39,080 bases of DNA from Acidobacteriota bacterium (GCA_016934555.1 JAFGSS010000097.1:1-39080); one strand, 5' to 3'. Positions 1 to 39,080 are shown, counted from the stretch's first letter. The notes: a model not told the origin generated them from the sequence alone. Program-made: numbers and translations.

Positions 1-2282
1 AGGTAGCGCCGCTGCCGGTTGAACGGGTCGATCATCGGGAGCTGCGCCCGGGCTTCCGCGCCGGGCCAGGCTTCGGCGGACCCTTCCGCCGTCGCTCGGG
101 GCCATGCTTCGGCGGACCCTTCCGCCGTCGCTCGGGGCCACGCTTCGGCGGACCCTTCCGCCGTCGCTCGGGGCCAAGCTTCGGCGGACCCTTCCACGGC
201 CACGCCGAGCGAGGCCGCCGCGGGCAGATCGAGGCGAACCACCTTCGGCATGATGTTGCGCGCCGGGTCGTTCCACATCGTGTAGCCGATATGAACCTGG
301 TCGGCGAAATGGTTCCATTTGCCGCCGGCGAAGACCCGGTTGTAATGGTCGGAAAGGCGCGCGTCCGCCTCGAACAGCGCCTCCACCCGGTCGGCCATGT
401 CGCCCGCCGACGCCCGGCCCTGGCTCGCGTACAGGGCGTTGGCCCCAGCCGCCGCGTAGAGGGCGTAGACCTGGCCGAGCGCCTTGACGGGATGGAGCAC
501 GAGCGTGTAGAAGGCGTCGCGCGCTTCCGGCCGCAATTTCAGGCGGAGAGCCTCCGCCCTGTCCTTGAGCGCGCGGAATTCTTCGACCACCCTTTCGGCC
601 TCCCGGTAGTGGAGGTGCGAATAGGTGGAGGGGGAGAGGAGCTCGGGCTTGCGCCGGGCGACATAGCGGGAGTAGGTCTCCATGATGTCGGCGGCTTCGG
701 CCGCATGGGCCGCGCCGAATTCGCGCGCCGCCCAGAGCCGCGTGAACTCCCCCAGGTTGCGGTGGTTCCAGCGTTCGGTGTTCCACCCGTACTGCAGGAA
801 GAACTCCATGGGATGGAGCACGTGCCGGAAGTGCCCCACGTTGACGATCCAGATCCGGTCCGCGCCGTGCAGCTTGGCCAGCGACATCTGCTCCCAGACC
901 GAGGGGAGCGAAACCGTGTTGATCCACTTGTAATTCCGCGGCCCGCCGACGTAATCGAAATGGTAGTAGATGCCGGCGCCGCCGGCCCGCCCCCGCTCCG
1001 CTTCGGTCGGCAGCCGCCGGATGTTGCCCCAGTTGTCGTCGGGCCAGAGCAGGGTCACGTCGTCGGGCACCCGCAGCCCGGCGTTGTAGAACTCCACCAC
1101 CTCCTTGTAGAGGCACCAGAGCTGGGGGACCGCCGCCACATCCGGGTTGATTTCCCCTCCGATGATGTCGCGCTGCACCCCGACGATCTTCTCGAGCAGT
1201 TCCATGCTTTGCGCCACCGTGCCGCCGGGGACCATCGGGGTGTCGTTCGCCCCGCGCAGCCCGATGGTGAGGATGCTTTCGAAATCCTTGTTTCGCCGGA
1301 CCCCCGCGCGCCAGAACGCCTCGAGCACCTCCGGGTGCTTGTAGTAGTTCCAGCTCCCCAGGGTCTTCTGATGCCTGCGGTCCCACTCCTTCTGCGCCCG
1401 CAGCATCGGCTCCTGGTGCGAGGTCCCCATGACGATGCCGTACTCGTCGGCCAGGCGTGCGTTTTCCGGGTCATCCTCGTTGAAGGCGTTGTTCCACATG
1501 GCCGGCCAGAGGTAATTCCCCTTCATGCGCAGGATGGTTTCAAAGACCCGCGCGTAGAACGCGCTCCGGTAGTTCGCCACCCCTTCCGGGACCGGGGGAT
1601 CGTCGCCCGGGGGAACGTTGCCGTAGGTGTGGCGCACCCATTCGCTCAGGTTGGGGGCCTCGTCGTTGATGAAGATGCCCCGGTACTTGACCGAGGGGGG
1701 GCCCTGGACCGTGGTCCCCGCCCTGACGAAAAGCCTGTCGCTGTGGGGCACCGGGACGTCGGCCCACCAGGAGGCGGGGGAGACCCCCATCTGCTCCGAC
1801 AGGTCGTAAATGCCGAAGATGGTCCCGCGCTTGTCGCTCCCCGCGATGACCAGGGCGCTTCTGACGCCCGGGAACGGGTCGGCGACCACCTGGGTGAGAA
1901 AAGTCTCCCACAGGCCGGCGATCCGGGCCGTGTCGATTTTCCCCGATTGCGCCAGCTTTTCGATCAGCCGGCTTTTGCCCACGGTCCCGACGATGACGGG
2001 CCGCTCCGGAAGCCCGTCCACCTCCAGGGAAAGCGCTGCCCGGCGGCCCGTAACCTTATGAATGTCCGACTCGAGGTCGCGCGCCGCGCGCACGACCCCG
2101 GGCCAGTCGGATCCATCGACATGGATCGGGGCGGCCACGGAACCCTGGACGAGGGGGAAGCTGCCGGGCGCCGGCCGGGACTCGACGTAGCCGGGCTGCC
2201 CGACGGCCCACGCGCGGGCGCCGAGGAGCAGCCATCCCAGCAGCGGCACAAGTGCCTTCGCAATCCGTCCCCGTCTGGACAT
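1..2282 (-). CDS. GH115-family xylan alpha-glucuronidase-like protein (C-terminus beyond window)
   Basis: The reading frame is open from an ATG at 2282 to the left edge, giving about 760 residues without a stop; the C-terminus lies outside. The N-terminus is a signal peptide (Arg-rich start, Leu-rich core, Ala-Trp-Ala before the likely cut), so the enzyme is exported. GH115 hallmarks I recognise are the WPAMWNNAFNEDDP block, the nearby DEYGIVMGTSH(Q)EPM block, and DPFNRQ near the C-terminal module. The family removes (4-O-methyl-)glucuronic acid from xylan. The gene begins 13 bp after the GH3 stop, so the two are probably one operon. A 12-residue repeat is inserted just before DPFNRQ. Family assignment is by motif recall, not a search. 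Confidence 0.8.
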   Translation of the reverse strand, partial: MSRRGRIAKALVPLLGWLLLGARAWAVGQPGYVESRPAPGSFPLVQGSVAAPIHVDGSDWPGVVRAARDLESDIHKVTGRRAALSLEVDGLPERPVIVGTVGKSRLIEKLAQSGKIDTARIAGLWETFLTQVVADPFPGVRSALVIAGSDKRGTIFGIYDLSEQMGVSPASWWADVPVPHSDRLFVRAGTTVQGPPSVKYRGIFINDEAPNLSEWVRHTYGNVPPGDDPPVPEGVANYRSAFYARVFETILRMKGNYLWPAMWNNAFNEDDPENARLADEYGIVMGTSHQEPMLRAQKEWDRRHQKTLGSWNYYKHPEVLEAFWRAGVRRNKDFESILTIGLRGANDTPMVPGGTVAQSMELLEKIVGVQRDIIGGEINPDVAAVPQLWCLYKEVVEFYNAGLRVPDDVTLLWPDDNWGNIRRLPTEAERGRAGGAGIYYHFDYVGGPRNYKWINTVSLPSVWEQMSLAKLHGADRIWIVNVGHFRHVLHPMEFFLQYGWNTERWNHRNLGEFTRLWAAREFGAAHAAEAADIMETYSRYVARRKPELLSPSTYSHLHYREAERVVEEFRALKDRAEALRLKLRPEARDAFYTLVLHPVKALGQVYALYAAAGANALYASQGRASAGDMADRVEALFEADARLSDHYNRVFAGGKWNHFADQVHIGYTMWNDPARNIMPKVVRLDLPAAASLGVAVEGSAEAWPRATAEGSAEAWPRATAEGSAEAWPRATAEGSAEAWPGAEARAQLPMIDPFNRQRRY
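65..196 (-). repeat. 36-bp in-frame minisatellite inside the GH115 gene
   Basis: Three full 36-bp units (65-100, 101-136, 137-172) are followed by a 24-bp partial unit (173-196). Thirty-six bp is twelve codons, so the frame is kept; on the coding strand the unit reads AEGSAEAWPRAT. The units differ only at their fifth base (69 g, 105 t, 141 c, 177 a). That base is the wobble position of an alanine codon, so the four copies use GCC, GCA, GCG and GCT. The repeat multiplies a VEGS...AWP stretch that appears once in ordinary GH115 proteins as I remember them. Confidence 0.92.
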
Positions 2283-2295
2283 CTGGATGGCCTTT

Positions 2296-4602
2296 CTATC
2301 TGACGCGCAGAACCGTTTTCTGCAGGTCCTCGTCCCGGGAGGAGTTCCCGGTCATGATCTCGAATTCCCCCGGCTCCACCCGGTATTTCATGTCGATATC
2401 GTAAAAGGCGAGACGCTCGGGCGTGATCTCGAACACCACGGTCTCCGTCTGTCCCGGCGCGAGCGGGACCCGCCCGAACCCCTTCAGTTCCTTCACCGGC
2501 CGCGTGACCGAACTCACCCGGTCCCGGATGTACAGCTGCACCACCTCCTCGCCGGCGACCGGACCGGTATTGGTGACATCGACCCTCACCACCGTCGATT
2601 CCGCGCGCCGGATCGATTTTTTCTCCAGGCGCGGCGGGCCGAAGCTGAAGGTGGTGTAGCTGAGCCCGAAACCGAAGGGGTAGAGCGGGCTGATGTCGTC
2701 GAAAAGGTAGCCCCGGCGTGCGGCCGGCTTGTGGTTATAGAAGGCCGGGAGATGCCCCACCGAACGCGGGATGGTAATGGGGAGCTTCCCCCCGGGGTTG
2801 ACGTCGCCGAAGAGGACCTCGGCCGCGGCCTGTCCCGTTTCCTGCCCCAGGTACCAGCACTCGAAAATCGCCTGGGCCTTTTCGGCGAGATTCCGGACCG
2901 ACAGCGGCCGGCCGTTGAAGAGGAAGGCGATGACCGGCTTGCCCGTGGCGGCGACGGCGTCGACCAGTTCGTCCTGCAGCCCGACCAGGTCGAGCGAGGC
3001 CCGGTCCCCCATGTGGTTGCGCGCCCAGGCCTCGCGCGAGGTCTGTTCGTTCCCCCCGAGAGCCAGAACCACCGCGTCGGCCCTCCGGGCGACCCGGACC
3101 GCGGCCGCGATCCTTTTCCGCTCCCCGGCCGCGTCGGGGGTGACGACCTCGTCCTGGTGCCAGGATCCGCCGACGGTGATGCGGCAGCCCTCGTGGTGGA
3201 GCACCCGGATTTTTCCCGCCCGCGCGCGGATCCCCTCGAGGAGGGTGACGAAGCGTTTGGGCCGGCCGCTGTAGCCGCCGAGCAGCACCCGGTCGGCGTT
3301 CGGCCCGATCACGGCCAGGGTCCGCACCCGGCGCGGGTCGAGGGGGACGGCGCGGTTGTCGTTCTTCAGCAGCGTGACCGTTTTCCGGGCGGCTTCGAGC
3401 GCCAGCTCGCGGTGCGCCTCGCAGCCCGCGATCCGCACGGCTTCCTCCGGGTCCACGTAAGGGTGGTCGAACAGCCCCAGTTTGAATTTCCAGAGCAGCA
3501 TCGGCGCCACGAGCTCATCGAGCAGCGACTCCCGGAGAACCCCCTTGCGGACCAGTTCGACGAGGTGAAGGTAACAGTCCGGATCGGGGAGTTCGATGTT
3601 CACCCCGGCCTTCGCGGCCAGGGCCGCCGCCCGGCTTCCGTCCTCGGCCAGGTGGTTGCCGAACAGCTCCGGACGCTCGGCAAGCTCGCGGATGGCGTAA
3701 TAGTCGCTGACCACGAATCCCTTGAATCCCCATTCCTTGCGGAGCACGTCCCGGAGCAGCCACCGGCTGGCGTGCGACGGGACGCCGTCGATCTCGTTGT
3801 AGGACGCCATCACGCTGACGGCCCCCCCCTTCCGGATCGCCTCCCTGAAGGGGTGAAGGAACACTTCGCGCAGGAGGCGCCCGGACACGTTGACCGGGGC
3901 GCAGTTGGTCCCCGATTCGGGCTGGCCGTGGGCGGCGAAGTGTTTCAGCGTGGCGATGACGCGCTTTTTATCCCGGAAGCGGCCGTCCCCCTGGAAGCCC
4001 CGGACAGCGGCCACCCCCATCGAGGCCACGAGGTACGGGTCCTCCCCGTAGGTCTCCTCCACCCGTCCCCAGCGCGGGTCGCGGGCCACGTCCACGACCG
4101 GGGTCAGCGCCTGGTGCGTCCCGCGCGCGGCCGCCTCGGCCGCCGTCGCCTCAAACACCCTCTCCACCAGTTCCGGGTCGAAGGTGGCCCCCAGGCCGAT
4201 CGGCTGGGGAAAGCTGGTCGCGCCGGCGGCCGCCTGCCCGTGCAGGCACTCCTCGTGAAACATCACCGGGATCCCGAGGCGGCTCTTTTCGACGAAGAAT
4301 TTCTGGATGGCGTTGGTCAGTTCGGCGTTGTCCCCCGGGTCGAGAGCGCCCCCGGCATCACTGGGGCGGCCCACCTGGCCGAGTCCCAGGCGGTCCCGGA
4401 AATGGCGCGCGGCCTTGGCCGGGTCGAAACGCCCCTTCCCGTCGACGAGGGTTTCCGCCTTGCGCTCCCAGACGCACCGCATCTGCGCCCCCTTCTCCTC
4501 GAGCGTCATGCGCCGGAGCAGGTCCCGCACTCGGCGTTCGGCCGGCAGCCGCGCGTTCCGGTAGGCCGGCATTCCTGATTCCTTGCTTTTCGGTCTCGCC
4601 AT
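2296..4602 (-). CDS. Glycoside hydrolase family 3 (beta-glucosidase/beta-xylosidase type)
   Basis: The 768-residue protein has the full GH3 layout: N-terminal TIM barrel (about 20-330), alpha/beta sandwich (about 390-600) and a C-terminal fibronectin-III-like domain (about 650-750). The nucleophile is Asp300 in GFVVSDYY. Other family marks are DVARDPRWGRVEETYGEDPYL, the KHFAAHG block and the C-terminal PFGFGLSYTTF. GH3 enzymes release terminal beta-linked glucose, xylose or similar sugars from oligosaccharides; the exact sugar cannot be read here. There is no signal peptide, so it should act in the cytoplasm, unlike the exported GH115 product downstream. Together they suggest xylan or glucuronoxylan side-chain use. 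Confidence 0.93.
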   Translation of the reverse strand: MARPKSKESGMPAYRNARLPAERRVRDLLRRMTLEEKGAQMRCVWERKAETLVDGKGRFDPAKAARHFRDRLGLGQVGRPSDAGGALDPGDNAELTNAIQKFFVEKSRLGIPVMFHEECLHGQAAAGATSFPQPIGLGATFDPELVERVFEATAAEAAARGTHQALTPVVDVARDPRWGRVEETYGEDPYLVASMGVAAVRGFQGDGRFRDKKRVIATLKHFAAHGQPESGTNCAPVNVSGRLLREVFLHPFREAIRKGGAVSVMASYNEIDGVPSHASRWLLRDVLRKEWGFKGFVVSDYYAIRELAERPELFGNHLAEDGSRAAALAAKAGVNIELPDPDCYLHLVELVRKGVLRESLLDELVAPMLLWKFKLGLFDHPYVDPEEAVRIAGCEAHRELALEAARKTVTLLKNDNRAVPLDPRRVRTLAVIGPNADRVLLGGYSGRPKRFVTLLEGIRARAGKIRVLHHEGCRITVGGSWHQDEVVTPDAAGERKRIAAAVRVARRADAVVLALGGNEQTSREAWARNHMGDRASLDLVGLQDELVDAVAATGKPVIAFLFNGRPLSVRNLAEKAQAIFECWYLGQETGQAAAEVLFGDVNPGGKLPITIPRSVGHLPAFYNHKPAARRGYLFDDISPLYPFGFGLSYTTFSFGPPRLEKKSIRRAESTVVRVDVTNTGPVAGEEVVQLYIRDRVSSVTRPVKELKGFGRVPLAPGQTETVVFEITPERLAFYDIDMKYRVEPGEFEIMTGNSSRDEDLQKTVLRVR

Positions 4603-4730
4603 GATCTCCTCTCCGTTCGTCAGGGGGGCCGAAAACGGGGTCCGGCCTTCACCGATTGTGCAATAGAAGGTCGAATTTATAAAGAGGTATCGGGGCGGGC
4701 CGGCGGCAGGCGGGGACAGCGGGGAACGAG

Positions 4731-4771
4731 GAGCGGGCGCGGCACGCCGTACCGGCGTGCCGCGCCCGCTC
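4731..4771 (-). terminator. Perfect 19-bp hairpin after the oxidoreductase operon
   Basis: The arms 4731-4749 and 4753-4771 are exactly complementary around a 3-nt loop. The hairpin starts 17 bp past the stop of the Ldh_2 gene on the minus strand and is very GC-rich. No T-run follows, so it may be a Rho-assisted terminator or an mRNA 3'-end stabiliser. The rest of the spacer to the GH3 start at 4602 shows nothing else clear. Confidence 0.6.
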
Positions 4772-4787
4772 GACCAGGTTTACGGGT

Positions 4788-5894
4788 TTAGAAACCGAGG
4801 TCGTGGCCGGTGATGTTGAGCTCCGCGCGCAGCGCGTTCAGGTTCTTCTGCAGGCCGGGGGGGATCTCGATCCCCTCTTCCGTCACCCGGCGGGTGATGG
4901 CGTCGGCCTTCTCACCGGCGGTGTAGATCCGCTTTTCCCCGGGCGCCTTCGGCGACTCGCGCAGTTCGCGCACGATGTCGCCCGCCGTCTTCTTGAACCG
5001 CTCGAGCGGCAGGAAGCTTTCCACGTTGATCGCCAGGAAGAAGTGGCCGATGCGCAGGGGGTGGACGTTCCCCTCGTGGTCGGTGTCGTGGAGCTCGGAA
5101 AGGAAGGCGCCGTCCTGGAACGCCGCCGAGAGGATCTCGACCACGGTGGCCAGGCCGTATCCCTTGTGCCCCCCCATCAGCTCGCCGCTGCCGCCGATGG
5201 GAAGGAGCGCCGCCTTGCAGTCGTTCATCTCCTCGATCAGGTTGGAGCTGTCGGTGACGAGCGACCCGTCCTTGCGGATCACCCACCCGGCCGGGATCGG
5301 CTTCCCGGCGCGCGCCGCCACTTCGATCTTGCCGCGCGGGGCGATGGACGTCGCCGCGTCGAAGTGGAAGGGGAACGCCTCGTCGGTCGGGGCACTGAAG
5401 GCGATCGGGTTGGTCCCCAGCATCGGCTCCACGCCGAAGGTGGGGGCGATGGAGGGGTGCGCGTTGGTGAAGCTCATCCCCACCATCCCTTCCTTGGCCG
5501 CCATGTCGGCGTAATAGCCCGCGATGCCGTAGTGGCTCGAGTTACGCACCGCGACGGCGCCGAGCCCCATCTTGCGCGCCTTCTCGATGGCGAGCTTCAT
5601 CGAATGGTAGCCGACAACCATCCCCATCCCGTTGCCGCCGTCGACGACGGCCGTGGTCGGGGTCTCGTGGACGATCTTCCATTCGGTCACGGACTGCTGC
5701 AGCCCCTGCTTCATTCTCTCGTAGTACATCTTCAGGTGGGCGACGCCGTGCGACCGGACCCCGACCAGGTCGGAGGCCAGGAGCACGTCGGCCACGATTT
5801 CGGCGTCCGCCTGCGGCACCCCCATCTTGAGCAGGGCGTCGATCATGAACGCCGTCACCTTTTTCACCGGCACATAGACATTTTCTTCAGCCAT
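4788..5894 (-). CDS. Ldh_2-family NAD(P)-dependent 2-hydroxyacid (malate/L-lactate type) dehydrogenase
   Basis: The 368-residue protein matches the Ldh_2 family (malate, ureidoglycolate, sulfolactate and 2,3-diketogulonate reductases), which has its own fold and no classical Rossmann motif. Visible marks are SDLVGVRSHGVAHLKMYYERM near residue 45, DGGNGMGMVVGYHSMKLAIEKA, NSSHYGIAGYY, LGTNPIAF and GGHKGYGLATVVEIL. It interconverts a 2-hydroxyacid and a 2-oxoacid using NAD(P). It is the last gene of the operon, 24 bp after GlcD, with a hairpin after it. The substrate is open. Because the operon also holds a GlcD/GlcF-type oxidase, two routes for 2-hydroxyacid oxidation, or stereoisomer handling, are plausible. 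Confidence 0.88.
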   Translation of the reverse strand: MAEENVYVPVKKVTAFMIDALLKMGVPQADAEIVADVLLASDLVGVRSHGVAHLKMYYERMKQGLQQSVTEWKIVHETPTTAVVDGGNGMGMVVGYHSMKLAIEKARKMGLGAVAVRNSSHYGIAGYYADMAAKEGMVGMSFTNAHPSIAPTFGVEPMLGTNPIAFSAPTDEAFPFHFDAATSIAPRGKIEVAARAGKPIPAGWVIRKDGSLVTDSSNLIEEMNDCKAALLPIGGSGELMGGHKGYGLATVVEILSAAFQDGAFLSELHDTDHEGNVHPLRIGHFFLAINVESFLPLERFKKTAGDIVRELRESPKAPGEKRIYTAGEKADAITRRVTEEGIEIPPGLQKNLNALRAELNITGHDLGF

Positions 5895-5918
5895 TTTTAT
5901 AACTCCGTGATTGAGAAT

Positions 5919-7310
5919 TTACTCCTTGTCCTCGAACATCTTACCCGGATTCAGAATATTCAGCGGGTCGAGCGCCTGCTTGATGCGCCGCTGCACCTCG
6001 ACCGACACCGGCCCCAGCGCCCTCTCGAAATACGGGCGCTTGAGCACCCCGACCCCATGCTCCCCGGAAAGGGTCCCCCCCGCGGCCAGGGCCGCGGCGA
6101 AAACCTCCCCCACCATCCGCTGGACCTTCTCCCACTCCCCGACTTTCCGTTTGTCGAAGAGGATGTTCGGGTGCAGGTTGCCGTCCCCCGCATGCCCGAA
6201 AATGACGATCGGCAGCCCGTGCCGCGCGCTGATCTCCCGCAGCTCCCGGACGACCTCGGGGATCGCGCCGCGGGGGACGGTGATGTCCTCCCCCAGCTTG
6301 TTGGGCGCCTTGCGCGCGAGCGAGGGCGAAATGGAGCGCCGGGCGCGCCACAGTCCCGCCCGCTCCTCCTCCGTCCGGGCCACCTTCACCGAGCGGGCGC
6401 CGGATTCAAGGCAGACGCGGCCCGCGGCTTCCGCCTCGCGCATCACCGTCTGTTCGTCGGCCCCGTCCGTTTCCAGGATCAGGGAGGCTTCCACGTCGGT
6501 ATTCAGGCCGAGGTGCATCGCTTCCTCGATGCACCCGATGGCCGTCCGGTCCATCAGCTCCAGGCTGGCGGGCACGATCCCTTCCGCAAGCACGGCATTC
6601 ACCGCCCGGGATGCGTCATGCAGCGAATCGAACTCGCAGAGCGCCGTCTTCGCCCAGCGGGGGCGCGCCACCAGCCGGAGCAGGGCCCCGGTGATCAGCC
6701 CGAGGGTGCCTTCGGAGGAGGTAAAGAGCGCCGTCAGATTGTAGCCGGTGACGTCCTTGATCGGCTTTCCCCCGGTCTGTAGAATACGCCCGTCGGCCAG
6801 CACCACCTCGAGCCCCAGGACGTAGTTGCCTGTCACCCCGTACTTCAGGCAGCGGGGCCCGCCGGCGTTGCAGGCGATGTTCCCCCCGATGGTGGAATGC
6901 CGGATGCTGGAAGGGTCGGGGGGGTAGAACAGGCCCCGCTTTTCGACCTCCGCCTGCAGGTCGGCCGTCACCACCCCCGCCTCCACCCTGACGGTCGAGT
7001 TGGCCGCATCGATCTCCACGATTCTGTTCATGCGGGTGAAACTGACCACGATCCCCCCGGCGCGGACAGGGATCGAACCCGCGGCCAGCCCCGATCCCAT
7101 GCCGCGCGCGATCAGCGGGACCCGGTGCTCGGCCGCGATCTTCACGATCCCGGCCGTCTGTTCGGTCGAACGGGGGAGCACGACCGCCGCGGGGGTCCCC
7201 TCGGCGAAGGTGCCGTCGTAGCTGTAGGCGGCCAGGTCCTCGGGCGTCACGAGGACCCCGTCCCTGCCCGCGATGCGGATGAGCGCGTCCACCACCTTCT
7301 TACTCTGCAT
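5919..7310 (-). CDS. GlcD-like FAD-linked 2-hydroxyacid oxidase/dehydrogenase subunit
   Basis: The 463-residue flavoprotein belongs to the glycolate oxidase GlcD / D-lactate dehydrogenase group. The PCMH-type FAD-binding domain (about 35-215) contains ARGMGSGLAAGS and GGNIACNAGGPRCLKYGVTGNYV. The C-terminal FAD-oxidase domain contains FGHAGDGNLHPNI and SGEHGVGVLKRPYF. It would oxidise a 2-hydroxyacid (glycolate, lactate or a sugar-derived acid) and pass electrons to the iron-sulfur subunit encoded just upstream, whose 3' end it overlaps by 11 bp. The ATG at 7310 has a purine-rich GGGGGGAAG directly before it. No GlcE-like subunit is present, so a two-subunit GlcD-GlcF dehydrogenase is likely. 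The substrate is not shown. Confidence 0.93.
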   Translation of the reverse strand: MQSKKVVDALIRIAGRDGVLVTPEDLAAYSYDGTFAEGTPAAVVLPRSTEQTAGIVKIAAEHRVPLIARGMGSGLAAGSIPVRAGGIVVSFTRMNRIVEIDAANSTVRVEAGVVTADLQAEVEKRGLFYPPDPSSIRHSTIGGNIACNAGGPRCLKYGVTGNYVLGLEVVLADGRILQTGGKPIKDVTGYNLTALFTSSEGTLGLITGALLRLVARPRWAKTALCEFDSLHDASRAVNAVLAEGIVPASLELMDRTAIGCIEEAMHLGLNTDVEASLILETDGADEQTVMREAEAAGRVCLESGARSVKVARTEEERAGLWRARRSISPSLARKAPNKLGEDITVPRGAIPEVVRELREISARHGLPIVIFGHAGDGNLHPNILFDKRKVGEWEKVQRMVGEVFAAALAAGGTLSGEHGVGVLKRPYFERALGPVSVEVQRRIKQALDPLNILNPGKMFEDKE

Positions 7311-8622
7311 CTTCCCCCCCGTAGGCCTCGTCGAGCAGGGTCACCGGGTGCACCACGCGCACCGGCATCCCGCGCCGCCGCAGTCCCGTATTCAGCTGCA
7401 TCTGGCAGCCGGGGCAGCCCGAAGCCAGCATCCGCGCCCCGGTCCCCGCGACGTTGTCGAGCTTCCGGTCGAGCACCTTCCGGGACAGGGCATAGTGCGT
7501 GATCAGCTGGCTTCCGGCCGAACCGCAGCACCAGTCCGCCTCCGGCAGTTCCACCAGCTCGAGGCCGTCGATGAGGCCGAGCAGGCTGCGCGGCTGGCGC
7601 CACACCCGCTGGCCCCGGCGGAGGTGACACGGATCGTGGTAGGTCACGACGGCCTCCACGCGCCCCGCGGGCTTGACCAGCGGGATTTCCATCAGAAACT
7701 CGCTGATATCGCGGACCTTCTCCGCGAAAGCCCGGGCCCTCGCTTCCCACCCGGAGTCCCCCGCGAAAAACGCGCCGTATTCCTTCAGGGTCGACCCGCA
7801 GGTGGCGCAATCGGTGACGATCCTCTCCACGCCGCAGCGCTCGAAGACTTCAATATTACGCCGCGCCTGCTCCCTGACAAGGTCCATTCGGCCGTAACCG
7901 CGCGCCGGCATCCCGCAGCAGGCGGCTTCCTTCGGGGTGATGACGGTGCAGCCGTTGCGGGCCAGCACGCGAAGCGTGGCCGCGCTCTGGTCGGCGAAGA
8001 GGAGGCTCTGGGCGCACCCGAGAAAAAAACCGACCCGGTGCCGTTCCCCGCTCCGCGCCGGGGTCACCTCGGGAAGGACGCGGCGCAGGGGACGCTTCGG
8101 GATGCGGGGGAGCATCGCCTCCAGGTCCCGGATCTGCGCCGGCAGCAGACGGTTGAGCCCCAGCAGGTAGACCAGCCGGCGGACCCCCAGCCCCTCGTAG
8201 AGCCGCAGGGGGAGCGTCGCCAGTTCCAGGCGGCCGGCGTGGGTGAGCAGGCCCCCGAAGAGCCACTTCTTCCACCGGGACGGGCGGATCCCCTCCCCGA
8301 CCCCGCGCATCGAGAGCGCCAGCTCGGCGGGGCGGATGCCCACCGGGCAGAGATCGTCACACGCCATGCACCCGAAGCACCCGTACATCTGCTCGAGCAG
8401 GTTGGGGCTGAGCTCGAGTTCCCCCTCGAGCCCCTTGCGCGCGAGCGCCACCCGCCCGCGCGGGGACGCCGTCTCCGTCCTGTATTCCCGGTAGGTGGGA
8501 CAGGCGGCCAGGCAGAGTCCGCAGCGGATGCAGTGGAGATACTCGGATTCCTTCGGCTTGGCTTCTTCCAAAATCGGGTTCCCGGTTTGCGGTTTGCGGC
8601 CCGCGGGGCAAAGGGCTAACAC
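7300..8622 (-). CDS. GlcF-like iron-sulfur subunit (two 4Fe-4S clusters, two CCG domains)
   Basis: The 440-residue partner of the GlcD-like flavoprotein has two ferredoxin-type clusters near the N-terminus: Cys31/34/37/41 and Cys82/85/88/92, each followed by Pro. Two CCG domains follow, ending in ACCGMPARGYG and WCCGSAGSQ and typical of GlcF, LutA and HdrB proteins; they carry electrons to a quinone or another acceptor. The start is a GTG at 8622, inside the last codons of the dehydrogenase gene (7-bp overlap), with no clear Shine-Dalgarno. Translation is probably coupled, and a start slightly downstream is possible. Confidence 0.92.
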   Translation of the reverse strand: MLALCPAGRKPQTGNPILEEAKPKESEYLHCIRCGLCLAACPTYREYRTETASPRGRVALARKGLEGELELSPNLLEQMYGCFGCMACDDLCPVGIRPAELALSMRGVGEGIRPSRWKKWLFGGLLTHAGRLELATLPLRLYEGLGVRRLVYLLGLNRLLPAQIRDLEAMLPRIPKRPLRRVLPEVTPARSGERHRVGFFLGCAQSLLFADQSAATLRVLARNGCTVITPKEAACCGMPARGYGRMDLVREQARRNIEVFERCGVERIVTDCATCGSTLKEYGAFFAGDSGWEARARAFAEKVRDISEFLMEIPLVKPAGRVEAVVTYHDPCHLRRGQRVWRQPRSLLGLIDGLELVELPEADWCCGSAGSQLITHYALSRKVLDRKLDNVAGTGARMLASGCPGCQMQLNTGLRRRGMPVRVVHPVTLLDEAYGGEDAE

Positions 8623-9593
8623 CAGACGGTCATGTCCAGGGCCGCCTTGATCATCCCCGCTTCATGTCTTTCATACATCGAAAACGCCGAGGCCGCATCG
8701 CGGACCGACATCCGATGGGTCACCAGGCGGGACAGTTCCCCGCCGCACTCCAGAAAGAGCTCGTGCGCGCGGGCCAGGTATTCGGGCCAGTCGGGAGTGA
8801 CTGTGGCCACGAGCTGCGCGTTTTTCCGGAAAAAGATCTCGTACTCCAGCGCGTAGACCGGCTGGTCGGGAACCCCGAAAGCCACCACGGTCCCCTCCCG
8901 GCGTATGATCTCCAGGCAATCGTTGATCGTTTCCCGCTGGTGGCCGACGGCTTCGATGCAGATGTCCGGAGACGCCCAGTCCAGCACCCCCGCGCGCGCG
9001 TCCTGGACCGCCTCGATCCCGCGCCGGCACAGGGTGCGGGTGGCTCCGAAGCCCGCGGCGAAACGGCACCGGTCCGGACAGGGGTCGATTCCGATGACGG
9101 CCAGGGCTCCTCGTCTTCCGGCCAGCCAGCAGAACATCAGGCCGATGGCGCCCAGTCCCAGTACGGCGACCGATTTGCCCCGCAGGTCTCCGATCCGGTC
9201 AATGGAACCGAGCACCGTCGAAAGGGGCTGGATGATGCAGGCCGCGGCCCCGTCCTCGATGGCGGGGTCCAGGCCAATTGTCTTGGAGGCCGGGGCGAGG
9301 AAATACTCCGCCAGGCCCAAATCCTTGTCGGGGATCGAGAGGACCGGGTCCCCGGGGCGGAACCGGTCGCTTGAGCTTTCCACCACCACCCCGACGCATT
9401 CGTGAATGGGGGCCCCCGGGGCCAGCGGGTAGGAACGGTATCGCTTGTTCCCGGTGTAAAACGGGATGTCGCTGCCGCAGGTCAAAGCCCACTGGTTGCG
9501 TACAAGGACCCAGGCATTCTCCCCGGGTAATCTGGGGACAGGTACCTCGACCGTCTCGAAGGCGCGGGGGCGCACCACCTGGAGCGCTTTCAT
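8616..9593 (-). CDS. Medium-chain zinc-type dehydrogenase (polyol/sugar type, possibly IolM-like)
   Basis: The 325-residue MDR-superfamily enzyme has the catalytic-zinc Cys39 in TCGSD, His64-Glu65, and a Rossmann NAD(P) motif VLGLGAIG around 145. The usual GHE is IHE here, and the four-cysteine structural-zinc loop near residues 90-110 is absent, so the protein is shorter than sorbitol dehydrogenase. An ATG at 9593 preceded by AGGAA fits the start. It opens the four-gene minus-strand operon and is divergent from the cupin operon. Because an IolN-like hydrolase lies across the promoter region, it may be a scyllo-inosose 3-dehydrogenase (IolM) analogue or another polyol dehydrogenase. The general function is firm; the substrate is inference. 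Confidence 0.82.
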   Translation of the reverse strand: MKALQVVRPRAFETVEVPVPRLPGENAWVLVRNQWALTCGSDIPFYTGNKRYRSYPLAPGAPIHECVGVVVESSSDRFRPGDPVLSIPDKDLGLAEYFLAPASKTIGLDPAIEDGAAACIIQPLSTVLGSIDRIGDLRGKSVAVLGLGAIGLMFCWLAGRRGALAVIGIDPCPDRCRFAAGFGATRTLCRRGIEAVQDARAGVLDWASPDICIEAVGHQRETINDCLEIIRREGTVVAFGVPDQPVYALEYEIFFRKNAQLVATVTPDWPEYLARAHELFLECGGELSRLVTHRMSVRDAASAFSMYERHEAGMIKAALDMTVWC

Positions 9594-9746
9594 CGCATAT
9601 TCCTATTCCGAGTCCACCCCCGGTGAATCGAGGAACAGGGTGAACCCATCGAAGGGATGACGGGCATCCTTCCTTATGATAGGATACTCTCAGTCGTTCC
9701 AAAAAGCTCTGTCTGGCACAGGAACAGTTTCACATAACGAAATTTT

Positions 9747-9763
9747 GTTCCACTCCGCAGAAT
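9747..9763. promoter_or_regulatory. Degenerate copy of the local TTCC-N7-GGAA operator
   Basis: GTTCCACTCCGCAGAAT has TTCC at 9748-9751, seven bases, then AGAA, so it matches one half-site exactly and the other in three of four bases. It sits between the divergent dehydrogenase and cupin operons, where a second site controlling the minus operon would be expected. A wider inverted repeat GGAACA...TGTTCC (9721-9751) overlaps it. This is a weak call. Confidence 0.3.
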
Positions 9764-9835
9764 AGTTCCCTTTGCTCCCGTTGTCAATTCGGCAGGATCG
9801 AAATCGACAAAATGAGTTTCAGCCCGTGAAATTGA

Positions 9836-9864
9836 TTGACACTGGATGAAATGCATTATAGAAT
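9836..9864 (+). promoter_or_regulatory. Sigma-70-type promoter of the cupin operon
   Basis: A perfect -35 box TTGACA (9836-9841), a 17-bp spacer and a -10 box TAGAAT (9859-9864, five of six consensus bases) put the transcript start near 9871, about 35 bp before the cupin ATG. The surrounding 9594-9905 spacer is strikingly AT-rich for this genome and separates the two divergent operons. Confidence 0.75.
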
Positions 9865-9872
9865 GAAACTCG

Positions 9873-9889
9873 ATTCCGTGTAATGGAAC
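9873..9889. promoter_or_regulatory. Palindromic operator copy 1 (ATTCC-N7-GGAAC)
   Basis: ATTCCGTGTAATGGAAC has four-base inverted half-sites TTCC/GGAA spaced by seven bases. It begins a few bases after the predicted transcript start and ends just before the ribosome binding site of the cupin gene, a position typical of a repressor. The same motif recurs at 13234 and 19241. The nearby IclR-family regulator is the obvious candidate protein; this is inference. Confidence 0.7.
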
Positions 9890-9905
9890 AGAATGGAGAC
9901 ATTTT

Positions 9906-10268
9906 ATGAGTCCTTTGCCATTTGTAAAAGCAGCGGACGTCAAAGGCGAGTTCAAGACTCCGCCCCGCACGTCCAAACTTCTCCTGGCCCCCAAGTTCGG
10001 CCAGGTCAAGAATTGTTCCATGGGCATGAACATCACCGAAGTGGGCAGCCAGATCCCCGACCACACGCATGAGGAATCGGAAGAAGTCCTGTTCCTGATG
10101 AGCGGTCGCGCCCGGATCGTGCTGGAAGGGGTTGGTTCCTGGGAGATTGGTCCCGAAACCGCCTTCTATTCGCCGCTCGGAGTGAAGCATCGCGTGGAAA
10201 ACATCGGCGATGAACCGCTGAAGATCGTTTGGGTTTATTGCCCCCCATTGCCGTCCCACTGCAGCTAA
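9906..10268 (+). CDS. Single-domain cupin protein
   Basis: The 120-residue small beta-barrel cupin has metal ligands in HTHEESEE (His53, His55, Glu59 or Glu60) and His95 in GVKHRVEN, so it should bind a divalent metal. Such cupins act as isomerases, lyases or ligand sensors of small organic acids and sugars; the reaction cannot be told from sequence. TGGAGA six bases before the ATG supports the start. It is the first gene of the operon controlled by the promoter and operator at 9836-9889, 27 bp ahead of the TIM-barrel-like gene. A role as an accessory isomerase in the same pathway is inference. Confidence 0.85.
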   Translation: MSPLPFVKAADVKGEFKTPPRTSKLLLAPKFGQVKNCSMGMNITEVGSQIPDHTHEESEEVLFLMSGRARIVLEGVGSWEIGPETAFYSPLGVKHRVENIGDEPLKIVWVYCPPLPSHCS

Positions 10269-10295
10269 TTTCAGCAACTAAAGGAGAACGCAGTC

Positions 10296-11216
10296 ATGAT
10301 TTTTGAACAGTCACGCAAGGCTATGAAGAGACTTGGGCTTCCGGAAGGCGACGCCTTCGATCTGCCCTCGTCAGAAAAGAGATTCCCGGATGGCGCCGCC
10401 TTCCGCATTGAGTGCCCCACCGTCAATTCCTCCGAGACCGTCAAGGCTCTGCTCGACACCGCGACCGAAAACGGCATCGTCATCAACCGCGTGACGGAAA
10501 CCTACGGGATGTTCCGCCACACCGCGAAAGAGATCAAGGAATACTGCAAACTCTGCCATGACTACGGTTGCGAGCTTCTGCTCTCCACCGGCCCCCGCGC
10601 CACCTACGACACCGGCGCGACGGTTCTCTCCCCGCAGGGCGTCCGCGTCGGCTACCGCCTCCGCGGCATGGAACAGCTCCTGCGCGCCATCGAAGACATC
10701 AAGCGCGGCTACGAGCTCGGATGCCGCGGCTTCCTGATCTACGACGAGGGCATGCTCTGGGTGGCCAACGAAATGCGCAAGAACGGCGACCTCCCCAAGG
10801 ACATGGTCTTCAAGTGCTCCGCCCACCTCGGCCACTGCAACCCGGCGTCCGCGAAGCTCCTGAAGGACCTGGGCGCCGACAGCATCAACCCGATCCGCGA
10901 CCTGCAGATCCCGATGCATGCGGCCATCCGCCAGGCGATCGGCGACACGCCGCTGGACATCCACACCGACAACCCTCCGGGATCGGGTGGATTCATCCGC
11001 GCCTACGAGGCTCCCGAGATCGTCCGCGTGGCGGCCCCCCTGCACTGCAAGACCGGAAACTCGGTCATCGGCGGGCACGGCGAGATGACGGGCGCCTCCG
11101 AAGGAAAGAAAATGGCCGCGCAGGCCACGATCATCGTCGAGATGATCAACCGGTACTACCCGGAACTGAAGCAGTCCGGCAAGAATGCCAAGGACATGTG
11201 CATCCCTGCTGTGTAG
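10296..11216 (+). CDS. Unassigned TIM-barrel-like protein, possibly distantly U32-peptidase-like
   Basis: The 306-residue soluble protein looks like an alpha/beta barrel: strand-like stretches (AFRIECPTV, GIVINRVTE, CELLLSTGP, GFLIYDEG, VFKCSAHLGH, DSINPIRDL, PLDIHTDNP) alternate with helices. Conserved-looking acidic and His residues sit at the strand ends (DEG, HLGHCN, DIHTDNPPGSGG). It faintly recalls U32-peptidase-like proteins but lacks their cysteine-containing signature, so I would not call it a peptidase. AAGGAGA nine bases before the ATG fixes the start. It is co-transcribed with the cupin and creatininase-family genes, which points to an isomerase, aldolase or lyase step in that pathway. 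Function unknown. Confidence 0.75.
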   Translation: MIFEQSRKAMKRLGLPEGDAFDLPSSEKRFPDGAAFRIECPTVNSSETVKALLDTATENGIVINRVTETYGMFRHTAKEIKEYCKLCHDYGCELLLSTGPRATYDTGATVLSPQGVRVGYRLRGMEQLLRAIEDIKRGYELGCRGFLIYDEGMLWVANEMRKNGDLPKDMVFKCSAHLGHCNPASAKLLKDLGADSINPIRDLQIPMHAAIRQAIGDTPLDIHTDNPPGSGGFIRAYEAPEIVRVAAPLHCKTGNSVIGGHGEMTGASEGKKMAAQATIIVEMINRYYPELKQSGKNAKDMCIPAV

Positions 11217-11261
11217 GTTCACCCTTTAGGCGGAATCCGATTCCGCGGAACAGGAGGAATC

Positions 11262-12245
11262 ATGGGTAGTAAATGGGGAGACTGGGGCAAATGGGAACTG
11301 CCTCCCAAGGGCGGTCACATGGAAACCCCCGGGGTCTATCTCCAGACCATGAACATGACGCAGATCAACGAGCGCCTCAAGACCAACGACCTGATCATCG
11401 TTCCGGTCGGAAGCACCGAGTGCCACGGGGCCGCTCAGCCCATCGGCGAGGACACCTTCCTCGTCACCCGCATGGCCGAACAGGTCGCGGCGAAAATGGG
11501 GTGCACGATCGCGATGCCGATCTGGTACGGGTCCCACCCGTACAACCATCTCGGCATGCCGGGCACCGTGGTCGTTCCCGAGGACGCTTTCCTGGCCAAC
11601 CTGAGGGCCGTCATCGCGGGCCTCTGGAACATGGGCTTCAGGAAACAGATCTTCCTGAACGGCCATGGCCAGGAGGAAGTCATTCCGCTGGCGCTCCACC
11701 AGTGGGCGAAGACGTACCAGGTGCCTTCGGTCCTGGTTTCGCTGCACTGGGAGACGGTCATTCACGACCACCTGAGGACCAAGGAATACGGCGGTCCTTT
11801 CGAAACCCAGTTCTCTCACGCGGACGAAGCGGAAGCGTCGTATTCTCTGGCGCTCTTCCCCGAGTTCTGCGACATGAAGCTGGCGGTGGACAACAAGCCC
11901 GCCGGGTTCATTCCGAAGGGACACGTGGACGGCGGCGGTGAAGTGTATCACCGGCCCATCAAGGGGCATGAACATATCGGCCTGAGCGGTTCGGAGGTCA
12001 ACGTCTACCCGGAAGGCGTCATCGGCAGCCCGACGCTGGCCCGTGCGGACAAGGCCTATGCGGGCATCAACGAACTGCTGGATTACCTGTGCAAGCTGAT
12101 CACCGACATCATGACGGCGTTCCCGGCGGGCAAGCTGCCGCCGGCCGACAAGGTCACGCAGCGCGACCCCAAGGAGATCGAAGCTCTCCTGAAGGGACCG
12201 CTCAACGGCGGGAAGCACATCTACACCGTTGCTTATCCCCCATAG
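11262..12245 (+). CDS. Creatininase-family amidohydrolase, resembles 3-dehydro-scyllo-inosose hydrolase IolN
   Basis: The 327-residue protein has the creatininase-fold metal motif VGSTECHGAAQPIGEDT (Glu53, His55, Asp64), the NGHGQE block, and a later acidic ligand in HADEAEASYSLALFPE. The family includes creatinine hydrolase, the FAPy deformylase ArfB, the mycofactocin peptidase MftE and the inositol-pathway hydrolase IolN, which opens a diketo-inositol ring to 5-keto-L-gluconate. Length and blocks such as PGT...EDAF, GLWNMGFRKQI and GHVDGGGEVYHRPI remind me most of IolN-like proteins, but that is memory, not a search. AGGAGG five bases before the ATG supports the start. A dehydrogenase across the promoter and a sugar isomerase at 21704 would fit an inosose-type route. 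Confidence 0.75.
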   Translation: MGSKWGDWGKWELPPKGGHMETPGVYLQTMNMTQINERLKTNDLIIVPVGSTECHGAAQPIGEDTFLVTRMAEQVAAKMGCTIAMPIWYGSHPYNHLGMPGTVVVPEDAFLANLRAVIAGLWNMGFRKQIFLNGHGQEEVIPLALHQWAKTYQVPSVLVSLHWETVIHDHLRTKEYGGPFETQFSHADEAEASYSLALFPEFCDMKLAVDNKPAGFIPKGHVDGGGEVYHRPIKGHEHIGLSGSEVNVYPEGVIGSPTLARADKAYAGINELLDYLCKLITDIMTAFPAGKLPPADKVTQRDPKEIEALLKGPLNGGKHIYTVAYPP

Positions 12246-12264
12246 TCGGAAACGTCTGTAAACC

Positions 12265-12310
12265 ATGCGGGGGATGCGGCGTCCAAACAGGGTGCCATAT
12301 CCCCCCGCAT
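12265..12310 (+). terminator. Hairpin between creatininase-family gene and IclR gene
   Basis: ATGCGGGGGAT (12265-12275) pairs with ATCCCCCCGCAT (12299-12310) with one bulge. No T-run follows. It lies 20 bp after the creatininase-family stop and could partly separate expression of the enzymes from that of the regulator. Confidence 0.45.
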
Positions 12311-12368
12311 CCGCCCCGGGGCGCAAGGGCCCCATGCGTTTCGCCAGGTCCCCGGAAGGAGGTTGGCT

Positions 12369-13163
12369 TTGTCCCAGTCCGTAAGGGCCGTCGAAAGGGC
12401 TCTGGATATCCTGCTCTGCTTTTCCCGCGAAGAACCGACGCGGTCGCTGACCCAGATCGCCGAGTCGGTCCAGATGTCCAAGACTACGGTCCACCGCCTC
12501 CTGACCACCCTCGAACTCAAGCGCTTCATCAGCCGTGACAAGGCCACCGGGCTCTACCGGCTCGGGTTCCGGCTCATTGAAATGGCCTCCCTGGTCCTGC
12601 AGGACATCGAGCTGCAGCGCTGGGCCATCCCCTATCTCCAGCGCCTCTCCTCCCAGTACGGCGAAACCGTGGACATGTCGATCCTGGAAGGGTCGCACGT
12701 GATGTACCTGGAGGTGATCGAAAGCCCGCAGCGGGTCAAGATCGCCGCCGCGGTCGGCCAGCGCCTCCCGGCCTATTACACCGCGAGCGGCAAGGCGATC
12801 CTGGCCTTTCTCCCCGAAGAACGGGTCCGCCCGATCCTGGGAAAAAACCTGGCCGAGGGCAACTCCCTCATCAAGCGGACGGTCCCCGAAATGCTCGCCA
12901 ACCTGAAGGAAATCTCGGAGCGCGGCTACGCCATCGCTGAAGAGGAGTACGAGCAGGACATCAACGCCGTCGCCGCCCCGCTTTTCGACGCCGACCATCA
13001 CCCGATCGCCTCGATCGCCATCGTCGGCCCTTCTTTCCGGCTCTCGAGGGATCGCCTCCCGGAACTGGGCGAATCCCTCCTTGAAATGACGCACACCATT
13101 TCGCGCGAAGTGGGCGCGGTCGCCCTGGCGACCATCGTCTCCAAATCCCGCCCCGTCAGGTAG
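12369..13163 (+). CDS. IclR-family transcriptional regulator
   Basis: The protein has an N-terminal winged helix-turn-helix (about 1-65; LTQIAESVQMSKTTVHRLLTTLE) and the IclR effector-binding domain (about 80-260; YYTASGKAILAFLPEE, RGYAIAEEEYEQDINAVAAPLFD). I choose the TTG at 12369 because AAGGAGG (12356-12362) lies six bases upstream; the TTG at 12363 touches the ribosome site and is less likely. The product is about 264 residues, normal for the family. IclR proteins bind inverted repeats as dimers of dimers, often with TTCC/GGAA-like half-sites, and respond to small organic acids. It is the only regulator in 9.9-24.5 kb and probably controls the three palindromes at 9873, 13234 and 19241. 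Confidence 0.93.
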   Translation: MSQSVRAVERALDILLCFSREEPTRSLTQIAESVQMSKTTVHRLLTTLELKRFISRDKATGLYRLGFRLIEMASLVLQDIELQRWAIPYLQRLSSQYGETVDMSILEGSHVMYLEVIESPQRVKIAAAVGQRLPAYYTASGKAILAFLPEERVRPILGKNLAEGNSLIKRTVPEMLANLKEISERGYAIAEEEYEQDINAVAAPLFDADHHPIASIAIVGPSFRLSRDRLPELGESLLEMTHTISREVGAVALATIVSKSRPVR

Positions 13164-13233
13164 GATCAGGAACATTCACGTTATGACATCACCCTACGTC
13201 GCAGAAAACCGGAACCGCTGCAGCCAAAACCTC

Positions 13234-13250
13234 ATTCCACAGGATGGAAA
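13234..13250. promoter_or_regulatory. Palindromic operator copy 2 (ATTCC-N7-GGAAA)
   Basis: ATTCCACAGGATGGAAA shares half-sites, spacing and the inner AT before GGAA with the sites at 9873 and 19241. It ends three bases before the -35 box of the ThiF-AOR promoter. Unlike copy 1 it lies upstream of the promoter, the position of an activator or of a regulator that blocks polymerase entry. Confidence 0.7.
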
Positions 13251-13253
13251 CTA

Positions 13254-13282
13254 TTGGCATACAGTGGAACATAGGGTATAAT
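13254..13282 (+). promoter_or_regulatory. Strong sigma-70-type promoter of the ThiF-AOR operon
   Basis: TTGGCA (13254-13259, five of six), exactly 17 bp, and a perfect TATAAT (13277-13282) place the start near 13289, about 35 bp before the first ATG. The 160-bp spacer 13164-13323 holds only this promoter and operator copy 2. Confidence 0.8.
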
Positions 13283-13323
13283 AGGGTGTTTTTAACGTTT
13301 ACGGCCAGAATGGGCGCAAGACC

Positions 13324-14061
13324 ATGACCCAGAACGATGAACGCTACGCCCGGCAGCTCGCGCTGCTGGGCTCGGAGGGTCAGGAGAAGCTCGCCCGCGC
13401 CCGGGTTCTGGTAGTGGGCGCAGGGGGGTTGGGCTCCCCCCTGCTCTCCTACCTGGCGGCGGCCGGAGTCGGGACCCTGACCTTCGTGGACGAAGACCAC
13501 GTGGCGGAAAGCAACCTGAACCGCCAGGTCCTCTACACGGAGGCCGACCTGGGTCGCTCGAAGGCCGAGCGAGCGGCAGAGCGCCTCGAGGCGCTGAACC
13601 GCACGGTGCGGGTGACGTCCATCGCGGCGCGTTTCACCGGCGAGAACGGTCCGGCGCTGGTGGCCCAGAGCGACCTCGTGGCGCTGGCGCTGGACAACCG
13701 GGAAACCCGGCTGCTGGCTAACCGCCTCTGCGTCGCGGCGGGAAGGCCGCTGGTGGACGGCGGCATCGACGGCTGGAGCGGATATGTCACCGCCGTCGTT
13801 CCGGGAAAGACTCCCTGCCTTTCGTGCTGGTTCGAAAAGCGGAAGCCCGGAGGGAGGGCCCCGGTGTCCCTGGGCCCCATGGCCGGCGTCATCGGTTCGA
13901 TGGAAGCCCTGGCGGTGCTCCAGATGCTGCTGGGACGCCCGGGCCCGGCAGGGAGGCTGATGCTGTTCAACGGCGCCCAATGGACGTTGTCGCCCCTGGG
14001 CGCGGGACGGCGCCCCGACTGCCCCGCCTGCGGAAACCGCGGGGAGGCCCCGCCGTCCTGA
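13324..14061 (+). CDS. ThiF/MoeB/HesA-family E1-like adenylyltransferase
   Basis: The 245-residue protein adenylates the C-terminal glycine of a ubiquitin-like sulfur carrier. Visible are the ATP-binding VVGAGGLGSPLLSYLAAAGVG (residues 30-50), the NRQVL motif, an Asp-containing LALDNRETR, and a structural zinc site made of CLSCW and CPACG. MoeB activates MoaD for molybdopterin synthesis and ThiF activates ThiS; this copy is the first gene of an AOR operon and its likely partner is the carrier at 15863. No rhodanese domain is present, so sulfur must come from elsewhere. The role in tungsto- or molybdopterin supply for the AOR is inferred from context. Confidence 0.88.
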   Translation: MTQNDERYARQLALLGSEGQEKLARARVLVVGAGGLGSPLLSYLAAAGVGTLTFVDEDHVAESNLNRQVLYTEADLGRSKAERAAERLEALNRTVRVTSIAARFTGENGPALVAQSDLVALALDNRETRLLANRLCVAAGRPLVDGGIDGWSGYVTAVVPGKTPCLSCWFEKRKPGGRAPVSLGPMAGVIGSMEALAVLQMLLGRPGPAGRLMLFNGAQWTLSPLGAGRRPDCPACGNRGEAPPS

Positions 14062-14126
14062 CGGACGGCAAAAACAGCGAAGTTCGTGTGTAGATCCGGA
14101 ATCATTCTTTGTTGGAGACATCATTT

Positions 14127-15842
14127 ATGACGAAGATCATCAGAGTTGACATGGAAACCAAGGGGATCACCCAGGAGGACGCCGGCAAATACAACAGCTA
14201 CGGCGCCCGAGGCTTTGTCGCCCGTTTCCTCACCGATGAGGTCGACCCGACCTGCGAACCCCTCGGCATCCACAACAAGCTCATCTTCTGCACGGGCCTG
14301 CTCGGGGGGACCATGGTCTCCAGTTCCGGCCGGCTTTCGGTGGGGGGGAAGAGCCCGCTCACCCAGGGCATCAAGGAAGCCAGTTCGGGAGGCACGGCAG
14401 GGAACGACTTGGCCCGGCACGGCATCCGCGCCGTCATCATCGAACGGCTGCCCGCCCCCGATGACAAGAACAGCTATGTCTTGGTGATCTCCGACGATGG
14501 GATCAGGCTCGAGACCATGAACGACCTGCAGTACATGGGAGTGCGCGACACCTTCAGGACCCTGCGGGAGCGCTTCGACGACAAGGCAGGCGTCATCTGC
14601 AACGGCCCCACGGGCGAACGCCTGATGCGGGGTGCCGGCATCGCAGTCGCCGCCCCGCGCGGGGAGATGCGGTTCGCCGCCCGCGGCGGCATGGGCGCCG
14701 TGATGGGGAGCAAGCGGCTGAAGGCCATCGTCATTGTCCCGGCCAGGATCTCCAAGGTGGAGTACTTCGACAAGGCCGCCTTCACCGAAGCCGCGAAGGA
14801 ATTTCACCAGATGCTGATCGACGCCATGCCCACCATCAAGAAGAGCAACCAGACGTTCGGCACCTCCGGGATGTTCAAGATCGTCAACGAACTGGGGCTG
14901 TGCCCCACGCGCAATTTCACCCTCGGCGCCTTCGATTTTCACACCGAGATCGGCGGCGAGAAGATGGTCGAGCTCATCCGGGCCCGCGGCGGCGAGGGCA
15001 AGACCGGCCAGTCGTGCATGAACGGCTGCATGATCAAGTGCCTCTCCGTCTTCCCCGACGAAAACGGCAAGGCCAGCTGTTCCACCCTCCAGTATGAAAA
15101 CCTGTCGCTGCTCGGTTCCAACCTCTGCCTCGCCACCCTGGATAGCATCGCCCACCTGAACGACAAGGTAAACGACCTGGGGCAGGACGCCATCGAGATC
15201 GGGGCCGCCCTGGGTGTGGCCGCGGAAGCCGGGCTGGCCGAGTTCGGCAACGAGGAAAGCTTCATGAAGCTGCTGGCCGAGGTGGAGGCCGCCACGCCGC
15301 TGGGTCGCGTCATCGGCAACGGCGTCAAGATCACGGGGGAGGTGCTCGGGATCAACGACCTCCCCATGACCAAGGGACAGGCGATGCCGGCCTACGACCC
15401 CCGCGCGCTGAAGGGGAACGGCGTCACCTTCGCCATGAACCCGATGGGGGCCGACCACACCATGGGCAACCTCTACGGCGCCCGCGCCACCATGCCGCCC
15501 CTGGCCACGGAAGGACAGGGGGACCTCTCCCGCAAGACCCAGCTGCAGATGGCGGGGCTGGAAAACACGGGCTTCTGCATCTTCGTCCGGAGTTACCTGT
15601 TCAAGAAACCGGAGCTCTTCACCCGGTTCGCCTACGGCATCTGCGGCGACAAGATGACGGTGGAGGAGTTCTGGGAACAGGGGCTCGAAACCGCCCGGCT
15701 GGAATACGAGTACAACGTCAAGGCCGGCATCGCCCCTTCCCAGGACAAGCTGCCGGAGTACATGTACCGGATTCCCCTCCCCCCCACCAATTCGGTGTTC
15801 GACCTCTCCGACGAGGAGATGCTGAAGGGAGTCCTGCGCTAG
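14127..15842 (+). CDS. Aldehyde:ferredoxin oxidoreductase-family protein (AOR 1)
   Basis: The 571-residue enzyme matches tungsten- or molybdenum-bispyranopterin AORs, which oxidise aldehydes to acids with ferredoxin or reduce acids in reverse. N-terminal pterin-binding landmarks are LLGGTMVSSSGRLSVGGKSPLTQG and AARGGMGAVMGSKRLKAI. The 4Fe-4S ligands appear to be Cys297, Cys301 and Cys305 (spacing C-x3-C-x3-C) plus Cys484 in TGFCIF. The classic Pyrococcus enzyme has C-x2-C-x3-C, so this is a distinct subgroup. I choose the ATG at 14127, eight bases after GGAGA, over an upstream TTG. It is followed after 20 bp by the sulfur-carrier gene. The substrate aldehyde is unknown. Confidence 0.92.
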   Translation: MTKIIRVDMETKGITQEDAGKYNSYGARGFVARFLTDEVDPTCEPLGIHNKLIFCTGLLGGTMVSSSGRLSVGGKSPLTQGIKEASSGGTAGNDLARHGIRAVIIERLPAPDDKNSYVLVISDDGIRLETMNDLQYMGVRDTFRTLRERFDDKAGVICNGPTGERLMRGAGIAVAAPRGEMRFAARGGMGAVMGSKRLKAIVIVPARISKVEYFDKAAFTEAAKEFHQMLIDAMPTIKKSNQTFGTSGMFKIVNELGLCPTRNFTLGAFDFHTEIGGEKMVELIRARGGEGKTGQSCMNGCMIKCLSVFPDENGKASCSTLQYENLSLLGSNLCLATLDSIAHLNDKVNDLGQDAIEIGAALGVAAEAGLAEFGNEESFMKLLAEVEAATPLGRVIGNGVKITGEVLGINDLPMTKGQAMPAYDPRALKGNGVTFAMNPMGADHTMGNLYGARATMPPLATEGQGDLSRKTQLQMAGLENTGFCIFVRSYLFKKPELFTRFAYGICGDKMTVEEFWEQGLETARLEYEYNVKAGIAPSQDKLPEYMYRIPLPPTNSVFDLSDEEMLKGVLR

Positions 15843-15862
15843 GCGGGAGTTGGAGACACCTC

Positions 15863-16087
15863 ATGATCGAGTTGGAATACAACCTGATGCTGGCGGAGCT
15901 GGCGGGCAGGAGCGGGGAAACGCTCCATATCGGCGCCCCCCTGCCCTTGCCGGAGCTCGAAGCCCGGCTCGGCTTCCCCCCCGACAGCGTGGGGATGCTG
16001 CTCATCAACGGCGTCTGGGCCCCCCTGGACAGCGTCATCAGGGACGGCGACTTCGTCCAGCTCTATCCCCACATGGAGGGCGGATAA
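15863..16087 (+). CDS. MoaD/ThiS-like ubiquitin-fold sulfur carrier
   Basis: The 74-residue protein ends in Met-Glu-Gly-Gly, the free Gly-Gly tail needed for adenylation and thiocarboxylation. The LLINGVWAPLDSVIRDGDFVQLYPHMEGG stretch has the typical MoaD/ThiS pattern: an Asn-Gly turn, a D-x-x-I/L-x-D-GD block, then a hydrophobic strand before Gly-Gly. GGAGA eight bases before the ATG supports the start. It sits between AOR 1 and the radical SAM gene and shares an operon with the E1-like gene, so E1 and carrier form a pair. No MoaE is present in this window; the receiver of the sulfur could be the host MoaE or something specific to the AOR cofactor. Confidence 0.85.
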   Translation: MIELEYNLMLAELAGRSGETLHIGAPLPLPELEARLGFPPDSVGMLLINGVWAPLDSVIRDGDFVQLYPHMEGG

Positions 16088-16139
16088 CCCGGCGTCACGG
16101 TCGGGCTCCGCGCCATCCGCGGAAAGAACCGTCAGAGTG

Positions 16140-17438
16140 ATGAACCACAACCCATCCGACACGGCCGGGGCGCGCGCCCCGGCCGCGAGTTCCGCCGACC
16201 CCCTGATCAAGGCCTACGTGGAACCCACCAACCGCTGCAACCTCAACTGCGTGACCTGCATCCGCCACAGCTGGGACGAATCGCCCGAGGACCTGGACTG
16301 GTCCGTTTACGGGAGACTGATCGAGGGCCTGGCGGCCTTCCCCGAAGCCCGGACTGTGGCCTTCGCCGGTTTCGGGGAGCCGCTGCTGCATCCCCGTTTT
16401 CCCGACATGATCCGCCTGGCCCACGACCGGGGGCTGCGCACGGAAATCACGACCAACGCCATGCTCCTCAGCCCGGCGATGGCGGAGCGGCTGATCTACG
16501 CCGGGCTGGACCAGATCACCGTGTCCGTCGACGGCACGTCGGACAGATCCCACGGCGCCGTCCGGCCCGGGGCGTCGCTCGACCGGATCGTGCAAAACGT
16601 CCGGACTCTCTACCTCTGGAGCCTGGTGAAGCATACGACGCCGCCCGACGCCGACGCAGACCTGAAGAAGAGGACCATGGCGAGCCTCGAGGAACTGGCC
16701 GGCGCCCCCTCTCCCCCGCTCGAAGCCACCGACTTCCTCTACCCCATGGAGGACATGCTCGACACCCTGCCGCAGGCGCCCGTGCGGATCGGGATCGAAT
16801 TCGTGGCGATGAAGAGCAACATCCACGAACTGCCGGGGCTCCAGGAGATCGCCAGGAAGATCCGGGCGTCCTTCATCCTGGTCTCGAACGTGCTGCCCTA
16901 CGCGCCCGAGCTCCAGGACGAAATCCTCTACGACATGACGCCCACCAGCCACGAGTCCCCCGGGGACCCGCGCAACCCGCTCTGGATCCTTCCCAGGATG
17001 GACTGGAGCCGGGAAGCAGTCGAGGCCGTATCGGCCGTGGCCTGGCGGCAGGCCAACCTGAGCTACCTCGACATCAACCTCGGCCAGCGGAACAACTATT
17101 GCCCCTTCATCGGCCCGGGAAGCGTGTCCCTCTCATGCCACGGCGGGATCAGTCCCTGTCCGCCGCTGCTTCACTCCTACACCTGCTACATCCAGGGCTG
17201 GAAGAAGTTCTTTCGCAGCTGCGTCTACGGAAACCTGAGGGAGCAGTCCCTGGAACCGGTCTGGCGGCGGCCCGATTACGCCGCCTTCAGGGAGCGCGTG
17301 AGGAAATTCGAGTTTTCCCCCTGCATCGACTGCTGCGGGTGCGAGTTCGCCGAAGGGAACGAAACCGATTGTCACGGCAACCCGTTCCCCGTCTGCGGCC
17401 ACTGCCTCTGGGCCCGCGGCGTCCTGCGCTGCGCCTGA
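16140..17438 (+). CDS. SPASM-type radical SAM protein, tungsten-oxidoreductase maturase type
   Basis: The protein has the radical SAM cluster CNLNCVTC (Cys33, Cys37, Cys40) after VEPTNR, a GFGEPLLHP motif (SAM binding) and VSVDGTSD. The C-terminal third has more than ten cysteines, including CHGGISPCPPLL and CIDCCGCEFAEGNETDC...CGHC, as in SPASM or twitch auxiliary clusters. A radical SAM family is known to sit beside tungsten-cofactor oxidoreductases as a proposed maturase, and this gene matches by context and architecture. GTG (16137) and ATG (16140) starts are adjacent; I use the ATG. It is the last gene of the ThiF-AOR operon and converges on AOR 2. Its target, peptide modification or cofactor assembly, is unknown. 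Confidence 0.88.
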   Translation: MNHNPSDTAGARAPAASSADPLIKAYVEPTNRCNLNCVTCIRHSWDESPEDLDWSVYGRLIEGLAAFPEARTVAFAGFGEPLLHPRFPDMIRLAHDRGLRTEITTNAMLLSPAMAERLIYAGLDQITVSVDGTSDRSHGAVRPGASLDRIVQNVRTLYLWSLVKHTTPPDADADLKKRTMASLEELAGAPSPPLEATDFLYPMEDMLDTLPQAPVRIGIEFVAMKSNIHELPGLQEIARKIRASFILVSNVLPYAPELQDEILYDMTPTSHESPGDPRNPLWILPRMDWSREAVEAVSAVAWRQANLSYLDINLGQRNNYCPFIGPGSVSLSCHGGISPCPPLLHSYTCYIQGWKKFFRSCVYGNLREQSLEPVWRRPDYAAFRERVRKFEFSPCIDCCGCEFAEGNETDCHGNPFPVCGHCLWARGVLRCA

Positions 17439-17458
17439 CCCTCTCCCGCGCCCCCTGC

Positions 17459-19171
17459 CTAGAGCGTGTCGAACACGGAATCCAGGTCGGAATCGGGGAC
17501 GTCGAACACCGTGTTGTGGGGAGGCAGCGGCTCTTCGCGCATGTATTCCGGGATCCGGTAATCGTTCGGGGTCAATCCGGCCCGGCGGTTGAACTCCAGT
17601 TCGGTGCGCAGGACCTCCCGGTTGAAGCGGTCGTAGTCCTCGAGCGTCCAGCCCCAGCCGTAGATGCCGTTGATCATGTCGATCATCAGCTGCGGCTTGG
17701 AGATGATGGGCGGCCGGGCGAAGAGGCACAATCCCGTGCTGTCGAGCATGGCGGCGATGATCTGCAGCTTCAGCGAGAGCTCCTTCTGCCCCTCGACGCC
17801 CAGAGGATTGACCTCGAGCCGGGCTCCGAAGGCGTTGCCCGCGGTGTGGTCCGCTCCCTGCGGGGAGGTCGCATAGGTCACGCCGTTCCCCTTCAGTGCG
17901 CGGGGATCGTAAGCCGGCATCGCCTGCCCGACTGCGGCCGGCACCCGGCGGACACCCAGCACCCTGCCCGTGGTGACGCACCCGGACCCGATCATGCGGC
18001 CGACGACCGTCCCCTCGCCCACCTGCCGGAGCAGACCGACAAGACTGTCGATATCCCCGAATTTCGCCAGGCCCGCCTCCACGGCGACCCCGAGCGCGGC
18101 GCCCGTCTCGATGGTGTCCAGCCCGAAATCGTTGCACATGTAGTTCAGGGTCGCCACGTCGTCGAGAGTGTCCAGGCCCAGGTTGGAGCCGACGAGCCCG
18201 ATGGTCTCGTACTGCACGCTCCCGACCACCGGCTTCCCCTCCTTGTCGTTGAAAAGGTTGCGGCAGGCGATGACGCACCCGGGCATGCAGCGGGTGCCCA
18301 CCTTCCCCTCGCGGGCGAGGATGATTTCACGGAGCTTTTCGCCCCGCAGTTCGGCCGCGCCTTCGAACCGCCCCGAGGAGAAACTGCGCGTCGGCAGCGC
18401 CCCCATCTCGTTGACGGCGCCGACGATCGAAGCCGTGCCGTACAGGTGCTGGGATCCCTTGACCCCCAGCTTGGGGCTCGTGATCAGGGCCTGGGCGAAC
18501 TCCTTGCAGGCGGTGCGGAAAAGCTTGTCGTCATGCATCCGGACCGCTTTGCCCAGCGCCTTCTTGATGACGACGGCCTTCAGCCCCTTGCTCCCCATGA
18601 CGGCGCCCAGTCCGCCGCGGGCGGCATGGTTGCTGCGCTGGTCCCGTTCCCCGGTCGCCGCGATGCCCGCACCCGACATCAGGTACTCCCCCGCCTGGCC
18701 GATCGAGATGACGGTCGCGTCTTCGCCGTAGCGCTCCTGCAACCGGTCGGCGGTCGCGTAAGTGCCGATGTTGCGGATGTCGCCCGCGGGGACCAGTTCG
18801 GCCGAGTCCCCGTCCAAGACCAGGATGGAAAACTCCCCGGGGGCCGGCTGCTGTTCCACCACGATCGCCTTGATGCCCCACTTGCCCAGGGTGTCCCCTG
18901 CTGTCCCGCCGGCGTTGGCCTCCTTGATCCCCCCCGTCAGCGGACTCTTGGCCCCGACCGAAAGCCTTCCGGCCGTGGGCACAATGGCCCCGCCCAGCAA
19001 CCCGGGAGTGAAAATGAGCTTGTTGTGCGGCCCCAGGGCGTCGCAGGCGGGAGGGATTTCACCCAGAAGAAGTTTCGCGATCAGGGCTCTGCCGCCAAGC
19101 TGTTCATATTCCTTGGGAACGGGCTCCCAACGAACGTTCTTTTCCTTCATATTGACACGCAGTATCTTCAT
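17459..19171 (-). CDS. Aldehyde:ferredoxin oxidoreductase-family protein (AOR 2)
   Basis: The 570-residue paralogue of AOR 1 has the same landmarks: GLLGGAIVPTAGRLSVGAKSPLTGG, HAARGGLGAVMGSKGLKAV, cluster cysteines Cys295, Cys299, Cys303 (again C-x3-C-x3-C, RCMPGCVIAC) and Cys482 in TGLCLF. GGAGG six bases before the ATG fixes the start. It lies on the opposite strand, ends 20 bp from the radical SAM gene, and is transcribed away from the isocitrate dehydrogenase, with operator copy 3 in the shared spacer. Two AORs could act on different aldehydes or run in opposite directions. Cofactor metal and substrate cannot be read from sequence. Confidence 0.92.
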   Translation of the reverse strand: MKILRVNMKEKNVRWEPVPKEYEQLGGRALIAKLLLGEIPPACDALGPHNKLIFTPGLLGGAIVPTAGRLSVGAKSPLTGGIKEANAGGTAGDTLGKWGIKAIVVEQQPAPGEFSILVLDGDSAELVPAGDIRNIGTYATADRLQERYGEDATVISIGQAGEYLMSGAGIAATGERDQRSNHAARGGLGAVMGSKGLKAVVIKKALGKAVRMHDDKLFRTACKEFAQALITSPKLGVKGSQHLYGTASIVGAVNEMGALPTRSFSSGRFEGAAELRGEKLREIILAREGKVGTRCMPGCVIACRNLFNDKEGKPVVGSVQYETIGLVGSNLGLDTLDDVATLNYMCNDFGLDTIETGAALGVAVEAGLAKFGDIDSLVGLLRQVGEGTVVGRMIGSGCVTTGRVLGVRRVPAAVGQAMPAYDPRALKGNGVTYATSPQGADHTAGNAFGARLEVNPLGVEGQKELSLKLQIIAAMLDSTGLCLFARPPIISKPQLMIDMINGIYGWGWTLEDYDRFNREVLRTELEFNRRAGLTPNDYRIPEYMREEPLPPHNTVFDVPDSDLDSVFDTL

Positions 19172-19240
19172 GGCGGACCTCCAGAGATATTAGGGTTGAC
19201 CCTCCATAAGATTAGGCTTCATCCCACCATGCGTCAACGA

Positions 19241-19257
19241 ATTCCACCTAATGGAAC
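19241..19257. promoter_or_regulatory. Palindromic operator copy 3 (ATTCC-N7-GGAAC)
   Basis: ATTCCACCTAATGGAAC differs from copy 1 mainly in the central bases. It lies in the 197-bp spacer between AOR 2 (minus) and isocitrate dehydrogenase (plus), 69 bp from the AOR 2 start and 111 bp from the isocitrate dehydrogenase start. A possible AOR 2 -35 box (TTGACG on the minus strand, 19232-19237) adjoins it. The site probably serves AOR 2 and perhaps both genes. Confidence 0.65.
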
Positions 19258-19368
19258 AAATTGTCCGAAAATATTTCAAGATATCTGGAATCTTACCCTG
19301 CTTTTGGAAGCCTTCTCAAGCCTGTTACCATGATATATCATCACCAAAGAGAAAGGGGAGGCGCGATC

Positions 19369-21606
19369 ATGACGGAGAAGCCCTCGGCATCGACCATATA
19401 CTGGACATGGACGGACGAGGCACCGGCGCTAGCCACCCTCTCCCTCTTCCCCATCATCCAGGCTTTCACCCGGCGGACGGGCATCCGCGTCGAGCTCGCC
19501 GACATTTCCCTGGCGGGGCGCATCCTGGCCAATTTCCCCGAATGGCTGACCGACTCTCAGCGGGTACCCGACTGGCTGACCCGGCTGGGGGAACTCACCC
19601 TGAAGCCCGAGGCCAACATCATCAAGCTTCCCAACATCTCCGCATCGGTCCCGCAGCTCGTCGAGGCCGTCCGGGAGCTGCAGGCGCAGGCGTACGCCGT
19701 CCCCGACTATCCGGAGGCCCCCGAAGGCGACGGGGAAAGGGGCATCCGCGCGCGCTACGACATCGTTCTCGGGAGCGCGGTGAACCCGGTGATCCGGGAG
19801 GGGAACTCGGACCGCCGCCTCCCCCCCGCCGTCAAGGCCTACGCCCGGAAGCACCCCCGGAAGCTGGGCGCCTGGAGCCCGGACTCCCTGACCCACGTCT
19901 CCCACATGTCCCGGGGAGACTTCTATGAAAGCGAAAGGGCCGTCACGGTGGAGCGCCCGGGGGAGGCGGTCTACGAATTCCTGGCCGATGACGGGACCGT
20001 CACCGTGCTGAAAAAGGGGCCGGAGCTCGGCAAGGGGGATATCCTGGACGCCGCCGTGCTGAACGTGCGCCAGCTGCGCGCCTTCTACCGGGAGGAGATC
20101 GCGGACGCCCGGGAGCGGGGGGTCCTCTTCTCGCTCCACGTAAAGGCCACCATGATGAAGGTGTCCGACCCGGTGATCTTCGGACACGCCGTCAGCACCT
20201 TCCTGGAGCCCGTATTCGCAAAGCACGCCGACCTCTTCGCCCGGCTGGGAATCAACCCCGACAACGGTTTGGGAGAACTGTACGCAAGGATCGAATCCCT
20301 CGGCCCGGATGCACGCGCGGGATTGGAGTCGGACATCCGGAAGACCATGGAGGAGCGGCCGGAGCTGGCCATGGTCGACTCGGAACGCGGGATCACCAAC
20401 CTCCACGTCCCCAACAACGTCATCATCGACGCCTCCATCCCCGCCATGATCCGCGACTCCGGGAAGATGTGGGGGCCGGACGGCCGGTTGCACGACACCA
20501 AGGCCGTGATTCCCGACCGCTGCTACGCCACGATCTACAAGGCCATCGTCGAGGACTGCGTGAGAAACGGCGCCTTCGACCCGGGGACCATGGGGAGCGT
20601 GCCGAACGTCGGCCTCATGGCGCAGCAGGCGGAGGAGTACGGTTCCCACGACAAGACCTTCATCGCCCCCGGGCCGGGCCTCATCCGCGTCCGCTACACC
20701 GATACCGGGGACACCCTGATCAGCCGGACGGTCGAGCCCGGGGACATCTTCCGCTCCTGCCGGACGACCGACGCCTCCATCCGCGACTGGGTGCAGCTGG
20801 CCGTCCGCCGCGCACGCCAGAGCGGCACCCCCGCCGTCTTCTGGCTCGACCCCGGGCGGGAGCATGACGCGGAGGTCATCCGCAAGGTCGAACGGGACCT
20901 CGGCGACTGCGACCTCCAGGGCCTCGACATCCGCGTGATGACGCCGGTCGAGGCGATGGAGTTCTCGCTCGGGCGCGTCCGCGGGGGCCTCGATACCATT
21001 TCGGTTACGGGCAACGTCCTGCGCGACTACCTGACCGACCTTTTCCCCATTCTCGAGGTCGGTACCTCGGGGAAGATGCTGTCGATCGTTCCGCTCCTGG
21101 CCGGGGGGGGGATGTTCGAAACGGGCGCCGGGGGGAGCGCGCCCAAGCACGTGCGGCAGTTCATCAAGGAAAACTACCTCCGCTGGGACTCCCTCGGCGA
21201 ATTCTCGAACCTGGCCGCCTCCCTGCAGCACATGGGAACGGTCTTCCGGAACGCCGCGGCCTCCCTCCTCTCCGAAACGCTCGAGGACGCCATCGGCGCC
21301 TTCCTCGAGCACGACCGCTCCCCCGCCCGCAAGCTGGGCAGCATCGACTGCCGCGGCAGTCACTTCTACCTGGCCCTCTACTGGGCCCGGGCGCTGGCCG
21401 ACCGGGCCGGGGACAACCCCCTCGGCGCCCGGTTCGCACTGCTCGGGCGGCGCCTGGCCGAAAACGAGGAGAAGATCAACGCCGAACTGATCGGCGCCCA
21501 GGGGCGCCCGGTGGAGATGGGCGGGTACTACCACCCCGACCTCGCCCGGACCTCCGCCGCGATGCGCCCCAGTCCCGCCCTGAACGCCATCATCGACAAC
21601 GCATGA
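19369..21606 (+). CDS. Monomeric-type NADP-dependent isocitrate dehydrogenase
   Basis: The 745-residue protein matches the length and motifs of the monomeric isocitrate dehydrogenase family: [16 protein letters not shown] at the N-terminus, [26 protein letters not shown] (isocitrate-binding Ser/Asn/Arg), [20 protein letters not shown] (catalytic Lys) and [22 protein letters not shown]. It converts isocitrate to 2-oxoglutarate and CO2 in the cytoplasm and makes NADPH. I start at the ATG at 19369 because AAAGGGGAGG lies eight bases upstream and the next residues match the family N-terminus; the frame remains open upstream. Its position between AOR 2 and a sugar-catabolic operon is unusual for a central enzyme. 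It may supply reductant or simply be a neighbour. Confidence 0.96.
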
Positions 21607-21644
21607 AACGGCGGCTCGCCGGGCCGGGCCGCTCCCCGATGCGA

Positions 21645-21674
21645 TTGACTCCGCGGGGCGCGTTCGCATAGGAT
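21645..21674 (+). promoter_or_regulatory. Candidate sigma-70 promoter before the isomerase-E1 operon
   Basis: TTGACT (21645-21650), 18 bp, then TAGGAT (21669-21674) gives five and four matches to consensus. It lies 30 bp before the isomerase ATG in a short spacer after isocitrate dehydrogenase. No TTCC-N7-GGAA palindrome is found here. Confidence 0.5.
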
Positions 21675-21703
21675 GAAACGGGTTTTCAAAGGAGAGTGCG
21701 CGC

Positions 21704-22546
21704 ATGAACAAGGTCGATCTGATTGCGTCCTACTGGACGATTGCGGGGGACGTCCATCCCCACTCGGAGCAGGAATTCAGCCCCTTCGACTTCCGGGACC
21801 GCGTGGAGGCCGCGTCGCGGGCGGGGTTCGCCGGAATCGGGCTGAAGGAGGCCGACGTCGCGCACACGCTCGAGCGGAGGACGCTCAGGGAGATGAAGCG
21901 CATCCTCGACGACAACGGCATCCGGCACGTCGAGCTGGAGTTCATCTCCGACTGGTTCCTGGACGGGGAGAAAAAACGGCAGTCGGACAAGGTCAAGCAC
22001 ATGCTGCTCGAGGCGGCGGAAGCGCTGGGCGCGCGGCATATCAAGGCGGGCGACTTCGATTCCCAGGTGACGCCCATGCCGCGGCTGATCGAATCCTTCG
22101 CCGCCCTCTGCGACGACGCGCGCAACTACGGGACCCGCATCCTCTTCGAGCTCATCGTCGACGCGATGATCAAGACGCTGCCCGAAACCCTGGAGATGGT
22201 CGCGGGGGCCGACCGCGAGAACGGCGGCATCATGATCGATCTCTGGCACGTCGTCAAGCTGGGGATACCCTACGAGGAGGTCGCCCGCATCCCCTCCCGC
22301 TTTCTCCTGGGGGTCGAGATCAACGACGGGACCCTCCAGTGCCCCTGGAGCCTTCACGAGGACACCATCAACCACCGCAGGCTGTGCGGCGAGGGGGAAT
22401 TCGACATCAAGGGATTCGTCCGTCAGATTCTCGCGGCGGGATACGACGGTCCCTGGGGGATCGAGGTCCTGAGCCGGGAGCTGCGGACCCTGCCCCTCGG
22501 GGAGGCGGCCACGCGCGCCTACGACACCACGATCGCACAGTTCTGA
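21704..22546 (+). CDS. Sugar phosphate isomerase/epimerase-like TIM-barrel protein
   Basis: The 280-residue AP-endonuclease-2-type TIM barrel belongs to the IolE/IolI/IolO and hydroxypyruvate isomerase superfamily. Likely metal ligands are Glu in the ILFELIVDA strand, Asp-x-x-His in MIDLWHVVKLG, and Glu near the end in WGIEVLSRE. Such enzymes isomerise or epimerise keto-sugars or keto-acids or dehydrate inosose. AAAGGAGA six bases before the ATG fixes the start. The two E1 genes follow within 15 bp, so the operon probably ends in decarboxylation of a 2-oxo compound or acetoin-like ketol. With the IolN-like hydrolase it could play the IolO (5-keto-L-gluconate epimerase) role; this is inference. 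Confidence 0.85.
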   Translation: MNKVDLIASYWTIAGDVHPHSEQEFSPFDFRDRVEAASRAGFAGIGLKEADVAHTLERRTLREMKRILDDNGIRHVELEFISDWFLDGEKKRQSDKVKHMLLEAAEALGARHIKAGDFDSQVTPMPRLIESFAALCDDARNYGTRILFELIVDAMIKTLPETLEMVAGADRENGGIMIDLWHVVKLGIPYEEVARIPSRFLLGVEINDGTLQCPWSLHEDTINHRRLCGEGEFDIKGFVRQILAAGYDGPWGIEVLSRELRTLPLGEAATRAYDTTIAQF

Positions 22547-22560
22547 GAAAGGGGGATTCC

Positions 22561-23526
22561 GTGCAGTCCGACGACAAGGTCCTGATCGAACTCTACACCA
22601 CCATGCTGACGATCCGCCGCTTCGAGGAGCGCCTCGTCCGGGAGGTCTTCGCCGGGAACATCCCCGGGTTCGTCCATTCCTACATAGGGCAGGAGGCCAT
22701 CGCCGCCGGCGTCTGCCGGCACCTGACAAAAAGGGACCGCATCGTCAGCCACCACCGCGGACACGGCCACTGCATCGCCAAGGGGGCCGACCTGAAAAGG
22801 ATGATGGCCGAGATCTACGGCAAGAAGACCGGGTACTGCAAGGGGAAGGGGGGGTCGATGCACATCGCCGACTTCAGCGTGGGGATGCTGGGGGCGGACG
22901 GCATCGTGGGCGCCGGGTTGCCGATCTCCACCGGGGCCGCCTTCGCCGCGCAACTGGAGGGGAGGGGAGACGTCGCCGCGGTGTTTTTCGGCGACGGGGC
23001 CTGCAACGAGGGGGAATTCCACGAGGCCCTGAACCTGGCGGGGATCTGGAAACTGCCGCTCCTTTTCGTCTGCGAAAACAACCAGTACGGTGTCAACACC
23101 CCGGCCGCCTATGCGATGGCCGCCGGCGAGATCTCCCGGATCCCCAAGGCCCACAACATCCCCTGCAGGGTGGTTTTCGGCAACGACGTGGAGGAGGTCC
23201 ACCGCGTCGCGGGCTCCGCCGTCGCCGGGATCCGCAAGGGGGGGGGCCCGTTCTTCCTGGAGTGCCGGACCTACCGCTGGCACAAGCATTTTCTTTCACA
23301 GGGGCTGGAGGACCTGCGCCCCGCCGCGGAACTGGAGGAGTGGAAGAGGAAGTGCCCGGTGGCGTCCTTCGAGAAGAAACTGCGCGGCCGCGGCGTGCTC
23401 TCACCGGCAAAGATCCGGACGATCGACGACAGGATCCTGCGGCGGGTCGAGGAGGCGCACGCCTTCGCCCTCCGGAGCCCCTACCCGCAACCGCAGGACG
23501 CGCTGCAAGACATCTATTCCACCTAA
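22561..23526 (+). CDS. TPP-dependent dehydrogenase E1 alpha subunit (acetoin/pyruvate type)
   Basis: The 321-residue protein has the thiamine-diphosphate motif GDGACNEGEFHEALNLAGIWKLPLLFVCENN, the N-terminal SYIGQEAIAAGV and HRGHGHCIAKG, and GGSMHIAD typical of AcoA/PdhA. It decarboxylates a 2-oxoacid or cleaves acetoin and passes the acyl or hydroxyalkyl group to lipoamide. A GTG at 22561, preceded by AAAGGGGGA, is the natural start; the frame upstream is open only by chance because it runs out of phase across the isomerase gene. The beta subunit follows after 16 bp. No E2 or E3 gene is in the window, so these must come from elsewhere. Confidence 0.93.
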   Translation: MQSDDKVLIELYTTMLTIRRFEERLVREVFAGNIPGFVHSYIGQEAIAAGVCRHLTKRDRIVSHHRGHGHCIAKGADLKRMMAEIYGKKTGYCKGKGGSMHIADFSVGMLGADGIVGAGLPISTGAAFAAQLEGRGDVAAVFFGDGACNEGEFHEALNLAGIWKLPLLFVCENNQYGVNTPAAYAMAAGEISRIPKAHNIPCRVVFGNDVEEVHRVAGSAVAGIRKGGGPFFLECRTYRWHKHFLSQGLEDLRPAAELEEWKRKCPVASFEKKLRGRGVLSPAKIRTIDDRILRRVEEAHAFALRSPYPQPQDALQDIYST

Positions 23527-23542
23527 CCCGAGCGAGGGAACC

Positions 23543-24505
23543 ATGCGAAAGATCACGTACGACCAGGCGGCGAACGAGGCCATCCAGGAGGAATTCCGCA
23601 AGAACCCCCGCTCCGTCCACATGTCCACCGACCTCGCGGCCGACCTTGCGGAGGAATTCGGGACCGACCGGATCAGGGTCACGCCGATAGCGGAAAACAG
23701 CTTGGTGGGTGCGGCCATCGGCCTGGCGGGATCGGGGTTCCGCGCGGTCGTCAACCTGCGCATGGCCACCTTCGGCTTCGTCGCCCTGGACCAGATGATG
23801 AACCACGCCGCCAAGATCACCTACATGTTCGGCGGTCAGGCGAAGTTTCCCATCCTGATCCGGATGACGGTGGGCGCGGGCTTTTCCGGGGCCGCCGAGC
23901 ACTCCATCAGCCCCTACTCCATGTTCATGAACGTGCCGGGTCTGAAGATCCTCCTGCCGACGACGCCCTACGACGTGAAGGGGCTCCTCAAGACCGCCCT
24001 GGGCGATCCCAACCCCGTTATCTCCTTCGAGCCTTTCATGCTGGGCAGGACCGAGACCGAGGTGCCGGAAAAGGAGTACTTCATCCCTTTCGGCAAGGCG
24101 GCGGTCCGGAGGAGGGGAACCGACGTGACCGTCGTTGCCCTGGGCCGGATGGCGCACGAGGCCCTGGAGGCTGCCGCGGAAGTGGAGGGGAAGATATCGG
24201 TGGAGGTGATCGATCCCCGGACGCTGGTCCCCCTCGACCGCGACTCCATCCTCCGCTCCGTCCGCAAGACGGGGCGCCTCGTTGTGGTCGATGAAGCCTG
24301 CCGAACCTGCAGCGCGGCGTCCGAGATCGTCGCCCTGGCGACGTCCGACCGCCCGACCTTCGCCCGGCTCCGGGCGGCGCCGGCGCAGGTCTGCGGGCTG
24401 GACGTCCCGATCCCCTTCAGCCCGCCGATGGAAAAATTCGTCATCCCCGACCGGGCGAAAATCCTCAGGGCGATCCGGGGCGCCATGCGCCGGCCGTCCA
24501 CATAG
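23543..24505 (+). CDS. TPP-dependent dehydrogenase E1 beta subunit (acetoin/pyruvate type)
   Basis: The 320-residue partner of the alpha subunit contains MSTDLA, the conserved Glu of the TPP site in IAENSLVGAAIGLA, the DQMMNHAAKITYMFGG block, GAGFSGAAEHS, and the C-terminal transketolase domain with VEVIDPRTLVPLDRDSI and VVVDEA. I start at the ATG at 23543, 13 bases after the alpha stop with a GAGGGAA ribosome site; the open frame to the left overlaps the alpha gene and is not real. It ends the operon, with hairpins beyond it. Catalysis needs both subunits as a heterotetramer. Confidence 0.93.
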   Translation: MRKITYDQAANEAIQEEFRKNPRSVHMSTDLAADLAEEFGTDRIRVTPIAENSLVGAAIGLAGSGFRAVVNLRMATFGFVALDQMMNHAAKITYMFGGQAKFPILIRMTVGAGFSGAAEHSISPYSMFMNVPGLKILLPTTPYDVKGLLKTALGDPNPVISFEPFMLGRTETEVPEKEYFIPFGKAAVRRRGTDVTVVALGRMAHEALEAAAEVEGKISVEVIDPRTLVPLDRDSILRSVRKTGRLVVVDEACRTCSAASEIVALATSDRPTFARLRAAPAQVCGLDVPIPFSPPMEKFVIPDRAKILRAIRGAMRRPST

Positions 24506-24526
24506 ACCGGACGGCCGAAAAAAAGA

Positions 24527-24572
24527 GGGCCTTCAGCCGCCGCACCCGGCCCGGGCGCGGCCCCGAAGGCCC
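24527..24572. terminator. Terminator hairpin between convergent E1 beta and unknown gene
   Basis: GGGCCTTC (24527-24534) pairs with GAAGGCCC (24565-24572); the loop is GC-rich and folds further. CTGATTTT follows on the plus strand, and an A-run (24518-24524) precedes it, which reads as a T-run on the minus strand. It can therefore end transcription from both sides. A smaller hairpin (24492-24516) overlaps the E1 beta stop. Confidence 0.65.
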
Positions 24573-24597
24573 CCTGATTTTCAGTCGGAATTCAGCG

Positions 24598-25149
24598 CTA
24601 CTTCTTTTTCCGGTCCTCGGCAGCCAGGATCTGCGAAGGCTGCGCCTTCAGCCACTCGGTATCCTCGTCGTCCTTGAGCCAGTCGGATACGCAACCGATC
24701 TTGTCGGCGGTCTCATACAGGGCCAGGTAGAGGAGGCACAGGTTCCGGTCCGGGTCGATGGCGATCTTGGTCAGGTAGCTGGTTTCGTACTTCAGCTTGT
24801 CGTGGATCTGGTCCAGCACCATGTTGGCGATCGGGCAGATGTAGGGGGCCACCCCTTCGGCCTTGACCAGGGCTTCCTTCTCCTGGTGGATGCAGCCCTT
24901 GACCTTCAGCTTGAGCATGAGCCCTTCCCCGCCGGTCTTGTAGGAGATGTCGGCCACGATCCCCGCTTCCTTCATCGCCTTGGTGCAGGCCTCGACGATT
25001 TCGGGCACCGTTTTCCCCTGGATGTTCTGGGCCCGGATGAAGTCGGGGCCCACGAACTCGCACTTCCAGTAGGCCATGCCGGAGAGTTCCTGAAACATGA
25101 GAGTTTCAAGCCTTGCGACCAACTGATTACAATACTTTATGGTATCCAT
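24598..25149 (-). CDS. Unknown cytoplasmic protein coupled to a nitroreductase
   Basis: I do not recognise the family. The 183-residue protein is soluble, without signal peptide or membrane segment, and Lys-rich at the end. The middle has GCIHQEKEALVKAEGVAPYICPIANMVLDQI, with two cysteines (CIH...ICP), and later RNLCLLYLALYE. This cysteine-and-ligand pattern faintly recalls V4R-type small-molecule-binding domains, but I would not assign it. Its ATG at 25149 directly follows the nitroreductase stop (TAAATG), so translation is probably coupled and the proteins may work together. It converges on the E1 operon. Confidence 0.8.
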   Translation of the reverse strand: MDTIKYCNQLVARLETLMFQELSGMAYWKCEFVGPDFIRAQNIQGKTVPEIVEACTKAMKEAGIVADISYKTGGEGLMLKLKVKGCIHQEKEALVKAEGVAPYICPIANMVLDQIHDKLKYETSYLTKIAIDPDRNLCLLYLALYETADKIGCVSDWLKDDEDTEWLKAQPSQILAAEDRKKK

Positions 25150-25818
25150 TTAGATCCTCTCCTTGTTTCCGAATTTTTCCCAGTACACCATCTCCTCGAG
25201 CTCCATTTTGGGCCTTGGATGCTTGCGCTGTTCGAGGGGGTACCCGACCGCGAGGTAGGAGAGCACCTTGTACTTGCCCATCCCCTGCGGGATGCCCAGG
25301 ATGTCCTTGAATCGGATGGCGTCGCGGGTGCTGGCCACGGGGCCGTAGACCCAGCAGGAACCCAGCCCCATGCAGTGGGCCTGGAGAATCATGTTCTCCA
25401 TGGCGGCGCAGAGGTCGTAGGGAACGTCCACGCTGCCGACGCGCAGGTCGCCGATCACGGCGATGACGACGGGCGCCTGCTTGCAGAACTCGGACACTCT
25501 TCCGGAATACATGAACTCCAGCACGCCCGCCCGCTTCTGGGGATCCTCGATCCCCTCGAACCTCTTCTGAAGCTCGTTGAGGCAGTACCAGGCGGTCATG
25601 CGCGAACCGCTCCCCTGCTTGGAGAGATCGCCGATCTTGTTCCGCGTTTCCTGGTCGCGGATCACGATGAATCTCCACGGCTGGTAGTTTTCCCCCGTGG
25701 GCGCCCAGCGGGCGGCCTCGAGGATCATGTCGATCATCTCGTCCGGTACCGGATCCGGCTTGTACCTTCGGATGCTCTTTCTCGATGTGAGTACATCCAA
25801 AAACTCTTGACCCTTCAT
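25150..25818 (-). CDS. Nitroreductase-family flavoprotein
   Basis: The 222-residue FMN enzyme has the family N-terminus TSRKSIRRYKPDPVPDEMIDMILEAARWAPTGENYQPWRFIVIRD, the central AAMENMILQAHCMGLGSCWVYG block and a GYPLEQRK-like end. Members reduce nitro groups, quinones, flavins or enones with NAD(P)H, or remove halogens from iodotyrosine; the substrate is not readable. The ATG at 25818 is preceded by GGAGG. A promoter with a perfect -35 lies about 100 bp upstream at 25919-25947. It forms a two-gene unit with the unknown protein downstream. Confidence 0.9.
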   Translation of the reverse strand: MKGQEFLDVLTSRKSIRRYKPDPVPDEMIDMILEAARWAPTGENYQPWRFIVIRDQETRNKIGDLSKQGSGSRMTAWYCLNELQKRFEGIEDPQKRAGVLEFMYSGRVSEFCKQAPVVIAVIGDLRVGSVDVPYDLCAAMENMILQAHCMGLGSCWVYGPVASTRDAIRFKDILGIPQGMGKYKVLSYLAVGYPLEQRKHPRPKMELEEMVYWEKFGNKERI

Positions 25819-25918
25819 ATGGATTTACCTCCAAGCTTGTAGAAATGATTAAGTGCCGGCGAACCCATCGCCCTGCGCAGGATGATTCCAGACTTCGGGC
25901 AACCAACAAAAGGCACTT

Positions 25919-25947
25919 TTATTACATTGAAACACCCTCATTGTCAA
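25919..25947 (-). promoter_or_regulatory. Candidate promoter of the nitroreductase unit
   Basis: On the minus strand TTGACA (25947-25942), 17 bp, then TAATAA (25924-25919). The -35 is perfect and the -10 is weak (three of six). It falls in an unusually AT-rich spacer between the CoA transferase stop and the nitroreductase start. Confidence 0.5.
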
Positions 25948-25981
25948 CGAAAACCGCCCCTGGCGGGTCGGCCGCCGCGGC

Positions 25982-27172
25982 TCAGATGACCTTCTCTTCG
26001 CCCAGCTTCTCCAGTTCCCCGGCATCGATGCCCAGGAGCCCGCCGTAGATCTCCCCGTTGTGCTCGCCGACGTCGGGCACCCGCATCGTGCGGTCTCCCG
26101 GCGTCCGGGACATCTTGTACACCGAGCCGATGAGCTTCACCTTCCCCGATACCGGCTGTTCCACCTCCACGATCATCTCCCGCGAGAGCAGGTGCGGATC
26201 GGAGGCCACCTGGTCGAAGGTGGGGAGCGGCGAGCAGGGGACCTGGTACTTCTTCAGTTCGGCGATGGCCTCCTCGACCGTTTTCTCCTTGAGCCACCCC
26301 TCGACCAGCGCGTCGACCTCGGCCATGTGCCTGGTCCGGAGTTCGCGCGTGGCGAAGCGCTCCTCGCCCGCGAGGTCCTCGCGCCCCATCGCCTGCAGCA
26401 CCTTCTGCCACTGGCCGTCGGTGATCGTGCAGATCACCACGTAGCCGTCCCTGGCGTTGAAAGCGCCGAAGGGGGCCGAACTGCTCAGTTTGTTGCCGAA
26501 CCGCTTCGGGACCTCGAGCGTGTCGAAGTAGTTGGCCCGGTCCGGGAACACCATCGCCCAGATGCCGTCCTGCATGGAGATGTCGATGGACTGCCCCTCC
26601 CCCGTCACCTTCCGGTGATAGAGGGCGGCCAGGATGGCGATGGCGCCGTTGTACCCCCCCATGTAGTCGCCGAGCGAGATTCCGGCCTTGAGCGGTTCGC
26701 CGCCGGGATACCCGGTTACGCTCATCAGTCCGCCCATCGCCTGCGCGACCACGTCGTAGCAGACGTCGTTGCGGCGGGGGCCGGTCTGGCCGAAGCCGGA
26801 GATGGAAGCGTAGATGATCGACGGGTTGATGCGCTTCGCCTCCTCGTACCCGAGGCCCAGACGCTCCAGGACCCCGGGTGCGAAGTTCTCCACCAGGACG
26901 TCGGCCTTGGCCGCCAGCTGCCGGGCGATCTCCATCCCCCTGGGAGCCTTCAGGTTCAGGGTGACGCTCTTCTTGCCCCGGTTGTAGGAGAGGAACTGGT
27001 AGGATTCCTTCTTCGGGGTCTTGGGCATGGCCACCCGTTCCGGTTCACCCTTGCCCGGCATTTCCACCTTGATGATCTCGGCCCCCAGTTCGCTGAGCAC
27101 CGCCGTGCAGTGCGGGCCGGACAGATATTGCGTAAAATCCAGTACCCTGACGCCTTCCAATGCCTTAGCCAT
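25982..27172 (-). CDS. CaiB/BaiF-family (class III) CoA transferase
   Basis: The 396-residue protein begins MAKALEGVRVLDFTQYLSGPHCTAVLSELGAEIIKVE, the classic CaiB start. The catalytic Asp is probably Asp140 in CYDVVAQAMGGLMSVTG; other marks are NRGKKSVTLNLK, LVENFAPGVLERLGLGY and GQSIDISMQDG. It moves CoA between carboxylic acids. The frame stays open upstream to 27313, but family homology and an AGGAGAAGAGG ribosome site support the ATG at 27172. A promoter lies at 27255-27283. It is monocistronic; no acyl-CoA enzyme adjoins, so the acids involved are unknown. Confidence 0.93.
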   Translation of the reverse strand: MAKALEGVRVLDFTQYLSGPHCTAVLSELGAEIIKVEMPGKGEPERVAMPKTPKKESYQFLSYNRGKKSVTLNLKAPRGMEIARQLAAKADVLVENFAPGVLERLGLGYEEAKRINPSIIYASISGFGQTGPRRNDVCYDVVAQAMGGLMSVTGYPGGEPLKAGISLGDYMGGYNGAIAILAALYHRKVTGEGQSIDISMQDGIWAMVFPDRANYFDTLEVPKRFGNKLSSSAPFGAFNARDGYVVICTITDGQWQKVLQAMGREDLAGEERFATRELRTRHMAEVDALVEGWLKEKTVEEAIAELKKYQVPCSPLPTFDQVASDPHLLSREMIVEVEQPVSGKVKLIGSVYKMSRTPGDRTMRVPDVGEHNGEIYGGLLGIDAGELEKLGEEKVI

Positions 27173-27254
27173 GAATCCTCTTCTCCTCGCGAGCGCGGGC
27201 GGCCCGACCGGTTCCGGACACCCTTCTCCCGTCCGCTCCGCATGATAAATGTTT

Positions 27255-27283
27255 ATTATGCCCCATCTCGCACAATATGCGAA
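27255..27283 (-). promoter_or_regulatory. Promoter of the CoA transferase gene
   Basis: On the minus strand TTCGCA (27283-27278), exactly 17 bp, then CATAAT (27260-27255): four and five matches to consensus. The start would be near 27248, giving a leader of roughly 75 bases. The direct repeats at 27281-27330 abut and overlap the -35 box. Confidence 0.55.
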
Positions 27284-27330
27284 TAACGGCTCGCACCGAA
27301 CGACGGCTCGCACCGCGTGCGAACAACGGC
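27281..27330. repeat. Short direct repeats upstream of the CoA transferase promoter
   Basis: GAATAACGGCTCGCACC (27281-27297) is followed directly by GAACGACGGCTCGCACC (27298-27314), two mismatches in 17, and by a partial third copy GAACAACGGC (27321-27330). Their position around the -35 suggests binding sites for a regulator, but none is encoded adjacent on that strand. Confidence 0.6.
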
Positions 27331-27409
27331 CGGCCGATTCTCGACAAACGCCGCGGGGGATGGCACACTGTAGCCGCCCTCCGGGCGGAATGGGAGGGCC
27401 CGAAGCCCT

Positions 27410-28072
27410 ATGCCCATGAATCCGCTGTCATCGACGCTCGTTCACAAGGTCCTGCCGCCCGCCCGTCCCGGCGCCGGCGCGCACCCGGCCCTGATCCTGC
27501 TGCACGGGCAGGGCGGCGGCGAAGACACCCTTCTGAAACTCGCGCCCCACCTCGATCCCCGCTTCTTCATCCTGAGCGCGCGGGCGCCGTATCCCTGCGG
27601 GAGGGAACGGGCCACCTATACCTGGTACGATATCCCGGCCCCCTTCACCCCCCACCCGGAGCAGTTCGCCGAAAGCCTCCACCGCCTGCGGCGCTTCGTC
27701 CGCGATTCGAAGCGCCGCTACCCGGTGGACGGCCGGAAGGTGTTCCTGCTCGGGTTCAGCATGGGGAGCGTCATGGCCCTCGCCCTGTCCCTTACGGCTC
27801 CCGGAGAGGTGCGCGGCGTCGTCGCCCACAGCGGCTACGTCCCCGAGAACACGTCCCTCCAGTTCGCGTGGGACCGCATGGAGGGGCTCTCCGTATTCCT
27901 GGCGCACGGCACCGCCGACCCGGTCGTTCCCGTGCAGCTCGCCCGCCGCGCCCGGGACCTCATCGGCAAAACCTCCGCGGAACTGTCCTACCGGGAATAC
28001 CCGACCAGCCACCGGATCGGCAGGCAGAGCCTGCGGGATCTTTCCGGCTGGCTCCGGCACAGGGTACCTTAA
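27410..28072 (+). CDS. Phospholipase/carboxylesterase-family alpha/beta hydrolase
   Basis: The 220-residue Abhydrolase_2-type enzyme has the oxyanion region LILLHGQGGGEDT, nucleophile Ser117 in GFSMG, Asp170 in HGTADPVVP and His201 in YPTSHRI, so the triad is complete. These enzymes cleave carboxylic esters of small acyl groups. There is no signal peptide, so it is cytoplasmic. An ATG two codons later (27416) is an alternative start, and the ribosome site is weak (GGAGGG about twelve bases upstream). The gene stands alone, divergent from the CoA transferase and convergent with the LysR gene. Confidence 0.9.
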   Translation: MPMNPLSSTLVHKVLPPARPGAGAHPALILLHGQGGGEDTLLKLAPHLDPRFFILSARAPYPCGRERATYTWYDIPAPFTPHPEQFAESLHRLRRFVRDSKRRYPVDGRKVFLLGFSMGSVMALALSLTAPGEVRGVVAHSGYVPENTSLQFAWDRMEGLSVFLAHGTADPVVPVQLARRARDLIGKTSAELSYREYPTSHRIGRQSLRDLSGWLRHRVP

Positions 28073-28142
28073 TACCCCGGCCCCGCATCCCCGTCCAATA
28101 TTAAGATCGTGCCCCGGTGATAAGAAAAAAATATCAGGCGCT

Positions 28143-29021
28143 TCAGCCCACTTCCGGCAGGCACCGGACGAAACGCGCAAGCAGCGGCGACGCGTTGTCC
28201 CGGCGCCACGCGGCCACCATCTCGCACAGGGGAGGCTCCACCCGGAGCTTCTTGTAAGCGACCCCCCTGACGTGGATCAGCTGGAACGATTCCGGGACGA
28301 GGGAGACCCCCACCCCGGCCGCCACCAGCAGCAGCCCGGTCTGCAGAAGGCGGGTGTAATGTACCCGCTCCGGCCGGACCCCCGCCATCTGGTACGCCAT
28401 GCGCACCTGCTCGTAGAACCCGGAACTCGAATGCCCCGCGGGCATGATCGCGGGCCAGGAGGCCAGGTCCCGGAGGTCCACCCGCCGGCACCGGGCCAGG
28501 GGGCTCGAGTCGGGCACGGCCGCGATCAGGCGGTCGCGGGCGACGATCCTCGTCCCGAGGACGTCGCGCGACAGCTTGGCGTGGACGAACCCGATATCCA
28601 GCTGTTCCCGGTACAGCCCGTCGATCTGTTCCCCCGCCGCGAGCTCGCTGAGTTTGACCTCGGCCGCGGGAACCTGCTTCTGCAGCCGCTTCACGCCGTC
28701 AGGGAGCACACGGATGGCGGCCGTGCTGACGAAGCCGATCCGGATCGTGCCGGCGTCCCCGCTGTCCACCTTGCGCGCCTTCGCCGCGGCCTGGTCCGCC
28801 TGCCGGAGGACGCCGAGCGCGCTTTCGTAAAACGCCTTCCCGGCGGGCGTCAGCCGCACCTGGTGACGGGACCGTTCGAGCAGCGTGACTCCCAGTTCCT
28901 TTTCCAGCTGCCGGATCTGCTGGCTCAGGGCGGGCTGGGCCACGTGGACGATCTCGGCCGCATGGCGGAAATGGAGCTGCTCGGCGACCGCCACGAAGTA
29001 TCTCAAATGCCTCAGTTCCAC
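28143..29021 (-). CDS. LysR-family transcriptional regulator
   Basis: The 292-residue protein has an N-terminal helix-turn-helix (1-60; ELRHLRYFVAVAEQLHFRHAAEIVHVAQPALSQQIRQLEKELG) and a periplasmic-binding-protein-like effector domain (about 90-290). The natural start is the GTG at 29021, because the family begins M-E-L-R-H-L-R-Y; the frame runs further upstream without homology. The N-terminus resembles the CatR/CbnR/BenM branch, which senses aromatic-pathway acids, but that is only suggestive. It is divergent from the YihY-like gene with a 167-bp spacer, so it could control that gene as well as itself. Confidence 0.93.
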   Translation of the reverse strand: MELRHLRYFVAVAEQLHFRHAAEIVHVAQPALSQQIRQLEKELGVTLLERSRHQVRLTPAGKAFYESALGVLRQADQAAAKARKVDSGDAGTIRIGFVSTAAIRVLPDGVKRLQKQVPAAEVKLSELAAGEQIDGLYREQLDIGFVHAKLSRDVLGTRIVARDRLIAAVPDSSPLARCRRVDLRDLASWPAIMPAGHSSSGFYEQVRMAYQMAGVRPERVHYTRLLQTGLLLVAAGVGVSLVPESFQLIHVRGVAYKKLRVEPPLCEMVAAWRRDNASPLLARFVRCLPEVG

Positions 29022-29188
29022 GCGCCGACCCCCCCGGTAACCGCGCCTGATGGCCCGCGAGCGCACGCCCTCAGGCGCTCATGCTTGCCAAAATCCCGGC
29101 CCCATACTACGCTATCCCTCACCCGGATAAAATGATTTCCCTTGCCGCCCCGGAAGGCCGCAGGCGGAAAACATGGAGGGGACCCGAG

Positions 29189-30076
29189 ATGGGCCTGATA
29201 CCGGCCGAGCAATTCGCCCTGCGACTCTGGCGGAAATTCGAGGAGGACGAGGTGCTCACCGGCGCCGCCGCCGTCGCCTTTTTCCTCCTCCTTTCCATCT
29301 TCCCGGCAGCCATTTTCACCCTTTCCCTCCTCCCCTTTCTCCCGATCCCCGATCTGCAACGGGCCGTCATGGACCTGATCCACCAGGCGCTCCCCGACCA
29401 ATCGGCCATCCTCCTCGAGAGGATCGTCGGGCAGGTCCTGGCCGAGAGAGAAGGGGGGCTGCTGACCCTGGGTCTGGCGCTGACCCTCTGGTCCGCCTCC
29501 ATGGGCCTGTACGCGGCCATGAAGCAGATCGCCCGCACCCACTCCGCCGGGGAACCGCGGCAGTTCTGGAAGGCGCGCATGACGGCCGTGATCCTGATGT
29601 TCCTTCTCCTCTTTCTCCTCTTCGGCACCCTCTCTCTTCTGATCTTCGGCGGCCTGGCCCAGGACCGGATGGCGGCCGCGCTCGGATGGGGGGCGCCGCT
29701 CTGGTGGGGGTTCGCGATCCTGCGCCGGGCGATCCTCGCCCTGCTCCTGCTGACGGGGCTGGAGCTGCTGTACTACCTCGGAAGGGGAGGCCGCGGGAAG
29801 TTCCGCCCGTTCTCCCCGGGGGGGCTGGCCGCCGCGGCGATGATCGCCGTCGTGTCGATGGGGTTCCAGGCCTACATCACCCACGTCGGAAATTACCGCG
29901 CCATGTACGGCAGCCTGGGCGCCGTGATCGTCCTCATGCTCTGGCTTTACCTGGTGAGCATCGCCCTTCTGACCGGGTCGGAAATCAATGCCGTGCGGAC
30001 GAAGCCCGGCCCGGGAACGAACGGGGAAACCCCCGCTTCACCGGGAACGGAGGGTGATTCTCACCCCTCCCTTTAA
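29189..30076 (+). CDS. YihY/BrkB-family inner-membrane protein
   Basis: The 295-residue protein has six predicted membrane helices, at about 27-50, 88-110, 133-158, 176-200, 213-233 and 245-265. Family marks are GAAAVAFFLLLSIFPA at the start and GNYRAMYGSLGAVIVLMLWLYLVSIALLTGSEINA near the end. The molecular role of the family is unsettled. GGAGGGGA six bases before the ATG at 29189 decides the start over an upstream ATG at 29081. Its 3' end overlaps the convergent antiporter gene by 39 bp, so the Pro/Gly-rich hydrophilic tail is encoded opposite the antiporter's C-terminus. Confidence 0.9.
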   Translation: MGLIPAEQFALRLWRKFEEDEVLTGAAAVAFFLLLSIFPAAIFTLSLLPFLPIPDLQRAVMDLIHQALPDQSAILLERIVGQVLAEREGGLLTLGLALTLWSASMGLYAAMKQIARTHSAGEPRQFWKARMTAVILMFLLLFLLFGTLSLLIFGGLAQDRMAAALGWGAPLWWGFAILRRAILALLLLTGLELLYYLGRGGRGKFRPFSPGGLAAAAMIAVVSMGFQAYITHVGNYRAMYGSLGAVIVLMLWLYLVSIALLTGSEINAVRTKPGPGTNGETPASPGTEGDSHPSL

Positions 30077-33000
30077 CTCCGGGTTCTGGGTGAACGAAGC
30101 GCGCGCCGGGAGGGCGAGCAGGGACGCGGCCTCCGCGAGCCGCCGCTCGAGCTTCTGCCCGTCGGCCGGCCCCAAATCCGCCGGGATCTCCACGTGGGCC
30201 CGCACCTGCGGGTAGCATTCAAGGGTTTCCTGGATTTCCCGGAGTCCCGGCGCCTGGTCCATCCGGATCCCGCCCCCGGCCTGCGGGAAATCGAACCTCG
30301 AGGGGACATGGTGGAACTCGAGCCTCTCCGGCCTTAGCCCCATCCGGTCTTCCATAAGGCGGGCCAGCAGCTCCCGTGCGTCCCCGGACAGGGGGGATTC
30401 GGACAGATACTCGATTCTGAAGGAAGGGGGAGCCCCATCCAGGGGGAGTTCGGCGGCGGCGCGCACGACGGCGATCGTTCCGGGCAGCGCCATCGCCCGC
30501 AGCTCCGCGGCCACGGCATCGCGGAGGTCCCGGGCCATTTCCGGGACACCCGGGCTGTAGGGCACGGAGTCGGGAGCCGGCGGCGCCAGCATGCCCATCA
30601 GCTTGCGCCCCTCGCCGATGTCGCTCAGGCTCTGAACCAGGTCGAGCCGCGCCGCGACGCCCGTCCGGTCGGCCACCCGCTCCTCGAAGCGCCGGATATC
30701 CTCCGAGGTGAACAGGGAGTTGGTCGCCACCTGGACGCGGACGGAGATCTCCTCCTCCCCGATCGTGGCCATCGAATTGATGATGGCGGAGCGCCCCGGC
30801 TGGTCGAACATCTTCTCCACGACCGAGACCGCCTGCCGGGCCCGGAATTCCCGGCTCAGCTGGTCCAGCGCCATCTGCAGGGGGATGACCAGGGCGAGCA
30901 GAAAGACGACGATGACCATCAACCGGGCCCGCGTGCTCCCGGCCCGCCCGATCAGGGTCCCGAGCCCGAGCCGCTCGAACAGGAACCGGACGAACGGCTG
31001 GTTCATCTCCCCCCGTTTCCGTGCCCCGACGGTCTCCAGGGAAGCCGCCGCGGGCATGCCGGCAGCGGCATAGACCAACGCGGCCCCCAGGATGGCGGCG
31101 AAGAAGTTGGCGATGAAAAGGAGGGTCGCCCCCCGAAAGATCTCCGTGCTGAACTCCCGGCCCAGGCCGAAGCCGAGAACGGCAAGCGGCGGCATCAGGG
31201 CGAGTCCCAGCAGCGCCCCCGGGAAATAGCGCAGCAGCCGCTTCCGGCCGAATGTCAGGGCGGCGCCCGCCATGCCGGAAAAGAGCGCGACCAGGAAATC
31301 GAGGATCGTGGGCCGGGTGCGGGACGCGATCTCGGCCGTAACGGCATTGAACGGCAGCAGCTCACTGAACAGGGCGGAGAGCGCCGCGACCAGGAGAACG
31401 ACAAGCAGCAGCTTCCACAAAAGCCTCAGCAGGAGGTAGATGTCCCCCGCCGCCAGGGCCAGACCGGCGGCCAGGACGGGCCAGGCGATGGGCACGATCA
31501 GGGCCGCCCCGATGATGATGGAACTCTGATTCAGCACCAGGCCGAGCGCCGTCAGCACCGACGCCAGCAGGATCTGCACCCAGAAGATCGAGGGCGCCAT
31601 CGAGGCGTTCTGCATCGCCTGGAGGTACTGCTGCTCCCTCTCCTCGGGCCGGATCCCCAGAAGCCGCATCCCCTGTTCCGTGAAGGAGGACGGCTTCCGC
31701 CCCGCACCCCCTTCGCCCGCTCCCGGATACGGCGTTTCCTCCAGGACCGTCACCGCCGCACGGGGCGCGGGGCCGTCCCCGGCGGCCTCGGTGGGTTCCC
31801 GCTCCCCCTCGGGGATCCGCGCCGGTTCCTCCGCTGCCGGCTTCTCCGCCGCTCTTTCCCGCCCGAGCCGCCTCTCGGCGAAGATCACCCCCCCGGTCAT
31901 CTGGATGTTGCTCACCACGATCACGATAAAGGCATAGATCGGAAAAAGCTCCGCCCCGGGGATCCCCAGCTGGACGGGAAGAAAAGCCATGACCGCCGTC
32001 GCGAGCCCGCGGGGGAGCATGGAGAGCACCACCTGCCGCTCCCCGGCCGTATACGCCCCCTTCCGGAGGACGGCGCGCACCGCCGCGTACCGGCCGCCGA
32101 ACAGCAGGACCGCCATGGCGATGCCTGACAGGGCGATGGCGGGGGTCAGGGCCCCGAAATCGAGCAGCAGGCCCAGGTAGACGAAAAAGAAGGTCCGGAC
32201 GAGAAAGGACAGTTCCTCCGTGATGTTCTTCATGAACGCCTGGAGTACGAACTGCTCGGCACGGATATCGATGCCGAAAAAATACCGGATCTGCGGGCCG
32301 ACCCGGTCGGCGACCACGTGCATGTTTTCGAGAATCATCCCGAACATCAGGACCGCGAACGCCGCGCTGCCCCCCAGTTCCTCGACCCCGAAATAGAGCA
32401 GGAAGACAAACCCGAGGGTCAACATGTAGGCGAGCGGCTCCTTCCCCATCCAGCCGATCAGCCGCGCCCACAGGGCGCCGGCCACCGAGGAGATGACGAA
32501 GGCCACCGCAATGGACAGAAAGAGCGCCAGGGCGATCCCGGGGACGCTCTGCTTCCCGGTCGCGTGGGCGTCTAGGAGGAACAGGACGGCAACGATCAAC
32601 AGCACGTCCCCGAGCGCCGACTCGAGTTTCAGGAGGGTCCGGACCTCCTGCCGGACGCTGAGACCGGAAACCAGCGGAATGACGATGGCGGGGCTGGCGG
32701 CGCCCAGAAGCGAGGCCAGCAGCAGCGAGTGGATCACCGGCATCCCGAGCCCGAAAAAGGCGAGCGCCCCCACGGCAAGAAACGAAATGAGGAAACCGAG
32801 CAGGGACAGGATGGAGGCTTTGGGCGCCTGGGTCCGGACGCTCGATACATCCAGGCCCAGCCCCCCCTCGAAAAGGATGATGAGCAGCGCGAGGGTCCCG
32901 AAAAAAGGGGCGATGGCGACCAGGGAACCGGAGGTCACCCATCCGGTGACGGGGCCCAGGACGATGCCGATCCCGATCAGCAGAAGCACGCTGGGAATCT

Positions 33001-33082
33001 TCGTGACCCTGAAAAGAAGGTGGGCGAGGAATCCGACCAGGATCACCCCGCCGATGAAAGCGAATGCCACGGCCACCGTCAT
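30038..33082 (-). CDS. Cation:proton antiporter fused to a DUF389 membrane domain
   Basis: This is one 1014-residue reading frame. Residues 1-400 form a Na+/K+:H+ antiporter of the NhaP/CPA type (IPSVLLLIGIGIVLGP, LLIILFEGGLGLD, LLGAASPAIVIPL, ESALGDVLLIVAV). A polar Pro/Glu-rich linker (about 405-470) follows, then a second membrane unit (about 490-690) with NQSSIIIGAALIVPIAWPVLAAGLALAAGD, typical of DUF389. After a further helix near 730 comes a long soluble tail to 1014. DUF389 proteins are usually separate and of unknown function. The fusion suggests the DUF389 part and tail regulate or complete the transporter. The gene is divergent from a second antiporter gene. Confidence 0.88.
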   Translation of the reverse strand: MTVAVAFAFIGGVILVGFLAHLLFRVTKIPSVLLLIGIGIVLGPVTGWVTSGSLVAIAPFFGTLALLIILFEGGLGLDVSSVRTQAPKASILSLLGFLISFLAVGALAFFGLGMPVIHSLLLASLLGAASPAIVIPLVSGLSVRQEVRTLLKLESALGDVLLIVAVLFLLDAHATGKQSVPGIALALFLSIAVAFVISSVAGALWARLIGWMGKEPLAYMLTLGFVFLLYFGVEELGGSAAFAVLMFGMILENMHVVADRVGPQIRYFFGIDIRAEQFVLQAFMKNITEELSFLVRTFFFVYLGLLLDFGALTPAIALSGIAMAVLLFGGRYAAVRAVLRKGAYTAGERQVVLSMLPRGLATAVMAFLPVQLGIPGAELFPIYAFIVIVVSNIQMTGGVIFAERRLGRERAAEKPAAEEPARIPEGEREPTEAAGDGPAPRAAVTVLEETPYPGAGEGGAGRKPSSFTEQGMRLLGIRPEEREQQYLQAMQNASMAPSIFWVQILLASVLTALGLVLNQSSIIIGAALIVPIAWPVLAAGLALAAGDIYLLLRLLWKLLLVVLLVAALSALFSELLPFNAVTAEIASRTRPTILDFLVALFSGMAGAALTFGRKRLLRYFPGALLGLALMPPLAVLGFGLGREFSTEIFRGATLLFIANFFAAILGAALVYAAAGMPAAASLETVGARKRGEMNQPFVRFLFERLGLGTLIGRAGSTRARLMVIVVFLLALVIPLQMALDQLSREFRARQAVSVVEKMFDQPGRSAIINSMATIGEEEISVRVQVATNSLFTSEDIRRFEERVADRTGVAARLDLVQSLSDIGEGRKLMGMLAPPAPDSVPYSPGVPEMARDLRDAVAAELRAMALPGTIAVVRAAAELPLDGAPPSFRIEYLSESPLSGDARELLARLMEDRMGLRPERLEFHHVPSRFDFPQAGGGIRMDQAPGLREIQETLECYPQVRAHVEIPADLGPADGQKLERRLAEAASLLALPARASFTQNPELKGGVRITLRSR

Positions 33083-33261
33083 GAAGAGCCCCCCGGATAC
33101 GGGGCTAGGATAGCACGGCTTCCGCCACCGGCGAAATGCGCCAACTTTTGTTTCGTAATCCCATCGTTCATGTTAACTTGTACTTTTATCCCGGGTTTCT
33201 GTCAGCCTGGAGGTATCGCGAGCCCCTGGTGCAAGCGCCCGTTCCGTCGGATGGAATCAAA

Positions 33262-34668
33262 ATGATCCGCACACTCTCTTCCCGGAAATGGATCCTCGTG
33301 GCCGCGCTGTTTCCGGCCCTCTTCATCCCGAACCTCCTGGCGTCGGACGCGGCGGTCCATGAAGACCCGGTCGCCCCGCTGCTCCTGGCCCTGATCGTCA
33401 TCCTGGCGACGGCGAAGGGGGCGGGGGAGCTTTTCGAGCGGCTTCACATGCCGGCGGTGCTCGGAGAACTCGTCGGCGGCATCGTCCTGGGCAACCTGAT
33501 CCTCCTCAACCCCGCGTGGAGTTTTTTCGAACCGCTGCGGGCCCAGGTCATGGAAATCCACTGGGCCGTCATCATCGACGGCATGGCGCGCCTCGGCGTC
33601 ATCATCCTGCTGTTCGAAGTCGGCCTGGAATCGACCGTGAAGGGGATGATGAAGGTGGGGACATCGTCCCTGTTCGTCGCCGTCGTCGGGGTCATCGCCC
33701 CCTTCATCCTGGGATACGGCGTCAGCTGGATGTTCATCCGCGAGGTGCCGGTCCAGATCGCGGCCGGCATGCCCGCCGGCTTCAGCGTCCATTACATCCA
33801 CCTGTTCGTGGGGAGCGTGCTGTGCGCCACCAGCGTCGGCATCACGGCCAGGGTGTTCCAGGACCTCGGGCGGCTCCACACCCGGGAAGCGCAGATCATC
33901 CTCGGCGCCGCGGTGATCGACGACGTGCTGGGACTGATCGTTCTCGCCGTCGTTTCGAGCGTCATCAGCGCCGCCAAGGTGGGACAGTCGATCCAGGTGG
34001 GATCGATCTTCCGGCTGATCGCGGTCGCCGTCCTCTTCCTCGGCGGGGCCCTGACCGTCGGGACGTTCGTCATCCCGCGCATGATGAAACTGCTGGCGAA
34101 ACTGCGCACGGCCGGGGTCATGCTCCTCTCCTCGCTGCTGCTGGCCTTCCTGCTCTCCTACCTGGCGGGACTGGCGGGCCTGGCCGGCATCGTCGGCGCT
34201 TTTGCCGCGGGGCTGCTGCTGGAAAGGGTCCATTTCCGGGAATTCCGGGAGGACATCGACATTTTCCGCCTGATCAAACCGATCTCCACCTTCCTGGTTC
34301 CTGTCTTTTTCGTCCTGATGGGGATCCAGGTGCACCTGGAGAGTTTTGCCGACCTGTCGGTCCTGGGAATCGCCGCCGGCCTCACGGCCGCCGCCGTCAT
34401 CGGCAAACAGGCCTGCGCCTGGGGTGCGACCGGAAAGGCTCTCGACCGGATGAGCATCGGCGTCGGCATGATACCCAGGGGCGAGGTCGGGCTCATTTTC
34501 GCCAGCATCGGCCGGAGCCTGAAGGTGGTGGACGGCCCCACCTTCTCGGCCATCGTGATCATGGTCATCGTCACCACCCTGGTGACACCGCCGCTGCTGA
34601 AGGTGACACTCTCCCGGGGGGGGAAGGGGGCGGAGCGACTTGGAGTGGATAGTGGCATTGAAAAATGA
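33262..34668 (+). CDS. CPA2-type cation:proton antiporter
   Basis: The 468-residue membrane protein of the KefB/NapA-like CPA2 group has about twelve hydrophobic segments plus an N-terminal hydrophobic segment that may be cut. The paired Asp220-Asp221 in AAVIDDVLGLI marks electrogenic exchangers; LGELVGGIVLGN and GMIPRGEVGLIFASIG are further family marks. It has no C-terminal TrkA/RCK domain. It exchanges H+ for Na+ or K+ at the inner membrane. I start at 33262, where MIRTLSSRKW leads into the first hydrophobic stretch; the upstream extension is unlikely. The next gene overlaps its 3' end by 29 bp. Confidence 0.9.
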   Translation: MIRTLSSRKWILVAALFPALFIPNLLASDAAVHEDPVAPLLLALIVILATAKGAGELFERLHMPAVLGELVGGIVLGNLILLNPAWSFFEPLRAQVMEIHWAVIIDGMARLGVIILLFEVGLESTVKGMMKVGTSSLFVAVVGVIAPFILGYGVSWMFIREVPVQIAAGMPAGFSVHYIHLFVGSVLCATSVGITARVFQDLGRLHTREAQIILGAAVIDDVLGLIVLAVVSSVISAAKVGQSIQVGSIFRLIAVAVLFLGGALTVGTFVIPRMMKLLAKLRTAGVMLLSSLLLAFLLSYLAGLAGLAGIVGAFAAGLLLERVHFREFREDIDIFRLIKPISTFLVPVFFVLMGIQVHLESFADLSVLGIAAGLTAAAVIGKQACAWGATGKALDRMSIGVGMIPRGEVGLIFASIGRSLKVVDGPTFSAIVIMVIVTTLVTPPLLKVTLSRGGKGAERLGVDSGIEK

Positions 34669-35959
34669 AGGTTCCCTCGTTCCTTCGCGCCGGGAGGTAT
34701 TGAAAACCGCGGTCGCGTGCCTGGCGCTGCCCGGCATGCTGGCACGGGCCTCGGCCGCAACGGGCCTGAGGATCAGCAACCGGCTGAGCCCGCTCAACAG
34801 CAAGCGGCCGCGCCGACCCCACACACGCTACATCATCCTGCACACCACGGAGGGGGAGGAAAAGGGCTCCCTCAACAAGCTTGTGCGGTACGGGGAGGCG
34901 CACTATTTCGTATGCCATTCCGGGCAGGTGTACCGCATCATCGACAAATCCAAGATCGCCCGCCACACGGGCAGAAGCATGTGGGAGGGGCGGACCACCA
35001 TCGACAATTACTCGATCGGGATCGAGGTCTGCGGGTATCACAACCGGGACATCACCCCCGCCCAGGCCGACGCAGTGCGGGAACTGCTGCGGCAGCTGAA
35101 AAGCCTCTATGACATCCCCGACGAGCGTGTCCTGACCCACTCCATGGTGGCCTACGGACGGCCGAACCGTTTTCACAACGACAACCACCGGGGACGGAAA
35201 CGCTGCGGAATGATCTTTGCGCGCCCGGAAATCAGGGCGCGCCTCGGGCTCGAAGGGGCGCCCCCCGAGGATCCCGACGTCAAGGCGGGGCGGCTGAAGG
35301 TCGCCGACCCGGAACTGTTCGCCTATCTTTTCGCGCGCCGGACGGAGCCCGTTCTCGTGGCAGCGGGCGCCGCCGCCCCCCTGCCGGTCCCGGCAACGGC
35401 GGCGGTTCCCTCCGAGTCCCCGCTGATTTCGCTCAACCGGACGGCGTGGCAGATCGCCAGGGAACGCTACAACCACCCGGACACCGTCTACGTCTTCCCC
35501 GACGGCCGGCGGCTGGAAGGGGACAAGGTGCAGGACTGGGGCCGCATCCCCACCGGCACCCGCGTGCTTCTCAGCGAAGCCGAGGACACCCAGCCCTTCG
35601 AAGGTTTTCTGGAAATCGGCAAGGACGGCTCCACCTCCGCCGAAATCGCGGGCCAGGCCGCCTCGAGCGCCACCACCATCTACTTCTTCCCCGACGGCCT
35701 CATCCGCACCGGCTCGGAGCTGAAGCAGAAACGCTCGTGGCAGAGGCTGCTCAAAACCCCCCCGAAAGGAACGCGGCTGCTGGTGGGCTATGTCTACGGC
35801 GGGCACGTCCAATCCCGCCGCCCCCCCTCCACCATCGCGGGGATCAAATGGAATTACCCTTCGACCTATTACCGGTACCCGGACGGCCGCATCCTGAGCG
35901 GGGATGACATCAACGCCAACAACATTCCCGGCGGTACGCTCATTTTCTACCAGCAGTAG
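34640..35959 (+). CDS. N-acetylmuramoyl-L-alanine amidase (Amidase_2), Tat-type signal, triple C-terminal repeat
   Basis: The 439-residue protein (from the ATG) has a Tat-like signal SRREVLK followed by AVACLALPGMLARASA. The Amidase_2 domain (about 60-200) contains zinc ligands His68 and His167 and probably Cys189, with Glu129 in SIGIEV. It would cut the bond between muramic acid and the stem peptide in the cell wall. The C-terminal half carries three related segments, each with Y-x-(F/Y)-P-D-G followed by a P-x-G-T turn, starting near 282, 346 and 408. The start is uncertain: GTG 34652 or TTG 34658, after GGAG, are possible instead of 34640. It overlaps the antiporter gene and may be co-transcribed. 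Confidence 0.87.
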   Translation: MEWIVALKNEGSLVPSRREVLKTAVACLALPGMLARASAATGLRISNRLSPLNSKRPRRPHTRYIILHTTEGEEKGSLNKLVRYGEAHYFVCHSGQVYRIIDKSKIARHTGRSMWEGRTTIDNYSIGIEVCGYHNRDITPAQADAVRELLRQLKSLYDIPDERVLTHSMVAYGRPNRFHNDNHRGRKRCGMIFARPEIRARLGLEGAPPEDPDVKAGRLKVADPELFAYLFARRTEPVLVAAGAAAPLPVPATAAVPSESPLISLNRTAWQIARERYNHPDTVYVFPDGRRLEGDKVQDWGRIPTGTRVLLSEAEDTQPFEGFLEIGKDGSTSAEIAGQAASSATTIYFFPDGLIRTGSELKQKRSWQRLLKTPPKGTRLLVGYVYGGHVQSRRPPSTIAGIKWNYPSTYYRYPDGRILSGDDINANNIPGGTLIFYQQ

Positions 35960-35983
35960 GCAGCCCCCTTCCCCCGCGAAAAA

Positions 35984-36007
35984 ACGCGGGATCCCGGGGT
36001 CCCGCGT
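35984..36007 (+). terminator. Hairpin after the amidase gene
   Basis: ACGCGGGA (35984-35991) and TCCCGCGT (36000-36007) pair perfectly around an 8-nt loop, 25 bp after the amidase stop. No T-run follows. A possible -10 (TATACT, 36012-36017) for the ATP-grasp gene lies just beyond, but without a -35. Confidence 0.5.
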
Positions 36008-36055
36008 GGGATATACTGAAACAGGCGTCGTTCCCGAAGCCTGCGTGGGGCCTCT

Positions 36056-37117
36056 ATGGATTCTGAGAAGAAAAAGATCCTCGTCCTTTACAACCATCTC
36101 GAGGAAACCGACGAATACCTGGCGCTGCGCAACGTGGATCCCGCCTCGCTCGATTTCGAGCCGGAGTACTCGATCGCCGTGGCCACCGCCGCGGAGGAGT
36201 ACGACGCGATCGTCGAGGCGCTCACCCGGGAGGGGTTCGACGCCCGCTCCGTCAACCTGAAGGATGATTTCGATCTCCTCTGCAGTCTTGCGGCCGAGCA
36301 TCCGCCCGACGCCATCTTCAACCTTGTGGAATTCTTCCATAACGACCTGAACCGCGAGGGGGCGGTCGCCGGCCTGTTCGACCTGTTCGGGATCCCGTAC
36401 ACGGGGGCGCCCCCCTTCTGCCTCTCCCTCTGCCGGCGCAAGGGGCTGACGAAGCAGCTCCTCGTAGAGAACGGCGTCTCCACCCCCCGGTTCTACAGCC
36501 TGAAGAGCCCCATCATCCGCCCCGACCACGGACTCGACTACCCCCTCATCATCAAGCCCTCCCGCCAGGACGGCAGCGCCGGGGTCGACAAGCACTCGGT
36601 GGTCCGCGATTACGCGGAACTGCTGCACCGGGTGGACCGGATGTTCGCCGATTTCCGCCCCCCGATCCTGGTCGAGGAATTCATCGAGGGGGATGAACTG
36701 CACGTGTCGGTGCTGGGGAACGACCCGCCCGAGGTGCTTCCCATCATCGATTTCAATTTTGAGGAGCTGCCGGAGGACCACCCGCACCTGATCACCTACG
36801 ACATCAAATGGAACCCTCTCTCCCCGGCCTATCACAAGGTGCATTCCATCTGCCCGGCGGACCTGCTGCCGGAAACGGAAGAGTGGGTGAAGAAAGAGGC
36901 GGTGCGCGCCTACCGGGCGACCGGCTGCAGGGACTATGCCCGGGTGGACATCAGGCTGGCGGAGGACGGGACCCCCTACGTACTCGAGGTGAACCCGAAT
37001 CCGGACCTCACCGAAGGGGTGTCCTTCATGGAGTCCGCGGAAGAGGCGGGCCTCGGCTTTTCCGAAACACTGCGCCGGATCGCGGATTTCGCACTCAAGC
37101 GGAAGCAAAAAAAATAG
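36056..37117 (+). CDS. ATP-grasp ligase, D-alanine-D-alanine ligase-like
   Basis: The 353-residue protein has the ATP-grasp domain (about 135-340): PLIIKPSRQDGSAGVDKHSVV, ILVEEFIEGDELHVSVLGN, YARVDIRLAEDGTPYVLEVNPNPDL. The last block supplies the Mg-binding Glu and Asn. The N-terminal part (DAIFNLVEFFHNDLNREGAVAGLFDLFGIPYTGAPP) is like the Ddl first domain. Such enzymes join a carboxylate to an amine via an acyl phosphate. A true Ddl would be expected near cell-wall genes; the amidase upstream is one, but many relatives act on other peptides, so the substrate is open. The ATG at 36056 has only a weak upstream purine stretch. Confidence 0.88.
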   Translation: MDSEKKKILVLYNHLEETDEYLALRNVDPASLDFEPEYSIAVATAAEEYDAIVEALTREGFDARSVNLKDDFDLLCSLAAEHPPDAIFNLVEFFHNDLNREGAVAGLFDLFGIPYTGAPPFCLSLCRRKGLTKQLLVENGVSTPRFYSLKSPIIRPDHGLDYPLIIKPSRQDGSAGVDKHSVVRDYAELLHRVDRMFADFRPPILVEEFIEGDELHVSVLGNDPPEVLPIIDFNFEELPEDHPHLITYDIKWNPLSPAYHKVHSICPADLLPETEEWVKKEAVRAYRATGCRDYARVDIRLAEDGTPYVLEVNPNPDLTEGVSFMESAEEAGLGFSETLRRIADFALKRKQKK

Positions 37118-37180
37118 GCCTGTGACCCGGTCCCGGCACGGAGGGGTTTTCCCCTCGGTGCCGGGATCCGGGGACAGGCC
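37117..37180 (-). terminator. Long intrinsic terminator for the small secreted protein gene
   Basis: GGCCTGT (37117-37123) pairs with ACAGGCC (37174-37180). Inside it a 15-bp stem with one mismatch closes on a TTTT loop (37147-37150). Read on the minus strand the stem is followed at once by TATTTTTTTT, a textbook U-tract. Those bases are the Lys codons and stop of the convergent ATP-grasp gene. Confidence 0.85.
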
Positions 37181-37207
37181 CGTGTCCGGCGGCGAAAACC
37201 TGCGGAT

Positions 37208-37573
37208 CTATTCAAAAACGATGCGCATCGTTTTGCCCTTCAGCTGCAGGTTCTTGATGACAGCGCGGCCGGACGCGTCCGTCCCTATCCCGAGGGAGTC
37301 GAACTCGTACTTCTTGTCCACGCTCTCCATCTTGCCCTGCGCCTCGATCCCCTTGGGCTTGCCCACCGGCGTGAAAACGACGGTCACGGTCTCCCCCTCG
37401 GCCTTCCACCTGGCGTCGTATTTCCCGGGCTGGATCTCGATATCGGTGCCAGCTACCACGAGCGGCTTGATCACGGAAATCCGGGCCGAACCCTTCTCGG
37501 CCGCCATCAGCGGAAAGGAAATCAAAAGAACGACAAGCGTAAACATCAAAACCAATTTTTTTCCGTTATCCAT
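37208..37573 (-). CDS. Small secreted protein of unknown function
   Basis: The 121-residue protein has a signal peptide (MDNGKKLVLMFTLVVLLISFPLMAAEKG, likely cut after Ala-Ala). The mature part is about 95 residues, mostly beta-strand-like (ARISVIKPLVVAGTDIEIQPGKYDARWKAEGETVTVVFT), suggesting a small beta-sandwich. It has no cysteine and no lipobox. I do not recognise a family. The ATG at 37573 is better than one 24 bp upstream because AAGGAGAAGAGG precedes it and the signal peptide starts there. It is a single gene with its own strong terminator. Confidence 0.78.
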   Translation of the reverse strand: MDNGKKLVLMFTLVVLLISFPLMAAEKGSARISVIKPLVVAGTDIEIQPGKYDARWKAEGETVTVVFTPVGKPKGIEAQGKMESVDKKYEFDSLGIGTDASGRAVIKNLQLKGKTMRIVFE

Positions 37574-38171
37574 AGTGCCTCTTCTCCTTTTAGCCATTCA
37601 TCGTATTCTCAAAAAAAACGTGGACCTGTTGCCCTCCGCCGGGACGAACCTTGCACCACTACCCGTTAGCACACGTATGACAGGGAATTGCTCAATTAAG
37701 AGGGAGGTAAGGCGGATGGAACAAAGCGCTTCACTCGGCACCAGGGCCGACGACCTCAGGAGGCCGTCATCCCTTGTATACCCTCAATAAGCTTCGAAAG
37801 ACCCCCGATTCACCGTTTATCCGTTTCGCTCCCGGACCGCCAGCTGTGATCACCGGCCCGGGAACGGAACCCGGCATTGTCAACCTTGTTACTACGTTTT
37901 CCCGTCGGCTGCGTTTCACCAAAACCCCCGGTTTCACGCCGGGAGCACATTCATTGCCTTGACGGCCGGGGGGGAGCCTGCTCAAAACCGGCCCGCCATC
38001 GGCCGCCCCTTACATCGCACAGGGAAATTTTACCATTATTTCCCGAAGGGGGAAGACCCAATCGGGGACGGACGCCGGATCCGGGGGGAGGGGGAGATCC
38101 GGGATCGGGTCCCGCTCCAGGGGGTTCTGACCCGACTGGAGGGGGACCCGGGTCGTTCGAGCCGGCGGGAC
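37574..38171. other. Gene-free spacer of about 600 bp
   Basis: No convincing reading frame lies here: the short open frames lack ribosome sites and family features. The right end (38055-38160) is strikingly G-rich on the plus strand and holds the hairpin at 38106-38150. The left part is less GC-rich and contains the probable upstream region of the secreted protein gene. I find no tRNA or known RNA gene, though a small RNA cannot be excluded. Confidence 0.6.
38106..38150 (-). terminator. Large hairpin downstream of the metallo-hydrolase gene
   Basis: CGGGTCCCGCTCCAG (38106-38120) pairs with CTGGAGGGGGACCCG (38136-38150) with one mismatch; the loop can add a GGG/CCC pair. It lies 22 bp after the metallo-hydrolase stop. 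No T-run follows on the minus strand. Confidence 0.55.
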
Positions 38172-39026
38172 CTATTCGATCTCGCGCCAGTTCCAGTCCA
38201 GGCCGCCCTTGAACACCATCGCGTTCATGCCGTTGCTCAGCTTGGTGAGATTGGCATCGGGGAAACGGGAGGCCATGGCGTAGTAGAAGTCACCAACCGT
38301 ATCGGTTTTCACCAGTTCTTCTTCCGTCGCCCGGACGTAGTCGCGGGTGAAATCGAGCGAGCTGGTGTCGAAGGGCATCCCCGGCTTCTGGTGGCCGGGG
38401 ATGATGATCTCGGCCCCCATCTTTTCGATCTTGTCCACGTCCGCGATCCACTGCGCCCGCTCCTCCTTGGTGCATTCGCAGGTGAAGGGGTGGGCCTGGT
38501 TGAAGAGGACGTCGCTGGCGTACAGCGTCTTGATCGAGGGGATCCAGACCATGGTGTTGTAGCGCATGTCCCCCATGACCTTGGAGATGATCTCGAGGCG
38601 ATGGCCTTCGAGCTCGAAGTAGTCTTCCTTCAGGGACTCGGCCTTGGTGGTGACGCGGCAGACGTTGTGCGCCCCGATGATGCCTTCCCAGTGCTCGATC
38701 TTGCCGAAGAACTGCTTGTTGATGATTTCGGCCTCGGAGCCGATGGCCACGACCTTCGCCTTGGGGAAGGCGGAGGCGATCACGCCGGCGCCGAAGTAAT
38801 GGTCCGGGTGCGCGTGGGAGAGATAGATCGTCGTGAGGTTCTTGCCCGTATCCAGGATCTCGGTAATGACGCGGTGGGCGTTGGACAGCGTCCACTGGGC
38901 GTCGAGCAGGACCGCGTCCTTCTTCCCCATGACGATGACGGAAGCGACCTCGAAACCGCTCTCATCGCTGAAGAAAACCTTGGTGGAAAGGGGGTGCTGC
39001 GCGTTGGAATTCAGTCTGATTTCCAT
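38172..39026 (-). CDS. Metallo-beta-lactamase-fold hydrolase
   Basis: The 284-residue protein has the metal motif HAHPDH (His71, His73, Asp75, His76), Asp172 in YASDVLF and His212 in IIPGHQ. The fifth usual ligand, a His in a GHTPG-like turn, is missing: the equivalent stretch reads KVMGDMRYNTMVWIPS, with Asp153 as a possible substitute. There is no signal peptide, so it is probably cytoplasmic. The NTMVWIPS..TLYASDVLFN layout reminds me of a broad group of MBL-fold hydrolases without a fixed substrate. CGGAGAA six bases before the ATG supports the start. It stands alone with a hairpin after it. Confidence 0.87.
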   Translation of the reverse strand: MEIRLNSNAQHPLSTKVFFSDESGFEVASVIVMGKKDAVLLDAQWTLSNAHRVITEILDTGKNLTTIYLSHAHPDHYFGAGVIASAFPKAKVVAIGSEAEIINKQFFGKIEHWEGIIGAHNVCRVTTKAESLKEDYFELEGHRLEIISKVMGDMRYNTMVWIPSIKTLYASDVLFNQAHPFTCECTKEERAQWIADVDKIEKMGAEIIIPGHQKPGMPFDTSSLDFTRDYVRATEEELVKTDTVGDFYYAMASRFPDANLTKLSNGMNAMVFKGGLDWNWREIE

Positions 39027-39080
39027 GTATGTTCTCCGATCGGGTTGCCGCCGGGCCGGCCGCCCGGCATTGAATGTCAG

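Follow-up and report, generated by a model that had tools for sequence, protein, structure and literature searches.

Two arrangements of genes around tungsten-type aldehyde oxidoreductases (AORs) have been described that resemble the locus analyzed here. In the first, clusters of AOR, MoaD, and MoeB genes were proposed to act in W-cofactor synthesis (Iyer, Burroughs and Aravind 2006, PMC1779556), and a worX-thiF pair has been reported beside a Class I WOR (Putumbaka 2026, PMC13328260). As far as the available portions of these two accounts go, such clusters place a MoaD/ThiS-like gene next to an AOR together with a MoeB/ThiF-like E1, apart from the main Moco operon, and no radical SAM/SPASM gene is given in the operon. 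Cetobacterium likewise carries an AOR-MoaD-ThiF group without a radical SAM gene. The second arrangement is typified by Thermococcus kodakarensis, in which the AOR (tk1066), the ubiquitin-like protein UblC (tk1065), and a radical SAM protein (tk1064) are encoded side by side (PMC11323500). Deletion of the AOR-linked Ubl gene leaves AOR activity at about 54% and FOR activity undetectable in pyruvate medium, whereas the triple mutant loses no activity in sulfur medium; carriers of this type thus help to supply the cofactor yet are redundant. One E1, unlinked, presumably serves every Ubl of this organism, and all three of them, the AOR-linked one included, form protein conjugates (PMC11323500). 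The AOR-linked radical SAM proteins, according to the same 2024 study, "might" act in cofactor maturation.

An AOR-MoaD-radical SAM trio is also found on plasmid pTLIE01 of Thermovirga lienii, and radical SAM genes resembling the curated family TIGR04317 occur in 11 of 151 Synergistota genomes, with an AOR as neighbor in 11/11 cases, a MoaD-like gene in 8/11, and an E1 in 0/11. The aorABCDE operon of Aromatoleum aromaticum, which includes aorD and aorE, is a further parallel, an AOR operon that carries additional MoaD-like genes with a putative role in cofactor maturation; its enzyme, however, is a three-subunit, NAD-linked AOR, and the paper mentions no radical SAM protein (PMC6365974).

The window analyzed here, a 39,080-nucleotide stretch of Acidobacteriota DNA, belongs, as contig C87, to a draft genome of 3.25 Mb that is 96.6% complete. 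ORF and domain calls place an E1, an AOR (AOR1), a Gly-Gly-ended carrier, and a radical SAM/SPASM protein in that order on the plus strand (Table 1), separated by gaps of 65, 20, and 52 bp that fit a single operon. A preliminary description of the locus had placed the four genes on one strand behind one near-consensus promoter, with a second AOR (AOR2) converging on them; the coordinates bear out both statements, and the promoter is conserved in relatives.

Table 1. Features of the AOR cassette and its flanks, in window coordinates.
Feature	Position	Strand	Basis
IclR-family regulator, directly upstream of cassette	12363..13163	+	PF01614/PF09339
Promoter TTGGCA-N17-TATAAT, sigma-70-type, conserved spacer (AGTGGAAC)	13254..13282	+	11/12 consensus match
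E1-like ThiF/MoeB adenylyltransferase, 245 aa	13324..14061	+	Pfam ThiF PF00899 3e-67
AOR1, tungsten-type aldehyde oxidoreductase large subunit, 571 aa	14127..15842	+	PF02730/PF01314
MoaD/ThiS-like carrier, 74 aa, Gly-Gly end	15863..16087	+	Ub-Mut7C above cut-off
Radical SAM/SPASM protein, 432 aa	16140..17438	+	PF04055 and PF13186
AOR2, second AOR large subunit, convergent	17459..19171	-	PF02730/PF01314

A promoter match of this grade occurs 0 times among 40 simulated 8-kb sequences. The element retains 18 of 20 specified positions 5' of E1-AOR1 in the related genome G085 and all 20 in G037, where the E1 is absent and the element directly precedes AOR1, indicating that it belongs to the AOR1 unit and not to the E1. 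TGGAA/TTCCA half-sites are present in the cassette promoter and in that of a neighboring operon, and the IclR-family protein is a possible regulator of the cassette. An Rfam search of positions 11000-20500 detected no RNA element, such as a Moco riboswitch. The four cassette proteins are all conserved in relatives, and for each of the genes dN is far below dS in comparisons with G122 and G085; all of them are under purifying selection.

Both AORs combine AFOR_N and AFOR_C domains (Pfam). AOR1, whose start at 14127 is stronger than an upstream alternative (TTG at 14109), matches the solved AORs 9mqx, 9g7j, and 1aor, and its 4Fe-4S cysteines (Cys297/301/305/484), Glu324, and His444 are all conserved. 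The protein is thus predicted to be an AOR/WOR large subunit, with tungsten as its likely metal. The E1 contains the nucleotide-binding motifs GAGGLGSP and NLNRQ, the Lys and DN motifs, and two CxxC pairs for Zn, features expected of a ThiF/MoeB adenylyltransferase. It falls below the NCBIfam equivalog cut-offs for both MoeB (TIGR02355, 145.6 versus 376.55) and ThiF (TIGR02356, 187.5 versus 275.25) and has no Cys at the position that forms the acyl-disulfide in E. coli ThiF; because a housekeeping E1 in the same genome (contig C59) lacks this Cys too, its absence is no special trait of the cassette enzyme. That second E1 also led us to reject the cassette protein as the genome's only E1.

The carrier, which ends in HMEGG, scores above the Pfam cut-off for Ub-Mut7C (25.7 bits versus 23) and just under that for ThiS (21.0 versus 22.5). 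Its profile matches AOR-linked MoaD-like carriers over 73 columns with 96% probability, and the terminal Gly-Gly is invariant in all six genus genomes that encode AOR1; identity to the relatives' orthologues is 93, 89, 64, and 60%. These properties are consistent with a beta-grasp sulfur carrier of the ThiS/MoaD type. Plasmid records searched with the carrier gave no match. Structures predicted for the carrier (pLDDT 49) and the radical SAM protein (pLDDT 43) were too poor for structure searching.

The radical SAM protein, with a start at GTG 16137 or ATG 16140, has its CxxxCxxC motif at residues 33/37/40. Its best NCBIfam model is TIGR04317 (W_rSAM_matur), to which it scores 271 bits against a curated cut-off of 380; the T. 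lienii protein, at 502 bits, is a full member. The gene does adjoin a tungsten-type oxidoreductase, the genomic context expected of that family. Assignment as MoaA was rejected, since the protein scores 53.8 bits where the cut-off is 284 and the true MoaA is encoded on contig C29.

In its gene content the window combines both known patterns, AOR-carrier-radical SAM and AOR-MoaD-ThiF. A MoaD-like gene strictly beside the AOR and a MoeB-type E1 place it with the AOR-linked MoaD-MoeB clusters of 2006, although the E1 comes first here and last in Cetobacterium. With T. kodakarensis and T. lienii it shares the trio in which the carrier lies between the AOR and the radical SAM gene; unlike the window, their operons have no E1. 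The preliminary description noted that radical SAM and MoaD-like genes were already known near AORs, in agreement with the literature (PMC11323500, PMC1779556). The pairwise arrangements are accordingly published, and what is new is the union of the four genes.

The cassette does not stand alone in the cell. The genome encodes MoaA on C29 (368 bits, over the cut-off), adjacent MoaD and MoaE on C198, the second E1 on C59, rhodaneses, further Ubl genes on C65 and C166, and 11 AFOR_C-domain genes, AOR1 and AOR2 included; its MoaE is single. A genome-wide search for a second MoaD/MoaE/MoeB set, suggested in the preliminary description, thus had a positive outcome. With these genes elsewhere, no more than part of cofactor synthesis can be the work of the cassette, which is an addition to the housekeeping pathway. 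Its initial characterization as self-contained does not hold, and the reported lack of MoaE and rhodanese is true of the cassette and not of the genome.

Comparison within the genus separates the stable parts of the cassette from the optional one. AOR1 and the carrier occur together in 6 of 10 genus genomes (G000, G122, G085, G266, G037, and G298), and a radical SAM orthologue at least 63% identical is found in all of these six except G298, whose assembly is 76% complete, and in none of the four genomes without AOR1. The 5/6 versus 0/4 distribution gives a Fisher p of about 0.024, calculated by hand with kinship ignored; the ten genomes are related and mostly draft assemblies, and the counts are therefore not independent. 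The three genes are contiguous in four genomes. In G037, the radical SAM gene lies on C64 and AOR1 on C5, unlinked yet co-occurring. A full E1 orthologue is present only in G000, G122, and G085, and in G266 a remnant of about 30 residues, out of any long frame, persists upstream of AOR1. Co-occurrence of all four genes had been set beforehand as a check on the proposal; it was found for AOR1, carrier, and radical SAM and failed for the E1. The comparison points to AOR1-carrier-radical SAM as the functional core and to the E1 as the least conserved cassette part, an optional addition. The proposed functional link between an AOR-linked carrier and a radical SAM maturase is strengthened by their co-occurrence without linkage in G037 and by the recurrence of such trios in Synergistota and Thermococcus (PMC11323500).

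AOR2, which lies 20 bp from the stop codon of the radical SAM gene, has orthologues in G122 (in the same convergent place), G188, G113, G242, and G266. In all of these but G122, AOR2 has a carrier of its own behind it, Gly-Gly-ended and about 30% identical to that of the cassette. This carrier is gone from the window and G122, in which only 20-30 bp separate the end of the radical SAM gene from AOR2, a gap that in the window leaves no space for it; in G000 and G122, both AORs may be served by the carrier of the cassette. Because the AOR2-bearing genomes G188, G113, and G242 lack a radical SAM orthologue, the radical SAM protein follows AOR1 and not AOR2.

The origin of the radical SAM protein is less simply read. 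Across 396 genomes of the phylum, close relatives (over 60% identity) are confined to this genus, and distant ones align over their full length at about 33-39% identity. Many of the latter have an N-terminal AbrB-like stretch, recognized by eye and not called by Pfam, and those examined lie in arsenic operons with ArsR, ACR3 (454-457 bits versus a cut-off of 283), and a DsbD-like membrane protein. A contig scan with the protein as query returned one full relative; relative L016 is contig JAAYAJ010000040.1. Unrooted trees, one of 33 radical SAM proteins and one of 30, unite the five from the genus in one clade with 100/100 support, and the AOR-linked Synergistota proteins form a separate one in the 30-protein tree, also at 100/100, with the window clade grouping with the ars-linked proteins and apart from Synergistota. 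Nine further Cys are common to the window protein, TIGR04317, and the ars-linked groups, and Cys 333, 349, and 361 are unique to the window clade. The protein thus resembles TIGR04317 in its position beside a tungsten-type oxidoreductase and in these nine Cys, and differs from it in its score and in its branch nearer the arsenic-operon proteins, so that its role cannot be read from the family name. The second new element of the locus is this radical SAM clade, which falls outside the W-maturase family as curated and next to arsenic-operon proteins. A possible, if doubtful, extension is that this maturase lineage, apart from TIGR04317 and sister to the arsenic-operon proteins, was recruited independently for an AOR1-specific modification, with the dedicated Ubl-E1 pair supplying sulfur; given an unrooted tree in which two long branches come together, "independently recruited" is a reading and not a result.

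Taken at the level of the operon, the genes are probably devoted to maturation of AOR1, the carrier (plus the optional E1) feeding sulfur to the pterin and the radical SAM protein acting as an AOR1-specific maturase. We infer a sulfur route in which the E1 would adenylate the C-terminal glycine of the carrier with ATP, sulfur from a donor encoded outside the cassette would displace the AMP, and the resulting thiocarboxylate, together with the genome's single MoaE, would provide the dithiolene sulfur of the AOR1 cofactor. The housekeeping E1 could substitute for the dedicated enzyme, which would explain loss of the latter in relatives. The AOR activity of about 54% after Ubl deletion in T. kodakarensis favors cofactor sulfur supply, with redundancy (PMC11323500). 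The radical SAM/SPASM protein would carry out a step specific to AOR1, with either the cofactor or the AOR1 polypeptide as its target.

That this step is solely a cross-link or thioether in the AOR1 polypeptide, leaving the cofactor untouched and AOR2 unmodified, seems unlikely. SPASM proteins often modify peptides, the radical SAM gene tracks AOR1 and not AOR2 across the genus, and AOR1 has numerous Cys, Met, Tyr, and Trp residues specific to its clade (e.g., C334, C318, C259, C506, M131, and M437). Residues marking radical SAM-linked AORs, however, are few, with no obvious or convincing modification target, and no clade-specific AOR1 residue is shared with the radical SAM-linked Synergistota AORs. 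Nor does Pfam reveal a dedicated substrate-recognition domain in the radical SAM protein, and no modification is known to have been reported with the published structure of P. furiosus AOR, which also counts against this reading.

The E1 and carrier might instead constitute a small ubiquitin-like conjugation system that joins the carrier, by its C-terminal glycine, to a lysine in AOR1 or in some other protein, tuning activity or stability, with the housekeeping MoaD providing cofactor sulfur. The conjugates formed by all T. kodakarensis Ubls (PMC11323500) lend this some plausibility, as do the MoaD-MoaE, MoaA, and second E1 of the genome, with which another carrier is not strictly needed for the cofactor. 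It is nevertheless quite improbable: Pfam detects no E2, E3, or JAB protease domain in the four cassette genes, the E1 (like its housekeeping counterpart) lacks the ThiF catalytic Cys, relatives lose the E1 while keeping the carrier, and the T. kodakarensis deletion lowers AOR and FOR activity as cofactor supply predicts. Finally, that AOR1 and the carrier are a functional pair with the E1 and radical SAM genes as passengers is very improbable, for although the E1 is absent or broken in 3/6 AOR1 genomes and the radical SAM gene lies apart from AOR1 in G037 and was not detected in G298, this gene tracks AOR1 even when unlinked, four genomes keep the trio contiguous, all genes are under purifying selection, and AOR-radical SAM pairs are found separately in archaea and in a further phylum.

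For an AOR1 maturation operon of this kind, the genus provides a natural comparison, with two AORs together in a cell, one tracked by the radical SAM protein and one not, and with relatives in which the E1 has been lost or the radical SAM gene is unlinked. If the tentative reading of separate recruitment is true, radical SAM-assisted maturation of AORs would have been invented twice, independently.

Each of the second-AOR (AOR2) orthologues at loci L112, L113, L114 and L115 is followed by its own Gly-Gly-ended carrier of about 74 residues. Within the genus, the AOR2 orthologue and carrier of genomes G113 and G266 adjoin the IclR gene and the gene set of IolN and a 306-residue protein, as found in the window. 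The IolN-like product, a creatininase-family protein, scores above the cut-off for IolN, a 3-dehydro-scyllo-inosose hydrolase; a Pfam search with the adjoining uncharacterised 306-residue protein returned no match. The organism's own 3.25-Mb genome holds 11 AFOR_C-domain genes, several of which look like longer, more distant members.

TGGAA/TTCCA half-sites and TTGRCA-type −35 elements are common to the cassette promoter and that of the neighbouring cupin/IolN/IclR operon, and it is possible that the IclR regulator controls both. In G266, the first AOR, carrier and radical SAM genes are all intact, and a broken E1 remnant lies 5′ of the AOR gene.

Coordinates of the features discussed
Feature	Location	Position (strand)	Score
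Creatininase-family protein, IolN match	window	11262-12245	498 bits (cut-off 245)
IclR regulator	window	12363-13163	
Half-sites/−35 elements	window	9830-9900	
Half-sites/−35 elements	window	13230-13285	
Half-sites/−35 elements	L113	1535-1600	
E1 remnant, G266	L062	about 2489-2578 (−)	

Elsewhere in Acidobacteriota, radical SAM/SPASM genes lie next to genes for ArsR, for an arsenite exporter of the ACR3 type and for a membrane protein resembling DsbD (L061, L064, L066, L075, L078); many such arsenic-neighbourhood proteins bear an N-terminal stretch that appears AbrB-like by eye.

The full AOR-MoaD-radical SAM trio lies on the 32-kb Thermovirga lienii plasmid pTLIE01 (L090), which makes movement between hosts possible.
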